From positions 1,646,281-1,710,280 of the forward strand of contig CAJXKD010000001.1 of assembly GCA_913055735.1 (NCBI GenBank): DNA of 64,000 nucleotides. The letters are read 5' to 3'. Positions 1 through 64,000 of this stretch are shown piece by piece. Each line of letters opens with the position of its first letter. Position 1 is the first letter of the stretch. The notes below the pieces were generated by a model, which was given only the letters and a program-made list of their open reading frames with translations, was not told where the DNA came from and did not search any database. The DNA is from an uncultured Rhodospirillales bacterium. GTDB lineage: Bacteria > Pseudomonadota > Alphaproteobacteria > Rhodospirillales > UBA2165. A program made the position numbers and the translations under genes.

Positions 1-497
1 GAGGCGATGATGATGCCGATCAGGCCCATGAACAGGAACGAGCCGAACTTCGACAAATCACGTTTGGTGGTATAGCCGTAGAGGCTCATCGCGGCGAACG
101 TGCCGGCGGTGATGAAAAACACGCGGGCGATACTCGTGCCGGTGTAGGCGATGAATATCGTCGCCAACGACAGACCGACAAGCGCGGCGTAGATCCAGAA
201 TGTTGCCTGCGCGGCACCCGCGCTCATCTTATGAATGCGGGCGCTCAGGAAGAACACGAGGCCGAGCGGCGCGAAGATGACGACCCACATCAACGGCGTG
301 CCGAACAGGGTCTGCATCAGGGTCGGCGATTGGGCTACCGCGGCGGCGACGATGCCCGTCAGGGCAACACCGGAGGCCATGTAGTTGTAAACCTTCAGCA
401 TATACTGGCGCAGGCCGACGTCGATTTGCGCGTCGGCGGCTTGCCGCGCGGTCATCCGCTTTGCCGATGACAAATCGTTGTTTTGTCCAAAAGCCAT
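1..497 (-). CDS. Bax inhibitor-1/YccA family membrane protein (3' part outside window)
   Basis: The 165 visible residues begin MAFGQNNDLSSAKR and continue with a soluble stretch of about 30 residues followed by hydrophobic helices; the reading frame runs off the left edge, so the C-terminal half is missing. The segment containing 'YMASGVALTG' and 'IHKMSAGAAQATFWIYAAL' is typical of the YbhL/YccA branch of the Bax inhibitor-1 (TMBIM) family, multi-helix inner-membrane proteins thought to leak calcium or protons or to modulate membrane proteases. The start ATG at 497 was chosen because it gives the usual N-terminus for the family. A structured 5' leader lies just upstream (see 520-566). The family is fairly certain; the physiological role is not. 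Confidence 0.85.
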   Translation of the reverse strand, partial: MAFGQNNDLSSAKRMTARQAADAQIDVGLRQYMLKVYNYMASGVALTGIVAAAVAQSPTLMQTLFGTPLMWVVIFAPLGLVFFLSARIHKMSAGAAQATFWIYAALVGLSLATIFIAYTGTSIARVFFITAGTFAAMSLYGYTTKRDLSKFGSFLFMGLIGIIIA

Positions 498-519
498 ATC
501 AATTCTACTCACACTGGTT

Positions 520-566
520 CAGGGCATAGCCGTAACGGCAGCCAACGGGCGCCATTACCTGCCCAC
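520..566 (-). promoter_or_regulatory. Structured 5' leader of the Bax-inhibitor gene (candidate ybhL-type motif)
   Basis: On the minus strand an outer 5-bp stem (GGGCA with TGCCC, 560-564 and 522-526) encloses an 8-bp stem with one wobble (GTAATGGC with GCCGTTAC, 551-558 and 532-539). The structure ends about 25 bases before the start codon. A short structured 'ybhL leader' motif upstream of ybhL genes has been described in alphaproteobacteria. The position and gene match that description, but I could not compare against the covariance model. The remainder of the gap 498-665 shows nothing further that I recognise. Confidence 0.4.
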
Positions 567-665
567 TAATATGTCAGAATTTCAAAATCCATCAAGTGAG
601 ACCAGGGATAGATTACGAAAAGTTCATCTTGCTGATTTTCCCTGAAAACCGGGTATTTTGTAAGG

Positions 666-3197
666 TCATTCGTTGCGCAACAGGGGGGCCGCCTTCTGGC
701 CGAGGGCTCGCCAAGTGCCGGCGAAGCCGATAATCAGCGTAACGCCCAGGCAAAGGACGATAGTGACGGCGACGGTTGTGGGAATGAACACCCAATCGGC
801 CTCCATCAGCCAGACGATCACAGCCCAGGCTGTGAAACTGCCGATCACAGCGGCGATGGCGCCGGTTGCCAGTCCCAAAACCCCATATTCGATCAGGAAG
901 GCGCGCAGGATCATGCTGCGTGTTGCGCCGAGGACCTTGAAGACGACCGCGTCATAGATGCGCTGACGCCGGCCGGCGGCAACCGCACCTGCCAGCACCA
1001 ATGCCCCGGCAACGATGGTAATGGAAGCGGTGGCGCGCACCGCCGTGCCGATCCCGGCAAGGATGTCGGCGGCGGCCTGTAGCGCTTCACGCACGCGGAT
1101 GACCGAAATATTGGCGAACCTGTCGGATACGGCGGTTTCCACCGTGTTTTCGATGTCCTTCGGCGCGCGCACCGCGGCGATATGGGTATGGGGCGCGTTT
1201 TCGAGGGTGCCCGGCGCGAAGATAATGGCGAAATCGAAGCGCAGCGAGCGCCAGTCGATGGCCCGGAGGCTAGTGATCTCGGCGGTGATGTCGCGGCCGA
1301 GGATATTGAGCGTCAGGGTATCGCCCAATCCAACACCGAAATCGCGGGCGATATCGGCATCCAATGAGATAAGCGGCGGTCCGCTGTAATCAGCCGGCCA
1401 CCACTTGCCGGCGACGATATCTGCGCCTTCCAATGGGTCGGCGGCATAGGTGAGCGCCCGGTCGCCACGCACCGCCCATTGCGAGCCCGGGGCGATGGTG
1501 CGTTCCTCGACGGGGACACCGTCGATCTCGACAATCCGGCCACGCAAACTGGCGATGCGCTTGTAATCCTTGGTGCCGTCGATGCCGGTCACGGTGGTGT
1601 CGAAAGCGCCGGTTTGATTGGGCTGGATGTCGAGAAAGAAAAACGCCGGCGCTTCCTCAGGCAGCCGTTCGTTCACTTGGCGGCTGAGATTGCCTTCGAT
1701 CAAGGCGATGGCGACAAGCACCGTGAGGCCTAGTCCGAGCGACAATACGACACTGCCCGACGTGGTGCCGGGCCGGTGCAGATTGGAGAGTGCGAGGCGT
1801 AATTCGGTGTTCTTGATGTTCTTGATCCGCCGCGACCAGTTGATCAACAGAGTCGCCGCGCCGCGCAGCAGGATCAGCGCCACGATGGCGCCCGCGACGA
1901 ACCACACGGCGAACCATTTGTCGGCAGCGGTGGCTATGGTCAGTGCTGCAAGCGCCGTTGCGCCAATGGCGGTGGCCACGATGAAGGCCGGGCCGGGCCG
2001 GGTTTTCTCGGGTGCAACTTTGTCGCGGAACAGATGGGTCGGCGGCACATGGCGCGCCCGTGCCAACGGCCACAGGGCAAAGGTGAAGGCGATCAACAAG
2101 CCGAAGGCGGCGGCGAGCATCAATGATTTGGGAAAAAGCGATACGGCCAACTTGACCGGCAACAGATCGGCGAGCGCACTGGCGGCAAGCATGGGTGCCA
2201 CCGCACCGATGGCCAGGCCCGCGATAATACCGATCAATGCCAACGCGAGAATTTGCAGGAGGTAGATGCGAAACACCAAGCCGGTCGAACCGCCGAGGCA
2301 TTTGATAGTGGCGATCACCGGTGTCCGGCTGTCGAGATAACTTCTCACGGCATTGGTGACGCCGACGCCACCGACGAGCAAGGTAGTAAGGCCGACGAAG
2401 GTAAGGAACAGCGTCAAGCGATCGACAAAGCGCTGCAAACCGGGCGCGGCGTCGTCGCGTGTGCGTACACGCCATCCCGCTTCGGGGAAGGCATCAGCAA
2501 TCTTTGCTGTCCAGGTCTCGAGGGTTTCACCCGGCGACAGAACGACGCGGTAACGATACCGGATCAGGCTGCCCGGTTGGACGAGGCCAGTGGCCGGCAA
2601 GGCCGCGATGGGCACCATCAGGCGTGGCCCGAAGCTCAAAATGCTGGTGACCCGGTCAGGCTCCCGGTCGATGAGAGCATTAAGCTGAAAGTGGGTATCA
2701 CCTACCTGGATTTTGTCGCCGATTTTCAGTCCCAGCTTGGCGGCGAGCCCCGGTTCGGCGACCGCGCCCCAAATGCCGTTCCGCGCGGCGAGCGCCTCAT
2801 CGAGGGGTTTGCCGCCCTCCAAGTCGATCGTACCCACCAGAGGATACGCATCGTCGACGGCCTTGAGTTCCACCAGCGTGCGGCGGCGGTTTTCCGTCGC
2901 CGCTGTTTGCGCCATGGCGCGCATCTCAGCCACTTCCGACAAGTTGCCGTTGTCAGCAAGATAGGCGCGTTGCGTGTCGGTGGCTTGCCGGTGAATCAGG
3001 CGCAAGGACACGTCACCGCCGAGCAACGCGCGCGCATCCCGTTCCAATCCGCCCGTCACGGCTTCGGAAATGCTGCCGACACCGGCAATGGCGGCAACGC
3101 CAAGGGTCAGGCAAACGATAAAGACGCGAAAGCCGCTGAGACCGCCGCGCAATTCCCGCCGGGCAAAGCGTACCGCTAATTTTATTTGGGACGTCAT
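666..3197 (-). CDS. FtsX-family ABC transporter permease (YbbP-like)
   Basis: This 843-residue inner-membrane protein has the layout of YbbP-type permeases: an N-terminal helix (about residues 15-40, 'FRVFIVCLTLGVAAIAGVG'), a large periplasmic domain, a block of helices with the FtsX motif region ('FVGLTTLLVGGVGVTNAVRSYLDSRTPVIATIKCLGG'), a second periplasmic domain, and a C-terminal FtsX block ending 'AAPLLRNE'. The start ATG at 3197 overlaps the stop of the ATPase gene as ATGA, indicating translational coupling; an upstream in-frame extension to 3269 would lie inside that gene and was rejected. With the neighbouring ATPase it forms a type VII-like ABC unit acting on extracytoplasmic substrates; the substrate is unknown. 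Confidence 0.88.
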   Translation of the reverse strand: MTSQIKLAVRFARRELRGGLSGFRVFIVCLTLGVAAIAGVGSISEAVTGGLERDARALLGGDVSLRLIHRQATDTQRAYLADNGNLSEVAEMRAMAQTAATENRRRTLVELKAVDDAYPLVGTIDLEGGKPLDEALAARNGIWGAVAEPGLAAKLGLKIGDKIQVGDTHFQLNALIDREPDRVTSILSFGPRLMVPIAALPATGLVQPGSLIRYRYRVVLSPGETLETWTAKIADAFPEAGWRVRTRDDAAPGLQRFVDRLTLFLTFVGLTTLLVGGVGVTNAVRSYLDSRTPVIATIKCLGGSTGLVFRIYLLQILALALIGIIAGLAIGAVAPMLAASALADLLPVKLAVSLFPKSLMLAAAFGLLIAFTFALWPLARARHVPPTHLFRDKVAPEKTRPGPAFIVATAIGATALAALTIATAADKWFAVWFVAGAIVALILLRGAATLLINWSRRIKNIKNTELRLALSNLHRPGTTSGSVVLSLGLGLTVLVAIALIEGNLSRQVNERLPEEAPAFFFLDIQPNQTGAFDTTVTGIDGTKDYKRIASLRGRIVEIDGVPVEERTIAPGSQWAVRGDRALTYAADPLEGADIVAGKWWPADYSGPPLISLDADIARDFGVGLGDTLTLNILGRDITAEITSLRAIDWRSLRFDFAIIFAPGTLENAPHTHIAAVRAPKDIENTVETAVSDRFANISVIRVREALQAAADILAGIGTAVRATASITIVAGALVLAGAVAAGRRQRIYDAVVFKVLGATRSMILRAFLIEYGVLGLATGAIAAVIGSFTAWAVIVWLMEADWVFIPTTVAVTIVLCLGVTLIIGFAGTWRALGQKAAPLLRNE

Positions 3198-3943
3198 AAT
3201 CCTACGGCGGATCGTGCGGGCACATCGGTGACAATACGGCCATCCGCCAGCGTCACAACTCGGTCGCACTTAGCGGCCAGCACCTGATCGTGACTGATGA
3301 GCAGAAGGGTCGTATTGGACCGCGCATGCATGTCGAACAGGAGGTTCATCACGGTTTCGCCGGTGGCGCTATCCAGATTGCCCGTAGGTTCGTCGGCGAG
3401 CAGGATCGCGGGCTGCGGTGCAAAAGCGCGGGCGAGTGCGACGCGCTGTTGCTCGCCACCAGATAGTTGCCCCGGATAGTGGGTCAGCCTATGGCCGAGG
3501 CCGACTGCTTCGAGTTGCACGCGCGCGCGGTCGAAGGCGTCGTCTATGCCGGCGAACTCCAGCGGTACCGCGGCGTTTTCCAAGGCTGTCATGGTCGGAA
3601 TGAGATGGAAATCCTGGAATACGATGCCGACGTGATCGCGGCGGAAAAGCGCGAGACCGTCTTCGTCGAGAGACGCGAGATCGATGCCCGCAGTCATAAC
3701 CCGGCCCGATGTCGCCTTCTCCAGCCCGGCGATCACCATCATCATGGTCGATTTGCCGCCGCCCGACGGACCGACGACACCGATGGCTTCGCCTGCCTCG
3801 ACGGTCAGATCGATACCGCGAAGGATGTTGACCTCGCCCGCGCCGCTTGACAGCTTAAGGCGAACATCCTCGAGCAGAATGGACGGCGCGGCATCGGATC
3901 GGTTATTGGGGGTGGAGGTTTCCTGTATGGTCATGTCATTCAT
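3194..3943 (-). CDS. ybbA: ABC transporter ATP-binding protein (YbbA-like)
   Basis: About 249 residues of a LolD/MacB-class ATPase: Walker A 'GPSGGGKST', Q-loop '[10 protein letters not shown]', signature '[14 protein letters not shown]', Walker B '[12 protein letters not shown]' and H-loop 'ISHD'. It energises the FtsX-type permease encoded immediately downstream, with an ATGA overlap. In Escherichia coli ybbA-ybbP sit divergently beside tesA exactly as here, which supports the assignment. The start is uncertain: ATG 3943 is chosen, ATG 3934 and GTG 3970 are also possible, and none has a convincing ribosome-binding site. With any of these the 5' end overlaps the 5' end of the divergent tesA gene. 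Confidence 0.88.
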
Positions 3944-4637
3944 ACTTAGGTTCGCCAACACATTGCGCACAAGCCGTTTTTGGCTTTTGGCCGTGCTGCT
4001 CTCCGGGATGTTACCAGCTATAGGTCAAACGGCTCCTCTGGCCAGTTCCGGCGATGCGGTTCGCCTTTTGCTGCTCGGCGACAGTTTGACGGCGGGATAT
4101 GGCCTGCCAGCCTCCGATGCTTTCTCGGTCCAACTCGACCGGGCCTTGGCGGATCGCGGCCATGTGGTGGAAATCGTTAATGCGGGGGTTTCCGGTGATA
4201 CCACGGCCGGTGGTCTGGCAAGGCTTGCCTGGGCGCTGGCCGATATGCCGGAAGACGGTCCCAGAGCAGCTTTGGTGGCTCTGGGCGGAAATGATGGGCT
4301 TAGGGGGCTGGAACCTTCCGAGACCAAGGCCAATCTCAAAGGTATTGTCGACCGATTGCAGAAAGAAGGGGTGGCCGTGCTGCTCGCGGGAATGTTGGCG
4401 CCGCCAAATCTGGGCCGGGACTACGGGGCTGAATTCAATTCCCTGTTCCCGGCGGTGGCCAAAGAATCCGGCATCCTGTTCTATCCTTTTTTTCTAGAGG
4501 GGGTGGCGGCTGACCCTACCCTCAATCAAGCGGACGGCATTCACCCTAATGCCGAGGGGGTGCGTGACATCGTCGCGCGTATGTTGCCGATGATCGAAGA
4601 ACTGATCCACAACGCTATCCGACAGCAACAAAAATAA
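3927..4637 (+). CDS. tesA: Arylesterase / multifunctional acyl-CoA thioesterase I TesA (GDSL hydrolase)
   Basis: This 236-residue SGNH/GDSL hydrolase is probably periplasmic: a signal peptide spans about residues 1-36 (Arg-rich start, hydrophobic core 'FWLLAVLLSGMLPAIG'). Catalytic features are the nucleophile Ser53 in GDSL, the oxyanion block II around 'NAGVSGD' (85-91), 'GGND' (120-123), and the Asp203/His206 pair in 'DGIHPN'. The family cleaves short aryl or acyl esters, thioesters and lysophospholipids. ATG 3927 follows GGAGG (3914-3918) by eight bases, so it is preferred over the ATG at 3933. The ribosome-binding site lies inside the divergent ybbA gene. A FIST-protein gene follows after 22 bases, suggesting cotranscription. 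Confidence 0.9.
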   Translation: MVMSFILRFANTLRTSRFWLLAVLLSGMLPAIGQTAPLASSGDAVRLLLLGDSLTAGYGLPASDAFSVQLDRALADRGHVVEIVNAGVSGDTTAGGLARLAWALADMPEDGPRAALVALGGNDGLRGLEPSETKANLKGIVDRLQKEGVAVLLAGMLAPPNLGRDYGAEFNSLFPAVAKESGILFYPFFLEGVAADPTLNQADGIHPNAEGVRDIVARMLPMIEELIHNAIRQQQK

Positions 4638-4659
4638 ATGCCAACAAAATGCCAAAAAG

Positions 4660-5781
4660 ATGACCGAAATGTTCAAATCTTCACATGCCACCGATGCCGA
4701 TTGGCGGGTCTCCGTCGAGGCCTGCGTGGCGGGTCTCGGACCGCTCGATGGTAATGAAACACTCGGTTTTATCTACGTCACGGAACCTTTTGCCCTGAAC
4801 CTCGCAAACATCGAGCGGACATTGCGCGAGGCCACCGGCATTCGCGATTGGGTGGGCAGCGTCGGTCTCGGCGTGTGCGTTCCGGGTCATGAGTATTTCG
4901 ATGAGCCTGCGATGGCCGTCATGGTCGCTGACTTGCCGGCCGGCTCGTTTGCCGTGTTGCCGGAAATGGACGGGAAGGCAGCGCGCGATTTCGCCGGCCG
5001 CTTCAAGCAGGCGGACGGATTCGGCGGGTCCGCATTCGCGTTGGTTCACGCGGATTCGCGTAATTCCGGCGTGTTGAGCGTCGTCGAAGAAGTGGCGACG
5101 GAAACCGACGGATTTCTTGTCGGCGGGTTGACCGCGTCGCAAAACCACAAACATCACATCGCCAACGGCGTGGTCGGCGGCGGACTATCGGGAGTGCTAT
5201 TTGCCCCGGAGATAGGCGTCGCGACATCGCTCAGCCAGGGGTATGCGCCAATCTCGAAAATGCATGAGGTAACGGAGGCCGTCGACAACGTCGTCGTTTC
5301 CCTCGACGGTAAGCGGGCTTTCGATGTGTTCGTCGATGATATCGGGCCCGATTTTGCCGATGACGTGCGCCGCGTCGCCGGCGTCGTCCATGTCGCCTTG
5401 CCGGTGCAAGGGTCGGATACGGGCGATTATGTGGTACGCAACCTGTTCGGATTGGATCCGGCGAAAGGCTGGATCGCCATCGCCGATACCATTACCGAAG
5501 GCGAAAGACTAATGTTCGTGCGGCGCGAGGGCAACGATGCCGCCGACGATCTCGTGGCGATGATCACCCGCCTTAAGCGCCGCGCCGGCAATCACATCCG
5601 GGGCGCCGTCTATATTTCCTGCATCGCGCGCGGACCGCACATGTTCGGCGACAAGAACGCAGAAATGAATTTAGTGCGCGAAACCCTGGGTGACGTCCCA
5701 CTCATCGGCTTCTATGCCAATGGCGAGATTTCCAACGACCGGCTCTACAGCTATACAGGGGTTCTCACACTGTTTCTGTAG
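4660..5781 (+). CDS. FIST N- and C-domain sensory protein
   Basis: This 373-residue soluble protein matches the FIST family: an N-terminal FIST domain (about residues 30-220, with 'GFLVGGLTASQNHKHHIANG') and a C-terminal FIST_C domain (about 230-365, ending in the typical 'LIGFYANGEISNDRLYSYTGVLTLFL'). FIST domains are proposed to bind small ligands, perhaps amino acids, and are often linked to signalling modules; here the protein stands alone with no kinase or cyclase attached. It sits between tesA (22 bases) and thpR (17 bases) on the same strand. The ligand is unknown. There is an ATG at 4660 and another at 4669; the ribosome-binding site is weak for both. Confidence 0.85.
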   Translation: MTEMFKSSHATDADWRVSVEACVAGLGPLDGNETLGFIYVTEPFALNLANIERTLREATGIRDWVGSVGLGVCVPGHEYFDEPAMAVMVADLPAGSFAVLPEMDGKAARDFAGRFKQADGFGGSAFALVHADSRNSGVLSVVEEVATETDGFLVGGLTASQNHKHHIANGVVGGGLSGVLFAPEIGVATSLSQGYAPISKMHEVTEAVDNVVVSLDGKRAFDVFVDDIGPDFADDVRRVAGVVHVALPVQGSDTGDYVVRNLFGLDPAKGWIAIADTITEGERLMFVRREGNDAADDLVAMITRLKRRAGNHIRGAVYISCIARGPHMFGDKNAEMNLVRETLGDVPLIGFYANGEISNDRLYSYTGVLTLFL

Positions 5782-5798
5782 ACAATAGCCTTTTCGAT

Positions 5799-6347
5799 AT
5801 GCTTCGCCTTTTTGTCGGCATCAAAATTCCTGACGATATCACCTCCGAGTTAGCGGCTATCTCGAACGGTGTGCCCGGCGCGCGCTGGGTTGCGCCGGAG
5901 GACATGCACGTGACGCTGCGGTTCATCGGAGACGTGGACGACGACATTGCCGAAGATTTGGATGCCGCGCTCGACGCCGTCGATGGGCATATTTTCGATC
6001 TGACACTCAGCGGCCTTGGGGTCTTCGAGACCCGGGATCGGGTGCGCGCGGTTTGGGCCGACGTGCGGCAAGAAGATGCCCTGGACGCGCTCCATGCGCG
6101 GGTGGAGGCGGCAATCGCGCGCGCCGGCCAGGGACACGAGAAGCGCAAGTTCGTGCCGCATGTGACGCTCGCCCGCCTCAAGAACGTTCCGGTGGCTCAA
6201 GTGCAGCCGTATCTGCAGCTCAATGGCAGCGTGCGGTTTCCGCCCTTCACGGTCGATGCCTTCCAGTTGTTTCGCAGCCATCTCGGCAAGAGCGGCGCGC
6301 GTTATGAGGTGCTGGCCGACTATCCCTTGAGGTCGTTCGATGGCTGA
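5799..6347 (+). CDS. thpR: RNA 2',3'-cyclic phosphodiesterase (2H family, LigT)
   Basis: At 182 residues this is a full-length 2H phosphoesterase. The two catalytic H-x-T motifs are visible: His37-Val-Thr39 in 'HVTLRFIGDV' and His121-Val-Thr123 in 'PHVTLARLK'. The enzyme opens 2',3'-cyclic phosphates at RNA ends and can also join 2'-5' RNA ends in vitro. Its last eight bases overlap the start of the downstream uracil-DNA-glycosylase-like gene, so the two are probably translated together; the cellular substrate is not shown by the context. Confidence 0.93.
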   Translation: MLRLFVGIKIPDDITSELAAISNGVPGARWVAPEDMHVTLRFIGDVDDDIAEDLDAALDAVDGHIFDLTLSGLGVFETRDRVRAVWADVRQEDALDALHARVEAAIARAGQGHEKRKFVPHVTLARLKNVPVAQVQPYLQLNGSVRFPPFTVDAFQLFRSHLGKSGARYEVLADYPLRSFDG

Positions 6348-6927
6348 AAGTCTCGCGCAGCTCTTGGATCGTGTGCGGGACTGTACCTTGTGCGCCGACG
6401 ACCTCCCATTGGGGCCTCGGCCGGTGTTGCGGGCGGCGCCCACGGCGAAGCTGTTGATCATCGGCCAGGCGCCGGGCACCAAGGTGCACGAGACCGGCAT
6501 CCCGTGGAACGATCCCTCGGGGGACCGGCTGCGCGACTGGCTGCAGATGGGTCGCGAGGTTTTTTACGACGAGACCAAGGTGGCGATCATTCCCATGGCG
6601 TTCTGTTATCCCGGCCGGTTGGAGCGCGGCGGCGACAAACCGCCGCGGCCCGAATGCGCGCCGACATGGCATGGGCCGCTGCTCGAGCATTTGCCCGAAC
6701 TCGGTTTAACGCTGCTGGTGGGGAGCTATGCGCAGGCCTATTACCTGGACGGGCGGCGCGACAAAACCATGACCGAGACGGTGCGGCGCTGGCGGGAGTT
6801 TCTGCCCGACTATCTGCCGACGCCGCATCCCAGTTGGCGCACCACGGCGTGGCAGCGCAAGAATCCGTGGTTCGACGAGGACTTATTGCCTGAACTGCGC
6901 CGCCGGGTGCACGATCTTCTCGCCTAG
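6340..6927 (+). CDS. Uracil-DNA glycosylase superfamily protein
   Basis: The 195-residue product carries the superfamily motif 1 region 'IIGQAPG' (42-46 for GQAPG) and a motif 2 region 'TPHPSW' (161-166). Cys15 and Cys18 ('DCTLC'), Cys89 and Cys106 are spaced like the cysteines that hold an iron-sulphur cluster in related thermostable family 4/5 enzymes, so a cluster is possible but not shown. Members remove uracil or related bases from DNA, although this subgroup is often annotated only as 'uracil-DNA glycosylase family'. It overlaps thpR by eight bases and shares a CTAG stop overlap with the convergent stress-protein gene. Confidence 0.85.
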   Translation: MAESLAQLLDRVRDCTLCADDLPLGPRPVLRAAPTAKLLIIGQAPGTKVHETGIPWNDPSGDRLRDWLQMGREVFYDETKVAIIPMAFCYPGRLERGGDKPPRPECAPTWHGPLLEHLPELGLTLLVGSYAQAYYLDGRRDKTMTETVRRWREFLPDYLPTPHPSWRTTAWQRKNPWFDEDLLPELRRRVHDLLA

Positions 6928-7829
6928 CGCACGAGCAGAACAGAGCAGGCGATTTTTTCCAGCAGCGCCTGCGCGTCTTGGTCCTTCAAAATGGACTGGC
7001 CGCTGCCGAGTATCAGCATGCCGCCCGGTTGTTTCGAAACCGCCGCGCACAAAGCATCGAGTTTAGAATCGGGCAGTGTCTGGAACACCGGCGCATGCCC
7101 GCTGCCGGTGAGTTCGCTTAGCACCTCTTCCCGCAACGTGTTTTCGGTTTTGCCTTCCACCGGACCCAGCAGCACCTTGATCCCGTCAGTGCCGCGTCGG
7201 TCGGCGATCTCGGCGGCAGTGCGGAGCGCCTTGCGGGCCTCGTCCGACCCGTCATAGACGACGAAGACATCGCCGGAAACGCGCGCTTGTTCGTTGAGGA
7301 TCAAGACGGAACGTTGTGCATTACGCACCAGTTCGCGAACGGCGGCGCCTGTTCTCAACCGGCCTTCATGGGGGAGGATGGCGTAGCTGCCGCCGCTGCG
7401 GCAGACGACGATCAAATCATGATCGCTGGTTTCCTCGACCATCGACACGGCAATGCGGCCGCGGCGTACTTCGAACGAACCGTGGATGCGTCGCGTTGCA
7501 ACGGCCCGGTTCAAGGCTTCTTGGGCGACGCGCATGTGACGGCGAAGCGCCCGGGCCATGGAATCTGCGTTGAAGTTCTGCGGCCGGCCGGACAGGCTGA
7601 AACTCCGAACCAACGGATCGTCGGCAAGCCCGAGGAGATCGGTATCTTCGACAAACAGGCCCTGGATTTCCGCCTGCATACGGGCCGCCAGATCGGCGGC
7701 CGCCTCGAGGACGGCGAGACTTTCGCGGGACGCGTCGAGCGCCACGACCAGCCGCCGCGCGCGTGTCTGCGCCGGCGGCGGTGTGCCCGAGGCGATTTTC
7801 TTGTCGCCGTCGTTTGTGTCAGCCGTCAT
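6924..7829 (-). CDS. Universal stress protein family protein, tandem Usp-like domains
   Basis: This 301-residue cytoplasmic protein begins its first Usp fold at about residue 26 ('RLVVALDASRESLAVLEAAADLA') and ends it near 'RSVLILNEQ'. A second, more divergent half follows ('DVFVVYDGSDEARKALRTAAEIA') and ends 'ACSVLLVR'. The nucleotide-binding G-2x-G-9x-G motif is not clear in either half, so ATP binding is doubtful. The gene follows the LonB-type protease gene with an 11-base overlap, indicating one transcript and a shared stress or protein-quality role. The stop codon TAG overlaps the TAG of the convergent glycosylase-like gene in the tetranucleotide CTAG. Confidence 0.82.
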   Translation of the reverse strand: MTADTNDGDKKIASGTPPPAQTRARRLVVALDASRESLAVLEAAADLAARMQAEIQGLFVEDTDLLGLADDPLVRSFSLSGRPQNFNADSMARALRRHMRVAQEALNRAVATRRIHGSFEVRRGRIAVSMVEETSDHDLIVVCRSGGSYAILPHEGRLRTGAAVRELVRNAQRSVLILNEQARVSGDVFVVYDGSDEARKALRTAAEIADRRGTDGIKVLLGPVEGKTENTLREEVLSELTGSGHAPVFQTLPDSKLDALCAAVSKQPGGMLILGSGQSILKDQDAQALLEKIACSVLLVR

Positions 7830-10344
7830 TCCCGTCTTCCTGTTCAGGCTTCAACAACGGCCGGTGCCGGTTGCCGCCCGGCGGCCGGTGCGCGAGGGCC
7901 AATGCCTTCTGCGACATCTTATGGAGTTGTGCGGCGACGGTGCGGTTGACCGTACCGATGGGATAGTCGCCGTGCTCGTCCGCTTCGCCGGCCGGGACGC
8001 CGGTGAGGATTTCAATCCCCTGGTCGATGGATTCCACCGAATAGATGTGAAACTTGCCCGCGTGTGCGGCATCGACGACGTCCTTGCGCAACATGAGGTC
8101 CTTGACGTTGGCCTTTGGGATCAGGACCCCTTGTTCGCCGGTCAAGCCACGCTTGGCGCAGATGTCAAAAAAGCCTTCGATTTTCTCATTAACGCCGCCG
8201 ATGGCTTGCACGCGCCCGTGTTGGTCCACGGAACCGGTCACGGCGAAAGACTGCTTGATGGGAATTTCGGAAATGGCCGACAACAGAACATAAAGCTCGG
8301 CGGACGAGGCGCTGTCCCCTTCGACGCCCGAATAGGACTGCTCGAACACGAGGTTGGCGGACAGCGCCAAGGGCAGGTCGCGGGTGTACTTGCTGGCGAG
8401 ATAGGAGGACAGGATCAGCACACCCTTGGAGTGGATCGGCCCGCCAAGGGCGATCTCGCGCTCGATGTCGATCACCTCGCCCTTGCCCATATGCACGCGG
8501 CAACTGATGCGCGACGGTTTGCCGAAGGCGAATTGATCCAGCTGATAGACGGCGAGGCCGTTAATCTGACCGACCTCTGCGCCCTCGGTGGCGATAACGA
8601 TGGTATCGCGCTCGATCATTTCCTGCATGCGTTTGCTGATGCGATCGGAGCGGTAGATCTGCGCGTCGATGGCTTTCTGAACATGGTCGGCGCCGATCAC
8701 TTTGGCGTCCGCCTCGCTCGCCCAGAAATCGGCTTCGCGGACCAGATCGACGATACTGGCCATATGGGTGGACAGACGCTCGGTATCCTCCACCATGCGC
8801 GCGCCTTCCTCGACCACCCGGGCGACGCCGCCGCGATCGAGCGGTTTCAGATTCTCGCGGCGTCCGACGGTGGCAATAAGCGCGGCGTAATGTCGTGCAT
8901 GTTCCGCGTCGCGCATCATCTGGGAGTCGAAATCGGCACCCACCTTGAACAGTTCGCGGAACTCCGGATCGTATTGATTGAGGATGTAATAGATATCCGG
9001 CTCGCCGAGCAGGATCACCTTGAGGTCGAGGGGCATCGGTTCCGGTTCCAGCGATACCGTGCTCAGTAGCCCATAGGATTCCCCCGGCGCTTCGATGCGG
9101 ATGCTCTTGGTGGTCAGGGCACGTTTCAGCGCTTCGTAGGAAAAGGGCTGCGTCAACAATTTGTGTGCATCTAGGATCAGATAGCCGCCGTTGGCCCGGT
9201 GCAGGGCGCCCGGCTTGATCATGGTGAAGTCGGTGACGAGCGCGCCCATCTGAGACAAATGCTCGATGCGGCCGACGAGATGCGGCTGCGTCGGATTTTC
9301 TTCTTCGATGACCGGGGCGCCAACCTCGGGCCAAGGCGGCAGGTCCTTGCCTTCCGGCGGCTCGACGGCTTGCTTGTCGTCGGCGGATTGTTGAGCGCAA
9401 TTGTCGACGATGACATTGACCTGATAGCGGCGCAACGCGTCGCCGCTCCCTTGCCGGAGGACGCCGCTCAGGCCGGGTATGTTGGGAACTTCTTGGGGCA
9501 GGAAATCGCTGGCATTTTGGATGACGTCCTTGTGAACCTCGTCCAGATAGGCGAGCACGTCCGGGAGCGTTTCGTAGCGGCGTTTCAATTCGGCGATCAG
9601 GTGGCCGACGACGAACTCGGTCGTTTCCCGATCGAGATCCCTGATCTTCGCCCGCTGTTCCTTTTCCCATTTCGGCATTTGGGAGAATGTTTCCTGGAGT
9701 TTTTCCTGGATCATCTCCATGGCCTTCTTGAGGCGTTCCTGTTCTTCCTTGGGCAATTTATTGAAGTCTTCGGGTTTTAGAATGTCGCCGTCCCGGGTGG
9801 GCGCGACCGCCAAGCCGACAGGTGTGCGGATCACCGCGACGCCGTTTTCACTTGCCTCACGCTGAAGCTCGGTCAGGCTCTCTTCGTGGGTTTCCTTGAA
9901 TTCGTCCTCGAGACCTTGCCGACGGGTGCGGTAGTCGTCGCTTTCGAATGCGGCGGGAATGGACGCGCGCAGATCTTCGATCAGCTGTTTCATGTCATTG
10001 GCCAGCGGCCGCGCCTTACCTGGCGGAAGCCGCAGCGCCAAGGGCCGGTGCGGCTCGACGAAATTGTTCACATAGGCCCAATCGTCGGGAACCGGCCGTT
10101 CGACGGCCTTCTTATCGAGAAACTGCCGGACAAGGCTTGCCTTGCCCGTCCCTTCGGGCCCGAAGGCGAACAGGTTATAGCCGTCGCTGGTCATGCCGAT
10201 ACCAAAGCGCACCGCTTCCACGGCCCGATCCTGACCGACGATTCCCTCTAGCGGTTTGACGGATTCCGTGGTCTCGAAGTCGAATTGATCAGGGTCGCAA
10301 GGCGTGTAGAGTTTCTCGGGAGGGAGCGGTTGGCTGGGCGCCAT
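7819..10344 (-). CDS. LonB-type ATP-dependent protease (AAA_32 / Lon_C)
   Basis: The 841-residue protein has an N-terminal AAA-like region with a Walker A variant 'GPEGTGKA' (about residues 64-71), a long charged insert (about 160-280, much of it predicted coiled coil), and a C-terminal Lon serine-lysine protease domain. The catalytic dyad is Ser678 in 'GDSASS' and Lys721 in 'GGVNEK'. This is the soluble bacterial LonB-like group related to E. coli YcbZ, distinct from classical LonA. It should degrade or process proteins in the cytoplasm; targets are unknown. Its gene overlaps the Usp gene downstream by 11 bases. An in-frame extension is unnecessary since ATG 10344 gives the usual N-terminus. 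Confidence 0.92.
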   Translation of the reverse strand: MAPSQPLPPEKLYTPCDPDQFDFETTESVKPLEGIVGQDRAVEAVRFGIGMTSDGYNLFAFGPEGTGKASLVRQFLDKKAVERPVPDDWAYVNNFVEPHRPLALRLPPGKARPLANDMKQLIEDLRASIPAAFESDDYRTRRQGLEDEFKETHEESLTELQREASENGVAVIRTPVGLAVAPTRDGDILKPEDFNKLPKEEQERLKKAMEMIQEKLQETFSQMPKWEKEQRAKIRDLDRETTEFVVGHLIAELKRRYETLPDVLAYLDEVHKDVIQNASDFLPQEVPNIPGLSGVLRQGSGDALRRYQVNVIVDNCAQQSADDKQAVEPPEGKDLPPWPEVGAPVIEEENPTQPHLVGRIEHLSQMGALVTDFTMIKPGALHRANGGYLILDAHKLLTQPFSYEALKRALTTKSIRIEAPGESYGLLSTVSLEPEPMPLDLKVILLGEPDIYYILNQYDPEFRELFKVGADFDSQMMRDAEHARHYAALIATVGRRENLKPLDRGGVARVVEEGARMVEDTERLSTHMASIVDLVREADFWASEADAKVIGADHVQKAIDAQIYRSDRISKRMQEMIERDTIVIATEGAEVGQINGLAVYQLDQFAFGKPSRISCRVHMGKGEVIDIEREIALGGPIHSKGVLILSSYLASKYTRDLPLALSANLVFEQSYSGVEGDSASSAELYVLLSAISEIPIKQSFAVTGSVDQHGRVQAIGGVNEKIEGFFDICAKRGLTGEQGVLIPKANVKDLMLRKDVVDAAHAGKFHIYSVESIDQGIEILTGVPAGEADEHGDYPIGTVNRTVAAQLHKMSQKALALAHRPPGGNRHRPLLKPEQEDGNDG

Positions 10345-10408
10345 GGTATTCGTGTCCTCTTAGATTTTGTCGTCTATTCGGTCGTGTACTCGATTGATGG
10401 CGATGCCA

Positions 10409-10837
10409 CTAGCCACTCGCTTCGATGGCTTCCATATCTTCGTCGGAAAACCCGAAATGATGTCCGATTTCGTGGATCAGAACATGCCGAACGGTATCCG
10501 CCAAGTTCTCGCCCGTTTCATTGACGTACGTCAGGAGCGGCTGGCGGTAAAGGAATATCCTGTCGATATCGGCGGGCGTCTCGAAGACGCTCGCCTCGGT
10601 CAGCGCGATGCCGGAGTACAGCCCAAGCAGGTCGTAGGGGCTATCGAGGTCAAAATCGGCGACGATTTCCGCGTCGGGAAAATCCTGAACCAGGAAGGAG
10701 ACATTTGATACCAGAGACCGGAAGGCTTCCGGCAACGCCGCCAGTTCGCGCGCCGCGATGATCGCGATTTCGTCGTGATCCGGGCCGCCTTCCGCAGGGT
10801 TGTCCGGGTGCGATGTGGCAATCGGTGAATCGATCAT
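10409..10837 (-). CDS. Metallopeptidase family protein (zincin-like, HExxH)
   Basis: This is a 142-residue small zincin of the family formerly called DUF1025/Zincin_1. The zinc motif is His122-Glu-x-x-His126 in 'HEIGHHFGFSDEDM', close to the C-terminus as usual, and the upstream 'DLLGLYSG' and 'IFLYRQPLL' segments are family hallmarks. No signal peptide is seen, so it is probably cytoplasmic. No peptidase activity has been established for most members, and the substrate is unknown. It lies 64 bases upstream of the LonB gene on the same strand. Confidence 0.85.
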   Translation of the reverse strand: MIDSPIATSHPDNPAEGGPDHDEIAIIAARELAALPEAFRSLVSNVSFLVQDFPDAEIVADFDLDSPYDLLGLYSGIALTEASVFETPADIDRIFLYRQPLLTYVNETGENLADTVRHVLIHEIGHHFGFSDEDMEAIEASG

Positions 10838-10893
10838 GGTGTGAATTTAGCCCGGCTTGACGTACCCGCCAAGGCGGCGGCACTCTAGGGCCC

Positions 10894-11184
10894 ATGGTTG
10901 GGAAACTAAACCCCGAGAAGCGTGCCGAGGCTCTGGCTGAGCTCGTCCATTGGGCCGAGGTGGAGGGGCGCGACGCCATTACCCGGACGTTCAAGTTCGC
11001 CGATTTCAACGCCGCGTTTGGGTTCATGAGCCGCGTTGCCCTGATGGCCGAGAGAATGGATCACCATCCCGAGTGGTCCAATATCTACAATAGCGTGGAA
11101 ATCACGCTCGCGACCCATGATGCCGGCGGCCTCACCGAGCGTGATATAAATCTCGCGAAATTTATCGACAGCATTGCCGACTAG
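10894..11184 (+). CDS. phhB: 4a-hydroxytetrahydrobiopterin dehydratase (pterin-4a-carbinolamine dehydratase)
   Basis: The 96-residue product is the normal length for this enzyme. The active-site histidines are present: His57 and His58 in 'DHHPEW' and His75 in 'THD'. It dehydrates pterin-4a-carbinolamine, regenerating the cofactor of aromatic amino-acid hydroxylases, or may protect other pterins. No phenylalanine hydroxylase gene is in the window, so the partner is unknown. It is a single gene between a divergent zincin gene and a convergent transporter gene. Confidence 0.95.
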
Positions 11185-11189
11185 CTGTT

Positions 11190-12125
11190 TTAGCCGCGCG
11201 GCAGGCCTTCGAGGGACCGTTTCGCCGGACCGCGTTCGCGGGCAGCGCGCGCCGCTTTCGCTTCGCGGTGCGAGATGTAGAGCGAGGAGAGGAAAATCAC
11301 GCCCCCGCCGATCCACGTCCAGAGGTCGGGTATCTCACTGAATGCGAAATAGGCAAGAATCGCTGCGAAAATTAGCCGGGAATAGTCGTAGGGAAACACC
11401 GCACTGGCGTCGGCGGCGGCGAAGGCGCGGGTCATGGTCATGTGCCCGCCGGTCGCGCAAATGCCCACCATTACCAGCCAGAACAGCGTTTCCGGAGACG
11501 GCCATTGCCAGACGAACACCGCCGGGATGGCGGCGATGGGTGCGGAAAACAGGGCGAAATAGAAGACGATGACGTCGGGGTGTTCGGTGCGGCTCAAATC
11601 CTTGATCAGCAACGTCGAAACGGCGGCAAATATGCTGCCGCCCAGGACCAGGAACGCGGGCAGACTGATGACGGCGATGCCTGGGCGGAGAATGATCAGC
11701 ATGCCGCAAAACCCCACGATGATGGCGGCCCAACGGCGGACGCGCACGGTCTCGCCGAGGAAAAGCGCGGCACCGGCGGTTGCGAACAGGGGAATGGTAA
11801 AGGTAAGGGCGGTTGCGTCGGCGATGGGCATCGCGGAAATGCCGGCGAACATCAGTGACATGGAAACGAGTCCGGTGGTGCTGCGTGTCGCATGTTGGAG
11901 GATGCGGCCGGATCTCAAATGGAAGAATCCGATCCGCCACAAGACCGGCACCATCACGGCGAGATTTACCGCGGTGCGGAAAAAGACGATCTCGAACGGA
12001 TGAACCTCGCGCGCCGCGAAACGGATCGACAGCGCCAGCAGAGAGAAACAAACGCCGGATGCCAACATCCATAAAGGGCCGCGGACCGCGCCCGGCAAGC
12101 GCCCGGCATCTGAGTTTTCAGTCAT
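11190..12125 (-). CDS. DMT-superfamily (EamA) transporter
   Basis: About 311 residues with ten hydrophobic helices and two EamA repeats (about residues 15-145 and 160-290), the drug/metabolite transporter layout. Motif-like segments are 'RFAAREVHPFEIVFFRTAVNL' in helix 2 and 'GEIPDLWTWIGG'-like 'SEIPDLWTWIGGGVIF' near the end. The substrate cannot be told from sequence; relatives export amino acids, nucleotides or S-adenosylmethionine. ATG 12125 follows an AGAAGG box; a 13-codon extension to 12164 is possible but would run further into the divergent promoter region of the acetoacetyl-CoA synthetase gene. A basic tail (residues 285-311) faces the cytoplasm. Confidence 0.85.
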   Translation of the reverse strand: MTENSDAGRLPGAVRGPLWMLASGVCFSLLALSIRFAAREVHPFEIVFFRTAVNLAVMVPVLWRIGFFHLRSGRILQHATRSTTGLVSMSLMFAGISAMPIADATALTFTIPLFATAGAALFLGETVRVRRWAAIIVGFCGMLIILRPGIAVISLPAFLVLGGSIFAAVSTLLIKDLSRTEHPDVIVFYFALFSAPIAAIPAVFVWQWPSPETLFWLVMVGICATGGHMTMTRAFAAADASAVFPYDYSRLIFAAILAYFAFSEIPDLWTWIGGGVIFLSSLYISHREAKAARAARERGPAKRSLEGLPRG

Positions 12126-12268
12126 GCGCCTTCTTATAGGCGGAAATTTGGGCTGACCAGACAATTGCGATGCCGGAGCCCCCCTCTATAATCCTGCGAA
12201 ATAAACTGTCCGGCACCCGAACGGGGCCGGGTCGGTGCGATGACAAGCGAACCAGGGAGAGGCCCGCC

Positions 12269-14245
12269 GTGGGCGACCAACAAGAAAATACGCAACCAAG
12301 GATCATGTGGCAGCCGTCGGAGGAACGTATCCGCACCTCTAACGCCGCGCGCCTGATCGCCGATCTCAATGAGAAAGAGGACGCGGGTCTCACCGATTTC
12401 AAAAGCCTTTGGGCTTACTCAGTCGCGAACAAAGAGATTTTTTGGAAGCGTTTCGTCGACTTCGCCGGCGTGAAAGCCCAGCCCTGGGGTGACACTATAA
12501 TCCGCGATGCCGACAAGATGCCGGGCGCGCAGTTCTTTCCCGACGCTAAACTGAATTTCGCCGAGAATTTGCTGACCCGCCGTGACGATAGCGACGCCAT
12601 CGTGTTTTGGGGCGAGGATAAGATCCGCCGCCGCTTAAGCCGCGCCGACCTATACGACACGGTGTCGCGACTCGCGCAGGCGTTGCGCGCTGCCGGGGTC
12701 GGCCCCGGTGACCGAGTGGCGGGCTACCTTCCCAACATGCCGGAAGCGGTGATCGGCATGCTCGCGGCGGCAAGTCTCGGCGCGGTGTGGTCGTCGGCCT
12801 CACCGGACTTCGGCGTTCAGGGCGTACTGGACCGATTCGGTCAGATCGAACCCAAAGTGCTGATCGCCTGCGACGGCTATTTTTACGGTGGCAAGACCCA
12901 CGATTGTTTGAGCCGCATTGCGACGATCCTCGCGGACCTGCCGAGCGTCACGCAAACGGTGATCGTACCTTACGCATCCGATACGCCCGATATTTCCGGC
13001 TTGAGGGACGGCGTCACGTTGAACGATTTCGTTGCCGACTTTGCGCCGGGTGAGATCGATTTCGTTCCCATGCCGTTCAATGCGCCGCTCTATATCATGT
13101 ATTCCTCGGGCACCACGGGGGCGCCGAAATGCATCGTGCACGGTGCCGGCGGCACGCTCCTCAAACATCTCTCCGAGCATCTGTTGCACAGCGACGAAAA
13201 GCCCGGTGACCGGGTATTCTATTTCACCACCACCGGTTGGATGATGTGGAATTGGCTGGTGACGGCGCTGGCTTGCGGATCGACATTGCTGCTTTACGAC
13301 GGCTCGCCGTTCCACCCCGATGGAAACGTGTTGTTCGATTTTGCCGATGCCGAGAAAATGACCTTGTTCGGCACGTCGGCCAAATATATCGACGCCGTCA
13401 AGAAAGCCGGTCTTGCGCCGGGCGATACCCACGATCTTTCGAGTGTACGCACCATCGCCTCGACCGGGTCGCCGCTGGTGCCGGAGAGCTTCGAATTCGT
13501 CTACGATAAGATCAAGGAAGACGTGCATCTCGCCTCCATTTCCGGCGGCACCGATATCGTCGGCTGTTTTGTGCTTGGCGATCCGACAGGTCCCGTCTGG
13601 CGGGGCGAAATTCAGACGCGTGCCGTCGGGCTCGATGTGCAGGTCTACAATTCGGACGGCAAACCAGTCGTCGGCGAGGCGGGCGATCTCGTCTGCGCCG
13701 GACCGTTTCCGTCCATGCCGGTGGGTTTTTGGAACGATCCCGACGGCGAGCGCTATCGCGCCGCCTACTTCGAAACTTTTCCCGGAGTCTGGTGCCACGG
13801 CGATTGGGTGGAACTCACCGAACGCGGCGGCATGATCATCTATGGCCGGTCGGATGCGACCCTGAATCCCGGCGGGGTGCGTATCGGGACGGCGGAGATC
13901 TACCGGCAGGTGGAAGCGTTCGACGAAGTGGTCGAAGCGATTGCCGTCGGCCAGGATTGGGATGGTGACACCCGGGTCGTGCTGTTCGTGGTGATGCGGC
14001 CCAGTCACGCATTGAACGACGATCTTGAGGCGCGTATCCGAAAACGTATTCGCGAGAACTGCACGCCGCGGCATGTGCCGGCAAAGATCATCGCGGTGCC
14101 GGATATTCCCCGGACCAAGTCGGGCAAGATCACCGAACTTGCCGTGCGCGACATCATCCATGGCCGCGCGGTAAAGAATGTCGAGGCGCTTGCCAATGCA
14201 GCCGCGCTCGAGCACTACAAGGATTTGGCCGAACTCCGGACCTGA
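12269..14245 (+). CDS. Acetoacetyl-CoA synthetase (acetoacetate-CoA ligase)
   Basis: This 658-residue member of the ANL adenylating superfamily resembles acetoacetyl-CoA synthetase closely: '[30 protein letters not shown]' near the N-terminus, the P-loop-like '[10 protein letters not shown]', and the C-terminal '[17 protein letters not shown]' carrying the adenylation lysine. It activates acetoacetate with ATP and CoA, feeding ketone bodies or polyhydroxybutyrate breakdown products into central metabolism. GTG 12269 was chosen because GGGAGAGG (12255-12262) lies six bases upstream and the protein then has the family's length; a 33-codon longer frame from 12170 was rejected. An MFS transporter gene follows 78 bases later on the same strand. 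Confidence 0.92.
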
Positions 14246-14323
14246 CCGTTAGGTGACTTGCCAAGGTGCGCGGTCTCGGCCATCGTGCAATCATTCACCG
14301 TGCAATCCAGTTGAGGTCTTCGC

Positions 14324-15523
14324 GTGACCAAGAAGTCTTACGTCGTGATGATTTCGGCCTGCCTGATCCTGCTCATCGCCTTGGGGCAGCGGCAGAGCTT
14401 CGGCCTGTTCCTTGGTCCGATCAGCCACGACCTCGGTTTTGGTGTCAAAGTCTTCTCGTTCTCGATCGCGGCGCAAATGCTCTTGTGGGGGATCTCCCAA
14501 CCTTTCGTCGGCGTCATCGCCGACAAATGGGGCTCGGGTAGGACGATCGCCATCAGCGGCTTGGTTTATGTGGTTGGCCTTTTGATGATCGCTTTTGCCG
14601 ATTCTCAATGGGATATTCATGCCGGGGCAGGCTTGCTGATCGGTCTTGCCGGGTCGGGCTGCACTTTCGCCGTGGTGTTGAGTGCCGTTGCCCGTCACGT
14701 GCCGCAAGAACAGCGCAGCGTCGCCTTCGGGATTGCCACGGCTGCGGCCACGGCAGGCCAAGTCATCGTCGCACCGCTCAGCCAGTTGTTGATCAGCCAG
14801 ATCGGTTGGTCGAACGCGCTGCTCGTACTCGCGGGCCTGATTGCCCTGATTATCCCTCTCGCGGCACCTCTAACCGGACGGGCGTCGGACATGACGGAAG
14901 CCTCCGCTGGCGCCGATTCGGTTTCCGCCGCCGTCGCGGAGGCGCGGAGCCATTCTGGATTCCTGCTATTGACGGCCGGGTTTTTCGTATGCGGCTTTCA
15001 GGTGTTCTTCCTATCGGCTCACCTGCCGAACTTGCTGACCATGCATGGCTATCCGAACCTCGGCGGATGGGCCTTGGCGACCATCGGGCTGAGCAATGGG
15101 TTCGGCAGTTATCTGGCCGGCTGGCTTGGTGCCCGGTACAGTAAGAAAGGCCTTCTGGCGGGGCTCTATCTACTGCGCTCGCTGGCTTTCGTGATTTTCC
15201 TGTTGATGCCCATCAACGTGGTCACAGTGCTCACCTTTTCGGCGATTATCGGCTTTTTGTGGTTGGGTACAGTGCCGCTGACCAACGGGTTGATCGGGCA
15301 GATCTTCGGCATCAAATATCTGGCAACCCTATCCGGGATCGTCTTCGCCAGCCACCAACTGGGGGCGTTCCTCAGCATCTTCGGTGGCGGCGTGCTGTTC
15401 GATGCGACAGGTTCCTACGACGTCGTGTTCTATATTTCCATTGCCCTCGGCGTTGTGGCAGCGCTCCTGCACATGCCGATCAAGGATGCACCCGTCGTGC
15501 GCGGCGCCATGCCGGCGCAATAG
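14324..15523 (+). CDS. MFS transporter
   Basis: The 399-residue protein has twelve hydrophobic helices. The loop between helices 2 and 3 carries 'GVIADKWGSGRTI', a form of the MFS motif A, and the centre has the usual hydrophilic loop (about residues 185-215). The start is a GTG with TTGAGG eight bases upstream. The N-terminus 'QRQSFGLFLGPISHDLG' resembles OFA/monocarboxylate-porter-like MFS proteins, so a small organic acid is a plausible cargo, for instance acetoacetate given the upstream synthetase; that link is inference from position only. The DinB gene follows after 23 bases. Confidence 0.85.
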   Translation: MTKKSYVVMISACLILLIALGQRQSFGLFLGPISHDLGFGVKVFSFSIAAQMLLWGISQPFVGVIADKWGSGRTIAISGLVYVVGLLMIAFADSQWDIHAGAGLLIGLAGSGCTFAVVLSAVARHVPQEQRSVAFGIATAAATAGQVIVAPLSQLLISQIGWSNALLVLAGLIALIIPLAAPLTGRASDMTEASAGADSVSAAVAEARSHSGFLLLTAGFFVCGFQVFFLSAHLPNLLTMHGYPNLGGWALATIGLSNGFGSYLAGWLGARYSKKGLLAGLYLLRSLAFVIFLLMPINVVTVLTFSAIIGFLWLGTVPLTNGLIGQIFGIKYLATLSGIVFASHQLGAFLSIFGGGVLFDATGSYDVVFYISIALGVVAALLHMPIKDAPVVRGAMPAQ

Positions 15524-15546
15524 GGCCAAGGATAAGGTCAGGGAAG

Positions 15547-16059
15547 ATGAGCAGCGCCGCCTATTTCCGTACCCTGGCGGCCTACAATCGCTGGGCCAAC
15601 CGCCGGCTTTACAAAGCCTGTGCGGAGATTAGCGACGATGACTATTACGACGATACGGGAGCTTTCTTCGGTTCCATCCACCACACCTTGAATCACATTC
15701 TTGTGGGAGATCGTCTGTGGATGGGGAGGTTGCAGAACGTCGATGCGCATATCGATACGCTGGATCAGGTTCTGTACACTACCTTTTCTGATCTGTTCGC
15801 CGCGCGGCGGGCCGAGGACGAGCGGATCGTCGCTCACATGGCGACGGTGAGCGACGGCGATCTCCGGGGTCATCTGGTCTATCAAAGTATGGCGGGGGCT
15901 GACCAGGAGACCCGGCTAGACCTGGTCCTTGGGCACTTCTTCAACCACCAGACCCACCACCGGGGGCAGGTGCATGACATGCTGTCCCGCGCTGGTGAGG
16001 ATCCGCCGCCCCTTGATTTGATCTATTTCAGCCGCGATCCTTCCTTCACCTCATCCTGA
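15547..16059 (+). CDS. DinB-like metalloenzyme family protein
   Basis: This 170-residue four-helix-bundle protein belongs to the DinB/YfiT-like superfamily. Three histidines positioned to bind a divalent metal are seen: one in 'SIHHTLNHILVGDRLW' (about residue 44-49) and two in 'HFFNHQTHHRGQVHDML' (about 130-140). The start ATG follows AGGGAAG directly. Some relatives are thiol-dependent transferases acting with bacillithiol or mycothiol; nothing here shows the substrate. It lies 23 bases after the MFS gene and may share its transcript. Confidence 0.87.
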   Translation: MSSAAYFRTLAAYNRWANRRLYKACAEISDDDYYDDTGAFFGSIHHTLNHILVGDRLWMGRLQNVDAHIDTLDQVLYTTFSDLFAARRAEDERIVAHMATVSDGDLRGHLVYQSMAGADQETRLDLVLGHFFNHQTHHRGQVHDMLSRAGEDPPPLDLIYFSRDPSFTSS

Positions 16060-16070
16060 CTTCTCTTGAT

Positions 16071-16095
16071 AACCGTCAGAAATATAACGGTTTTT
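16071..16095 (+). terminator. Weak intrinsic terminator after the DinB gene
   Basis: A 6-bp stem (AACCGT with ACGGTT) with a 10-base loop is followed directly by five T residues. The stem is short and AT-rich, so efficiency is doubtful, but its position just after a stop codon fits. Confidence 0.4.
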
Positions 16096-16101
16096 AAAAT
16101 A

Positions 16102-16120
16102 ACTAGACGGAACGTCTCGT
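16102..16120 (+). promoter_or_regulatory. Candidate operator of the TetR-GNAT gene
   Basis: ACTAGACGGAACGTCTCGT is an inverted repeat of two 8-base arms around a 3-base centre, with 15 of 16 arm positions symmetrical. It lies 35 bases before the start codon of a TetR-type gene, the classical place for an autoregulatory operator. Confidence 0.6.
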
Positions 16121-16155
16121 CTTGTTTAAACCCATCGGGACAGTAGGAGACTGAA

Positions 16156-17208
16156 ATGGCTCAGGCCCGCCGCCGTTCGCAATCCAAGCAGAACCTCATT
16201 CTCGAGGCTGCCATCAAACTTGCCGGAGAACATGGGTATAGCGGCACCCGTATCGAGCACGTCGCGGCGGAGGCCGGTGCGGGCAAGCAGACGATCTATC
16301 GCTGGTGGCCGACAAAGGCGGATTTGATGGCCGAAGCCTATGCGCATCTTGTGCCCGCCGAGGCGCTCACCTATGACGGCGACGATCCCTATGCGGCGCT
16401 TGAACATCTCTCGGCCGTTCTCTTCGGAATCTTTAGTACCACTCCGGCACCCCGCATCCTTGCGGGTCTGATCGCGGAGGCGCAAGGCGAGGAAGCCGCG
16501 GCGAAGGCGTTGCGCGCCAATCTTCTGGTGGGGCGGCGGGATATCCTGACGGCGCCACTGAAACGTGGGCTTGCCGCCGGGAGGTTGCCGCCCGACTTCG
16601 ATGTCGAGGCCGCCGCCGATCATTTGGTAGCCGCCGTGTGGCACCGCGTGCTCACCGATCCGAGCAAGCTAACGGACGCATTCAGAACGCGTCTCATTGC
16701 GGAAACTCTGCCCTCGCGGAAGGAATCGAAATTGTCGATCCGTGATTACTTTCCCGGTGCGTTGGGACAAGTTGCCGCAATGCATGGAGCTGGTTATGCC
16801 GCTATGCGAGGTTTCGGCCGGCCCTTTGAGGTTATGGTGGCGGGCGACTTAGCCGAGCTTCTCGGCCGCTTCGATCCCAAGCGCGACATGTTCAAGGTTA
16901 TTTGTCGGGGTGACGAGGTGGTCGCATCCATCGGCGTCGACGGGGGCGGAGATCCGAGCGCGGCGCAACTGCGCTGGTTTCTGGTTGCGAAAAGCGAACG
17001 TGGCGCGGGCCTGGGGCGCAATCTTCTCTCAATGGCGATTAGCTTTGCTCGCGAGTCCGGTCACAAGCGCATGAAACTATGGACAGGGGCAGGGCTAGAT
17101 GAGGCGCGGCACCTCTATGACGAGGCCGGCTTCAAATTGATTCGCGAAGTAAAAAGCACCCGTTGGGGACCGTCGGTTACGGAACAGCTAATGGAAATGC
17201 CGCTATGA
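16156..17208 (+). CDS. TetR-family regulator fused to a GNAT acetyltransferase
   Basis: Residues 10-56 form a TetR helix-turn-helix ('YSGTRIEHVAAEAGAGKQTIYRWWPTKADLMAEAY'). A TetR-type ligand-binding region runs to about residue 185. A complete GNAT N-acetyltransferase domain follows (about 195-350), with the acetyl-CoA pyrophosphate-binding motif 'RGAGLGRNLL' and the end 'TRWGPSVTEQLMEMPL' seen in many MarR-GNAT fusions. The 350-residue frame is unbroken, so this is one polypeptide. ATG 16156 follows GGAGA. It probably represses its own transcription through the palindrome at 16102-16120; the acetylated substrate could be a toxic amine that is also the inducer, but that is inference. Confidence 0.85.
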   Translation: MAQARRRSQSKQNLILEAAIKLAGEHGYSGTRIEHVAAEAGAGKQTIYRWWPTKADLMAEAYAHLVPAEALTYDGDDPYAALEHLSAVLFGIFSTTPAPRILAGLIAEAQGEEAAAKALRANLLVGRRDILTAPLKRGLAAGRLPPDFDVEAAADHLVAAVWHRVLTDPSKLTDAFRTRLIAETLPSRKESKLSIRDYFPGALGQVAAMHGAGYAAMRGFGRPFEVMVAGDLAELLGRFDPKRDMFKVICRGDEVVASIGVDGGGDPSAAQLRWFLVAKSERGAGLGRNLLSMAISFARESGHKRMKLWTGAGLDEARHLYDEAGFKLIREVKSTRWGPSVTEQLMEMPL

Positions 17209-17234
17209 TCGCGCGGTGTAGTCTGGCACCCGCG

Positions 17235-18104
17235 TTAGCTTTGCGGCGCGCCGGCCTCGAAATAAGCGAGGAGATGGTCGGCGAAACTGTCGGCGGCGCG
17301 GGTCGTTCCATTGGGGCGCCGCAAAACGCCGAATGCCGCCGGCGGCAATTCGGGAAACCCGTCCTTGGGTCCGAGAAGTCTAAAGTCTTGGGGAATGGAC
17401 GACCGTACCAACGCCGTCACCGCCAACCCCGCGCGCACGGCCGCGACCAATCCCTCGTGACTTTCGCTGGCGTAGGCGAGACGGTAAGGGCGTGCCATTC
17501 CGTCCAGCGCTTCGAGCACACTTTGGCGAACGCAGCATCCGGGTTGAAACACGGCGACGGGGAGCGGGTCTTCTTCGTGGATCAAGTGATGGGGCGAAAC
17601 CGCCCAACTGACCGGCTCGCGCCGCACGGTTTCCATCTTGGGCGCGCCGGGCGTTGCGGTGATCAAGGCGATGTCGATTTCGCTCGCCGCGATCATCGGC
17701 GCCAAGCGGACACTCGGCGCGCAGGTAATTTCGATCTGGACGCGGGGATGACTACGCGCAAACCCGGCGAGGATCGGCGGCATGAATCGAGACACGTAGT
17801 CGTCGGGAATGCCGAAGCGGACCGACCCTTCGATATCCGGCTCGACGATGGCGGCGACCGCTTCGTCATGCAGTTTGAGAATGCGTCTGGCATAGGCGAG
17901 CAGCGCTTCGCCTTCGCCCGTCAGGGATATGGTGCGTCCGTCCCGCGTGAACACGGCGCGGCCAATAAGGTCTTCGAGTTTCTGGATCTGTTGGCTGACC
18001 GCCGACTGGGTGCGCAGGACCTGTGTCGCGGCCTGGGTGAAACTGCCCGTGTCGGCGATGGCAACAAAGCTTCGCAGAACTTCTGTGGGGATATTCATCT
18101 CCAC
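17235..18104 (-). CDS. LysR-family transcriptional regulator
   Basis: The 289-residue protein has an N-terminal winged helix-turn-helix (residues 4-62, 'GSFTQAATQVLRTQSAVSQQIQKLE') and a C-terminal periplasmic-binding-protein-like effector domain from about residue 90. The start may be GTG 18104, with AGGTGA upstream, or the ATG two codons in. It is divergent from a DUF1127 gene, a pairing seen repeatedly in alphaproteobacteria, and the 63-base gap holds a perfect palindrome suitable for its binding. The effector is unknown. Confidence 0.9.
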   Translation of the reverse strand: MEMNIPTEVLRSFVAIADTGSFTQAATQVLRTQSAVSQQIQKLEDLIGRAVFTRDGRTISLTGEGEALLAYARRILKLHDEAVAAIVEPDIEGSVRFGIPDDYVSRFMPPILAGFARSHPRVQIEITCAPSVRLAPMIAASEIDIALITATPGAPKMETVRREPVSWAVSPHHLIHEEDPLPVAVFQPGCCVRQSVLEALDGMARPYRLAYASESHEGLVAAVRAGLAVTALVRSSIPQDFRLLGPKDGFPELPPAAFGVLRRPNGTTRAADSFADHLLAYFEAGAPQS

Positions 18105-18112
18105 GGGATCAC

Positions 18113-18124
18113 CTTATATATAAG
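18113..18124. promoter_or_regulatory. Palindrome between LysR and DUF1127 genes
   Basis: CTTATATATAAG is a perfect 12-bp palindrome nine bases before the LysR start codon. It could be a LysR binding site or simply the AT-rich core of the LysR promoter. Confidence 0.35.
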
Positions 18125-18167
18125 AAAAACTAATCATTTACATTAAAACAATTCGTTAGATTAATCA

Positions 18168-18575
18168 ATGAAAAAGGGCCAAAACGTGTGGATATTGCCG
18201 CCGCAATCGGCGGATAGAGCGGTGATCGCGGGATCGGCCACAATGACGGCGATTTTCCCCGGTGAGAGCTTAGGTGATGCCATGCCTTTTGACGGAAGCA
18301 ATATGTTCGGTCGCAGCGACGTTCCAAATTCGACTCCCGCTCCCCGTTTTCGCTGGTGGCGGCGTTTGTGTGGCTTGCTGGAGGTTGCCCGGCAACGGCG
18401 GGAGTTGAGCCGGCTCAACGACCACCTTCTCGCTGATATCGGGGTGTCTCGCGAGGTGGCCGAGCAGGAAGCTCGGCGGCCCTTTTGGGACGACATGGAT
18501 TTACCGCAACGGCATCATCCGCTCGGCTATCGTTTTCATGGTCAAATGGCGCGGCTATTGGGGCGTGGCCGCTAA
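18168..18575 (+). CDS. DUF1127 domain protein
   Basis: The 135-residue frame contains a C-terminal DUF1127 motif (about residues 62-108: 'RWWRRLCGLLEVARQRRELSRLNDHLLADIGVSREVAEQEARRPFWD'). In other alphaproteobacteria short arginine-rich DUF1127 proteins bind RNA and affect phosphate, carbon and small-RNA metabolism. The first 55 residues are not conserved-looking and the ribosome-binding site at 18168 is weak. A shorter form from the ATG at 18280 or so, after AGGTG, is possible. Its last 21 bases overlap the end of the convergent cyclase gene. Confidence 0.75.
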   Translation: MKKGQNVWILPPQSADRAVIAGSATMTAIFPGESLGDAMPFDGSNMFGRSDVPNSTPAPRFRWWRRLCGLLEVARQRRELSRLNDHLLADIGVSREVAEQEARRPFWDDMDLPQRHHPLGYRFHGQMARLLGRGR

Positions 18576-20261
18576 CCCGGTCTTCTCGGTGTCCGTCTTT
18601 TCTACGAACGTAATGCTGCGCGGATCATCGATGGCGTAGACGCACACTTGTCCGTCGCGGCCCCGCACCGGCGCAAACCGAGGCTCCAATCCGTCCAGTT
18701 GGGCACCGGCGCAGTCGGCCGCTTCTTCCGACAGGACCAGGAAGCAACCGTAGTCTTTCGAGAGACTTTCCAGGCGCGCGGTGATGTTGATGTTGTCGCC
18801 GATGGCGGAAAAATTCTGGGCGGTTGGCGGTCCCATGGTGCCGACGATGGCGTCGCCCATGTGGATTCCGATACCCATACGCAGCGGTTCCTTCAGTTCG
18901 CGGCGTAGCCGATGGTTGAGGGTTTCGAGCCGGTCGAGCATGACGCCCGCCCCGCGGATGGCGTTGCGGCAGCCGTCTTCGATGGTGCCTTCGGTGCCGT
19001 ACAGCGCCATCAATCCGTCGCCGCTGAACTGCGCGTAATGCCCGTTTGTTTCCTCCAGCGCGCGCGACATCTCGGCGAAGAATTGGTTGAGCACGAACAG
19101 GACGTCATAAGGAAGTTTCTCCTCGCCCAACTTTGTCGATCCGCGCAAATCGACGAACATCGTGGCGACTTTTTGTTCGCGGCCCTGAATGCCGCCCGGC
19201 TGGTTGGCATGGATGACCGTCGCCGTCGGCGGCAGCAATGGCACGATGGCGAGGTCACGGCGGGGACAGCATTGACAGGCGAGCCGCACCTCGGGTTCGG
19301 CGATTATCCGGGCGAGCGCCGCGCGTTCAGTTTCTCCTGGGGGCGGCAAATGCCTAGTAGCGGTACCGACATGTACCCGGCACGTCGTACAGCGACCACG
19401 TCCTCCGCACACCGCGGCATGGGGAACATCCGCAGCGCGTAGCGCGTCTAGAATTGAAAGACCCACCGGCGCTGTCACCAATTGCTTGTCCGGAAGTTCG
19501 ATTTTGAAAGTGCCGTGCCGGTTGCGATAGGCGCGCCGAATAAGCCGCGCGACCATGACCGACGCCAACAAAGCGGCAAAGACGTACCAACCGTTTGGTT
19601 CGACGCGCGAGAGATCGGCGACCATGTTGGGATCGGACCGGGCGATGGGCGCGAAAACGCGGCGCAGGAAGTCAGGGTCGAATTCCGCGATCTCGGCGAG
19701 TTGCCGTCCAACGCGGGCGAACCCCAACAATCCAAGGACGGGGATCAGAAGGGCGCCGCCGTAAAATACCGCGATCCATTTCCGGTACCAGGGTTTAAGG
19801 CGCAACCAGAAGTGGAGGCCAACGCAGAGATGTCCCCAAACAACGATCAGCATGATCGTCTGCTGAACGCCGCGCATGGGGCTCGATACCCACAGGATGG
19901 AAATGACGTATTCGTAGCTGGGTTCGAAGTCCAGCATCTTGCCGGCGATGTAGGTGCCGGTGACGTGCACAAGGATCAGCGGAAAGATCAAAATGCCGAG
20001 CCAGATTTGCACGGCTTCCCATCTCGGCATGCGAAAGGTGGAGCGGCGGTAGAGCGCCATCAGCCCCAAGACGAAATGAAGGGTGAAGGCGAGGAGGAGG
20101 AGCGTGCCGCCCGGTCCGCTGCCGAACACGACGGAAAGAACCCGGCGCACCGCTTCCATAGCCTCCAAGGAAACAAGGCCCATGGCGTGGTTCAGGATGT
20201 GAAGGACGGCGAAGATACTGATATAGAGGCCGGAATAAAGCCGGATACGCCTTTCCCACAT
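18555..20261 (-). CDS. Membrane class III adenylate/guanylate cyclase with a [2Fe-2S] ferredoxin domain
   Basis: Three modules are visible in 568 residues. Residues 1-260 form about six membrane helices with conserved-looking histidines (His21, His25, His62, His99, His144, His150), resembling the succinate-dehydrogenase-type haem b anchor. Residues about 265-355 form a plant-type ferredoxin domain with Cys-x5-Cys-x2-Cys ('CGGRGRCTTC') and a later cysteine in 'ACQCC'. Residues about 365-545 form a class III cyclase with metal aspartates in 'FVDLRGST' and 'SGDGLMALYG' and the transition-state pair in 'NITARLE'. A redox-controlled cyclase (CyaC) with a dihaem-b anchor is known from Sinorhizobium meliloti. 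Here redox or quinone control of cAMP or cGMP synthesis is inferred. Confidence 0.88.
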   Translation of the reverse strand: MWERRIRLYSGLYISIFAVLHILNHAMGLVSLEAMEAVRRVLSVVFGSGPGGTLLLLAFTLHFVLGLMALYRRSTFRMPRWEAVQIWLGILIFPLILVHVTGTYIAGKMLDFEPSYEYVISILWVSSPMRGVQQTIMLIVVWGHLCVGLHFWLRLKPWYRKWIAVFYGGALLIPVLGLLGFARVGRQLAEIAEFDPDFLRRVFAPIARSDPNMVADLSRVEPNGWYVFAALLASVMVARLIRRAYRNRHGTFKIELPDKQLVTAPVGLSILDALRAADVPHAAVCGGRGRCTTCRVHVGTATRHLPPPGETERAALARIIAEPEVRLACQCCPRRDLAIVPLLPPTATVIHANQPGGIQGREQKVATMFVDLRGSTKLGEEKLPYDVLFVLNQFFAEMSRALEETNGHYAQFSGDGLMALYGTEGTIEDGCRNAIRGAGVMLDRLETLNHRLRRELKEPLRMGIGIHMGDAIVGTMGPPTAQNFSAIGDNINITARLESLSKDYGCFLVLSEEAADCAGAQLDGLEPRFAPVRGRDGQVCVYAIDDPRSITFVEKTDTEKTGLAATPQ

Positions 20262-20401
20262 CTATTTGGCCCCCTTACGGCCTATGCCCGTCCTACATCC
20301 GAGCCGCCGGCAACTGTTTAAGACACTATATAGGAAACTTTTCAGAAAGCCGGTTTACGCGACGCTAGCACAGCTTCGACAGCGGGTGAATCCGTCTGCG
20401 G

Positions 20402-21643
20402 CTATGCTCCCCGCATTGTGAGGAAAAGCGCGCCGCCGCCATTGAACACCGAAAAGAGAATGCCGAATATGGCCTCGAAGGTTTCCCAGTCGAGGTCCGG
20501 ATCCGCGGCCTGCAATTCGGCGTGGATGTCGCCGAGGCTGCGGTTACCGTCGACCCGGCCCATAATCTCGCCGGAAAGATCGGGCAGAATGTGCTGAACC
20601 TGAAGCCCCGTGAAATTAAAAGTAAGGGGCTTCCCAGGCTCATAGCGGCCTTGGGCAAGGTTTTGCGAGTGAAGCTGGAAGGTGTGGGGAATCGCTTCCG
20701 GACAAATCCGCGCAACGGCGTTTTCGCTTTTCCCCGCGTGTACGACGTAGAAGCGGTGAATGAAGAGATTGCCGGTCATCAATTCGGCGACCGCGCATCG
20801 CTCGCGATAACTCAATTCCTCGAAACGGTCGACCAGTTCCTCGTCTTCGGTGTACGTCGCCGGATCATAACTGATGGGCGTGACGAAGGCGGTGATGTCC
20901 AATCCGCACGCGTCCATGACTCCATAAATTTCGGGAACCAAATATGCGCGGTCGATGGCATTGAGCAGCATGTCGTGGAGATGAGCGTCGTCTTTTTTGT
21001 GATCGCTGACGAAGCTATTGCGAAGCAGACGGTTGGTGTTCGGCAGCGCCGCGAGCAGCTTGCGGGCAGCGCGGATTTTTTCCGTGCCGCGCGCATCCGG
21101 GTACATGGTCTCCATGATCTCGCGGAAATCGTAGATGCCGGTGCGGCCCAGCTCGCCGTAGACCATGATCCCCATGCCGCCATTTTCGGCGAGAACCGAG
21201 GTCAACGCGCGGAAACCCGCGGGCGGGTCGGGCAGGTGATGAAGGACACCGCAACAATTAATGTAGTCGAAGGGACCGAGCCCGGCGTCCGGAATGTCGA
21301 GCAATGACATGGTGTGGAAACTGATGTTGGTCAGGCCGCGAGCCTTGGCGCGGGCCTCGGCGATGGCCCGCGACGATGTCGACAGATCGACATACACCAC
21401 TTCGCCCGGTCCGCCCGTGTCGGCAAGTTGCTGTGCCATCATGATGGCGCCGTCGCCGGTTCCGCCGCCGGCGCAGAGGGCACGAAACGGCTTCGAGAAA
21501 TCGCGCGCGCCGCCGAAGACATAGTGGTTGTATTCGAGCATATGGCTCGGAGAGCCAATGATCAGCCGTTTGGCTTCGTCGGCAGGATCGCGGCTCGGAT
21601 AGGGATAATCCTCGTATTGATCGCGGACTGGATTATCGGACAT
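20402..21643 (-). CDS. Class I SAM-dependent methyltransferase with extended C-terminus
   Basis: The 413-residue protein carries a Rossmann methyltransferase fold at about residues 45-200: motif I 'ALCAGGGTGDGAIMMAQ', acidic motif II 'VVYVDLS', and 'FDYINCCGVLHHLPDP'. The last 200 residues include a long region without motifs I know and a C-terminal part ('DLSGEIMGRVDGNRSLGDIHAEL') resembling a winged-helix or PqqD-like segment. The substrate is unknown. The gene is divergent from a TrmH-family RNA methyltransferase gene across a gap full of inverted repeats. Confidence 0.83.
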   Translation of the reverse strand: MSDNPVRDQYEDYPYPSRDPADEAKRLIIGSPSHMLEYNHYVFGGARDFSKPFRALCAGGGTGDGAIMMAQQLADTGGPGEVVYVDLSTSSRAIAEARAKARGLTNISFHTMSLLDIPDAGLGPFDYINCCGVLHHLPDPPAGFRALTSVLAENGGMGIMVYGELGRTGIYDFREIMETMYPDARGTEKIRAARKLLAALPNTNRLLRNSFVSDHKKDDAHLHDMLLNAIDRAYLVPEIYGVMDACGLDITAFVTPISYDPATYTEDEELVDRFEELSYRERCAVAELMTGNLFIHRFYVVHAGKSENAVARICPEAIPHTFQLHSQNLAQGRYEPGKPLTFNFTGLQVQHILPDLSGEIMGRVDGNRSLGDIHAELQAADPDLDWETFEAIFGILFSVFNGGGALFLTMRGA

Positions 21644-21717
21644 GTTTGGCCCCGGTGTTCAACTTTGCGGCTTCGCTTGATTTGCCGGCGGAATTTCGCC
21701 AAGCCTAGGGTGCGATC

Positions 21718-21808
21718 GTGATTGATCGAAGGACCAATCACGTGAATCGCCCCCTAATTAATATAAATTAGAGGCTGATTCACGGCCTTCGTTTGGTCAA
21801 CGAAGGCC
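21718..21808. repeat. Three abutting inverted repeats between two methyltransferase genes
   Basis: Hairpin 1 (21718-21741) has 7-bp arms GTGATTG and CAATCAC with a 10-base loop. Hairpin 2 (21741-21784) has 8-bp outer arms CGTGAATC and GATTCACG and 6-bp inner arms CTAATT and AATTAG. Hairpin 3 (21784-21808) has perfect 10-bp arms GGCCTTCGTT and AACGAAGGCC with a 5-base loop. Each shares its boundary base with the next. No T-run follows on either strand, so they do not look like ordinary terminators. Confidence 0.6.
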
Positions 21809-21882
21809 GATCAGACTCTGAGCCAGGGGCGTGGATTTGGCAAGTCCAAGCGTCCTGGAAGGAAACGAAAAGGAGCAGGTTT

Positions 21883-22455
21883 GTGAGAGGTTATTTCGGC
21901 ATCGGTGTCGATCGGATTTCCAAGGAACGAAACGTGGGCAGCCTGTTTCGCACGGCGCATGCGTTCGGCGCGGGGTTCGTGTTCACCGTCGGTGCCGTTT
22001 ACGAACGCCAGCGCGGGGGGAAGTCCGACACATCCGATGCGCCGGGGAACGTGCCCTTCTACAGCTTCCCCGATGCCGAATCTTTGATATTGCCACAGGG
22101 GTGCGAGTTGGTCGGCGTCGAACTGCTGGACGAAGCGCATGAATTGCCGAGTTTCCGGCATCCCCGGCAGGCAGCCTATATCCTCGGGCCGGAGCGGGGC
22201 GAGCTGTCGCCCGAATTGGTGGCGCGTTGTTCCTTCACCGTGAAAATCCCGACAGCCTTCTGCGTCAATGTCGGTATTGCCGGCGCCATTCTCATGTATG
22301 ACCGCTTGATCAGCCTTGGCCGGTTTCCGGCGCGGCCTCTGACACCGGGCGGTCCGGCCGAGCCGTTGCCGGAACATGTACATGGTGGGCCAGTGATCCG
22401 ATCCGAGATGGAACGCTATCGGAATGCTCCGCCGAACGATGGCGATATCGATTAG
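21883..22455 (+). CDS. TrmH/SpoU-family RNA 2'-O-methyltransferase
   Basis: The 190-residue product is a SPOUT methyltransferase. Knot motifs are seen at 'RISKERNVGSLFRTAHAFGAGFVFTVG', 'AYILGPERGEL' and 'FCVNVGIAGAILMYDRLI'. It is a single-domain form, so it should act on tRNA or rRNA ribose; the target nucleotide cannot be read from sequence. GTG 21883 follows AGGAGCAGG (21871-21879); the frame is open for 30 more codons upstream, but those run through hairpin 3 and match nothing in the family. The first 90 bases upstream may serve as a structured leader. Confidence 0.85.
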   Translation: MRGYFGIGVDRISKERNVGSLFRTAHAFGAGFVFTVGAVYERQRGGKSDTSDAPGNVPFYSFPDAESLILPQGCELVGVELLDEAHELPSFRHPRQAAYILGPERGELSPELVARCSFTVKIPTAFCVNVGIAGAILMYDRLISLGRFPARPLTPGGPAEPLPEHVHGGPVIRSEMERYRNAPPNDGDID

Positions 22456-22578
22456 ATCGTCGAAATGTGGCGTGTATTTTTTCGCGACGACGGTGTCCGG
22501 AATAAATTTTGGGTGAAATCGGCGCATTCACCCGCCGCACCCCTTGGCAAGGCGGCCTTGTGACAGTATCTATACTCC

Positions 22579-23091
22579 ATGCGGGTACGGCTTCTTTCCA
22601 TCCTCATGGGCATCGTGATCGCCGCTGCAGCTTCCGGTCCAGCCGGGGCACAGACGGTGCTCGGCACGCACGGCGATTGGACGGCGTTTACCGACGGTTC
22701 CGGAAATTCCAAAATTTGTTACATGGCGAGCCAACCGCGGCGCGAAGAAGGCGATTATACCAGCCGCGGCGATACGTTTGTTTTAGTGACGCACCGGCCG
22801 GCGGAGAAGGCCCGCGATACGGTCGAGGTCCGTGCTGGCTATACCTACAAAGAAGACAGCGAGGTGCGCATGGTGATCGACGGCACCACGTACGAGCTGT
22901 TCACGTCGGAGGGGAGCGCCTGGGCCCGCGATCAACAGACCGATACCGCCCTGGCCAAGGCCATGATCAAGGGCAACCGGATGGTCGTTCATGGAACCTC
23001 TTCGCGGGGGACGGCGACCAAGGATACATATTCCCTCTCCGGCTTTACTGCCGCCTATCAGGCCATCAGCAAGGCCTGCGGCGTTAACTAG
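22579..23091 (+). CDS. Invasion-associated locus B (IalB) family protein, secreted
   Basis: This 170-residue protein has a signal peptide (about residues 1-24, cleavage after 'GPAGA'). The mature part matches the IalB family: 'WTAFTDGSGNSKICYMAS', 'VTHRPAEK', 'AGYTYKEDSEVRM' and 'DTYSLSGFTAAYQAISKAC'. Two cysteines (near residues 47 and 167) may form a disulphide. In Bartonella IalB helps erythrocyte invasion, but homologues are widespread in free-living alphaproteobacteria, where the role is unknown. It sits 63 bases upstream of rlmN, a common arrangement in this group. Confidence 0.85.
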   Translation: MRVRLLSILMGIVIAAAASGPAGAQTVLGTHGDWTAFTDGSGNSKICYMASQPRREEGDYTSRGDTFVLVTHRPAEKARDTVEVRAGYTYKEDSEVRMVIDGTTYELFTSEGSAWARDQQTDTALAKAMIKGNRMVVHGTSSRGTATKDTYSLSGFTAAYQAISKACGVN

Positions 23092-23154
23092 CGGATTTCC
23101 GCCACTTCCCGAGGAATATGGCGACGGGGCTCCGGCGGTGCTATATAACCGCGC

Positions 23155-24279
23155 ATGAGCGAGACCCCATCCGATCAAATCAACCCTATCGGCCAAAACC
23201 TCATCGGCCTAAGCCGCGAGGAACTGACCGCCGAGCTGGCCAAGCTCGGCGAGAAGCCTTTCCGCGCCAAGCAGTTGTGGCATTGGATCTATCATCGCGG
23301 GGTCAGCGATTTCACCGAGATGACGACCCTCGGCAAAGGTCTGCGTGACAAGCTGATGGAAAACTATGTGGTGGCGCGCCCGGAAATCGTCACCGAGCAG
23401 CGCTCAAAGGACGGCACGCGCAAATGGCTGTTGCGCACCGCCGATGGCAACGAGATTGAATCCGTCTACATCCCCGAAGAGGACCGCGGCGCCATGTGCG
23501 TCTCGTCGCAGGTCGGCTGCACGCTTACCTGCACCTTCTGTCACACTGGGACGCAGAAGCTGGTGCGCAATCTGACGCCCGCCGAAATTGTCGGCCAGTT
23601 TATGGTCGGGCGCGACAGCTACGGCGAATGGCCGTCGCCCAAGGACGGACGCATGCTGTCCAACATCGTCATGATGGGCATGGGCGAACCGCTGTTCAAT
23701 ACGGACAACGTGATAAAGGCGCTGAAGATCATCATGGACGGCGACGGCCTCGCGCTGTCGAAGAGACGCATTACGCTGTCGACATCGGGCGTCGTGCCCG
23801 AGATCAAACGCATCGGTGAGGAACTCGGGTGCGGCCTCGCCATCTCGCTCCATGCCGTCACCGACGAATTGCGCGATGTGCTGGTACCCATCAACCGCAA
23901 GTATCCGATCGCGGACTTACTGGACGCGTGCCGCGCTTATCCGGTGGCATCGAACGCGCGGCGCATCACGTTCGAATATGTGATGCTCAAGGGCATCAAC
24001 GATTCAGCCGCCGAGGCGCGAGAGCTTGCCCGCTTGCTCAAAGGCATTCCCGCCAAGATCAATTTGATCCCTTTCAACAAATGGCCGGGTGCGGCCTACG
24101 ATTGTTCGCCGACGCCCAATATTCAGCGCTTCTCGACGATCCTCAACGACCTCGGCCTGTCGGCGCCCATCCGCGTGCCGCGCGGCCGCGACATCCTTGC
24201 CGCCTGCGGCCAGCTCAAATCGGAAAGCCTCCGCGCCCATAAGGCGAAGCTATCTCAGGCCGACGCCCTGCCTGCATAG
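23155..24279 (+). CDS. rlmN: Dual-specificity 23S rRNA (A2503-C2) / tRNA (A37-C2) methyltransferase RlmN
   Basis: The 374-residue radical-SAM enzyme binds its [4Fe-4S] cluster through Cys122, Cys126 and Cys129 ('GCTLTCTFC'). The two cysteines that carry and release the methyl intermediate correspond to Cys115 and Cys351. It methylates adenosine 2503 of 23S rRNA and adenosine 37 of some tRNAs. Length and motif order are normal. It follows the IalB-family gene on the same strand. Confidence 0.97.
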
Positions 24280-24368
24280 ACAGCCCTTCTCTAGCCAGCT
24301 AGCATACCCACTCAGGGGTTGAAGAATCTGTCACGCTACACGCGGACGGATATGGGGGGAGTTGGGGG

Positions 24369-25181
24369 ATGAAGCTGCCGGTCGGCGACACGATCACCGA
24401 GACGTTCGCGTTCCTTTGGCGGGAACGGAGATACTTCTTTCAATTGGCGACCGTTCCCGTCGTGCTCCTCGCGATCGCGGGAGCGCTGCTGGTGCGGCTG
24501 GCGCCAACCTATGCGCCGGGGCTTCTAGAGGGATTGCCAGAAAACCAAGTGATGAACGTGCTTGGGCCGGGTGCCGCCGTCATCATCTTCGTCGCGATCG
24601 TGATCTATATAATGATTTACGTGCTGTTCGCGGTTGCCTGGCACCGCCGTTATTTACTGCCGGCGGAACCCGCGACCATTGGCGCCGCCTATCGATGGAA
24701 AATGCGCCACCTGCGGTTCCTTTGGGCATCCATTAAAATCATGCTGTGTGTAGTTCCGTTTGCCATCATTGGGATTTTCTTTGTTTTTGTTCCCTTTCTG
24801 GGTCCGGTTCTCCTGGTGATATTGGGCGTCATTCTTTATGTGCTGGCGATGCGGCTTTCTATGTGGTTGCCCGGAGAGGCGTTGGACAGATCGATGCCAT
24901 TGAACGCCGTGTTGGCCATGACAAAAGGAAACGGCCTGCGGCTGTTCGTCGTCTATATTGCCGTATCGATCATGGCCGGCATCATTGTCACCGGCATTTC
25001 GCTCGGTATGAACAGAGCCATTGTCGCAGCGGGTCTCGATGTAAGCTTGACGGTTACTCTCATCACCACGCTTATCGACCAGTTCCTGACATTCTTCTCG
25101 ATTGCTGTCGGTGTATCGGTCCTGTCGGTGGCATATAAATTCCTGAGTGCCGCACAACCCGCCGCGCTTGATCCCGAATAA
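24369..25181 (+). CDS. Multi-helix membrane protein, function unknown
   Basis: The 270-residue protein has six hydrophobic segments (near residues 25-45, 75-100, 118-138, 140-160, 198-220 and 232-258). The stretch 'AMRLSMWLPGEALDR' followed by 'AMTKGNGLRLF' is shared in outline with the membrane protein at 30652-31461, and the N-termini also align ('KLPVGDTITETFAFLWRER' against 'KLPIRLTVSYAFGVFGRE'). I take the two to be diverged members of one family. A strong purine-rich stretch (GGGGGAGTTGGGGG) precedes the ATG. No functional motif is recognised. Confidence 0.8.
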   Translation: MKLPVGDTITETFAFLWRERRYFFQLATVPVVLLAIAGALLVRLAPTYAPGLLEGLPENQVMNVLGPGAAVIIFVAIVIYIMIYVLFAVAWHRRYLLPAEPATIGAAYRWKMRHLRFLWASIKIMLCVVPFAIIGIFFVFVPFLGPVLLVILGVILYVLAMRLSMWLPGEALDRSMPLNAVLAMTKGNGLRLFVVYIAVSIMAGIIVTGISLGMNRAIVAAGLDVSLTVTLITTLIDQFLTFFSIAVGVSVLSVAYKFLSAAQPAALDPE

Positions 25182-25185
25182 AGAA

Positions 25186-25211
25186 GCCCGGCGGTCGAAT
25201 GAGCGCCGGGC
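25186..25211. terminator. Shared bidirectional terminator
   Basis: Perfect 8-bp arms GCCCGGCG and CGCCGGGC enclose a 10-base loop between two convergent genes. The minus-strand 3' flank (TTCTTTATT) is U-rich, so it should work best for the phytase-like gene. Confidence 0.7.
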
Positions 25212-25251
25212 CCAAAGTCGGTCTAATTGCGATCGAGGTTCTGTTTGAATT

Positions 25252-26568
25252 TTAGTTCATATGCGCTTTGACGCCGCTGTCGTGCACCACCACGACGCGG
25301 GAGCGCCCGCCGGTAATGCCGAAATCGTCGTCGTTGATGGTGAACAGGGAACCGTCGCCGAGAATGGCGAGGCCTTCCATCTTCACCGGCACGTCGGGGA
25401 AATCGGCGCTGTCGAAGCGCAGCGTCTTCGAGACCGGGTTGATGCCCGCATCCGCCACGGACGTTTGTTCGAGGCTCGGCGCGGTGTTCAGATCGTCCCA
25501 TCTTGAGCCGAGGATGTTGGTCGCGCCCTCGAGGGAGATCTCATGCAGCTTGGTGGTCTTGTTGGTGCGCTCGAGCACCAGGAAACGTTCGCCGCCGAGA
25601 CCGAGCACTTCGGAGATGCGCGGCGCGTTTTGTTTGTCCGACGGATCGTTGCGGAAGGTCTGCGGGTCGTCGAGGGTGTAGACATATTCGCCGGTCACCC
25701 GTTCGGTCGTCCGGTCGAAGGCGAAGAAGCGCGTGTTCTTGGCTTTCTTGTAGGCGCCCGCATTGGGATTGGCGAGCGGATTCTGCACCATGAAATAAAG
25801 GGTCTTCTCGTCTTCCGACACGGCCATGGATTCGATGCCCCGATTGGTTTGACGCTTAACCAGAATGGCGGGTAGCGCGCCGACCACGTCATAGTTCGCG
25901 TTGGCGAAATCCTTTTCCGACCCTTCCGGGACGTAGCGCTTGAGGATACGTCCGTTGGCGGCGACATGCAGGATCGATGGGCCGTTCTCTTCGCCGATCC
26001 ACCAGGTGCCGTCGGAGAGCTTGATCAGGCCTTCGGCGTCCACCGCGCTGGCGTCTTGTTTCAGTTCGTTGCCGACGCCGTCGACCGGTATCTCGGTTTT
26101 GGCGACAGTCAGCGGATTGAGAAGGCCGTTGATGGGTGTGCCGTCGCGATCCTTGAGCGCGATCACTTCGAAAACCGAGAAGGTGTTGTCGTCATTGAGC
26201 TTGAGACCGTAGATCGAGGGCGTGTAGCTCGGCACCGGATAAATGCGGGCCTTCGCGCCTTTGCAGATGCGCTTGCCGTCGATGCCGGTGATCTTGGCCG
26301 CCGCGCCGCAGGTGAAGTTGGGGCCGCGGTCGGAAACCGTATAGACCACGTTACCCGGATCCTTGGGGTGGCGGTAGGCGCCGGAACCGATGCCGACGGT
26401 CATGCTGACCGTCTTGCCGCCTTCCCAGGCAATAGTTTTGAGCTTCAGGATGGGATCGTTGGCGTGGTCATAGACGGTGATCTTGGGTTCGGCCCAAGCG
26501 GACGAACTGATGAGCAGCGCGCCGGCCAATAGGCCGAAGACCGCGCTCTTGCGGACGGTTGGAATCAT
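25252..26568 (-). CDS. Esterase-like activity of phytase family protein, secreted
   Basis: The 438-residue protein has a signal peptide (about residues 1-27, ending 'SSSAWA') and then a beta-propeller-like region of the phytase-like/esterase-like family: 'SDRGPN', 'LIKLSDGTWWIGEENGPSILHVAANG', 'GIESMAVSEDEKTLYFMVQNPLAN' and 'EGLAILGDGSLFTINDDDFGITGG'. It is probably periplasmic; true phytase activity is unproven for this family. ATG 26568 follows AGAGG by seven bases. A 66-codon upstream extension is basic and lacks a signal peptide, so it was dropped. Confidence 0.87.
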   Translation of the reverse strand: MIPTVRKSAVFGLLAGALLISSSAWAEPKITVYDHANDPILKLKTIAWEGGKTVSMTVGIGSGAYRHPKDPGNVVYTVSDRGPNFTCGAAAKITGIDGKRICKGAKARIYPVPSYTPSIYGLKLNDDNTFSVFEVIALKDRDGTPINGLLNPLTVAKTEIPVDGVGNELKQDASAVDAEGLIKLSDGTWWIGEENGPSILHVAANGRILKRYVPEGSEKDFANANYDVVGALPAILVKRQTNRGIESMAVSEDEKTLYFMVQNPLANPNAGAYKKAKNTRFFAFDRTTERVTGEYVYTLDDPQTFRNDPSDKQNAPRISEVLGLGGERFLVLERTNKTTKLHEISLEGATNILGSRWDDLNTAPSLEQTSVADAGINPVSKTLRFDSADFPDVPVKMEGLAILGDGSLFTINDDDFGITGGRSRVVVVHDSGVKAHMN

Positions 26569-26657
26569 AATTCTGCCTCTACATAAGGGTGTGAACGGCG
26601 CACCGTAGGAGCGTGCGTTGACCCGTTTGTGACGACAGGATGATGCTTTCGTGACGG

Positions 26658-28100
26658 TTACCAGCTTTCGAAGGCGAAGGGTGACGCGCCGCGCTGAAAC
26701 TCGGGCACGGACACGCGCCGGTTCAGCGGCGGGAAGGCGCGCATGGTACAATCGGGCCGCTCGCACAGGCGGCAGTTGGTGCCGGCGGGCGTGATCGCCG
26801 CCTTGTTCTTGAGATCGATGCCGTCCGCGTAAACGAGCTTGCGCACGTAGTCGATGCGGCAGCCCATGCCGATGGCATGTAAGGACGCGGGTTTGTTATA
26901 GCCATCCCCCAAACTCACGAGCGCGCGGGAAAAGGTGAAGTAAGTGGTGCCGTCTTCCATTTCGAGAAGTTGCGGCAGGATGCGGCCCGGGCTTTGGAAA
27001 GACTCATAAATGTTCCAGCGCGGACACGCCCCGCCGAAGCGGGCGAAATGGAAACCGCCGGCGCTCAGTTGCTTCGAAATATTGCCGGCGTGGTCGATGC
27101 GCAGGAAAAAGAATGGCACGCCGCGTGCGCCCGGCCGCTGCAAAGCGGTAAAGCGGTGACAGACTTGTTCGTAGGAAGCACCGAAGCGGGCGGCGATGGC
27201 ATCGGCGTCGTAGCGCCATTTCTCGGCCGTCGTGAGGAAATTCTCATAGGGCATCATCACGGCGGCGGCGAAATAGTTGGCGAGGCCAAGGCGCGCCAAC
27301 GGCGTCGCCTCCTTGCTGAGGCCGGCGTCGTTGATCACCTGGTTCAAGAGATCGCGGTGGCCAAGCAGCCCGATCTGATGGGCGAGCACAAAGGTGCGGG
27401 TGGAGAGATCGAGCGCCTGCGACACGAACAGCCGCTTGGAATGACGGTCAAGGCGCCAGCGGCTGTCGGCGAGAACATCGGCGGGCACGGTGCGCACCGA
27501 GATGTCGTGGCTACGCTTGAGGTAATCGCGCAATTGCCAATAGAGATCGCTTTGTGAAAACTCGGCATCGGCCCACAGCAACTCGGTGGCCGCTTCGAGA
27601 GCCGGGAAGTGGTTGCCCGCTTCGGTGAAGAAATCGCGCACTTCTTCCAAGGGCTGGCGCAGGGCGTCAGGCTGGCGTGCGCCCGTGCCGCTTTCCATGC
27701 GTTCGGCCAGCGCGGCGGAGTTGGTGACGCTGTTGCGATAGGCGCGGTAGAGGGTCACCACCGCTTGCGCGGCGGCAGGCGACGCACCCACCATGTCGGC
27801 CAGCTCGGCGTTGGCGACGCTCAACCCCTCGAACAGGGGATCGGCGAACACTTCCTTGAGGGACGCGGCGGCGCGGGCTTCGTCGTCACCCGAGAAATCC
27901 TTGAGATCGACTTCGAACGAATCCGCCAGGCGCAGCAATAACTGAGCGCTCAAGGGCCGCTGATTGCGCTCCAACAGGTTCAGATAGCTGGTCGAGATGC
28001 CCAGATCGTCGGCCATTTGCGCCTGGGTGAGGCCCAGATCCCGGCGCAGCCGCTTTATGCGGGTCCCGGCAAAGATTTTCTTGTCGCTCGTATCGGCCAT
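26658..28100 (-). CDS. XRE-family short-chain fatty-acid regulator (ScfR/RamB type)
   Basis: This 480-residue regulator has an N-terminal XRE helix-turn-helix (residues 10-65, 'LGLTQAQMADDLGISTSYLNLLERNQRPLS'), a central ImmA/IrrE-like region (about 180-320; the segment 'FVLAHQIGLL' shows that the HExxH zinc motif is lost), and a C-terminal DUF2083 domain with 'CRLCERPDC'. The same architecture is found in RamB of Corynebacterium and in MccR/PrpC-type regulators that sense acyl-CoAs. It is divergent from isocitrate lyase, and the gap holds several TTTRCAAA sites, so control of aceA is a strong inference. Confidence 0.9.
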   Translation of the reverse strand: MADTSDKKIFAGTRIKRLRRDLGLTQAQMADDLGISTSYLNLLERNQRPLSAQLLLRLADSFEVDLKDFSGDDEARAAASLKEVFADPLFEGLSVANAELADMVGASPAAAQAVVTLYRAYRNSVTNSAALAERMESGTGARQPDALRQPLEEVRDFFTEAGNHFPALEAATELLWADAEFSQSDLYWQLRDYLKRSHDISVRTVPADVLADSRWRLDRHSKRLFVSQALDLSTRTFVLAHQIGLLGHRDLLNQVINDAGLSKEATPLARLGLANYFAAAVMMPYENFLTTAEKWRYDADAIAARFGASYEQVCHRFTALQRPGARGVPFFFLRIDHAGNISKQLSAGGFHFARFGGACPRWNIYESFQSPGRILPQLLEMEDGTTYFTFSRALVSLGDGYNKPASLHAIGMGCRIDYVRKLVYADGIDLKNKAAITPAGTNCRLCERPDCTMRAFPPLNRRVSVPEFQRGASPFAFESW

Positions 28101-28113
28101 GACGGCTGTCCTG

Positions 28114-28219
28114 AAAATTTACAAAATTTACAAATCAACAAAAGGTAGATGAAAATTTGCAAACACATTTACATTTTTTATTTCAATAACTTATGGACAA
28201 TTTTTTCGTTTTTGTAAAT
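28114..28219. promoter_or_regulatory. Cluster of TTTRCAAA sites between ScfR-type regulator and aceA
   Basis: Four sites share an 8-base core: TTTACAAA at 28118-28125 and 28127-28134, TTTGCAAA at 28156-28163, and its reverse form TTTGTAAA at 28211-28218. A weaker fifth (ATTTACAT) lies at 28167-28174. The first two are parts of a 9-base tandem repeat. The TTTGCAAA core resembles the sites reported for Corynebacterium RamB, a regulator with the same domain order. Confidence 0.6.
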
Positions 28220-28260
28220 ACAGTACGTCACTTTCAACCCCTTAAATTATAGAGGCTGCT

Positions 28261-29562
28261 ATGACCCAGTCCCCAACCGAATTCAACCAATTGATTGCCA
28301 ACGCGCCGGAAGGCCGCTTCGACGGTATCGAGCGCACCTATTCCGCCGCCGACGTAAAGCGGTTGCGGGGCTCGGTAACCATCGCCCAGACCCTTGCCGA
28401 GCGCGGCGCCAACCGCCTGTGGGCGCAATTGCATGAGCGCGACTACGTTCACGCCCTCGGCGCCATGACGGGCAACCAAGCCATGCAGATGGTGCGCGCC
28501 GGGCTCGAGGCCATCTATCTGTCCGGCTGGCAGGTGGCGGCGGACGCCAACACGGCGGGCGCCATGTATCCCGACCAGAGCCTCTATCCGGCCAACTCTG
28601 GTCCGGAACTGGTGAAGCGCATCAACCGCACCCTGCAGCGCGCCGATCAGATCGAGGTGTCGGAAGGCGGCGCGGGCCGCGACTGGTTCGCCCCCATCGT
28701 TGCCGACGCCGAAGCCGGCTTCGGCGGACCGCTCAACGTGTTCGAGATCACCAAGGCCTATATCGAGGCAGGCGCCGCGGCGGTTCACTTCGAGGATCAG
28801 CTGGCGTCAGAAAAGAAATGCGGCCACTTGGGCGGCAAGGTGTTGATCCCGACGGCGGCGCACATCCGTCACCTCAACGCGGCACGGCTTGCCGCCGACG
28901 TCATGGGCGTGCCGACGATCATCGTCTGCCGCACGGACGCGGAAAGCGCCAAGCTGCTGACCAGCGACATAGACGAGCGTGACCGGCCCTTCATCGAAGG
29001 CGAGCGCACGGCGGAAGGTTTCTTCCGGGTGCGCGGGGGCGTCGAAGCGTGCATCGCACGGTGCCTCAACTATGCGCCGTACTCCGATCTCATGTGGTGG
29101 GAGACGTCCAAGCCCAATCTGGACGATGCGCGCAAATTCGCCGAGGCCATCCACAAGGAATTCCCCGGCAAGATGCTGGCCTACAACTGCTCGCCGTCGT
29201 TCAACTGGCGCGCCAATCTGGACGAGGCCGATATCGCCCGGTTCCAACGCGAACTGGCGGCCATGGGCTACAAGTTTCAGTTCGTCACCCTGGCCGGGTT
29301 CCACCAGCTCAACCACGGCATGTTCGAACTGGCGCAAGGCTACCGCGACCGCGGCATGGCGGCGTACTCGGAACTCCAAGAGGCTGAGTTTGCGTCGGAG
29401 GCCGATGGCTACACGGCGACCCGTCACCAGCGCGAAGTGGGCGTGGGCTATTTCGATGCCGTCTCCATGGCGGTGTCGGGCGGTCAGTCGGCGACGGCGG
29501 CCATGTCCGAATCCACCGAAGCCGATCAGTTCAAGCCGGCCACCGCGCAAGCCGCGGAATAG
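28261..29562 (+). CDS. aceA: Isocitrate lyase
   Basis: The 433-residue enzyme carries the catalytic signature Lys185-Lys-Cys187-Gly-His ('[15 protein letters not shown]') and the usual '[15 protein letters not shown]'-like segment before it. It splits isocitrate into glyoxylate and succinate, the first step of the glyoxylate shunt for growth on acetate, fatty acids or acetoacetate. No malate synthase gene is in the window. AGAGG precedes the ATG. Transcription is probably controlled by the divergent ScfR-type regulator through the TTTRCAAA sites. Confidence 0.97.
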
Positions 29563-29591
29563 GCATACAGGATTTTGAAAGGAGACCGATC

Positions 29592-29825
29592 ATGGACGGT
29601 CAATTGGAACCACAGTTGGATACCCGCGAAAACGACACCGAGGGCCACAACGACGAAGATTTGGCTATCCGTCGCTTGGGCGACGCCGTGCACCACGTCA
29701 ACCTCGCCGTCATGAAGGCGGTGGAGGCGGGCCTGACCGTCGAACTCGTGCGGGTCAGCCGCTATCACGGCGGTAACGGTACCTGGGGTGACCAGATGGT
29801 CCCCATTGTGAGAGTTAAAGGCTAG
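29592..29825 (+). CDS. Small hypothetical protein downstream of aceA
   Basis: A 77-residue acidic N-terminus (residues 1-25) is followed by a more regular part 'AIRRLGDAVHHVNLAVMKAVEAGLTVELVRVSRYHGGNGTWGDQMVPIVRVK'. AAGGAG lies eight bases before the ATG, and it follows aceA by 29 bases and precedes a strong terminator, so it is probably translated from the aceA transcript. No known domain is recognised and no function is proposed. Confidence 0.7.
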   Translation: MDGQLEPQLDTRENDTEGHNDEDLAIRRLGDAVHHVNLAVMKAVEAGLTVELVRVSRYHGGNGTWGDQMVPIVRVKG

Positions 29826-29900
29826 CGACCCTTCAAACGGGCCTGCCCCCGCCACGATTGCATAGGGCATTTCCCTGGGCCCGTCGTATAGCCTATTTGT

Positions 29901-29938
29901 GCCGGCTCCCCCGTTCCCGGGGGGCCGGCTCTTTTCTT
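29901..29938 (+). terminator. Strong intrinsic terminator of the aceA unit
   Basis: An 11-bp GC-rich stem with one wobble (GCCGGCTCCCC with GGGGGCCGGC) and a 7-base loop is followed by TCTTTTCTT. Confidence 0.88.
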
Positions 29939-29986
29939 GCGCACGAGGTCCTGTCAAACTGCCTCCCAAAGGTGGAGGGCAGGATT

Positions 29987-30646
29987 ATGAGCGGCGCCAA
30001 GGAACTGATCTATGTGGGCGACCCCATGTGCTCGTGGTGTTATGGGTTCGCGCCTGTCAAACAGCAGCTTGAGGAACAATGCGCCGGGGGCGCGGTGGTG
30101 ACACTCGTCGTCGGCGGCCTGCACATCGATTGGACCGACCCCCAGGACGAGGCACGCAAGCAGTTCCTGCGCGAACACTGGGTCGAGATCGGCGAACGTT
30201 CCGGCCAGCCTTTCAAGTTCGACATCCTGGAGCGCGACGATTTCGTCTACAACACTGAGGCCGCCTGCCGTGCCGCGGTCACCGCGCGCCACATGGAAGG
30301 TAACGCGGTGGCGCTCAAGTTCTTCACCCATCTGCAAAGCGCTTTTTACGCCGAGAACCGGGACGTCACCCAGGAAGACGTGCTCACCGGTCTCGCCAAG
30401 GAGTTTGGCCTGCCGCACAACGAGTTTGCGTCCCTGTTGCCGTCCGACGAGATGAAAGCGGAAACCATGAAGGACTTTCAGTTCGCGCGGCGCTTGGGCG
30501 TCAACGGTTTCCCCACCGTGCTGATCAACGATCATGCCGGCTATGCCTATCTCACCGTCGGCTATCAGCCTTACGAAAACTTGGGTCCCATCGTCGAGGC
30601 TTGGCTTTCCGACCAACTCGACCGCCAGCAACCGGCGGCGGAGTAG
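29987..30646 (+). CDS. DsbA-family thioredoxin-fold oxidoreductase (FrnE-like), cytoplasmic
   Basis: The 219-residue protein has a thioredoxin fold with the active site Cys15-Ser-Trp-Cys18 in 'DPMCSWCYGF', a helical insert (about 60-160), and the cis-proline region 'NGFPTVLIN'. It lacks a signal peptide when started at ATG 29987 (GGAGG upstream); the longer frame from 29858 begins in the terminator and was rejected. FrnE-like DsbA proteins act as cytoplasmic disulphide isomerases or in polyketide pathways; the substrate here is unknown. A membrane protein gene starts six bases after its stop. Confidence 0.88.
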   Translation: MSGAKELIYVGDPMCSWCYGFAPVKQQLEEQCAGGAVVTLVVGGLHIDWTDPQDEARKQFLREHWVEIGERSGQPFKFDILERDDFVYNTEAACRAAVTARHMEGNAVALKFFTHLQSAFYAENRDVTQEDVLTGLAKEFGLPHNEFASLLPSDEMKAETMKDFQFARRLGVNGFPTVLINDHAGYAYLTVGYQPYENLGPIVEAWLSDQLDRQQPAAE

Positions 30647-30651
30647 AGACC

Positions 30652-31461
30652 GTGGGAGACGCGAAGCTCCCGATCCGGCTAACCGTTTCCTATGCCTTCG
30701 GTGTGTTCGGGCGTGAGTTTTTACGCTTCGTCGCGCTTCTCATCCTGCCGTTGACCTGCATGACGGCGATCGATCTTATTCGCCCCGTACCGCTGAGCAC
30801 GCACGTGATACTGCAGCCCGGCCTGTCCGCCCTGTGGGGTTGGATGTTGACCTTGGCGATTTCATTGCCTGCGACGTTGGTCTCCGCGCTGCTCGTGACC
30901 CTGTTTGCTCTGCCTTGGCTACGGCACGTGCAAACCGGCGAAGGGCTGCCCATGCTGGACGCGTTCTTCCGCTGGAGCCCGGTGCACACGAAATTCTGGG
31001 CGGGTGCGTTGGCCGTCGACGTGCTCGGCGGCGTGTTGCGGGCGCTGGCGGCAGCGATTCTGCCGGTCGCGATTTGGGGAACGATGATCGCCGATCTTCT
31101 TCTGCTGCTGGTCGTCGTACGTTTCTCATTGCTATTTCCCTCAGTGGCCGCGAACGGCGGTTTCTCCCCCGCTACGTCTTGGCAGTGGAGCCGGGGAAAC
31201 GGCGGGTATCTGTTCCTCACCGGGCTCCTCATTCTGGTTCCGTTTGTGCTTCTGGCGATCGCGGTTTCAATCGGCCAGGGGTCGATCGCCGATGGGTTTA
31301 CGGAAAGTCAGATGTTTTCTCTGGTGGCTGTTGGTCATCTCGTGAACCGCCTTATCTTTTTCGCCGGGTTGGCGGTGCTCGGCGCGGCATCGTGCCGGGC
31401 ATATGACGTGCTCGGCGGCGATACGCCGCAGCCCAGCGCCCCCTTGCCCGGGTCCGCCTAA
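30652..31461 (+). CDS. Multi-helix membrane protein, function unknown (relative of 24369-25181)
   Basis: The 269-residue protein has about six hydrophobic segments. GTG 30652 is preferred, since GGAG lies eight bases upstream and this places 'KLPIRLTVSYAFGVFGRE' at the N-terminus in register with the protein at 24369-25181. Both also share 'RFSLLFPSVAA...SRGNGGYLF' (here) and 'RLSMWLPGEAL...TKGNGLRLF' (there), so they form a family with a conserved cytoplasmic loop. The gene follows the DsbA-like gene closely. No function is recognised. Confidence 0.78.
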   Translation: MGDAKLPIRLTVSYAFGVFGREFLRFVALLILPLTCMTAIDLIRPVPLSTHVILQPGLSALWGWMLTLAISLPATLVSALLVTLFALPWLRHVQTGEGLPMLDAFFRWSPVHTKFWAGALAVDVLGGVLRALAAAILPVAIWGTMIADLLLLLVVVRFSLLFPSVAANGGFSPATSWQWSRGNGGYLFLTGLLILVPFVLLAIAVSIGQGSIADGFTESQMFSLVAVGHLVNRLIFFAGLAVLGAASCRAYDVLGGDTPQPSAPLPGSA

Positions 31462-31515
31462 TCCCTATACTGCGCCGCGCCTGATAATTCGCGGACTTTA
31501 GAGGACTTCAAGATC

Positions 31516-32724
<1,209 letters not shown>

Positions 32725-32798
32725 GCACTCTCTAATAGTCGGTGAAAATACCAGAATTCTGCCGGTTTCCGGCCGTTACAAAATGCTTCATGTCTGAT

Positions 32799-32828
32799 AT
32801 TGACAATCATTCGCAATAATCCGATATT
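32799..32828 (+). promoter_or_regulatory. bfd promoter with overlapping Fur-like box
   Basis: A consensus -35 (TTGACA, 32800-32805) is separated by 17 bases from GATATT (32823-32828). The element TGACAATCATTCGCA (32801-32815) overlaps the -35 and spacer and matches the 7-1-7 Fur consensus TGATAAT-N-ATTATCA at 11 of 14 positions. This predicts repression of bfd when iron is sufficient. Confidence 0.65.
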
Positions 32829-32846
32829 CCAGTCAGGAGCTTCGTC

Positions 32847-33023
32847 ATGTACGTCTGCATCTGTAACGGATACCGCGAAAGCCAAATTCGCGCCATCGCC
32901 CGGAGCGGGGTCAAATCCGCGCACGAGGCGTACGAGCTTTTGGGCGACATACCCGATTGCGGTACCTGCCTCGATCTCGCGCAGGAGATTATCGACGAAG
33001 AACAGATGGCGAAGGCGAGCTAG
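32847..33023 (+). CDS. bfd: Bacterioferritin-associated ferredoxin
   Basis: This 58-residue [2Fe-2S] protein (MYVCICNGYRESQ...) has the four cluster cysteines Cys4, Cys6, Cys38 and Cys41 in the Bfd spacing C-x-C...C-x2-C. Bfd docks on bacterioferritin and passes electrons to release stored iron. AGGAG lies eight bases upstream. A Fur-like box covers the promoter, and bacterioferritin is encoded convergently only 180 bases away, which fits the known functional pair. Confidence 0.92.
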   Translation: MYVCICNGYRESQIRAIARSGVKSAHEAYELLGDIPDCGTCLDLAQEIIDEEQMAKAS

Positions 33024-33025
33024 CC

Positions 33026-33181
33026 ATGATGATGTGGCGGTCGCTCCGGCCCGAAACCACACGCCTCGCCCTTCAGGCCCTGGCCCGCAAGTTGGCCGGG
33101 AAGCAGCCGGAAACCGTTAAGACGCCGTCACAAAATACACGACAAACACCTACCGCCGAAACACCCAAGGTTTCCAGCTAA
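33026..33181 (+). CDS. Possible small protein after bfd
   Basis: A 51-residue frame begins two bases after the bfd stop with three consecutive ATG codons. The sequence is basic in its first half ('WRSLRPETTRLALQALARKLAGK') and Thr/Ser/Pro-rich in its second. There is no clear ribosome-binding site, but translation could be coupled to bfd. No family is recognised; it may be spurious. Confidence 0.35.
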   Translation: MMMWRSLRPETTRLALQALARKLAGKQPETVKTPSQNTRQTPTAETPKVSS

Positions 33182-33203
33182 TCTATCGCTTGCAACGTCC
33201 GGC

Positions 33204-33683
33204 TCAATCGTCGTCGCCGTGCACTTGCGCGTTCATATAGATTTCGACTCCCATCTTCTTGATCATATCCAGTTGGGTCTCGATCCAATCCACGTGACCT
33301 TCTTCGTCTTCGAGGATGTCCTCGAATAACTCGCGGCTGACGAAATCTTTCACGCTTTCGCAATAGACGATGGCTTCCTTCAAGGTCGGCAGGCCCTCCA
33401 TTTCGGCGCGCAGATCGCATTCGAGAACCTCCTTCACGTTCTCGCCGATATAGAGTTTGCCCAATTCCTGGAGATTGGGGAGCCCTTCGAGGAAGATGAC
33501 GCGCTCGATCAGCTTGTCGGCGTGTTTCATCTCGTCGATGGATTCTTCATATTCCTTATGCGCGAGGCGGTGGAGCCCCCAATCCTTCATCATGCGTGAG
33601 TGGAGGAAATACTGATTGATGGCCGTCAGCTCGTTTTTGAGAACGGTGTTGAGATACTTGATAACCTGTGTGTCGCCTTTCAT
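33204..33683 (-). CDS. bfr: Bacterioferritin
   Basis: At 159 residues this is a full-length haem-containing ferritin. The ferroxidase ligands are present (Glu18, Glu51 and His54 in '[10 protein letters not shown]', Glu94 in 'AEMEG', Glu127 and His130 in 'DEEGH'), as is Met52, the haem ligand. It oxidises and stores iron in a 24-subunit shell. ATG 33683 gives the canonical start MKGD; a 21-codon extension upstream was rejected. An iron-box-like palindrome lies about 90 bases upstream. Confidence 0.97.
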
Positions 33684-33771
33684 GGCTTTCCCTCGGACGC
33701 TGAATAAATCGAGACCAGCATAGACGTCTAACCAACAAATTTCCATGCCGGTATCGCGTAAGTATTGAGAA

Positions 33772-33786
33772 TGAAAAGCATTTTCA
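33772..33786 (-). promoter_or_regulatory. Iron-box-like palindrome upstream of bfr
   Basis: TGAAAAGCATTTTCA is a perfect palindrome of two 6-base arms around GCA, about 89 bases before the bfr start. It matches the Fur 7-1-7 consensus at about 11 of 14 positions. It could bind Fur or Irr, and also lies 64 bases before the divergent oxidoreductase gene. Confidence 0.5.
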
Positions 33787-33849
33787 TGCCTTGGCGTATG
33801 CGACGGTGCAGGTTAGTTTGGATCAAAATAAACAAATGGGAGAACAGGG

Positions 33850-34845
33850 ATGCTGAATGCGGCGGTGGTCGGCCTCGGATGGTGGGGCCGCCAGATCGTG
33901 ACATGTCTCGAACATAGCAACCGGGTGCGGATAACCCGGGGGGTTGATATCGATCAGGACGGCCCCGCGAAATTCGCCGCGGAACATGGCCTGACATTCA
34001 CCTCGCATTTCGAGGACGTGCTTAAAGACCCGGCCATCGACGCCGTATTCATCGTCACGCCCCATTCCCTGCATGAGCCCATGGTCTTGGCCGCGGCCGA
34101 CGCGGGAAAGCAGATTTTCTGTGAGAAACCCATGGCGCTGTCCGGCGATGGCGCGCGGCGCATGCTCGACGCTTGCGACAAAAAAGGGATCGTTCTCGGC
34201 ATCGGTCATGAACGTCGGTTCGAAGGCGCTTGGGAAGAAATGGCGCGCATGCTTAGGGACGGCGAATTGGGCACGTTGCTCAATCTCGATTTCAACACGT
34301 CCTACAATAATATGGCGTTGAAGCCGCCGAGCGGATGGCGCCAGGACCCCAAGGAAGCGCCGGCCGGCGTGATGACGGCGCTGGGCGTGCATGTCACCGA
34401 CCTCATGCTGTCCCTCGCCGGGCCGGTCACCGAAGTATTCGCGCGCCAATCGTCACGCTCGGACGATTATCCCAATCAGGATGTCCTGTCGGTGCAGTTT
34501 ATGTTTGCAAATGGGGTGATCGGGTCGCTCACCGCGCTGGCGACGACACCGTTCTATCAGCGGCTTACCGTTTTTGGTGATCGCGGCTGGGTGGAGGCGC
34601 GCGAGGTGTCCAATGTCGATATTCCCGATCCGGCGACGCTGACATGGCGTGGCATGGATATGGAAATCCACAGCCGCACTTATGCCATGAAGGAAACGGT
34701 GGAGGATAACATCCACCATTGGGCGGATGCGGTTGCCGGCAAAGTGGATTTCCGCTTTACTCGCGAACAACGCCTCCAGAACGTCTTGATCCTGGAGGCG
34801 ATCGTAAAATCCTCCGAGACAGGTCAGCCGGTATCCATCGCCTAG
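33850..34845 (+). CDS. Gfo/Idh/MocA-family oxidoreductase
   Basis: The 331-residue protein has an N-terminal Rossmann fold for NAD(P) ('AVVGLGWWGRQIVTCLE', residues 4-20), the conserved Lys-Pro pair in 'FCEKPMAL' (about 93-100), and a C-terminal substrate domain with 'GVHVTDLMLSLAG', where the catalytic histidine is expected. Members oxidise sugars, inositols and related alcohols; the substrate is not indicated. It shares a CTAG stop overlap with the convergent MAPEG gene. Confidence 0.88.
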   Translation: MLNAAVVGLGWWGRQIVTCLEHSNRVRITRGVDIDQDGPAKFAAEHGLTFTSHFEDVLKDPAIDAVFIVTPHSLHEPMVLAAADAGKQIFCEKPMALSGDGARRMLDACDKKGIVLGIGHERRFEGAWEEMARMLRDGELGTLLNLDFNTSYNNMALKPPSGWRQDPKEAPAGVMTALGVHVTDLMLSLAGPVTEVFARQSSRSDDYPNQDVLSVQFMFANGVIGSLTALATTPFYQRLTVFGDRGWVEAREVSNVDIPDPATLTWRGMDMEIHSRTYAMKETVEDNIHHWADAVAGKVDFRFTREQRLQNVLILEAIVKSSETGQPVSIA

Positions 34846-35240
34846 GGCAGCAGGAATATCAGACGAAGGGTCGCCGCGGTCATTACCGCCCACGTGGTGA
34901 ACGCGCCGAAAATGCGGCAGAAATAATAAACGGGTGATCCCGTCCGGGCCCAAAAGGTGCCGGGATGCGCGATACGCGCCGCCAGCAGCAGCGCCATGGC
35001 TGCGTGCATCACCATTGGCCTTTCGCCGAGAATCTCCAACGATCCCATCAAGATTATGGCGAGCGGCAGATACTCGATGAGGTTGCCGTGCGCGCGGATT
35101 CTGCGCGCAAATTCATCTTGTCCTCCGTCGCCGAAGGGAACGCGCAGCCGCGTGCGCGCGAAGACGACCCGGATCGACAGGAACGAATGGATCAGGGAGA
35201 TGGGGATCAGGTAGCTGAGGGTGATGACCGGAAACGTCAT
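34842..35240 (-). CDS. MAPEG-family membrane protein
   Basis: The 132-residue protein has four hydrophobic helices and the MAPEG hallmark 'RRIRAHGNLIEYLPLAIILMG' (about residues 47-67), the glutathione-binding region of eicosanoid/glutathione enzymes. Bacterial members are often glutathione transferases of unknown substrate. It is divergent from a TetR-type regulator gene with a perfect palindrome between them, which makes it the likely target of that regulator. Confidence 0.88.
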   Translation of the reverse strand: MTFPVITLSYLIPISLIHSFLSIRVVFARTRLRVPFGDGGQDEFARRIRAHGNLIEYLPLAIILMGSLEILGERPMVMHAAMALLLAARIAHPGTFWARTGSPVYYFCRIFGAFTTWAVMTAATLRLIFLLP

Positions 35241-35276
35241 GGCAGGTGTCCATCAATTGTTGCCCAGGTGAAGTCA

Positions 35277-35304
35277 TTATTATATGATATATATCATATA
35301 ATAA
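35277..35304. promoter_or_regulatory. 28-bp perfect palindrome between MAPEG and TetR genes
   Basis: Every base of 35277-35304 is symmetrical: each half is TTATTATATGATAT followed by its exact complement. It lies 36 bases from the MAPEG start and 26 from the TetR start, well placed to control both divergent promoters. Confidence 0.75.
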
Positions 35305-35330
35305 ACCGAAATTTCGGAGAGCTGCTCAGA

Positions 35331-35900
35331 ATGCGTTATGCGCCCGGTCATAAAGAGAAAACCCACCGGAAATTGCTGCTTGCCGCGGGCAAGCTGTTCC
35401 GCAAATCCGGGTTCAAAGGGGTCAGCGTCGAGCGGGTGATGAAGCAGGCCGGTTTGACGCACGGCGGGTTCTACGCCCACTTCAAGTCGAAGACGCAGCT
35501 GATCGCCGAGACGTTCGCCGTCGATGCGGGGCTTCTTCGCATGTTGCGCGAAAAGGAAACCGCCAGCGGTGCGGCGCGTGTCCTGTCGGGTTACATGGCG
35601 CCGGAGAACCGGTCGGAGGTTGCGGCAGGATGTCCGTTGGCGGCCTTGCCCGCCGATGTCAGCCGCAGCAACGCGACCATCAAGGCGGCGTACACGGCCC
35701 GGGTGGCGGAACTTCTTTCCTTGCTGGCAGACCGGATGCCGGCTCAGTTAGATAATGTGGAGCGGGAGACCCGTGCCATGGAAACCATGGTGCTGGCGTT
35801 GGGCAGCGTCATGTTCTCTCAGGCGCTATCCGACAAGGAACTTGCCGACCGCCTCCAGAATGTCTGCCGCCATGCCGTTGACCGGCGTTTCGAAGTTTAA
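35331..35900 (+). CDS. TetR-family transcriptional regulator
   Basis: The 189-residue repressor has a helix-turn-helix at about residues 9-55 ('KGVSVERVMKQAGLTHGGFYAHFKSKTQLIAE') and a C-terminal domain with 'AAGCPLAALPADVSR', the hallmark of the AcrR/TetR_C_13-like subgroup. ATG 35331 follows GGAGAG; the open frame further upstream crosses the palindrome and was rejected. It should bind the 28-bp palindrome and repress itself and the MAPEG gene. Its TAA stop overlaps that of pheT in the tetranucleotide TTAA. Confidence 0.9.
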   Translation: MRYAPGHKEKTHRKLLLAAGKLFRKSGFKGVSVERVMKQAGLTHGGFYAHFKSKTQLIAETFAVDAGLLRMLREKETASGAARVLSGYMAPENRSEVAAGCPLAALPADVSRSNATIKAAYTARVAELLSLLADRMPAQLDNVERETRAMETMVLALGSVMFSQALSDKELADRLQNVCRHAVDRRFEV

Positions 35901-38299
35901 CCGCGCAATACACCGCCGGTGTGCTTGCTCACGTTGGCAACGATCTTCTGGGCCACCTCTTCGATCTCGGCATCGGTGAGGGTCGCGTCGGTGGGCTGCA
36001 AGGTCACCGCAATGGCGAGGGATTTCTTGCCGTCCGCCACATCGCCGCCGGAGAACTCGTCGAAAACCCGCACGCCGGTAATCAGCTTCTTGTCGGCAGC
36101 CGACGCGGCGCGTACCACATTGTCGGCTTCCACTGTGGCGTCGACGATGAAGGCGAAATCGCGGTCCACCGGCTGGAACGCCGACAGTGCGAGCGGTGGC
36201 CGTGCAGGTCCTTTGGCTTTGGGCGGCGGTAGGTTGCCGAGAAAGACCTCGAACGCGGCGATGGGCCCATCGACATCCATTTCCGCCAACGCGCGCGGGT
36301 GCAGTTCGCCGAAATGGGCGAGGACGGCCTTGGGGCCGAAGGCGATGGTGCCCGACCGGCCCGGGTGATACCAGGCGGGCGCCTCGGGGGTGATCCGCGC
36401 CGTCGTTGCCGGCACGCCCAGTTCCTCGAAGAGGGCCATCACGTCCGCTTTCGCGTCGAACACGTCGGCCGGGCGGCTGGTGCCCGACCAATCCTTGGGT
36501 GCCGTCATGCCGGCACGCACGCCGGCGGCGACCATGCTCTGACCATCCGGTGTTTCGTCGGCATATTGCGGGCCGACCTCGAACAGAGCCGTATTGGCGT
36601 ATCCCCTATCTGCATTGCGTCCAATGGCGGCAATCAGGTTGGGCAGCACCGAGGGGCGCATCACGTCGAGATCGGCGCTGATCGGATTGACGAGATGAAT
36701 GCTCTCGGGCACACCGCCGAACAGGTCTGCATGCTTGCGCGGCAGGAAGGAGAACGTCACCGCTTCTGTCAGACCGCGCGTCGCCAACAGGCGACGGGCC
36801 CGCGCGCGTTGCGCCTGGCTGACCGACACTGCCGGCAACGGCAAATTGGTTTCGCGCACCAGCGGTTCGGCCGGGATCCGATCGAAGCCGTAGATGCGGA
36901 TCACCTCTTCGACGAGGTCCGCCTCGCCGACGACGTCATGGCGCCAGGTCGGGACGGTGCAATCCCAGCCGTCCGCCGTTTCCTTGAGCGAAAAACCGAG
37001 GGTAGTGAGAATGCGCTCGATTTCGTTGGCCGGCACATCGACGCCGCCGAGGCTTTTCACGCGGCTGGAGCGCAGCGGATAGGTGCGCGTGACATCGGGC
37101 TCCTCTCCAACGATGACCATCTCGCTTGCTTCGCCGCCGCACAAGCTCAGGATCAGCTTGCTTGCGAGTTCCGCCGCCGGCAGTTGGAAGGCGGGATCGA
37201 TGCCGCGTTCGAACCGGTAGCGGGCGTCCGATTGCAGGTTGAGCTTGCGGCCCGTCGCGGCGGTACGCACCGGATCGAAATAGGCGGCTTCGAGGAAGAC
37301 GTTCACGGTGTCCTCGGTACAGCCGGACAGCTCGCCGCCCATAACACCCGCCAAACCCTCGGGTATTTTTTCGTCGGCGATCACCGTCATTTCACTGTCG
37401 AGGGTATATTCCTTGCCGTCGAGGGCGAGCATCTTCTCGCCGTCGCGCGCCAGGCGCACATGGATGTCGCCATGCACCTTGTCGGCATCGAACACGTGCA
37501 GCGGCCGGCCATAGGCCATGGTGAACAGGTTGGTGATATCGACCAGCGCCGAGATCGGCCGCAAACCGATGGCCTTGAGCTTTTCCTGAAGCCAAGCCGG
37601 GCTCGGGCCATTTTTCACGCCCCGGAAATAGCGGCCGACGAAGTAAGGGCAGGCGTCTTTTATTTCTTCGTTGAAATCGAGATGCACGCCGATGGGGCTT
37701 TTGAAGCTGCCCGGGATGGGGTCGATGTTGAGCGGCTTCAGGGTCCCGACACCGGCGGCGGCGAGATCGCGGGCGACGCCGCGTACGCCGAGGCAATCGC
37801 CCCGGTTGGGGGTAATGGCGATGTCGAACACCGGATCGGATAGGCCCATGGCCTCTGCTGCGGGCGCGCCGAGCGGCGCGTCGTCGGGTAACTCGACGAT
37901 GCCCGCATGGTTCTCCGACAGGTTCATTTCCTTTTCCGACAGCAGCATACCGTTGGAGGTGACGCCGCGGATCTTGGATTTTTTCAAGACCGCATCGAGG
38001 CCGGGAATGTAGCTGCCTTCACGGGCGAACACGCCCTTCATGCCGGCGCGCGCGTTCGGTGCGCCGCACACCACTTCGAAGGTCTCCGTGCCCGTATCGA
38101 CCTGGCACACCTGAAGCCGGTCGGCGTTGGGGTGCTGCTGCGCATCGGTCACGTGGGCGACGACGAAATCCTTCAGCCGTTCGGCGGGATCGTCGAGGCT
38201 TTCGAGCTCGAGGCCGATCATGCTCAGCGTATCGCCGATTTCCTGCGGGCTGGCCGTGGTCTCGAGATCCATCTCGAGCCATTTCAGGGAAAACTTCAT
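35897..38299 (-). CDS. pheT: Phenylalanine-tRNA ligase beta subunit
   Basis: The 800-residue protein begins '[10 protein letters not shown]', followed by a tRNA-binding (EMAP-like) domain (about 40-150, '[13 protein letters not shown]'-like '[13 protein letters not shown]'), B3/4 editing domain, B5 domain, and C-terminal ferredoxin-like anticodon-binding domain ('[16 protein letters not shown]'). It pairs with PheS to charge tRNA-Phe; the editing site removes Tyr-tRNA-Phe. Its ATG overlaps the pheS stop by four bases. Confidence 0.98.
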
Positions 38300-39372
38300 G
38301 CCAAGGCCCTCCCTACCAGGGACGGCACATCCAACGGCTTGAAACCGAAGTGGTCGAGCCAGCGGATGTCGGAGTCATAGAACGTCCGGAGATCAGGAAT
38401 GCCGTATTTGAGCATAGCGAGACGCTCGATGCCGATGCCGAAGGCGAAGCCCTGATATCGGGTGGAATCGATGCCGCAATTCTCTAGCACCTTCGGGTTG
38501 ACCATGCCCGAGCCGAGGATTTCCAGCCAGTCGGCGCCGGCACCGATCTTCAAGCTGCCGCCTTCGCGGGAGCAGCCGATATCCACCTCCGCCGAGGGTT
38601 CGGTGAAGGGGAAATAGGACGGGCGGAAGCGCACCGGCAAATCCTCGACACCGAAGAAGGTGCGGCAGAACTCGATCAGGCATCCCTTGAGGTGACCCAT
38701 ATGGGTGCTCTCGTCGACCACCAGGGCTTCGACCTGATGGAACATGGGCGAATGGGTGGCATCGTGATCGCAGCGATAGGTGCGGCCCGGCACGATGATG
38801 CGGATGGGCGGCTTCTTTGCCTGCATGGTGCGGATTTGCACCGGCGAGGTGTGGGTGCGCAGCACCATGCGGCTGTCGCCCTTTTCGGCGTTGAGATAGA
38901 AGGTATCGTGTTCCTGGCGGGCCGGATGGTCGGGCGGAATGTTGAGGGCGGTGAAGTTGTACCAGTCCTCTTCGATGTCGGGTCCCTCGGCCACCGTGAA
39001 ACCCATCTCGCCGAAAATGGAAATCACTTCATCGATGGTTTGGCTGATGGGATGGATAGATCCGCTGCGTTCGGGCCGTGCGGGCAGGGTGACGTCCACC
39101 TGTTCCTCGGCGAGCCGGGCATCGAGCCCGCTTTCCGACAGCGTTTTCTTGCGCGCCTCGATGGCCTCGGCGATCTCGTCCTTCAACGCGTTGAAGGCCT
39201 GGCCGGCGGCCTTGCGCTCGGACGGGTCCAATTGGCCCAGGCTTTTCATCAATCCGGTCACGCTGCCCTTGCGGCCGAGCGCCGCCACGCGCACCGCCTC
39301 CAGGGCATCGAGATCGGCGGCGCCATTGATCGATGCCGTCAATTCGCCGCGCAATGCATCCAGGTCTTCCAT
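38296..39372 (-). CDS. pheS: Phenylalanine-tRNA ligase alpha subunit
   Basis: The 358-residue class II synthetase subunit has an N-terminal coiled coil (1-90) and motifs '[12 protein letters not shown]', '[12 protein letters not shown]', '[25 protein letters not shown]' and '[10 protein letters not shown]'. It forms the catalytic half of PheRS. The gene lies between rplT (81 bases upstream, with a terminator-like hairpin in the gap) and pheT, which it overlaps. The order rplT-pheS-pheT matches E. coli. Confidence 0.98.
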
Positions 39373-39397
39373 CGTCTCCTCGGTTTCCTCAAATAGG

Positions 39398-39427
39398 AAA
39401 GGGGCCGCCTTGTGGGGCCGCCCCTTC
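39398..39427 (-). terminator. Intra-operon terminator-like hairpin between rplT and pheS
   Basis: On the minus strand AAGGGGC pairs with GCCCCTT (7 bp) around an inner GC-rich loop and is followed by TTCCTATTT. It may lower pheST expression relative to rplT; no leader peptide is visible in this 80-base gap. Confidence 0.45.
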
Positions 39428-39453
39428 CTCTAAATCGTCTTTGCGTCTGCTGG

Positions 39454-39819
39454 TCAAGCAGTGCTTGAGAGGGCGGCCTGGGCCTGTTCCACCAAGCTTT
39501 TAAACGAGTCCGGCTCCCGCACGGCAATATCGGACAGAACCTTACGGTCGAGCTCGATGCCGGCCTTCGTCAAACCGTTCATGAATTGAGAGTAGGTGAG
39601 GCCGTGAAGCCGCGCACCGGCATTGATGCGCTGGATCCACAAGCTGCGGAAACTCCGTTTCTTCGCCCGCCGGTCGCGATAGGCGTATTGCATCGCCTTA
39701 TCGACGCGCTCCTTGGCGAGCCGGAAGTTGGATTTACTGCGGCCTCGGTATCCTTTGGCGCGGGAGACGACTTTCTTGCGTCGGCTCCGGCTGGGAACGG
39801 AAGGTTGCGAACGTGCCAT
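39454..39819 (-). CDS. rplT: 50S ribosomal protein L20
   Basis: At 121 residues it shows the usual basic N-terminal arm ('[42 protein letters not shown]') and the globular part '[24 protein letters not shown]'. L20 helps assemble the large subunit and in some bacteria represses its own operon by binding the leader. It follows rpmI by 15 bases. Confidence 0.98.
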
Positions 39820-39834
39820 TGCGTGCTCCTTCCC

Positions 39835-40032
39835 TTACAGATACGGCATATAGGATTTGACGATCCGCGCGTCGGCATCGACGAGGATCATGGTACCGCG
39901 GGCCTTGCGCTTCATTTTCTGCGTACGCTTGCGCAGGTTGTGGCGCTTGTAGGCGACATTGCCTTTGATCTTGCCCGATCCGGTGCGGGAGAAGCGCTTC
40001 TTGGCGCTCGATTTGGTCTTCATCTTGGGCAT
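39835..40032 (-). CDS. rpmI: 50S ribosomal protein L35
   Basis: The 65-residue protein starts [14 protein letters not shown], the canonical L35 start, and is followed by '[27 protein letters not shown]'. An upstream in-frame extension to 40113 is not conserved-looking. A long leader of about 290-540 bases with several hairpins precedes it. Confidence 0.97.
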
Positions 40033-40216
40033 TTTGCTATCCTTATACGAAGGTTCTTGTCGGAGCGGCTGGGCATGCCCTATGGGACCTGAAATGCGTC
40101 GGTCCGGCCTCACCGCTCGGCGAAGGGCGGGGTTATAGCCCCGGGCCCCCGAAAATGCAAGCGATCTGGGGCTTTCGCCTCAAAGGCAAAAAACCGCCTT
40201 ATTGGGGCCAGAAGAC

Positions 40217-40290
40217 AAAAAAAACCGCCCCGTTGGGCCACCCGCGGCCACCCAGCCGCCGGCATATTTAAATCTGCCCCCAACGGGGCG
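40217..40290 (-). terminator. Second terminator-like element (t2) in the infC-rpmI gap
   Basis: On the minus strand CGCCCCGTTGGG (40290-40279) pairs perfectly over 12 bp with CCCAACGGGGCG (40237-40226), separated by 41 bases, and is followed by GG and eight T residues. The last 20 bases closely repeat the end of the terminator at 40315-40346. Confidence 0.6.
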
Positions 40291-40312
40291 CTAAACCCTG
40301 AGAACCCACCGA

Positions 40313-40420
40313 ACAAAAAAACCGCCCCGTTGGGGGCGGGGCGGTTCGAATGCTGGATGCGACGGAAATGCGGTCTCGGTGCTCCAGTTGGGATTGGGGG
40401 GATCCAGAGCGACCGCATCC
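40313..40420 (-). ncRNA. Candidate small RNA or attenuated leader between infC and rpmI
   Basis: The minus strand from about 40420 starts GGATGCGGTCGC and can fold as follows. ATGCGGTC pairs with GACCGCAT (40411-40418 with 40368-40375) and continues with GCTC/GAGC. Inside is a hairpin GGAT-CCCCCCA-ATCC whose loop exposes six C residues. The RNA ends in a terminator at 40315-40346. A promoter-like sequence lies just upstream. C-rich loops are typical of trans-acting small RNAs that pair with ribosome-binding sites. Comparison with the alphaproteobacterial suhB/MmgR family would be informative. It could equally be the leader of the rpmI-rplT-pheST operon. Confidence 0.55.
40315..40346 (-). terminator. 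Intrinsic terminator t1 ending the candidate small RNA
   Basis: On the minus strand AACCGCCCCG pairs with CGGGGCGGTT around the loop CCCCCAA, overlapping a run of seven T residues. This is a strong terminator by inspection. Confidence 0.85.
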
Positions 40421-40425
40421 GTGCA

Positions 40426-40454
40426 ACTATCATAACACCCTATTCGCGTGTCCA
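40426..40454 (-). promoter_or_regulatory. Promoter-like sequence for the candidate small RNA
   Basis: On the minus strand TGGACA (40454-40449, five of six matches to the consensus) is followed after 17 bases by GATAGT (40431-40426, four of six). An overlapping TATGAT is also present. Transcription would begin near 40420. Confidence 0.5.
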
Positions 40455-40524
40455 TTCCACCTAATTCTCGCGGAATAGCGGAAATGTGATCGAAAAATCA
40501 GTTATTTCCGTTCGGATTACGAAC

Positions 40525-40547
40525 AAAAAACCCGCCGAAACGGCGGG
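40525..40547 (-). terminator. Intrinsic terminator of infC
   Basis: On the minus strand CCCGCCG pairs with CGGCGGG around a TTT loop and is followed by six T residues, 29 bases after the infC stop codon. Confidence 0.9.
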
Positions 40548-40575
40548 TTGGTTTCCTTTGGTGTGCAGGAGGCAA

Positions 40576-41112
40576 TTATCGTGGGGCGAACACCATGATC
40601 ATTTGGCGCCCTTCCATCAGGGGCATTTGTTCGACCTTGGCCAGCTCGTCCATGTCTTCTTTCACGCGGTCGAGCACTTTGACGCCGAGGTCCTGGTGCG
40701 CCATCTCGCGGCCCCGGAACCGGAGTGTCACTTTCACCTTGTCGCCTTCTTCCAGGAACCGGCGCATGGAGCGCATCTTGACCTGATAGTCGTGTTCCTC
40801 GATGCCCGGGCGCAATTTGATCTCTTTGACTTCGATGACCTTCTGCTTCTTGCGCGCTTCGGCTTTTTTCTTCTGGGTTTCGTATTTGAGCTTGCCGTAA
40901 TCGAGGATCTTGCATACCGGCGGATCCGCGTTGGGGGATACCTCGACGAGATCGAGACCGACTTCCTCGGCCATTTCGATGCCTTCGGCAACGGTCACCA
41001 CGCCGACCATTTCGCCGTCGGCGTCAACCAACCTGATTTTGGGAACGTCGATGTCTTGATTGATGCGCGGGCCGTCTTTTTCCGGCCGGCTCTGCATGGG
41101 GGGGCGTGCTAT
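40576..41112 (-). CDS. infC: Translation initiation factor IF-3, probable ATA start codon
   Basis: The protein has the IF-3 N-domain ('[25 protein letters not shown]'), linker and C-domain ('[50 protein letters not shown]'). IF-3 binds the 30S subunit and rejects poor start codons. An ATG at 41097 exists but lacks a properly spaced ribosome-binding site. Five codons upstream, ATA at 41112 lies eight bases after AAGGAG (41126-41121) and adds 'ARPP' before MQSRPEKDG, giving 178 residues. In E. coli infC starts at AUU, which allows IF-3 to repress itself; a rare ATA start here would serve the same purpose. A terminator follows the gene. Confidence 0.95.
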
Positions 41113-41228
41113 GGACGAAACTCCTTCATTTGCCTTTTCCTTCGCGTGGGGCCGGCAAACAGTCTTTCGTCGATTGGCTACCCCCAGGCTGAAGAAACAG
41201 GACTTGGTTCAAAATCCGGCGCCCCCGG

Positions 41229-43169
41229 TCAATTGCCCGGAGGCGCTGCTTCAGCCGCCAGTCTAGCGACTGCCTCATTCAGCGCAAGAATTTCTTGGTC
41301 CTTGCCGCCCAGCCGGCGCAGTGCCACCGTCTTTTCCGCCGCCTCGCGGCCACCGACGACGACGATCAGTGGGATATGGGCGTGGCTGTGTTCGCGGATC
41401 TTATAGTTGATCTTCTCGTTGCGGAGATCGAGATCGGCGCGCAAGCCCGCCGCCTTCAGAGCCGCCTGAACCTCGCGGGCATAATCGTCCGCATCGTTGG
41501 TGATCGTCGTCACCACCGCCTGGACCGGGGCCATCCACAGCGGAAAGCGACCGGCATAATGCTCAATGAGAATGCCGAGGAAGCGTTCGAACGATCCCAG
41601 GATCGCGCGGTGCAGCATCACCGGGCGGTGCTTCTCATTGTCCTCGCCGATATAGGTGGCATCCAACCGTTCTGGCAGCACGAAATCCACCTGCAGCGTG
41701 CCGCACTGCCAATCGCGGCCGATGGCGTCGCGCAGGACGAACTCCAGCTTGGGGCCATAGAAAGCACCCTCGCCTGGGTTCATGAGGACGTCGATCCCGG
41801 CGGCCTCGCTCGCTTCCATCAGGGCTTTCTCGGCACGGTCCCAGACCGCGTCGTCGCCGGCCCGCACTTCCGGCCGGTCCGAGAACTTGATGAGGAAATC
41901 GTCGAAACCCAGATCGGCATAGATCGACGACAGCAGCTTGATGAACTCTGCCGTTTCGGACTCGATCTGCTCTTCGGTACAGAAAATGTGGGCGTCGTCC
42001 TGCGTAAAGGCACGCACCCGCATCAGGCCGTGCAGCGCGCCCGACGGTTCGTTGCGGTGACAGGAACCGAATTCCGCCATGCGCAACGGCAAATCGCGGT
42101 AGCTCTTGATGCCCTGATTGAAGATCTGCACATGGCAGGGGCAGTTCATGGGCTTGATCGCCAGCACCCGGTCCTCTGATTCGGAAACGAACATGTGCTC
42201 GCGGAACTTCTCCCAATGGCCGGAATGTTCCCAGAGAACGCGGTCGACCAGTTGCGGCGTCTTGACCTCGCGGTAGTCGGCGGCCTCCAGGCGGCGGCGC
42301 ATATAAGCTTCGATTGTGCGGTAAAGCGTCCAGCCTTTCTCGTGCCAGAATACGGCGCCAACGGCTTCTTCCTGCAGGTGGAACAGGTCCATGGAGCGAC
42401 CGAGACGGCGGTGATCGCGTTTCTCGGCCTCCTCCAGCATGTGGAGATAGGACTTGAGTTGTTTGTCGTTGGCCCACGCCGTCCCGTAGATGCGTTGCAG
42501 CATCTCGTTGCGGGAATCGCCGCGCCAATAGGCGCCCGCAAGCTTCATCAGCTTGAAGGCCTTGCCGAGCTTGCCCGTCGACGGCAGGTGCGGCCCGCGG
42601 CACAGGTCCATCCAGTCGCCCTGACGATAGATTGTCACCTGTTCACCGGCGGGGATGCTGCCGATAATCTCGGCCTTGTAATCCTCGCCGATGGATTTGA
42701 AATGCTTGATGGCTTCGTCGCGGTCCCAAACCTCGCGGACGATCTCCAGGTCCTGATCGACGATTGCCTGCATGCGCTTTTCGATCTTCTCGAAATCGTC
42801 CGTCGAAAAAGGCTCCTTGCGCGCGAAATCGTAGTAGTAGCCGTTTTCGATCGCGGGGCCGATGGTCACCTGCGTGCCGGGGAACAACTCCTGTACCGCC
42901 TGCGCCATCACGTGCGCGGCGTCGTGGCGCAGCAGTTCCAGCGCGTCTTCGTCTTTCGCGGTGACGATGGAGAGATCGGCGTCGTCCTCGATCTCGCGGT
43001 TCAAATCGCGCATTTCGCCGTCAACCCGCACGGCCAGTGCCGCCTTGGCAAGACCCGGTCCGATATCGGCGGCCACATCCGCGCCGGTCACGGGACGTGG
43101 AAATTCGCGCACGCTGCCGTCCGGGAGCGTGAGTTTCACGTTGCCGCTCTGCTGTCCACCGTCTGCCAT
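41229..43169 (-). CDS. thrS: Threonine-tRNA ligase
   Basis: The 646-residue class II synthetase has a TGS domain (about 8-70, '[11 protein letters not shown]'), a tRNA editing domain with '[18 protein letters not shown]' (about 80-95) and later '[12 protein letters not shown]', the catalytic core with '[12 protein letters not shown]' (zinc cysteine), '[31 protein letters not shown]' and '[14 protein letters not shown]', and the anticodon domain at the C-terminus. ATG 43169 follows GGGGAAG. Upstream there is a threonine-rich leader peptide and attenuator (43228-43383), so its own expression should rise when charged tRNA-Thr falls. infC follows after 116 bases. Confidence 0.98.
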
Positions 43170-43227
43170 TTTTCTTCCCCATTCGGGCCGGTCTCGGCCC
43201 ACTCTTCCTTAATCTAGCCCCAAAATC

Positions 43228-43258
43228 AAAAAACCCCCCCGTTTTCGGCGGGAGGGTT
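43228..43258 (-). terminator. Attenuator terminator of the thrS leader
   Basis: On the minus strand AACCCTCCCGCCG (43258-43246) pairs, with small bulges, with CGGGGGGGTT (43241-43232) around AAAA and is followed by six T residues and then GATTTT. The 5' arm also contains CCCTCCC, which can pair with GGGAGGG in the leader peptide region, giving an alternative antiterminator. Confidence 0.75.
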
Positions 43259-43287
43259 GGATGTCCGCGGTCAACGTGCGCCAGCGG

Positions 43288-43347
43288 TCACGGCCCCTCC
43301 CAATGGGGAGTCGTGGTGGTAGTGGTCGTGGCGGTTATCGTCAACAT
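43288..43347 (-). CDS. Threonine-rich leader peptide of thrS
   Basis: The 19-residue frame MLTITATTTTTTTPHWEGP has nine threonine codons, seven of them consecutive (ACG, ACC, ACT, ACC, ACC, ACG, ACT). It lies between a consensus promoter and the attenuator hairpin upstream of thrS. The ATG falls at or within a base or two of the predicted transcription start, so it would be translated as a leaderless message, as is known for the trp leader peptide of Sinorhizobium meliloti. Ribosome stalling at the threonine codons would cover CTCCCC (43310-43305) and free GGGAGGGG (43301-43294) to form the antiterminator. Confidence 0.8.
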   Translation of the reverse strand: MLTITATTTTTTTPHWEGP

Positions 43348-43354
43348 GGCGTTT

Positions 43355-43383
43355 TATATCGGCAATTCGGCGCAGGCTGTCAA
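43355..43383 (-). promoter_or_regulatory. Promoter of the thrS leader
   Basis: On the minus strand a consensus TTGACA (43383-43378) is followed after exactly 17 bases by GATATA (43360-43355), and TATAAA overlaps it two bases later. The predicted start at about 43348 coincides with the ATG of the leader peptide. Confidence 0.72.
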
Positions 43384-43391
43384 GTTGGGGG

Positions 43392-44318
43392 CTAGCTGGG
43401 CAAAGCGGCAACAACCTCGTCGACCGAGAGATCGTCGAGAGTCTCGCGCCGCAGGATTTCCACATGGGGCCCCCGTTGGGCACAAAGCGTGGGATCGGAA
43501 GCGAAGGAATACAAAACCACCGACGGGCATCCGACCAGGGCCGCCGCGTGCATGGGGCCCGTGTCGTTACCGACGGCACAGGCGGCTTCGCGGGCAAGTT
43601 GGATGATGTCGGCAATGCTCGTTTCCCCCGCGAGAGACCGGGCGTGGGGCGCCACCTCGGCAATCTCTTCCAGAAGATCGCTTTCGTTTCCGCCGCCCAA
43701 AAGCACAGGTTGCAGGCCGCGCGCCATCAGTGTGAGGGCTAATTGGCCATATTTTTCCGCGGGCCAGCGTTTGTCGGGCCGGTGCGCCGCGCCGCCGGGC
43801 ACCAGCAGCGCGTAGCGCTCGTCGAGACCGAAACGTGCCGTTTCCGCCTCGACCCAGGAAAAGCTCGGCGGGTGTACGTCAGGAATACCGGCCATGGCCA
43901 ACTGTTCGGCCTGACGGTCCAAGGTGTGCATGAAATCTCGGTTGGGGTTGTCGTGGGGAAGCGAACAGCCGCCGGCGATACCCGACCACTCGGGCCCATT
44001 ATTGTCGTCCGCGGCCATCAGGCGGAAGTATGAACTCGACCGGTCGGATGTTTGCAAATCATAGACGCGGCGGAAACGCACGCTGCGTAAACGTCGGCGC
44101 AGCGAGAGCCATCCCTTCACCTGCCAAACCTTGGGCCGTGTATCGATCCACACGCGGTCGAACCACGGTGACGCTTCGGCAAAGGCGCGGAACGGTTCGG
44201 TGGTCAGCAGCGTGATAGTCGCGTCCGGATGATGAGTGCGGATGGCGGCAAAGGGGCCGGCTGCCTGCAGGAAATCCCCCAGCGCGCCAAGCTTGATGAC
44301 CAGGATCTGGTCGGTCAT
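43392..44318 (-). CDS. Glycosyltransferase family 9 (heptosyltransferase-like)
   Basis: The 308-residue protein begins 'ILVIKLGALGDFLQAAGPFAAIR', the nucleotide-sugar domain start of GT9, and has 'LLVPGGAAHRPDKRWPAEKYGQLA' and 'CAVGNDTGPMHAAALVGCPSVVLY', the donor-binding signature. Such enzymes add heptoses to the lipopolysaccharide core at the inner membrane face; the exact sugar is unknown. It follows a GT4 glycosyltransferase gene after four bases. Confidence 0.9.
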   Translation of the reverse strand: MTDQILVIKLGALGDFLQAAGPFAAIRTHHPDATITLLTTEPFRAFAEASPWFDRVWIDTRPKVWQVKGWLSLRRRLRSVRFRRVYDLQTSDRSSSYFRLMAADDNNGPEWSGIAGGCSLPHDNPNRDFMHTLDRQAEQLAMAGIPDVHPPSFSWVEAETARFGLDERYALLVPGGAAHRPDKRWPAEKYGQLALTLMARGLQPVLLGGGNESDLLEEIAEVAPHARSLAGETSIADIIQLAREAACAVGNDTGPMHAAALVGCPSVVLYSFASDPTLCAQRGPHVEILRRETLDDLSVDEVVAALPS

Positions 44319-44322
44319 TTGC

Positions 44323-45531
44323 CTAGCGGCTTATTGGAGGTTCGGCCAGCACCTCGTCATACACGGCGATGGTTTTGGCGCACATACCCTCTTTGGTGAA
44401 GTTGTCACGGATGTGCGCAACGGCCCGCGCGGCATAGGTCCCCCGCGCCGTCGGCGGCTGTTCCAGAACCGTGTTGATGGTGGCGGCGAGGGCGGCGGCA
44501 TCGCCGGGCGGGGTTAGCCAGCCGGTCTCGCCCTCGATTACCGTTTCGCGCGCGCCGCCGTGATCGGTGGCGATTACCGGGCGGCCCAATGCCTGCGCTT
44601 CGGCCACGACCCGGCCGAAGGCTTCGGGTTCGGTAGAGGCAGAGACAACGACATCGGTGAGCATGTACGCCGCCGGCATGTCGTCGCAATTGTCGATAAC
44701 GTGGACGAGGCGGTTTAGTCCCGCGCTTTCAATGGCGCTCAGCAGTTTGCGCCGATAGCCTTCGCGGCCCTGATCGGATCCCACGATCAAGCATTGAATA
44801 TCCTGACGGTCGAGGATTTTGATGGCGTCGATGAAGACCTGCTGACCTTTCCATTTGGTGAGGCGGCCGGGCAACATGATGACCGGCACACCGTCGGGAA
44901 GGCGCCATTTCTCGGCGAGCTTGATCATGCGTTCCTGGGAGACGCGCGACGGATCGAAACGTCCGATGTCGACGCCGCGGTGGATCACGCGGATCTTAGA
45001 GACGGGCACGCCGTAAACTTGGCGGACATGTCCCGCGATAAAATCCGAAATGGCGATGACCCGCTGGCCGCGTGTCATGATGGAGTTGTACCAACGGCGG
45101 ATCGCGTTGCCGTGTTTGTAGGTGCCGTGAAATGTCGTTACGAAGTGGCGCCCCGTCTTGCGGGCGGCCGCGAGGGCGCTCCAGGCAGGCGCGCGGGAAC
45201 GCGCATGCACGATATCGACATTTTCGTTCCGGATGATCTGAACCAACCTGTCGATATTGGCGCGCATAACGAGGGGGTTTTTCGAATCCACGGGCAGGAT
45301 AATGTGCTCGACACCGGCGCGTGTCAGTTCATGGACCATGACGCCGCCCGATGACACGACAATGGATCGTCCGCCCGCCTGGATTACCGAGGCGGCGACA
45401 TCGATGGTGCCTCGCTCGGCGCCACCGGTTTCCAGAGCCGGCAAAATTTGAAGGACGGTTGCGCCACTGGCGATGGTTTTCGGGTGCGTGGTTTCCGGAG
45501 TCCCGTTTCCGGTGTTAAGTTCCTTATCCAC
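44323..45531 (-). CDS. Glycosyltransferase family 4
   Basis: The 402-residue GT-B enzyme has the acceptor-side motif 'LPALETGGAERGTIDVAASV' at the N-terminus and the donor-side 'MLPGRLTKWKGQQVFIDAI' and 'VVSASTEPEAFGRVVAEAQALGRPVIATDHGG' with the E-x7-E pattern. It likely builds lipopolysaccharide core or another surface glycan with the GT9 partner downstream. The start is GTG 45531 with a weak ribosome-binding site. It is divergent from an alpha/beta hydrolase gene with a gap of about 30 bases. Confidence 0.9.
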   Translation of the reverse strand: MDKELNTGNGTPETTHPKTIASGATVLQILPALETGGAERGTIDVAASVIQAGGRSIVVSSGGVMVHELTRAGVEHIILPVDSKNPLVMRANIDRLVQIIRNENVDIVHARSRAPAWSALAAARKTGRHFVTTFHGTYKHGNAIRRWYNSIMTRGQRVIAISDFIAGHVRQVYGVPVSKIRVIHRGVDIGRFDPSRVSQERMIKLAEKWRLPDGVPVIMLPGRLTKWKGQQVFIDAIKILDRQDIQCLIVGSDQGREGYRRKLLSAIESAGLNRLVHVIDNCDDMPAAYMLTDVVVSASTEPEAFGRVVAEAQALGRPVIATDHGGARETVIEGETGWLTPPGDAAALAATINTVLEQPPTARGTYAARAVAHIRDNFTKEGMCAKTIAVYDEVLAEPPISR

Positions 45532-45563
45532 CTATTGGGTCCGTCTCTGCGTAAGTATTGTTC

Positions 45564-46340
45564 ATGCCGTCCAATATGTCCTTATCCGATAGCAATTGTA
45601 AAATATTAGCACGCGCCGGTGCGGCGTCCATCGCCTACTACCTGACGCCGGGGCATACCCCGACTGTCGTCTTTATGACAGGCTTCATGTCCGACATGAG
45701 TGGCGGCAAGGCTTTGGCGCTCGAAACCATGTGCCGTGATCGCGGGCAAGCCTTCTTGCGTTTCGATTATAGCGGCCATGGGTTGTCCGAAGGTGAATTT
45801 GCCGACGGCACCATCGGTTCGTGGGCTGAAGACGCGCTTTTCGCCATCGATTCGCTGACCCAGGGGCCGTTGATTTTGGTTGGATCTTCCATGGGCGGCT
45901 GGATCATGTTGCTGACGGCGCTGGCGCGGGCAGACCGAATCGCCGGTCTCGTTGGCATTGCGCCGGCGCCCGATTTCACCGACCGGCTTTACCACGACGA
46001 GCTCACCGAGGCGCAGCGCGCCGAAATGGATCGCACGGGAAAAGTCGTGGTGCCGAGTGCGTATGAAGACGACTATGTCTTTACCCGCGCGTTGATCGAA
46101 GACGGGCGGGATCACTTTCTTTTGGATGGAGAGATCGCGCTCGATTGCCCGATCCGGCTAATCCATGGCCAGCAGGACGATGCCGTGCCGTGGCAGACAT
46201 CCCTGAAGATTGCCGAGATGGCTCGCTCGCGCGATGTGGAAGTGACGTTGGTGAAAGGCGGCGATCACCGTCTTAGCGAATTGGCAGATTTGGAACGGCT
46301 AACGGCGATCGTCCGCAAGCTGCTCGATCAGGCGTCCTGA
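45564..46340 (+). CDS. Alpha/beta hydrolase
   Basis: About 258 residues with the hydrolase nucleophile elbow 'GSSMGG' (serine near residue 110), 'FDYSGHGLSEG' following strand 4, the aspartate region 'LIHGQQDDAVPW' and the catalytic histidine in 'GGDHRLSE'. This is the small soluble esterase/thioesterase type related to human ABHD10. Substrate unknown. ATG 45564 is chosen; TTG 45558 or ATG 45576 are alternatives. Its last 13 bases overlap the convergent epimerase-like gene. Confidence 0.87.
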   Translation: MPSNMSLSDSNCKILARAGAASIAYYLTPGHTPTVVFMTGFMSDMSGGKALALETMCRDRGQAFLRFDYSGHGLSEGEFADGTIGSWAEDALFAIDSLTQGPLILVGSSMGGWIMLLTALARADRIAGLVGIAPAPDFTDRLYHDELTEAQRAEMDRTGKVVVPSAYEDDYVFTRALIEDGRDHFLLDGEIALDCPIRLIHGQQDDAVPWQTSLKIAEMARSRDVEVTLVKGGDHRLSELADLERLTAIVRKLLDQAS

Positions 46341-47269
46341 AGTTCGGCGATGCCTTTGGCGACACGGTCGCTAAGGGCAGTAGCGGAGTCCTGCGCACTC
46401 TTCTCCGCCTGTGATTCGGCATCGAGCACACCGCGCAGGCCTTCACGGTAGGTCGGATATTTGAGACGCACCGCCAAGTCATCTTTGATACGGGTGTTGT
46501 CGATACGGCGATTGTCCTGCCAGAAGGTCTTGGCCATGTCCGACATGTCCTTGACCGCTTCGTCGAATGGAATCTCGGCGGGCGGGGTCACCTTCAGCAA
46601 CTGACAGGCGTAACTGACCACGTCCTTTTGTTCGGCGGCCTCATCGTCGCACACATTGTAGATGGTGCCGGGATTGGGATGTTCCATGGAGGCATCGAGA
46701 ACTTGAACGATGTCGTCCACATGGATGCGTGAAAAGGCGAAGCCCGGTTTGTCGATCCGCCGTGCCGTGCCGTCGCGGACGTTGTCGATGGTGCTGCGGC
46801 CGGGACCGTAGATGCCGGCAAGGCGGAAAATGTGGACAGGGAGTTCGAAGTCCCGGTGCAGGGTCATCCAGGCCGTTTCCGCTTCGGCGCGCCGCCAGCT
46901 GCGGGGGACGGTTGGTTTCAGCGGCGCCGCTTCATCGACGGTGCGGCCTTGCGTATCGCCATAGACGCCGGTGGTCGAGAGATAGCCGATCCAAGCGGGC
47001 TCGGCGTCCTGCAGCAGTTCGCTATAGCGGTCGAGAACGGGATCTCCCTCTTCCCGCGGGGGAACGGATGACAGGAAATAGGCGCCGGTTACCTCGCCGG
47101 CGAACACGTCGTCGAAGGGGATCGGCTGGATTCCCAGCGCTTTCATCTCTTCCGCCTGTTCTTTTGTGCGGTAGGTGGCGCTGACTTTCCATGCCTCGGG
47201 ATCAAGGGCCGACGCCAGCGCGCGGGCGGTATAGCCGAGACCGAAACAGAATAGGTGACGGGTTGCCAT
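46328..47269 (-). CDS. NAD-dependent epimerase/dehydratase-like (extended SDR) protein
   Basis: The 313-residue protein starts with a degenerate Rossmann motif 'LFCFGLGYTARALASAL', has 'YLSTTGVYGDTQG' with the SDR tyrosine but without the usual Y-x3-K, and ends with a long helix. It resembles the YeeZ group of SDR-like proteins, whose function is unknown. ATG 47269 follows GGGGGAG; the 37-codon upstream extension was rejected. It overlaps the convergent hydrolase gene by 13 bases. Confidence 0.83.
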   Translation of the reverse strand: MATRHLFCFGLGYTARALASALDPEAWKVSATYRTKEQAEEMKALGIQPIPFDDVFAGEVTGAYFLSSVPPREEGDPVLDRYSELLQDAEPAWIGYLSTTGVYGDTQGRTVDEAAPLKPTVPRSWRRAEAETAWMTLHRDFELPVHIFRLAGIYGPGRSTIDNVRDGTARRIDKPGFAFSRIHVDDIVQVLDASMEHPNPGTIYNVCDDEAAEQKDVVSYACQLLKVTPPAEIPFDEAVKDMSDMAKTFWQDNRRIDNTRIKDDLAVRLKYPTYREGLRGVLDAESQAEKSAQDSATALSDRVAKGIAELQDA

Positions 47270-47433
47270 TGGTCTCCCCCTTTGGTGCCTTCCTCGTCGG
47301 TGGTGCAATGGCTTTACGCCATTCAGTATAACCCGGTTCCATGGCTTGCCAATCCGGCCAAAATACCGGAATCTCGCCAAATATTCTTACCGCCAGCGCC
47401 AATTGTTAACAGCGCGAATTTGATCGGATACCT

Positions 47434-48219
47434 ATGCGGATATTGGTTGTATCGGCCCTTCTTGCAAGCGGCCTTCTGCCCGCCGGAATCCCCGCCAAAG
47501 TTCATGGGGCGGCGGGTGACGCGATCGTGCCGGAAAGCTATGAAAGCTGCATGGCAGAGGCAAAAACCAGCCCCGAACAGGCGTTTGAAAAGGCGACGGC
47601 CTGGGCCGGCCTGAATGGTGGCGATGCCGCCCGCCATTGCGCGGCGGTGGCGCTGATTGGGCTGGGCCATCAGGACGAAGCGGCCCGCCGGCTGCAAGCT
47701 CTGGCGCAGGAAATCTATGCCGAAGCGGCCGTGAAGGCGGCCATTCTGGGGCAAGCGGGGCAGGCTTGGCTTCTGGCCGGCGACGCGGCGGCCGCTGAAA
47801 ACGTACTGAGCGCGGCCATCAATCTCGACCCCCGTAACGCCGATCTCTATGTCGACCGAGCCCAGGCCCTCGATGCGCGTGGCGACGTTGGGGGCGCGGT
47901 GCGCGATCTCACTCAGGCACTTTCACTTGATGACAATCTTGTCGACGCGCGGGTATTCCGTGCCAGCGCCTATCGTCAATTGGATCGCTTGGACGATGCG
48001 GCGCGCGACATCGTCGAGGCGTTGAAACGTGACCCGAAAAATATCGAAGGATTGTTGGAGCGGGGAATTCTCCGCCGGCTGGTGAAGGACCCGGATGGCG
48101 CGCGCCGCGATTGGCTGCAGGTGATCGAGATTGCGCCCGACAGCGAGGCGGCGCGCCTTTCTCGTGATAACATTGAGCTTCTGGACGGCCCAAACAAGAA
48201 CAAGCAAAGCTCGAACTAG
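47434..48219 (+). CDS. Tetratricopeptide-repeat protein, secreted
   Basis: A signal peptide (about residues 1-26) is followed by 3-4 tetratricopeptide repeats (about residues 75-245; 'AWLLAGDAAAAENVLSAAINLDPRNADLYVDRAQALDARGDVGGAVRDLTQALSLD' shows two in tandem). It is probably a periplasmic scaffold protein; partners are unknown. The tail is polar ('GPNKNKQSSN'). A GST gene is convergent with a 13-base gap. Confidence 0.85.
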   Translation: MRILVVSALLASGLLPAGIPAKVHGAAGDAIVPESYESCMAEAKTSPEQAFEKATAWAGLNGGDAARHCAAVALIGLGHQDEAARRLQALAQEIYAEAAVKAAILGQAGQAWLLAGDAAAAENVLSAAINLDPRNADLYVDRAQALDARGDVGGAVRDLTQALSLDDNLVDARVFRASAYRQLDRLDDAARDIVEALKRDPKNIEGLLERGILRRLVKDPDGARRDWLQVIEIAPDSEAARLSRDNIELLDGPNKNKQSSN

Positions 48220-48232
48220 AAACCGGGCCGGC

Positions 48233-48901
48233 CTAGAAATCCGGATTTGCGTAGTGCTTGGGTGCCGTTAGGCCGGGAATGCTGTCTGCGAGAATGGCAC
48301 GGAAGCTTGGCCGCGATTTGATCCGCGCGTACCAATGTTTGGCGCTTTCGTGATCGGCCCATGGCACATCGCCGAGATAATCAACCACCGAGAGGTGTGC
48401 GGCCGCCGCGATGTCGGCTAAGCTCAGTTCCTCGCCCGCCAGCCAATGACGGTGATCGGCGAGATGGGAAATATAGTCCAGATGCGTGTGGATGTTGGCG
48501 AGCGCGGCACGAATCACCCGGGAATCGGGCGCACCTTGACCGAGGATCCGGCGCATGACCTTTTCGGCGATGAGACACTCAGACACTTCTTCGTAGAATT
48601 TCCGGTCGAACCAGCTGACGAGACGCCGGGTTTCCGCCCGTTCCCCCGGCGTTTTGCCGATAAGCCCGGGATCGGGCGCGGTCTCTTCGAGGAACTCGCA
48701 AATGGCGGCCGAATCGGAAAGCGCGGTTCCGTCCTCTTCGACGAGAACCGGCACGTCGCCCGCGGGATTAAGTGTCAGGAAATCGGTGCGCCGATCCCAA
48801 ACCTGTTCCACGGTCAGTTTGAAATCGAGATTCTTTTCGGCAAGAACGACGCGCACTTTTCTTGAAAAGGGGTCAAGCCACAGATGGAAGAGAGTGCGCA
48901 T
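48233..48901 (-). CDS. Glutathione S-transferase
   Basis: The 222-residue protein has an N-terminal thioredoxin-like domain (1-80, 'LFHLWLDPFSRKVRVVLAEKNLDFKL'; cis-proline in 'DVPVLVEEDGTALSDSAAICEFLEE') and a C-terminal helical domain ('GEELSLADIAAAAHLSVVDYLG'). The catalytic position near Ser9 or Tyr is uncertain. The substrate is unknown. Confidence 0.88.
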   Translation of the reverse strand: MRTLFHLWLDPFSRKVRVVLAEKNLDFKLTVEQVWDRRTDFLTLNPAGDVPVLVEEDGTALSDSAAICEFLEETAPDPGLIGKTPGERAETRRLVSWFDRKFYEEVSECLIAEKVMRRILGQGAPDSRVIRAALANIHTHLDYISHLADHRHWLAGEELSLADIAAAAHLSVVDYLGDVPWADHESAKHWYARIKSRPSFRAILADSIPGLTAPKHYANPDF

Positions 48902-49079
48902 ATCCTGCCCAAGTGATCGGTTCGGTTCCAGTGTGTATACGTTGTCTTAATGGAACCTTATTAACCAATGCGGTTATATAAACAATTGGAGGGGTATGAG
49001 CCAGATGCAGAAAATTCTTTTGCGATGATCAACCTTCCATCGAGAGTCATAAGGGTGGTACAAATGCCACCGATTCAAC

Positions 49080-49925
49080 GTGGACGATAGCGTGCCGCTT
49101 TTTAACATCGTTATCCTTGCCGCTGTTCAGGGCATCACCGAATTTTTGCCGATCTCGTCATCGGCGCATCTGATCCTGGTTCCTATTCTCATGGGTTGGC
49201 AAGATCAGGGGCTGACCATCGACGTCGCCGTGCATGTCGGCACGCTACTTGCCGTCATCATCTATTTCTGGAGCGATATCTGGGCGATGCTGACCGGCAT
49301 CCTCCGGGCCATCCGGCCACAGCCGGGCCGCCGGCGCTCGGGCGGCGTCGAGGTGAAGCTGGCGATGATGCTGGTGGTTGCCACCATCCCCGCCGTTCTC
49401 GCGGGCTGGTTCATCAACTCCTACGCCAGCGATCTGTTGCGCGGTATCGAAATCATCGCCTGGGCAACCATCGGATTCGCCATCCTTCTCTATGTCGCCG
49501 ACAAAATGAGCATGACGGTTCGCCGCATCGATCACATGGGTTATGTCTCGGCCATATTCATCGGCGTGATGCAGGTGCTAGCATTGATCCCCGGCACCTC
49601 GCGGGCGGGAATTACCATGACGGCTGCCCGCCTATTGGGGATCGAGCGGTCCGACGCGGCAAAATTCTCCATGCTGTTATCGATTCCGGTGATCATTGGC
49701 GCTGGTGCTCTGAAGGGGTGGGAATTGTATCAGTCGGGCAATGTGCAGTTGACCGAGGCGGCTTTCGTCGCGGCGCTGCTCAGTTTCATTTTTGCGCTGA
49801 TCGCCATTGCGCTGCTAATGGCTTGGTTGAAACGGGCGAGCTTCACACCCTTCGTGATCTATCGCCTCATTCTCGGCGGCGTCCTCTTGTATATCGTTTA
49901 CCGCGCACCCGGCTTTACGTTCTAA
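49080..49925 (+). CDS. uppP: Undecaprenyl-diphosphatase
   Basis: The 281-residue membrane protein has the two signature motifs of UppP/BacA: 'EGxTEFLPISSSAHLIL' near residue 16-32 (here 'QGITEFLPISSSAHLIL') and 'LIPGTSRAGITMTAARLLGI' near residue 170, plus about eight hydrophobic helices. It dephosphorylates undecaprenyl pyrophosphate to recycle the lipid carrier for peptidoglycan. The start may be GTG 49080 or GTG 49092; a short frame with its own ribosome-binding site (ATG 49064 to TAG 49090) overlaps it and could couple translation. Confidence 0.95.
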   Translation: MDDSVPLFNIVILAAVQGITEFLPISSSAHLILVPILMGWQDQGLTIDVAVHVGTLLAVIIYFWSDIWAMLTGILRAIRPQPGRRRSGGVEVKLAMMLVVATIPAVLAGWFINSYASDLLRGIEIIAWATIGFAILLYVADKMSMTVRRIDHMGYVSAIFIGVMQVLALIPGTSRAGITMTAARLLGIERSDAAKFSMLLSIPVIIGAGALKGWELYQSGNVQLTEAAFVAALLSFIFALIAIALLMAWLKRASFTPFVIYRLILGGVLLYIVYRAPGFTF

Positions 49926-49928
49926 AGA

Positions 49929-51557
49929 TCATCCCCGTACGACGCCGCTTTCGTCCGCCTTCAGTTTGAAAGCGGCGGCCATCAGCGCCTTGGTGTAGGG
50001 GTCGCTGGGATTGTCGATGACCTGTTCGGCGGGGCCGGCTTCCACGACCTTGCCGTCGCGGATCACAACCACGTCGTGGGCGAGGGCGCGGACCACTTTC
50101 AAATCATGGCTGATGAACAGGTACGTCAACCCGTGCTTTTTCTGCAGATCGCGCAACAACGCGACAATCTGCGCCTGGACGGACATATCGAGGGCCGAGG
50201 TCGGTTCGTCGAGAACGATGATCCGGGGACGCAGGACGAGAGCCCGGGCGACGGCAATGCGCTGACGTTGGCCGCCGGAGAATTCATGGGGGTAACGGTC
50301 CATGGTGGTGGGATCGAGGTCCACTTCCGTCAATGCATCGGCCACCATGCGGCGCCTGTCTTCATAAGTGTTGCCGATGTTTTGGATCAGCAGGCCTTCC
50401 TCGATGATCTGGAACACGGACATGCGGGGGCTCATGGACCCCACCGGGTCCTGGAAGACGATCTGCATTTCCTTGCGTAACGGCCGTAATTCCTTGAACG
50501 ACAGTCCCTGGATAATGTTGCCGTCGAGGCGAATGGCGCCGTCGCTTTTTTCGAGCCGGATGAGCGCACGACCGAGGGTCGATTTGCCCGACCCGGATTC
50601 GCCGACAATCCCGACCGTATGGCCCTGGCGCAGTTGCACGGAAATGCCGTCTACCGCCTTGATGTAGCCGACGGTGCGCCGCACGACGCCTTTCTTGATG
50701 GGGAACCACACCTTGAGATCATCGGCGGCAAGGATTTCCGGCGCGTCCGCCGGTGCTGGATCGGGGCGGCCTTTCGGTTCGCTGCCCAACAGGTGTTTGG
50801 TATAGGGATCTTGAGGGTCGGCATAGAGTTTGGCCGTATTGCCGCTTTCCACCACCCGTCCTTCGTTCATGACATAAGTGCGGTCGGACATATGTTCGAC
50901 AATACCGAGATCGTGGGTGATCAGCAGCATGGCCATGTCGAGTTCCTGGGTCAGCTCTTTCATCAGTTTGAGGATTTGTGCTTGGACCGTGACATCGAGG
51001 GCGGTGGTCGGTTCGTCGGCGATCAAGAGCTTGGGTTTGTTGGCGAGCGCCATGGCGATCATGATGCGCTGCTGCTGGCCGCCGGAAAATTCGTGCGGCA
51101 GGGCGTGCAAGCGGGATGTGGCCTCTTCCAACCCGACCATGGTCAGCAGTTCGACGATGCGCGCCTTGGCCGCGCTTTCCGACATACCTTGATGGAGGCT
51201 CAACACCTCGCCGATCTGCCGGCCGATGGCATGCAGTGGATTGAGGGAGTTGAGCGGCTCCTGGAAGATCATGGCGATGTCGTTGCCGCGCACCTGGCGC
51301 AGGCGCGCTTCCGCTGCCGACAACATGTCTTCGCCTTCGAAGAATATTTTGCCGCTGGGATGCCACGCGACGGGATAGGGCAGTAGCTTGAGGATGGAAA
51401 GGGCGCTCACCGACTTGCCTGATCCCGACTCGCCGACGAGACCGACGATTTCACCCGTGTTGATTTCCATATCGACGTCACGCACGGCTTGCACTTCGCG
51501 GTCGCCGCGGCCGAAGCTGACGGAGAGGTTTTCGATCTTCAGGAGAGGTTGGGTCAT
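49929..51557 (-). CDS. yejF: Peptide ABC transporter, double ATP-binding subunit (YejF)
   Basis: The 542-residue protein holds two complete ABC domains. The first has Walker A 'GESGSGKSVSAL', signature 'FSGGQQQRIMIAMAL' and Walker B 'LLIADEPTTALD'; the second has 'GESGSGKSTLGRAL', 'FSGGQRQRIAVARAL' and 'IIVLDEPTSALD'. It powers the YejABEF importer for oligopeptides and microcin C-like compounds. ATG 51557 has AGGAG nine bases upstream; the ATG at 51575, which overlaps the yejE stop as TGATG, is an alternative. Confidence 0.93.
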   Translation of the reverse strand: MTQPLLKIENLSVSFGRGDREVQAVRDVDMEINTGEIVGLVGESGSGKSVSALSILKLLPYPVAWHPSGKIFFEGEDMLSAAEARLRQVRGNDIAMIFQEPLNSLNPLHAIGRQIGEVLSLHQGMSESAAKARIVELLTMVGLEEATSRLHALPHEFSGGQQQRIMIAMALANKPKLLIADEPTTALDVTVQAQILKLMKELTQELDMAMLLITHDLGIVEHMSDRTYVMNEGRVVESGNTAKLYADPQDPYTKHLLGSEPKGRPDPAPADAPEILAADDLKVWFPIKKGVVRRTVGYIKAVDGISVQLRQGHTVGIVGESGSGKSTLGRALIRLEKSDGAIRLDGNIIQGLSFKELRPLRKEMQIVFQDPVGSMSPRMSVFQIIEEGLLIQNIGNTYEDRRRMVADALTEVDLDPTTMDRYPHEFSGGQRQRIAVARALVLRPRIIVLDEPTSALDMSVQAQIVALLRDLQKKHGLTYLFISHDLKVVRALAHDVVVIRDGKVVEAGPAEQVIDNPSDPYTKALMAAAFKLKADESGVVRG

Positions 51558-51574
51558 ACCGTCAACTCCTGCCA

Positions 51575-52627
51575 TCAACTTCGAAATGTCTTGCGCGGGT
51601 CGAACGCATCGCGCACCGCCTCACCGACGAAGATTAGCAGGCTCAACATGATGGCCAGTACGAGGAACGACGCGATGCCAAGCCACGGCGCCTGCAGGTT
51701 GTTCTTGCCCTGGTTCAAGAGTTCGCCGAGCGAGGCCGATCCGGGCGGCAGGCCGAAACCGAGAAAATCGAGGGCGGTAAGGGTGGTGATGGAGCCGTTG
51801 AGGATGAACGGCAGAAAGGTAACGGTGGCGACCATGGCATTCGGCAGGATGTGCTTGAACATCACCCGTGTGTTGGAGGCGCCGAGGGCGCGGGCCGCCA
51901 GGACATAGGTATAATTGCGGCCGCGCAGGAACTCGGCGCGCACCACGCCGACCAGCGACATCCAACTGAACAGCAGCATGATGGCGAGCAGCCACCAGAA
52001 GTTGGGTTCGACCACGCTCGCCAGAATGATCAATAGGAACAGGGTCGGCAGGCCCGACCATATCTCGATGAAACGCTGAAATAAGAGATCGGTGGTGCCG
52101 CCGAAATAGCCCTGCACCGCGCCGGCAGCGACGCCGACAATGGAACTGAGGATGGTAAGAACGAGACCGAACAGAACGGATATGCGGAAGCCATAGATGA
52201 GGCGGGCCACCACGTCGCGCCCCTGATCGTCGGTACCCAGCCAGTTGTCTGCCGTCGGCGGCGACGGCGCGGGCGTGGGCAGATCGTAGACGATGGAATC
52301 GTAGGAATAGGGAATAAGCGGCCAGATCATCCAGCCCTTTTCTTCGATCAACTCGCGCACGAAGGGATCGGCGTACTCGGCCTCGGTTTCAAATTCGCCG
52401 CCGAACGCGGTTTCGGGATAGGAGACGAGCACGGGGACATAGAAATCGCCGTCATAGCGGATTAGCAGCGGCTTATCGTTGGCAACGAATTCCGCGAACA
52501 GCGAGACGACAAACAGGATGAGAAATAGCCACAGCGACCAGTAACCGCGACGGTTGGCTTTGAAGTTGGACAGACGCCGGGCGTTGAGCGGTGAGATGCG
52601 CGCGCCGAGAATGCGTCCTTCTTCCAT
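51575..52627 (-). CDS. yejE: Peptide ABC transporter permease (YejE)
   Basis: The 350-residue permease has one N-terminal helix (about 28-50), a periplasmic insert (60-135, 'YPETAFGGEFETEAEYADPFVRELIEEKGWMIWP'), and five C-terminal helices with the EAA loop 'EFLRGRNYTYVLAARALGASNTRVMFKHILPNAM'. It pairs with YejB as the membrane pore. Typical of YejE in length. Confidence 0.93.
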   Translation of the reverse strand: MEEGRILGARISPLNARRLSNFKANRRGYWSLWLFLILFVVSLFAEFVANDKPLLIRYDGDFYVPVLVSYPETAFGGEFETEAEYADPFVRELIEEKGWMIWPLIPYSYDSIVYDLPTPAPSPPTADNWLGTDDQGRDVVARLIYGFRISVLFGLVLTILSSIVGVAAGAVQGYFGGTTDLLFQRFIEIWSGLPTLFLLIILASVVEPNFWWLLAIMLLFSWMSLVGVVRAEFLRGRNYTYVLAARALGASNTRVMFKHILPNAMVATVTFLPFILNGSITTLTALDFLGFGLPPGSASLGELLNQGKNNLQAPWLGIASFLVLAIMLSLLIFVGEAVRDAFDPRKTFRS

Positions 52628-52630
52628 CCT

Positions 52631-53737
52631 CTAGACCTCGCGCGCTTCGAAATCGATGCGGGGGTCGACGACATGATAGGTGATGTCGCCGACGAGATTG
52701 AGGATCAGGCCGAGGAAGGTGAAGAAATAAAGCGTGCCGAACATCACCGGATAATCCCGGTTGATGGTCGCCTGAAAGCCCAATAGGCCCAGCCCGTCGA
52801 GAGAGAAGATGATCTCGGTGAGCAGTGCGCCGGTGAACAGGATGGAAATGAAAGCGCCCGGAAAGCCGGCGATGACGAGCAGCATGGCATTGCGGAACAC
52901 ATGACCGTAGAGGATGCGCCGTTCGGTGAGGCCCTTGGCTCGTGCCGTCATCACATACTGTTTGTTGATCTCGTCGAGGAAGGAATTCTTCGTCAGCATG
53001 GTGAGGCCGGCGAAACCGCCGATGACCAACGACAGGATCGGCAAGACCATGTGCCATAGATAGTCGACGACCCTGGCGGGCCAGCTCATCTCTTCCCAAT
53101 TGGGCGAGACGAGGCCACGCAAGGGGAAGATGTCCCAGAAGCTGCCCCCGGCAAACAACACCACAAGCAGGATGGCGAACAGAAATCCGGGAATGGAATA
53201 GCCGATGATGACGGCGGCGCTTGTCCAGATATCGAACTTCGAGCCGTCGCGCACCGATTTGGCGACACCGAGCGGGATAGAGATGAGATAGACCAGCAAT
53301 GTGGTCCAAATGCCCAAAGAGATGGAGACCGGCATCTTCTCGATGACCAGGTCGATGACTTTTTGGTCGCGGAAGAAGCTCTCGCCGAAATCGAAGACGA
53401 CGTAGTTCTTCATCATCAGCCAGAAACGTTCGTGCGCCGGTTTATCGAAACCGTAGAGTTTCTCGATCTCTTTGATCAGTTCGGGGTCGAGACCGCGCGC
53501 GCCGCGGTACTTACTCGTTGAGGGTTGCGCGGCGGCCTGCGGTTGGCCGCCCCCCGTCTCTCCTTGCGAGGTGCCGCTGACCCGGGCCGTCGCTTCGACG
53601 CCGGTGCCAGTGATTTGGGCAATGGTTTGTTCAACGGGACCGCCGGGCGCGGCCTGCACGATGATGAAGTTAATCACCATGATCCCGAACAGGGTCGGGA
53701 TGACGAGCAGTAGGCGGCGGATGATATAGGCGAGCAT
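52631..53737 (-). CDS. yejB: Peptide ABC transporter permease (YejB)
   Basis: The 368-residue permease has an N-terminal helix '[20 protein letters not shown]', an external loop containing a Gln/Gly/Thr-rich stretch (about 45-75) of the sort often inserted in this family, and the EAA motif '[31 protein letters not shown]'. It lies three bases upstream of yejE. The binding protein yejA is not adjacent: it lies 4.9 kb further upstream on the same strand. Confidence 0.93.
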
Positions 53738-53881
53738 GGATTGCTATGCGAACCGGCCGGAGATCGGGGAAACTTCCTAAGCGTTCAGAAGTATACACAT
53801 TTCCTTTGGCCGGTTCACAATGATGCCGTTTCGGTTTTCCGGCAACCCTATACGTTTTTTACCACGATTATTTGAACGGCG

Positions 53882-55450
53882 TCAGAGCGTTACCTGCGCC
53901 GCATTGTCGGCGAGCGTTTGCAGGCGGTCCAACCGCGCCTGGATGGCCGTCCGCTGATGGTAGAAGCGCAAACCGCGCGTGCCGCCCAATTCTTCGCCGC
54001 CGCCGGCGCGTCCCGGGCCGCCATGCGTGCACATGGGCATGACGATGCCGTGCCCGGTCTGTAGATCGCCGACTTTTTCGTCGACCACCAGGACGCGGCC
54101 GTGATCGGCGGCAATACCCAGCGAGATGTCGTTGGCAAAGCCGTCGTCGCCGGTGAACACGGACGCGGCCAGCGACCCGCCGCCGCGCGAGGCCAAGGCG
54201 ATGGCATCCCCGGTGCCGTCATAGGGCATGACGGTGCAGGCCGGACCGAACACCTCGATGTCGTGCACCGCTTTTGCGGCTCTGGGATCGGTGCATTTGA
54301 GCAATGTCGGCGCCACGAAAGCCGACATTTTGGGGTCGGCATCGACGGGCTTGAAACCTTCCGCGCCGCCGGTGACGACGGTTGCTTCGGCGGACAATTG
54401 TTTGATGCCGTCGAGGGCGACCTTTTGCTGAGCCTTATTGACCAATGGGCCCATGCGCACGGTTTCGTTGCGCGGATCGCCGGTCACGGTCTTGGCGAGA
54501 CGGGCTTCGAGTGCGCCGATAACGTCGTCGAGGATACCGGTCGGAACGAACGCGCGGCGGATGGCGGTGCACTTCTGGCCCGCCTTGACGGTCATCTCGC
54601 GGCTCACTTCCTTGACGAACAAATCGAACTCGGCGGCACCCGGTTTGGCGTCAGGACCCAGCAGGCTCATGTTGAGGCTGTCCGCCTCGGCATTGAAGCG
54701 GGCCGACGAGGCAATCAGGTTCTTGTTGCCACGCAGCATGTTGGCCGTGTCGGCGGAGCCGGTAAAGGCAATGGCGTCGGCACCGGTGAGGTGATCCATC
54801 AAATCACGAGCGCCACCGCAAATGAGGTTGAGCGCGCCGTCCGGCACCACGCCCGCCTCGATCACGTCGCGCACCATTTCATAGGACAGGAGGCAGGTGG
54901 CGGTCGCCGGTTTGGCGAAAACGGGTACGCCGGCGAGCAGGCTCACCGCCGCTTTTTCCCACAGGCCCCAGGACGGGAAGTTGAAAGCATTTATATGGAT
55001 GCCTGCACCGTGCAAGGGGACCCAGATGTGCATGCCTTGGAAGGTCTCGTCCTTGGCCATGCGCTCAAAACCCGGATCGGCAAGATACTTGGCGTCGCCG
55101 AGCTTACCGGCGAGGCGGGAATAGAAGAACAGGGTTCCCGTGCCGCCGTCGATGTCGATGGCGGCATCGATCTTGGTGTTGCCGGAGTTCTTGAGGGCGA
55201 TATCGGCATATTTGTCGCGGTTGGTGGCGAGAACTTCGTTGATCTTGCCCAACAGGGCGCCGCGTTCGCCGTAGCTCATGGCGCGCAGCGCCGGGCCGCC
55301 TTTGCTGCGCGCGTGGTCGAGCGCCCGGGCGAGATCGACACCGTCGGAGGAGGCGCGGGCGAGTTCCTCACCCGTGACCGGATCGATCAGGGGAGCGCCG
55401 TCGCCTTTGCCGTCGACCCACTCGCCATATACGTAATTCTGGATTTTCAT
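53882..55450 (-). CDS. PaaZ/BoxD-type semialdehyde dehydrogenase without hydratase domain
   Basis: The 522-residue protein has an aldehyde dehydrogenase fold: 'HINAFNFPSWGLWEKAA', 'FTGSADTANML', catalytic cysteine in 'KAGQKCTAIRRAFVP' and the typical end 'THGGPGRAGGGEELGGTRGLRFYHQRTAIQ'. Sequence is close to the dehydrogenase half of PaaZ, but the C-terminal MaoC hydratase domain of bifunctional PaaZ (about 150 residues) is absent. It may act on 3-oxo-5,6-dehydrosuberyl-CoA semialdehyde (phenylacetate) or 3,4-dehydroadipyl-CoA semialdehyde (benzoate box pathway). No other genes of either pathway are nearby. Confidence 0.87.
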   Translation of the reverse strand: MKIQNYVYGEWVDGKGDGAPLIDPVTGEELARASSDGVDLARALDHARSKGGPALRAMSYGERGALLGKINEVLATNRDKYADIALKNSGNTKIDAAIDIDGGTGTLFFYSRLAGKLGDAKYLADPGFERMAKDETFQGMHIWVPLHGAGIHINAFNFPSWGLWEKAAVSLLAGVPVFAKPATATCLLSYEMVRDVIEAGVVPDGALNLICGGARDLMDHLTGADAIAFTGSADTANMLRGNKNLIASSARFNAEADSLNMSLLGPDAKPGAAEFDLFVKEVSREMTVKAGQKCTAIRRAFVPTGILDDVIGALEARLAKTVTGDPRNETVRMGPLVNKAQQKVALDGIKQLSAEATVVTGGAEGFKPVDADPKMSAFVAPTLLKCTDPRAAKAVHDIEVFGPACTVMPYDGTGDAIALASRGGGSLAASVFTGDDGFANDISLGIAADHGRVLVVDEKVGDLQTGHGIVMPMCTHGGPGRAGGGEELGGTRGLRFYHQRTAIQARLDRLQTLADNAAQVTL

Positions 55451-55516
55451 CGTGTCCCCCTGCCTTGGTTTCTTGATCTGGTCTTTGAATTTGGGACCCG
55501 TTCCGGGCCGTGACGG

Positions 55517-56221
55517 TCAATTGTCCGAGACTATCGCACCATCGACAAGATGAATCTTGCGGTCCGCGCGGTCGGCCAACTCGCGTTCATGGGTGACGGC
55601 GACCACGGCGCGGCCGTCTTCGCGGGCAAGCTTGGTAAAGATGTCGAACACGATCTCGGAATTGTGGCTGTCCAGGTTGCCCGTCGATTCGTCGGCAAGT
55701 ACCACCTCCGGGTCATTGGCCAGCGCCCGGGCGATGGCGACCCTTTGCCGTTGTCCCCCGGACATCTGATCGGGCCGCTTATTCGCGTGATCGCTGATAT
55801 CAAGCTGGGCCAATATTTCGTCGGCGCGTGCCTGCATTTCTGCCGGGTGGAGCCGATCCAGCTTGCGCATGGGGATCATGATGTTTTCCCGCGCAGTGAA
55901 TTCGGGCAGCAGGAAATGGAACTGAAAAATGAAGCCGAGCTTGGTGAGACGCAACCGGGCGAGGTCTCCTTCGTGGAGATCGCTGGTCTCTATATGATCC
56001 ATGAAAATGGTTCCCTCGGTCGGCTGATCGAGGAGCCCCAGCAGATAGAGGAGCGACGATTTGCCGGAGCCGGACGGGCCGGTAATCGTGGTGAACTCGC
56101 CCCGGTGGATGGCGAGATCGATATCGTGAACGAGCGTCACCGGAATCTCGCCCGACAATCGGCGCGTCACATTGCGTGCCTCGATCAGGGGCGCTTCTTC
56201 TGTTTTTGTTTTGCCGATCAT
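55517..56221 (-). CDS. ABC transporter ATP-binding protein (MacB/LolD class)
   Basis: The 234-residue ATPase has Walker A 'GPSGSGKSSLLYLLG', Q-loop 'FQFHFLLPEFT', signature 'MSGGQRQRVAIARAL', Walker B 'VVLADESTGNLDS' (with Ser in place of the usual Pro after Glu) and H-loop 'VTHE'. It energises the permease upstream. The three-gene unit adaptor-permease-ATPase is a MacAB-like tripartite exporter lacking its own outer-membrane channel gene. Confidence 0.9.
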   Translation of the reverse strand: MIGKTKTEEAPLIEARNVTRRLSGEIPVTLVHDIDLAIHRGEFTTITGPSGSGKSSLLYLLGLLDQPTEGTIFMDHIETSDLHEGDLARLRLTKLGFIFQFHFLLPEFTARENIMIPMRKLDRLHPAEMQARADEILAQLDISDHANKRPDQMSGGQRQRVAIARALANDPEVVLADESTGNLDSHNSEIVFDIFTKLAREDGRAVVAVTHERELADRADRKIHLVDGAIVSDN

Positions 56222-56224
56222 CGT

Positions 56225-57469
56225 TTACGCCGCTCCCCGGATGATGTCGACGGGGTTTACCCGTGCAGCCTTGCGGGCGGGCAGGAACCCGGCCACGGTC
56301 GAGGCGCCAAGGGCGAAAGCGGCGGCAATGAGATAATCCGTGATGTCATAAAGAATGGGTAGGGAAGTCGCCGCCGTGAATTCCTTCATGTCGATCTCAA
56401 CGCCGTCGAGATAAGCCGACAGGCCGTAACCCAGCGCCCAGCCGACCACGACCCCCGCCAGACCGATGACAAATCCTTCGAGAATGAAAATGAATTTTAT
56501 ATCGATCTCCTCAAAGCCGAGGGACTTGAGGATGGCGATATCGCGGACTTTCTCGTAGGTGATGGTGGACACGACGTTATAGATGCCGAAGCCTGCCACC
56601 AGCAGAATGGCGCTGACCACCGAGAGCATGATTTTGCGTCGTACGACAAGGGTCTCGAGTAGACCTTCGTTGACCTCATCCCAGGATTCGGCGCGATACC
56701 CGTACCGTGCTTCCAATCGCCGGGCGAGGTCATGCGCATTATCGAGGTTGTCGAGGCGGATGCGGATTTCGTTGATGACGTTCGGCTTGTCCTGCAGGAC
56801 CTGGACTTTTTTGAGGAGGGCGTAGGTGGTCGTGTTGTCGAGTTGGACAATGCCGGAACGAAACAAGCCGACGACCTTCATTTTCATGACCGTTCCTGCC
56901 GGGGACGAGAGGGTCAGTGTCGCGCCCATCCGGGTGCCGAGTTTGTCGGCAAGGCCGGTGCCGATGATGATGCCGTTGCCGGTGGTATAGAGGGAATCGA
57001 GGGTGCCGACGGTCATGTCGCTTTCCACCTGCGAAACATGGCGTTCGCGCCGCGGATCGACGCCGAGAATGGAGACGGCGACGTCACGTCCCGAATAGCG
57101 GGCGACTGCATTTCCCCGCAGCGTCGGCGCAACGTCCAGGCCCGCTATTTCCTCGATTTCGGTCAGGCGTGCTTGGGCTTGGCGGATGCCGCGGAGTTCC
57201 TGCTTCGGCTTGACGCCGCGCAACGCGACGGCGCCGTCCGCGAAAACGCGCTCGGCCGGCTGTTTAGGAGGCTCCCGGTATTCGTCCTTGATTGCCACGT
57301 GGGGTGTGGCGTTCACGACCCTGTCGATGAAATCCGCATCGGATCCGGCCATCAGCGCGGAGATGGCGATAAAAAAGCCGGTGCCCAAAGCGACACCCGT
57401 GATCGAGATAAGGGTTTGCCGGCGGCGTCCGCGGATATGGGTCCAGGCGATATCGAGGAGCAGGCGCAT
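56225..57469 (-). CDS. FtsX/MacB-type ABC permease
   Basis: The 414-residue protein has an N-terminal helix ('QTLISITGVALGTGFFIAISALMAG'), a periplasmic MacB_PCD-like domain (about 45-275), and three C-terminal helices with the FtsX signature 'YEKVRDIAILKSLGFEEIDIKFIFILEG'. It lies three bases upstream of its ATPase gene. Such mechanotransmitting permeases drive export of periplasmic molecules such as lipids, toxins or peptides; the cargo is unknown. Confidence 0.9.
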   Translation of the reverse strand: MRLLLDIAWTHIRGRRRQTLISITGVALGTGFFIAISALMAGSDADFIDRVVNATPHVAIKDEYREPPKQPAERVFADGAVALRGVKPKQELRGIRQAQARLTEIEEIAGLDVAPTLRGNAVARYSGRDVAVSILGVDPRRERHVSQVESDMTVGTLDSLYTTGNGIIIGTGLADKLGTRMGATLTLSSPAGTVMKMKVVGLFRSGIVQLDNTTTYALLKKVQVLQDKPNVINEIRIRLDNLDNAHDLARRLEARYGYRAESWDEVNEGLLETLVVRRKIMLSVVSAILLVAGFGIYNVVSTITYEKVRDIAILKSLGFEEIDIKFIFILEGFVIGLAGVVVGWALGYGLSAYLDGVEIDMKEFTAATSLPILYDITDYLIAAAFALGASTVAGFLPARKAARVNPVDIIRGAA

Positions 57470-57483
57470 GCAAATGCCTCCTC

Positions 57484-58509
57484 TTACGACCCTGATGCCA
57501 CTCTGATCCGGTCGCCGTCCTCAAGGCCCTCCGGCGGCGCGGCGAGGACCGTGTCATTCTGGGTCAAGCCTTCCAATATTTCCACCTGTTGTCCGCCGCG
57601 AATACCGGTTTTCACCGGTCGGCGTTGAACGCGGTCATTGACGGCCACCCATACGGAACCGTTCGAAACAGCGTCCGTGGGGATCAGCATGGTGTATTCA
57701 ACTTCGCGGACGATGATATTGATTTCGGTGGTCATGCCGATCATCAGCGGCGTGTCGTCGGGTAGGGAAACGCGGACGCGATAGCTTTTGTTGACGGGAT
57801 CGCCTTTTGGGGTCACGTGGTTGACGCTGCCGGTCAGCGTTTGGCCGGGAAAGGCATCGCTTTTGATCAGGGTCTTTTGCCCAAGGCGGACACTGGGAAT
57901 ATCCTCTTCGTCCACGTCGGCGACGATACGCAGAGGACGCGGTTCGCCGACCCAGAACAGAACGTCGCCGGGGGCGGCGACCTCTCCCACTTCTCCGTCA
58001 CGCCGCAACACGATGCCGTCGAGCGGCGAGGTCAGGACATATCGGCTCAAGCGTTCTTCGGCCGCCGCCGTGGCGGCGCGGGCTTGCGCATATTCACTGG
58101 CAACCCGCTGGTAAACCTGTTCGCTGACCACTTGTTGGCCCGATAGGCGCAGATAGCGATTGAGCTCCTGCGCAAGAAACTCCTCGCGGGCGCGCGTCTC
58201 GGCAAGATTGGCCCGTGCTTCTTGGTCGTCCAGCTTCGCCAACTCGTCGCCCTTTTTTACGGTTTGTCCCTCGCAGGCGCAGTGTTCCATGATCCGCGCC
58301 GTCACCTGAGGTGTCACCTTGGCCCAATTCGTGGCTTCGACGTTCCCGGTCGCGTAAATGGCTTGTACGGCGGGACCGCGTGTCGGAGTGACCGTTTCAA
58401 CAACGGGGATGTTGAGGAACCACCAGATGCCGCCGCCGGCAATCACGGCGGCAACGACGACAATCCATAGAATGATCTTCGGGAGGGTGCTGGCTTTCTT
58501 CACGGTCAA
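57484..58509 (-). CDS. Periplasmic adaptor (HlyD/MacA-type) of the export unit
   Basis: The 341-residue membrane-fusion protein has an N-terminal anchor helix (about 11-33), a barrel-sandwich hybrid domain with a helical hairpin (about 80-165), and a beta-barrel. Residues His76-Cys77-Ala-Cys79 lie at the first lipoyl half, where adaptors rarely have cysteines; they may bind metal or form a disulphide. The start may be TTG 58509 or GTG 58503. Confidence 0.87.
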   Translation of the reverse strand: MTVKKASTLPKIILWIVVVAAVIAGGGIWWFLNIPVVETVTPTRGPAVQAIYATGNVEATNWAKVTPQVTARIMEHCACEGQTVKKGDELAKLDDQEARANLAETRAREEFLAQELNRYLRLSGQQVVSEQVYQRVASEYAQARAATAAAEERLSRYVLTSPLDGIVLRRDGEVGEVAAPGDVLFWVGEPRPLRIVADVDEEDIPSVRLGQKTLIKSDAFPGQTLTGSVNHVTPKGDPVNKSYRVRVSLPDDTPLMIGMTTEINIIVREVEYTMLIPTDAVSNGSVWVAVNDRVQRRPVKTGIRGGQQVEILEGLTQNDTVLAAPPEGLEDGDRIRVASGS

Positions 58510-58608
58510 TTTCCGGCCGACGAATGGAAGGCTCGCATCATAGGAGGTTGTGCGCCGCGGACCATGATTGAAATCAACTCTTTAACGGTAGTTGGTGGCG
58601 CTCCGGGG

Positions 58609-60453
58609 TCAGTTGCTTCCGCTCGCCAGCCGTTTCCTGGTTTCAAGTTTGGCTTCACGTTCCCGGTCGACCCACCAATTGTCGGTAAAGCCGAGCGCGT
58701 ATTTAGGCGCGGTTTTGGGTTTTCCGAATTTGTCCCAATAGGCGACGCGGTAATTCTGAATATGCCAATGGGGGATCATGTAGTGGCCCCATTGAAGCGC
58801 CCGGTCGAGGGCGCGGGTGCGCATGATCAGGCTTTCCCGGTCGGGTGCCGAAATAATCAAATCGATGAGCTTGTCGATCGCCGGATCCATGATGCCGATG
58901 ATATTGCGGCTGCCGGGACGATTGGCTGCATCGCTGCCCCAGAAATCCCGTTGCTCGTTTCCGGGGTTGAGGGATTGGCCGAAGCCGCCGACGACCATGT
59001 CGAAGTCGAACGTTTCCAAGCGCTTGATATATTGGGACGTGTCCACGGTTCTGATCCGCATGTCGATCCCGAGGCGTTCCAGGTTCTTGGCGAACGGTAG
59101 TGAGATGCGTTCGAAGGCGGGCGAAACGAGAAGCAGCTCGAACGCGAATGGCGCACCTGTTTGACCGTTGATCAGTTTGCCGCTTTTGATCTCCCATCCC
59201 GCCTCTTGAAGCAACCGCCGCGCGGTACGCAAATTCCGGCGGATGTTGCCGGAGCCGTCGGTTGACGGCGGATCATATTCTTGCGTGAAGACCTCGTTTG
59301 GAATTTGGCCCTTGAGAGGCTCGAGGATTTTCAGTTCTTCGGGCGAGGGCAAACCGTGCGCCGCGAGCTCCGAGTTGGAGAAATAGCTGGCCGTCCGCGT
59401 GTACTGGCCATAGAACAGGTTTTTGTTGGTCCAGGCGAAATCGAAGGCGTAGGCGAGCGCCTGACGCACTTTCGCGTCCTTGAAGATGTCCTTCCGCAGG
59501 TTGAAGGCATATCCCTGCATCCCCGTCGGAAGTTCGTTCGGGATGTTCTCGAGCTTGTAGAGCCCTTCCTTGCGGCCCGGTGAGTCGTAGCCGGTGGCCC
59601 AGATCTTGGCGGTATTTTCCTGGCGGAAATCGTACTCGCCCGATTTGAACGCTTCCAACGCCACCGTCGCATCGCGGTAATAGTCGAACCGGATAACGTC
59701 GAAGTTATAACGCCCTCGGTTGACCGGGATGCCGCGCCCCCAATAATCGAGAACCCGTTCGTAGGTGATCGACCGGCCGGACTCGAACGACTTGATTTTG
59801 TAGGGACCAGTGCCCGGGATGGGTTCGAGAATGGTCTTGGTGAAATCCCGTCCTTCGAAGAAATGCTTCGGCAGGATGGGTAGCTGACCCATGATCAAGG
59901 GCAGTTCACGGTTCTCGCCGCCGGAGAAAGAAAACTTCACCTGCCGGGACCCTAGCTTTTCGGCCTTGTCCACATTGGCGTAATAGAAGCGAAAGAACGG
60001 CTGACCGTCGTTCTTCAACGTGTTGAAGCTGAACACCACGTCGTCGGCGGTGACGGGATTGCCGTCGTGCCAACGGGCTTGTTCACGCAACGTGAAAATC
60101 ACCCATGAGCGGTCCTCCGGCATTTCAATGCTCTCGGCGAGCAACCCGTATTCGGTAAAGGCTTCGTCGTAAGAGCCGGTCATCAGTGTTTCGAAAACGA
60201 GAGTTGCCGCGGCTGCGGGTACACCTTTCAGGGTATACGGGTTAAATGTATCGAACGTATCGCCAACGGCCGAAAGCCGCACGGTGCCGCCCTTGGGGGC
60301 ATCCGGATTGACGTAATCGAAATGTTTGAAATCGGGGCCGTATTTCGGCGTGCCGTGCATGGCGATGGCATGAACGGGTGCCGAATGGGCGTCGGTCGCC
60401 GAAAGGGGCGACAGGACCACCAAAAGGGTGGCGAGTAGGGCGGTAACGCGCAT
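58609..60453 (-). CDS. yejA: Peptide ABC transporter substrate-binding protein (YejA)
   Basis: The 614-residue protein has a signal peptide (about 1-22) and a family 5 extracellular solute-binding domain: 'YVNPDAPKGGTVRLSAVGDTFDTFNPYTLKGVPAAAATLVFETLM', 'WHDGNPVTADDVVFSFNTLKNDGQPFFRFYYANV', and the C-terminal 'WGHYMIPHWHIQNYRVAYWDKFGKP', all typical of YejA. It should deliver peptides to YejBEF. AGAGGAAAG precedes the ATG. Confidence 0.93.
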   Translation of the reverse strand: MRVTALLATLLVVLSPLSATDAHSAPVHAIAMHGTPKYGPDFKHFDYVNPDAPKGGTVRLSAVGDTFDTFNPYTLKGVPAAAATLVFETLMTGSYDEAFTEYGLLAESIEMPEDRSWVIFTLREQARWHDGNPVTADDVVFSFNTLKNDGQPFFRFYYANVDKAEKLGSRQVKFSFSGGENRELPLIMGQLPILPKHFFEGRDFTKTILEPIPGTGPYKIKSFESGRSITYERVLDYWGRGIPVNRGRYNFDVIRFDYYRDATVALEAFKSGEYDFRQENTAKIWATGYDSPGRKEGLYKLENIPNELPTGMQGYAFNLRKDIFKDAKVRQALAYAFDFAWTNKNLFYGQYTRTASYFSNSELAAHGLPSPEELKILEPLKGQIPNEVFTQEYDPPSTDGSGNIRRNLRTARRLLQEAGWEIKSGKLINGQTGAPFAFELLLVSPAFERISLPFAKNLERLGIDMRIRTVDTSQYIKRLETFDFDMVVGGFGQSLNPGNEQRDFWGSDAANRPGSRNIIGIMDPAIDKLIDLIISAPDRESLIMRTRALDRALQWGHYMIPHWHIQNYRVAYWDKFGKPKTAPKYALGFTDNWWVDREREAKLETRKRLASGSN

Positions 60454-60531
60454 GGCTTTCCTCTCCCTGTGAAGCGACTTTGTCCTAATGTGTCGGCAGA
60501 TGCCCGCGCGGGCAAGGGATTGTATGACAAC

Positions 60532-61308
60532 TCACTTGGAGTTGAGCAGATCGAGGGCGGCGGCATGGGTGCGTTCGTCGCCGGCGGCGAGCACACGGCC
60601 ATCTGAATCCATGGTCAGGCCGTTACCGTTCCAGTCGGTAATGACGCCGCCGGCCCCTTCGATGATGGGGACAAGCGCGCAAAAATCCCACGGATGCAGA
60701 TCGGCTTCGCAGACGAGATCGGCAAAACCGCTGGCTAGCAGGGCGTAGGCGTAACAATCGGCGCCGAACAACGGATGCTTGACCGCACCCGCCAGCCGCT
60801 CGAACGCCACCGCGTCGTCGCCTTGGAACATGTAGGGGGAGGTGGCATAGAGCCACGCATCGGTCAGCGCCGTGCAAGCGCGCACCTTTGCCGGGGCGCC
60901 GTTGAACGTTGTCGTACCGCTTTCCAGGCCGATCCAACGCTCGCCCAGGATAGGCTGATCGATCATGCCGAGGATGGGGGCGCCGTCCTGCAACAAGGCA
61001 ATGAGGGTTCCGAACGTCGCCCGGCCGGTGGCAAAGGCCTTGGTGCCGTCGATGGGATCGAGTACCCAAACGTACTCTGCTTGGGTTCGCGCGGTGCCGC
61101 CTTCTTCGCCGAGAATACCGTGATCGGGAAATTCGGTTTCGATGAGGGCCCGCATGGCCGCTTCGGCCTCACGGTCGGCTTTGGTCACAGGGGTGGCGTC
61201 GGCCTTGTCGCTCAACCCCGCGGGCTTACGGAAATACCCACGGATAATCTCTCCGGCGGCGTCGGCGAGCCGCCCGGCGAAACCGGCAAAATTGTCAGGA
61301 CGGGTCAC
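60532..61308 (-). CDS. hisN: Histidinol-phosphatase (inositol-monophosphatase fold)
   Basis: The 258-residue enzyme has the metal-binding motifs 'GEEGG' (Glu68/Glu69), 'DPIDGTKAF' (Asp84, Asp87) and 'HPWDFCALVPIIEGAGG', typical of HisN of alphaproteobacteria. It dephosphorylates histidinol phosphate, the penultimate step of histidine synthesis; inositol monophosphatase or 3'-phosphoadenosine phosphatase activity are alternatives. Start is GTG 61308, 18 bases after the cytochrome stop codon. Confidence 0.9.
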   Translation of the reverse strand: MTRPDNFAGFAGRLADAAGEIIRGYFRKPAGLSDKADATPVTKADREAEAAMRALIETEFPDHGILGEEGGTARTQAEYVWVLDPIDGTKAFATGRATFGTLIALLQDGAPILGMIDQPILGERWIGLESGTTTFNGAPAKVRACTALTDAWLYATSPYMFQGDDAVAFERLAGAVKHPLFGADCYAYALLASGFADLVCEADLHPWDFCALVPIIEGAGGVITDWNGNGLTMDSDGRVLAAGDERTHAAALDLLNSK

Positions 61309-61326
61309 GCGGACCGTCCCCAGCTT

Positions 61327-61860
61327 TTATTGCTGGGGCAGCGGCGGCGGTGAATCGTGCAGGGTCCGCATATACGCCAGCAAATCCGCGCGGTCGGTCG
61401 CCTTCTTGATGCCGGCAAAGGCCATTTTCGTGCCCGACAGGAAGTCCTTGGGCTTGGCGATGAAGGCATCGAGGTCTTCGTAAGACCAGGTGCCGCCAAG
61501 ATCGGCCATGGCCGAGGAATAGCTGAAGCCTTCATGCTGGCCGCGGGTACGGGTCATCAGCGCCCAAAGGTTCGGGCCGACCTTGTTCTTGCCGCCGTTG
61601 TCAAAGGTGTGACAGGACACGCACTTCTTGGCGACGCGGGCGCCCTTTTCGGCGTCGGCTTCGGCAAGAAGCACCGGCAACGGTTTCTCGGGTTCGGCTT
61701 CTTTTGCCGGGGCCGTGGTGGAGGCGACCATCTCGGCGTCGTCCGCGTGGACGATCTCAGTATGCGGGATCAGCAAGTTTCCGGCGTAGTTGGCAATCCA
61801 AATGAGCCACAGTGCTGCGACGATCGCGGCGAATTTGGTGTTTGTGCTTAAGCTCCACAT
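61327..61860 (-). CDS. Membrane-anchored class I cytochrome c (CycM-like)
   Basis: The 177-residue protein has one N-terminal helix (about 9-30) as an uncleaved anchor, a charged Ala/Pro/Glu linker (40-65), and a cytochrome c domain with haem-binding Cys80-Val-Ser-Cys83-His84 and axial Met146 in 'GTKMAFAG'. It likely carries electrons from the cytochrome bc1 complex to a terminal oxidase at the periplasmic face. AAGGA lies before the ATG. Confidence 0.92.
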   Translation of the reverse strand: MWSLSTNTKFAAIVAALWLIWIANYAGNLLIPHTEIVHADDAEMVASTTAPAKEAEPEKPLPVLLAEADAEKGARVAKKCVSCHTFDNGGKNKVGPNLWALMTRTRGQHEGFSYSSAMADLGGTWSYEDLDAFIAKPKDFLSGTKMAFAGIKKATDRADLLAYMRTLHDSPPPLPQQ

Positions 61861-61947
61861 CTTTCAGTCCTTGCTGTTCTCGGCCATATCTCAAATTGGC
61901 GCTGATACAGTCGTTCCCAAGTTTGTTGGCGTTCCCAAAGTATTCAT

Positions 61948-61972
61948 CTGATTGGTCGGCCTGATTGGTCGG
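61948..61972 (+). repeat. Tandem 12-base repeat upstream of prephenate dehydratase
   Basis: CTGATTGGTCGG occurs twice with one base between. The rest of the 299-base gap 61861-62159 contains related GGTCGG and GGTTGG motifs but no clear promoter or terminator that I can defend. Confidence 0.6.
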
Positions 61973-62159
61973 TTTGGCGGCGGGTTGGGTCGGTTGACGT
62001 AACCGGCAGGTTTGAAAATTCCGTTCCGCGTTTAGCGCGATCATCCCGGCGCTGTCAATCACCCGGCCACTGTATTCTTGCCGAAGGTATAGGAAAACCC
62101 GGTAAAAATGTATATAGGGTGCTGCCCGACGCTGGAAAACCCTCTTAACGGACACCATT

Positions 62160-63059
62160 ATGGCTGAGACATCCTCCTCCAAATCCGCCCCAGAATCCGC
62201 CCCAGAATCTGCCATGGCGATTGCCTTTCAGGGCTTCGAGGGGGCGAATTCCCACATCGCTTGCCGGGCGGTCCATCCGGAAATGACGCCTCTGCCCTGC
62301 ATTTCCTTCGAGGATGCCTTTGCCGCGGTGCGGGATGGTGACGCCAAATATGCGATGATTCCCATCGATAATTCGGTGGCTGGCCGGGTTGCCGATATTC
62401 ACCACCTGCTGCCGGATTCGGGTCTGCATATCATCGGCGAGCATTTTCAACGGGTCGAGCATTGCCTCGTTGCGGTGCGCGGGACAAAGGAAAGCGATCT
62501 CACCCACGTGCACAGCCATGTGCACGCGCTTAACCAATGCCGCAACGTCATCCGCGAGTTGGGCGTCGAAGCGGTGGTGCATGCCGACACCGCGGGGGCG
62601 GCGCGGGATATCGCCAAGTTAGGTGACAAAACACAGGGCGCCATTGCGTCGTCGCTGGCCGCTGAAGTGTACGGCCTCGATGTTTTGCGGCACAACGTCG
62701 AGGATGCGGAGCACAATACGACGCGGTTCCTGATCATGGCGCGCGAGGCGGCCGATCCCGGGCCCGAGAATCCTGAAACCATGACCAGTTTCGTCTTCCG
62801 GGTACGCAATGTGCCGGCGGCGCTTTACAAAGCACTAGGCGGTTTTGCCACCAACGGGATTAATATGACCAAACTGGAAAGCTATTTGGTGGGAGGCGGG
62901 TTCATCGCCGCGCAGTTCTATGCCGAAGTGGATGGCCATCCCGAACATCGCGGCATGAAGTTGGCCCTCGAGGAACTCGACTTCTTCTCGCACGAAGTGA
63001 AAATTCTGGGCGTCTATCCGGCGAACCCGTTCCGCAAGAGCATGAGCAGCGGCGAGTAG
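62160..63059 (+). CDS. pheA: Prephenate dehydratase
   Basis: The 299-residue enzyme has a catalytic domain (about 20-200, with 'AMIPIDNSVAGRV' and the Thr-Arg-Phe motif in 'NTTRFLIM') and an ACT regulatory domain (about 215-295, 'SFVFRVRNVPAALYKALGGFATNGINMTKLESYLVGGGFIAAQFYAE'). It converts prephenate to phenylpyruvate and is feedback-inhibited by phenylalanine through the ACT domain. It is monofunctional, without a chorismate mutase domain. The first residues contain a tandem Ser-Ala-Pro-Glu repeat from duplicated DNA and are probably disordered. Confidence 0.95.
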   Translation: MAETSSSKSAPESAPESAMAIAFQGFEGANSHIACRAVHPEMTPLPCISFEDAFAAVRDGDAKYAMIPIDNSVAGRVADIHHLLPDSGLHIIGEHFQRVEHCLVAVRGTKESDLTHVHSHVHALNQCRNVIRELGVEAVVHADTAGAARDIAKLGDKTQGAIASSLAAEVYGLDVLRHNVEDAEHNTTRFLIMAREAADPGPENPETMTSFVFRVRNVPAALYKALGGFATNGINMTKLESYLVGGGFIAAQFYAEVDGHPEHRGMKLALEELDFFSHEVKILGVYPANPFRKSMSSGE

Positions 63060-63065
63060 AGCCTT

Positions 63066-63998
63066 TTAGGCCGTCTCGTCGAGCCAGGTATCGATCAGCC
63101 AACGGGAAATGGAAATTTGGCTCGGCGGCAGGACGCCGTCCTGGGCCGCCATGTCGAGCACCTCGTCGCGGCTGAACCAACGCGCGTCGGCGATTTCGTC
63201 TTCCTGAATGACGATATCCTCGTTTTCCGCGCTGGCGCGGAAGCCCAACATCAAATTGGCCGGGAAGGGCCACGGCTGCGAGGCCTGATATTGGACATCG
63301 GAAACCCGAATGCCGGTCTCCTCGAACACCTCGCGGGCAACCGCCTGCTCGAGGGTTTCGGCAGGTTCGACGAAGCCCGCCAGCGTCGAATAGCGGATGC
63401 CGCTTGGGAACCTTTTGTTCTGGGCAAGCAGGGCCCGTTGATTTTTTCCGTTGCCCAACGTCACCAGCATAATCACCGCCGGATCGGTGCGCGGGAAATG
63501 GGTCTTGCCGCAATCCGGGTTGGTGCATTTCCGTTCGTGGCCCGCCTTGCGGCTTTCCGTCGGCGCACCGCACATGCCGCAGAACTGATGGGTGCGGTGC
63601 CAATAGGCGAGCGCGCGGGCGTAGGCCAGCATGGTTGCCGTGCCGTGCTCGAGATCTCCGGCGAGACGGCGCAGGTCCTCGAAGGACGTGTTCTCCGGCA
63701 ACGGAACGTGATTCGCGGGTTCTTCCAGATGCGAGAGGTCGGTGGCGAAATAAGCGACGTCGCCGTCGACCCCGAGGAATACCGTTTCGCCCGACTGGCT
63801 ATGTAGGGCCGTGGCTTCGGCATCGGCCATCAGAATGGCGTCCGGGTTGTCGGCGGCGCTCACCAAAACCCGGTCGCGCCAGAGCGGAAAGACGCGGATT
63901 CCAGCGCCGCCGAGACGTTGCGCCAGCCACTCTTCGTCCTCGCGCAATGTGTGGGCACGGTCGAGGCCGAGGGCGGTATAGAAGATGGTGCGTGTCAT
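63066..63998 (-). CDS. nudC: NAD+ diphosphatase / NAD-capped RNA decapping enzyme NudC
   Basis: The 310-residue Nudix hydrolase has an N-terminal domain, a zinc ribbon with Cys-x2-Cys ('FCGMCGAP') and Cys-x4-Cys ('KCTNPDCG'), and the Nudix box 'GFVEPAETLEQAVAREVFEETGI' (about residues 207-229), followed by the NudC motif 'SQPWPFPANLMLGF'. It hydrolyses NADH and removes NAD caps from RNA. Convergent with prephenate dehydratase with six bases between. ATG 63998 is two bases from the window's right edge. Confidence 0.96.
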   Translation of the reverse strand: MTRTIFYTALGLDRAHTLREDEEWLAQRLGGAGIRVFPLWRDRVLVSAADNPDAILMADAEATALHSQSGETVFLGVDGDVAYFATDLSHLEEPANHVPLPENTSFEDLRRLAGDLEHGTATMLAYARALAYWHRTHQFCGMCGAPTESRKAGHERKCTNPDCGKTHFPRTDPAVIMLVTLGNGKNQRALLAQNKRFPSGIRYSTLAGFVEPAETLEQAVAREVFEETGIRVSDVQYQASQPWPFPANLMLGFRASAENEDIVIQEDEIADARWFSRDEVLDMAAQDGVLPPSQISISRWLIDTWLDETA

Positions 63999-64000
63999 GT

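What the first reader, a model, noticed from the sequence alone, without database searches (positions are those of the whole stretch)
43228..43383. Complete threonine attenuator with a leaderless leader peptide upstream of thrS
On the minus strand there is a TTGACA-17-GATATA promoter, then a 19-codon frame with nine threonine codons (seven consecutive) starting at the predicted transcription start, then a terminator with six T residues before thrS. Three pairings are visible. Segment 1 (CTCCCC, from within the last threonine codon, 43310-43305) pairs with segment 2 (GGGAGGGG, 43301-43294). Segment 2 pairs with segment 3 (CCCTCCC, 43256-43250). Segment 3 pairs with segment 4 (43241-43232) to form the terminator. 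Stalling on threonine codons would mask segment 1 and release antitermination. In E. coli thrS is controlled by ThrRS binding its own mRNA and in Firmicutes by T-boxes, so ribosome-mediated attenuation of thrS is unusual, and I am not aware that it has been described for alphaproteobacteria.
Basis: partly seen in the sequence, partly recalled or inferred. Interest (0 to 1): 0.93.

Follow-up and report, generated by a model that had tools for sequence, protein, structure and literature searches.

The report
Threonine-sensing switch before thrS gene
A 19-codon reading frame with nine threonine codons and two predicted, mutually exclusive RNA hairpins lies just upstream of the gene for the enzyme that loads threonine onto tRNA, and it likely turns that gene on when charged threonine tRNA runs short; the same arrangement sits before the same gene in 23 related genomes.

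Summary
On the minus strand: TTGACA-17-GATATA, ATG 7 nt after the -10, MLTITATTTTTTTPHWEGP*, a terminator, then thrS. It is the only run of seven ACN codons in the 3.7-Mb genome. Promoter spacing (17) and stop-to-T-tract distance (55-62 nt) hold in 24 of 24, a leader start 7-10 nt after the -10 in 19. Predicted mechanism: a ribosome finishing the leader breaks this hairpin (thrS off); one stalled on Thr codons leaves it intact (thrS on). The 1:2 protector matters in few relatives. Similar Thr leaders precede a ThrRS without editing domain in eight other genomes. Precedents: ribosome-mediated attenuation, leaderless trpL in Sinorhizobium, a predicted two-Thr leaderless thrL before thrS in Streptomyces lividans. 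Nothing was tested at the bench.

The parts
43378..43383 (-). -35 element TTGACA of the predicted thrS promoter, just past the end (43392) of the upstream glycosyltransferase-9 gene
   Evidence: TTGAC[ACT] with a 17-nt spacer in 24 of 24 leaders
43355..43360 (-). -10 element GATATA (predicted)
   Evidence: GATATA, GATATT or a one-base variant of GATATA in 24 of 24 leaders
43288..43347 (-). leader frame MLTITATTTTTTTPHWEGP*, nine Thr codons; ATG 7 nt after the -10, so predicted leaderless
   Evidence: start 7-10 nt after the -10 in 16 of 21 leaders and in 3 of 3 later ones
43305..43310 (-). segment 1 (protector arm, CTCCCC)
   Evidence: effect on folding predicted in own locus (0.28 untranslated against 0.87 stalled) and in 5 of 21 leaders in all
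43294..43301 (-). segment 2: 5' arm of the outer antiterminator stem
43284..43287 (-). 5' arm of the inner antiterminator helix (CCGC), next to the stop codon
   Evidence: own pairs from the fold; covarying helix 2 of 21 leaders
43265..43268 (-). 3' arm of the inner antiterminator helix (GCGG)
43250..43256 (-). segment 3: shared by antiterminator (3' arm) and terminator (5' arm)
43232..43258 (-). intrinsic terminator hairpin (segments 3 and 4)
43228..43233 (-). T tract of the terminator
41232..43169 (-). thrS, full-length threonyl-tRNA synthetase (TGS, SAD, core and anticodon domains); no second copy found in the genome
40576..41097 (-). infC (named from sequence and gene order by recall, not from a search), next gene of the likely thrS-infC unit
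40529..40549 (-). terminator-like hairpin just after infC, probable end of the thrS-infC unit

Best explanation
The leader is likely a ribosome-operated transcription attenuator that reads the supply of Thr-tRNA(Thr) and sets how much polymerase runs on into thrS. Seen in the sequence: a Thr-rich frame, a terminator before thrS, and complementary segments for a second hairpin that would use the same segment 3. Inferred: transcription starts at or within a base or two of the ATG, so a 70S ribosome loads at once. With enough charged tRNA it runs through the Thr codons to the UGA. There it would cover segment 2 and the stop codon, both part of the predicted antiterminator stem, so segment 3 pairs with segment 4 and transcription ends. 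When Thr-tRNA is short the ribosome would wait in the Thr run, segments 2 and 3 and the inner helix would zip up downstream of it (a hairpin predicted to be stronger than the terminator), and thrS, probably with infC, would be transcribed. The off signal is thus predicted to be translation termination at a stop codon placed inside the antiterminator, more than the 1:2 protector hairpin.
For: Architecture in own locus. A covariance model from 12 leaders finds 9 unused ones in the order (317 genomes) and class (385 genomes) samples; all 21 matches above 37 bits lie directly before thrS, and three more in family f95 do too. Terminator stem: 92.5% of cells paired against 87.0% in shuffles, covariation score 0.216 against 0.132, 0 of 500 shuffles as high. 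Antiterminator: 83.7% of cells paired against 74.1%, 23 two-sided changes against a shuffled mean of 7.0, covariation score 0.335 against 0.170, 0 of 500 as high on each; all five inner-helix pairs change on both sides in some leader; sliding the partner by one column drops the score to 0.160 or less. Antiterminator predicted stronger than terminator, with at least one stop-codon nucleotide paired, in 21 of 21. With a ribosome masked on the third-last Thr codon segment 3 is mostly paired (mean 0.78), at the stop mostly free (0.21); difference over 0.3 in 20 of 21. Thr is spelled by all four codons (ACC 80, ACG 54, ACT 19, ACA 8 in 20 leaders), as expected if the amino acid is what is kept.
Against: No expression data; the transcription start is predicted. 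Without any ribosome the antiterminator is also predicted in most relatives (mean 0.69), so the switch may read translation in general as well as Thr. A stall at the last Thr codon would mask part of segment 2 (mean 0.42; difference to the stop state over 0.3 in 7 of 21). In L050 the stop state stays paired (0.69). Shuffled spacer sequence already pairs segment 3 at a mean of 0.50; the real value is reached by at most 5% of shuffles in 11 of 21 leaders only. Two measures do not exceed shuffles: pairs with a two-sided change (289 of 500; 74 of 500) and further pair types (399 and 123 of 500). The alignments were fitted to the structures counted. Own antiterminator: z only -1.6 (mean of 21: -2.9). 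Four of 24 leaders have a 5' UTR and one has no ATG/GTG/TTG start. Most relatives lack it: 17 of 317 genomes of the order carry it before thrS (strict filters), and 0 of 80 named thrS loci match.
Confidence: 0.88

Rival explanations
1. The leader mainly senses translation in general: with no ribosome the strong antiterminator forms by default, and only active leader translation shuts thrS off; threonine is one of several inputs. This overlaps with the best explanation rather than excluding it.
For: In 16 of 21 leaders a Thr stall does not raise segment-3 pairing by more than 0.2 over the untranslated leader; antiterminator stronger than terminator in 21 of 21.
Against: A conserved run of Thr codons before the Thr enzyme, spelled with four codons, has no evident reason to exist in a pure translation sensor. 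In own locus the 1:2 hairpin is predicted to suppress the default (0.28).
Confidence: 0.2
2. ThrRS represses its own mRNA translationally through a tRNA-like operator, as recalled for E. coli thrS, and the small frame is incidental.
For: Such autoregulation exists for E. coli thrS (recalled; a mention of autoregulation by E. coli threonyl-tRNA synthetase was seen in PMC2965389, passages).
Against: A Thr frame, a terminator and a covarying antiterminator are conserved before thrS, while many leader-less relatives have only a short stretch between promoter and thrS (17 of 22 upstreams printed, judged by eye). No tRNA-like operator was searched for.
Confidence: 0.04
3. The hairpin is only the terminator of the upstream glycosyltransferase gene and the Thr run is a chance low-complexity stretch.
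For: The upstream gene ends at 43392, close to the -35; ACCACG-type repeats do give false model matches elsewhere (L201, L203).
Against: Only run of its kind in the genome; conserved promoter spacing and stop-to-T-tract distance in 24 of 24; the predicted promoter lies between the upstream gene and the hairpin.
Confidence: 0.02

Closest known systems
trp-type ribosome-mediated attenuators (E. coli trp, thr, his operons, recalled; pheST for a synthetase)
   Same: Leader frame rich in the codon of the cognate amino acid, terminator, mutually exclusive antiterminator; pheST is a synthetase precedent (passage in PMC1262725)
   Different: Target is thrS; ATG predicted at the 5' end; leader stop codon lies inside the predicted antiterminator stem; protector hairpin has little predicted effect in most relatives
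Leaderless trpL attenuator (rnTrpL) of Sinorhizobium meliloti
   Same: Alphaproteobacterial attenuator RNA that starts with the ATG of the leader frame (passages in PMC7298713 and PMC10117765)
   Different: Trp codons, trpE(G) target; sequence kinship not tested
thrL upstream of thrS in Streptomyces lividans TK24
   Same: Leaderless small frame with Thr codons upstream of thrS, proposed attenuator (passages in PMC8079986)
   Different: Two Thr codons (MKRVRPFLETTPGFVPAR), one hairpin and no clear terminator according to the paper; Actinobacteria
Threonine operon leader, Rfam RF00506
   Same: Thr-rich leader peptide and terminator; weak match over the leader, 16.3 bits, and 27.2 bits over the L236 leader
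   Different: Far below the gathering score of 55; enterobacterial thrABC target (recalled)
T-box control of thrS/thrZ in Firmicutes
   Same: Same target and same signal, uncharged tRNA(Thr) (recalled)
   Different: Direct tRNA binding, no leader peptide (recalled); no Rfam family reached its gathering score in the window

Membership tests
Ribosome-mediated transcription attenuator | Short frame with a run of codons for the amino acid of the regulated gene | tested here: met
   Nine Thr codons before thrS; frame conserved in 24 loci, 23 of them with ATG or GTG. Translation itself not shown.
Ribosome-mediated transcription attenuator | Intrinsic terminator between the leader frame and the gene | tested here: met
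Ribosome-mediated transcription attenuator | Mutually exclusive antiterminator sharing an arm with the terminator | tested here: met
   As a prediction supported by covariation; not shown physically
Ribosome-mediated transcription attenuator | Protector (1:2) hairpin that holds the antiterminator off when no ribosome stalls | tested here: inconclusive
   Predicted effect in own locus and in 5 of 21 leaders in all
Ribosome-mediated transcription attenuator | Readthrough rises when the cognate charged tRNA is scarce | not testable with these tools
   needs a bench reporter
Leaderless leader-peptide attenuator (trpL type) | 5' end of the RNA is the ATG of the leader | tested here: inconclusive
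   Start codon 7-10 nt after the -10 in 19 of 24; no mapped 5' end
Rfam Thr_leader RF00506 | Match at or above the gathering score (55 bits) | tested here: not met
   16.3 bits
T-box | Match to the T-box family at gathering score | tested here: not met
   0 matches of any Rfam family in the window at gathering score
E. coli-type thrS operator | tRNA(Thr)-like stems bound by ThrRS | not tested
   no specific search made

The most novel reading that the evidence does not exclude
Proteobacteria hold an unrecognised class of threonine-reading attenuators on ThrRS genes, invented or spread at least twice: on full-length thrS in several alphaproteobacterial families, and on an editing-domain-less ThrRS paralogue in other Alphaproteobacteria and beyond the class. 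In the thrS form the leader's own stop codon is built into an antiterminator stronger than the terminator, so that finishing the peptide, not a protector hairpin, is the off switch.
Probability: 0.6. Interest if true: 0.75.

Novelty: new variant of a known kind. Interest (0 to 1): 0.6.

Why it matters
If true, thrS has a further mode of control by charged tRNA, beside the enzyme-binds-mRNA route of E. coli and the T-box of Firmicutes (both recalled), so the same need is met by unrelated RNA devices. The stop codon inside the predicted antiterminator is a clean, testable design for attenuators without a strong protector hairpin, and the ATG-first start asks how a leaderless message keeps pace with polymerase. 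The patchy presence among close relatives (both states within genus g5) makes gain and loss of a regulator traceable. The parallel leader on a ThrRS that lacks the editing domain hints at a stress-induced, error-prone or inhibitor-resistant spare enzyme (speculation).

Tried and rejected
T-box or other listed RNA family: no gathering-level match in the window. The weak anti-hemB match over the leader (19.3 bits against 49.5) was followed: the family did not match any of 12 leader or paralogue loci up to E 1, and it also hit other terminators of the window weakly, so I take it as chance. The 91 bases before pheS were read by eye: no Phe-rich frame stood out. Weak model matches were treated as chance: of the 38 fetched loci below 37 bits only L174 held a ThrRS gene by tblastn, and that proved to be a truncated paralogue. 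L201 and L203 are ACCACG repeats. Short ThrRS frames dropped from the paralogue count: G829 and G1108, whose contigs end there, and G923, G826, G905, G812 and G1121, judged cut by the contig end from their coordinates or partial match alone. One search did not list all its matches, so the five new paralogues are those among the rows listed. A thrS tree of 122 rows (22 of the 24 leader loci in it; quick method, SH-aLRT only) needs at least 10 changes of leader state (4 forced by starred branches; shuffled mean 20.5, 0 of 500 as low), so the label is clustered but not one simple vertical history; loss against transfer was not resolved.

Full report
WHAT IS THERE. On the minus strand the sequence reads TTGACA (43383-43378), 17 nt, GATATA (43360-43355), 7 nt, ATG at 43347, and a 19-codon frame MLTITATTTTTTTPHWEGP* ending in UGA at 43290-43288. 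A terminator of 10 pairs follows at 43258-43232, then six T, then 58 nt to the ATG of thrS (43169). thrS encodes a full-length enzyme with TGS, SAD, core and anticodon domains, and no second ThrRS gene was found in the genome (the other match is a 29% partial one). The upstream gene, a glycosyltransferase of family 9, ends at 43392, so the predicted promoter would be thrS's own. The next gene, infC by sequence and order (recalled), is followed by a terminator-like hairpin at 40549-40529, so thrS-infC is the likely unit.

MORE THAN CHANCE. The pattern of seven ACN codons occurs once in the genome. In 55 thrS upstreams of relatives, own included, 12 carry a small frame with at least 4 Thr in 9 codons, and all 12 reach 5; shuffled upstreams reach 5 in 8 of 2700 cases and the reverse strand in 1 of 135. 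A 13th (L036 = L154) carries the run without a usual start codon. A covariance model from the 12 was run on 317 genomes of the order and 385 of the class. Matches above 37 bits: 17 in the order, and own plus 4 in the class sample, 21 distinct. All 21 lie directly before thrS; 9 of them had not been used in the model. A second model found 7 of 11 genomes in the order of G499, three of them new, also before thrS. Total 24 loci, 6 families, 11 genera. In all 24 the -35/-10 spacing is 17 and stop to T tract is 55-62 nt; the leader start lies 7-10 nt after the -10 in 19. Four have a 5' UTR (L010, L011, L027, L151) and one (L154) no ATG, GTG or TTG. The peptides end in -GP or -GS just before the stop; one has eleven Thr in a row (L151).

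STRUCTURE. In the model-fitted alignment of 21 the terminator stem pairs in 92.5% of cells (shuffled 87.0%). A further helix between the leader stop codon and segment 3 stood out. In the realigned set all five of its pairs change on both sides in some leader, with versions such as GUCCG/CGGAC, GGUUG/CAACC and GGAA/UUCC; together with 2:3 the covariation score is 0.335 against 0.170 in shuffles and at most 0.160 when slid. The counts of pairs with a two-sided change (7 against 5.1) and of pair types (16 against 14.3) do not clearly exceed shuffles. Folding from 13 nt before the stop codon to segment 3 pairs segment 2 with segment 3 (6-8 pairs) in 21 of 21, as one unbranched hairpin except in L027, at -19.4 to -29.9 kcal/mol against -13.9 to -18.3 for the terminator, with at least one nucleotide of the stop codon paired in 21 of 21. 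In own locus the predicted pairs include 43301-43295 with 43256-43250, 43291-43289 with 43263-43261, and 43287-43284 with 43268-43265. Limits: the alignment leans towards the structure; against mononucleotide shuffles the mean z is -2.9, in own locus only -1.6.

HOW IT LIKELY WORKS. Folding the RNA that is free of a masked ribosome, up to the end of segment 3 (footprint 9 nt past the A-site codon), gives mean pairing of segment 3 of 0.78 for a stall at the third-last Thr codon, 0.72 second-last, 0.42 last, 0.21 at the stop codon, 0.69 with no ribosome, and 0.50 in a shuffled control of the third-last state. The third-last-minus-stop difference exceeds 0.3 in 20 of 21 leaders (second-last 17, last 7; with a 12-nt footprint 17, 11 and 3). 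The real value is reached by at most 5% of shuffles in 11 of 21, own among them (3%). So a stall in the Thr run is predicted to favour the antiterminator and completion to favour the terminator; L050 is the exception (0.69 at the stop). The untranslated leader behaves like the stalled one in most relatives; own locus is one of five where the stalled state exceeds it by more than 0.2, as expected if the 1:2 hairpin holds the default down. This departs from the classic picture, in which the protector hairpin keeps the gene off without translation (recalled). Shown: sequence, conservation, covariation. Inferred: transcription start, translation, stalling, termination, response to threonine.

RELATIVES WITHOUT IT. 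Of 22 further upstreams printed, 17 show TTGAC[AT] and a -10 of the kind CTACATT close to thrS, and by eye no such terminator; genus g5 holds both states. On a thrS tree of 122 rows (22 leader loci) the leader state needs at least 10 changes. G008 (L022) keeps a terminator but has no Thr run, perhaps decay.

A SECOND CLASS. The class, order and phylum searches also brought up L174, L200 and L202: Thr-run leaders with a different terminator before a ThrRS of about 400 residues. A protein search of 249 phylum genomes and 120 of the order of G996 gave, among the rows listed, five more such genes away from contig ends (L205, L206, L207, L208, L236), and all five have a Thr-bearing small frame and a terminator-like hairpin upstream (the hairpins were read by eye; L205 to L207 have only three consecutive Thr codons). 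All eight proteins match the core and anticodon domains but not TGS or SAD, and each frame has an in-frame stop within 198 nt upstream. Six of the eight genomes (G353, G876, G879, G895, G926, G996) show a second ThrRS match, listed as a full-length frame for G353, G926 and G996; G252 and G605 were not searched for one. The remaining matches of the phylum search (398 genomes, 5 with a match, own included) were a Thr leader before an isochorismatase-like gene (L204, named by recall) and two repeat artefacts (L201, L203).

WHAT IS KNOWN. Searches for thrS with attenuation or leader-peptide terms (listings capped) in the open-access library led, among the papers opened, to one direct precedent: S. 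lividans thrL before thrS, leaderless, two Thr, no clear terminator (PMC8079986, passages); that paper also lists leaders before alaS, trpS and leuS. Leaderless trpL of S. meliloti is documented (PMC7298713, PMC10117765, passages), and the latter notes a Thr/Lys-rich possible leader (SEP5) before another gene. pheST in gammaproteobacteria and trpS/leuS in Streptomyces are synthetase precedents (PMC1262725, passages). The text held of Naville and Gautheret 2010 has no 'thrS' (PMC2965389, passages). PMC4833913, PMC10272879, PMC2330054 and PMC7509114 (passages) add nothing on a thrS leader peptide. Lopatovskaya 2010 is not held, so absence from print is not shown. The kind is known; target, lineage, RNA family and the stop-in-antiterminator layout make it a new variant.

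Noticed in passing
L174, L200, L202 (=L235), L205-L208, L236, upstream of the truncated ThrRS: A ThrRS paralogue of about 400 residues without TGS and SAD (editing) domains is preceded by a Thr-bearing small frame and a GC-rich hairpin with T run in all eight cases seen, mostly with the ATG close after a promoter-like site.
   Followed up: partly
L154 (G005), leader before thrS: Thr-run leader with no ATG/GTG/TTG start; AGGAG precedes in-frame ATC/ATT codons, so a weak AUU/AUC start is possible.
   Followed up: no
L022 (G008), upstream of thrS: Promoter and terminator of the same type but no Thr run; looks like a decaying attenuator.
   Followed up: no
L073 and L086 (Reyranella-like), upstream of thrS: Different small frames M[DE]R...AP..TT..RT* ending in Thr just before the stop, followed by GC-rich hairpins: possibly another Thr-reading leader.
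   Followed up: no
L204 (G814), upstream of an isochorismatase-like gene: Leader MNQPRIASTTTTTTARGGS* with a terminator-like hairpin before a gene that is not a ThrRS (gene type by recall).
   Followed up: no
window 40454-40200, minus strand: Between infC and rpmI: a weak promoter match (40454-40426), a strong terminator-like hairpin (40347-40319) and two further T-rich stretches; a possible second attenuated unit rpmI-rplT-pheST.
   Followed up: partly
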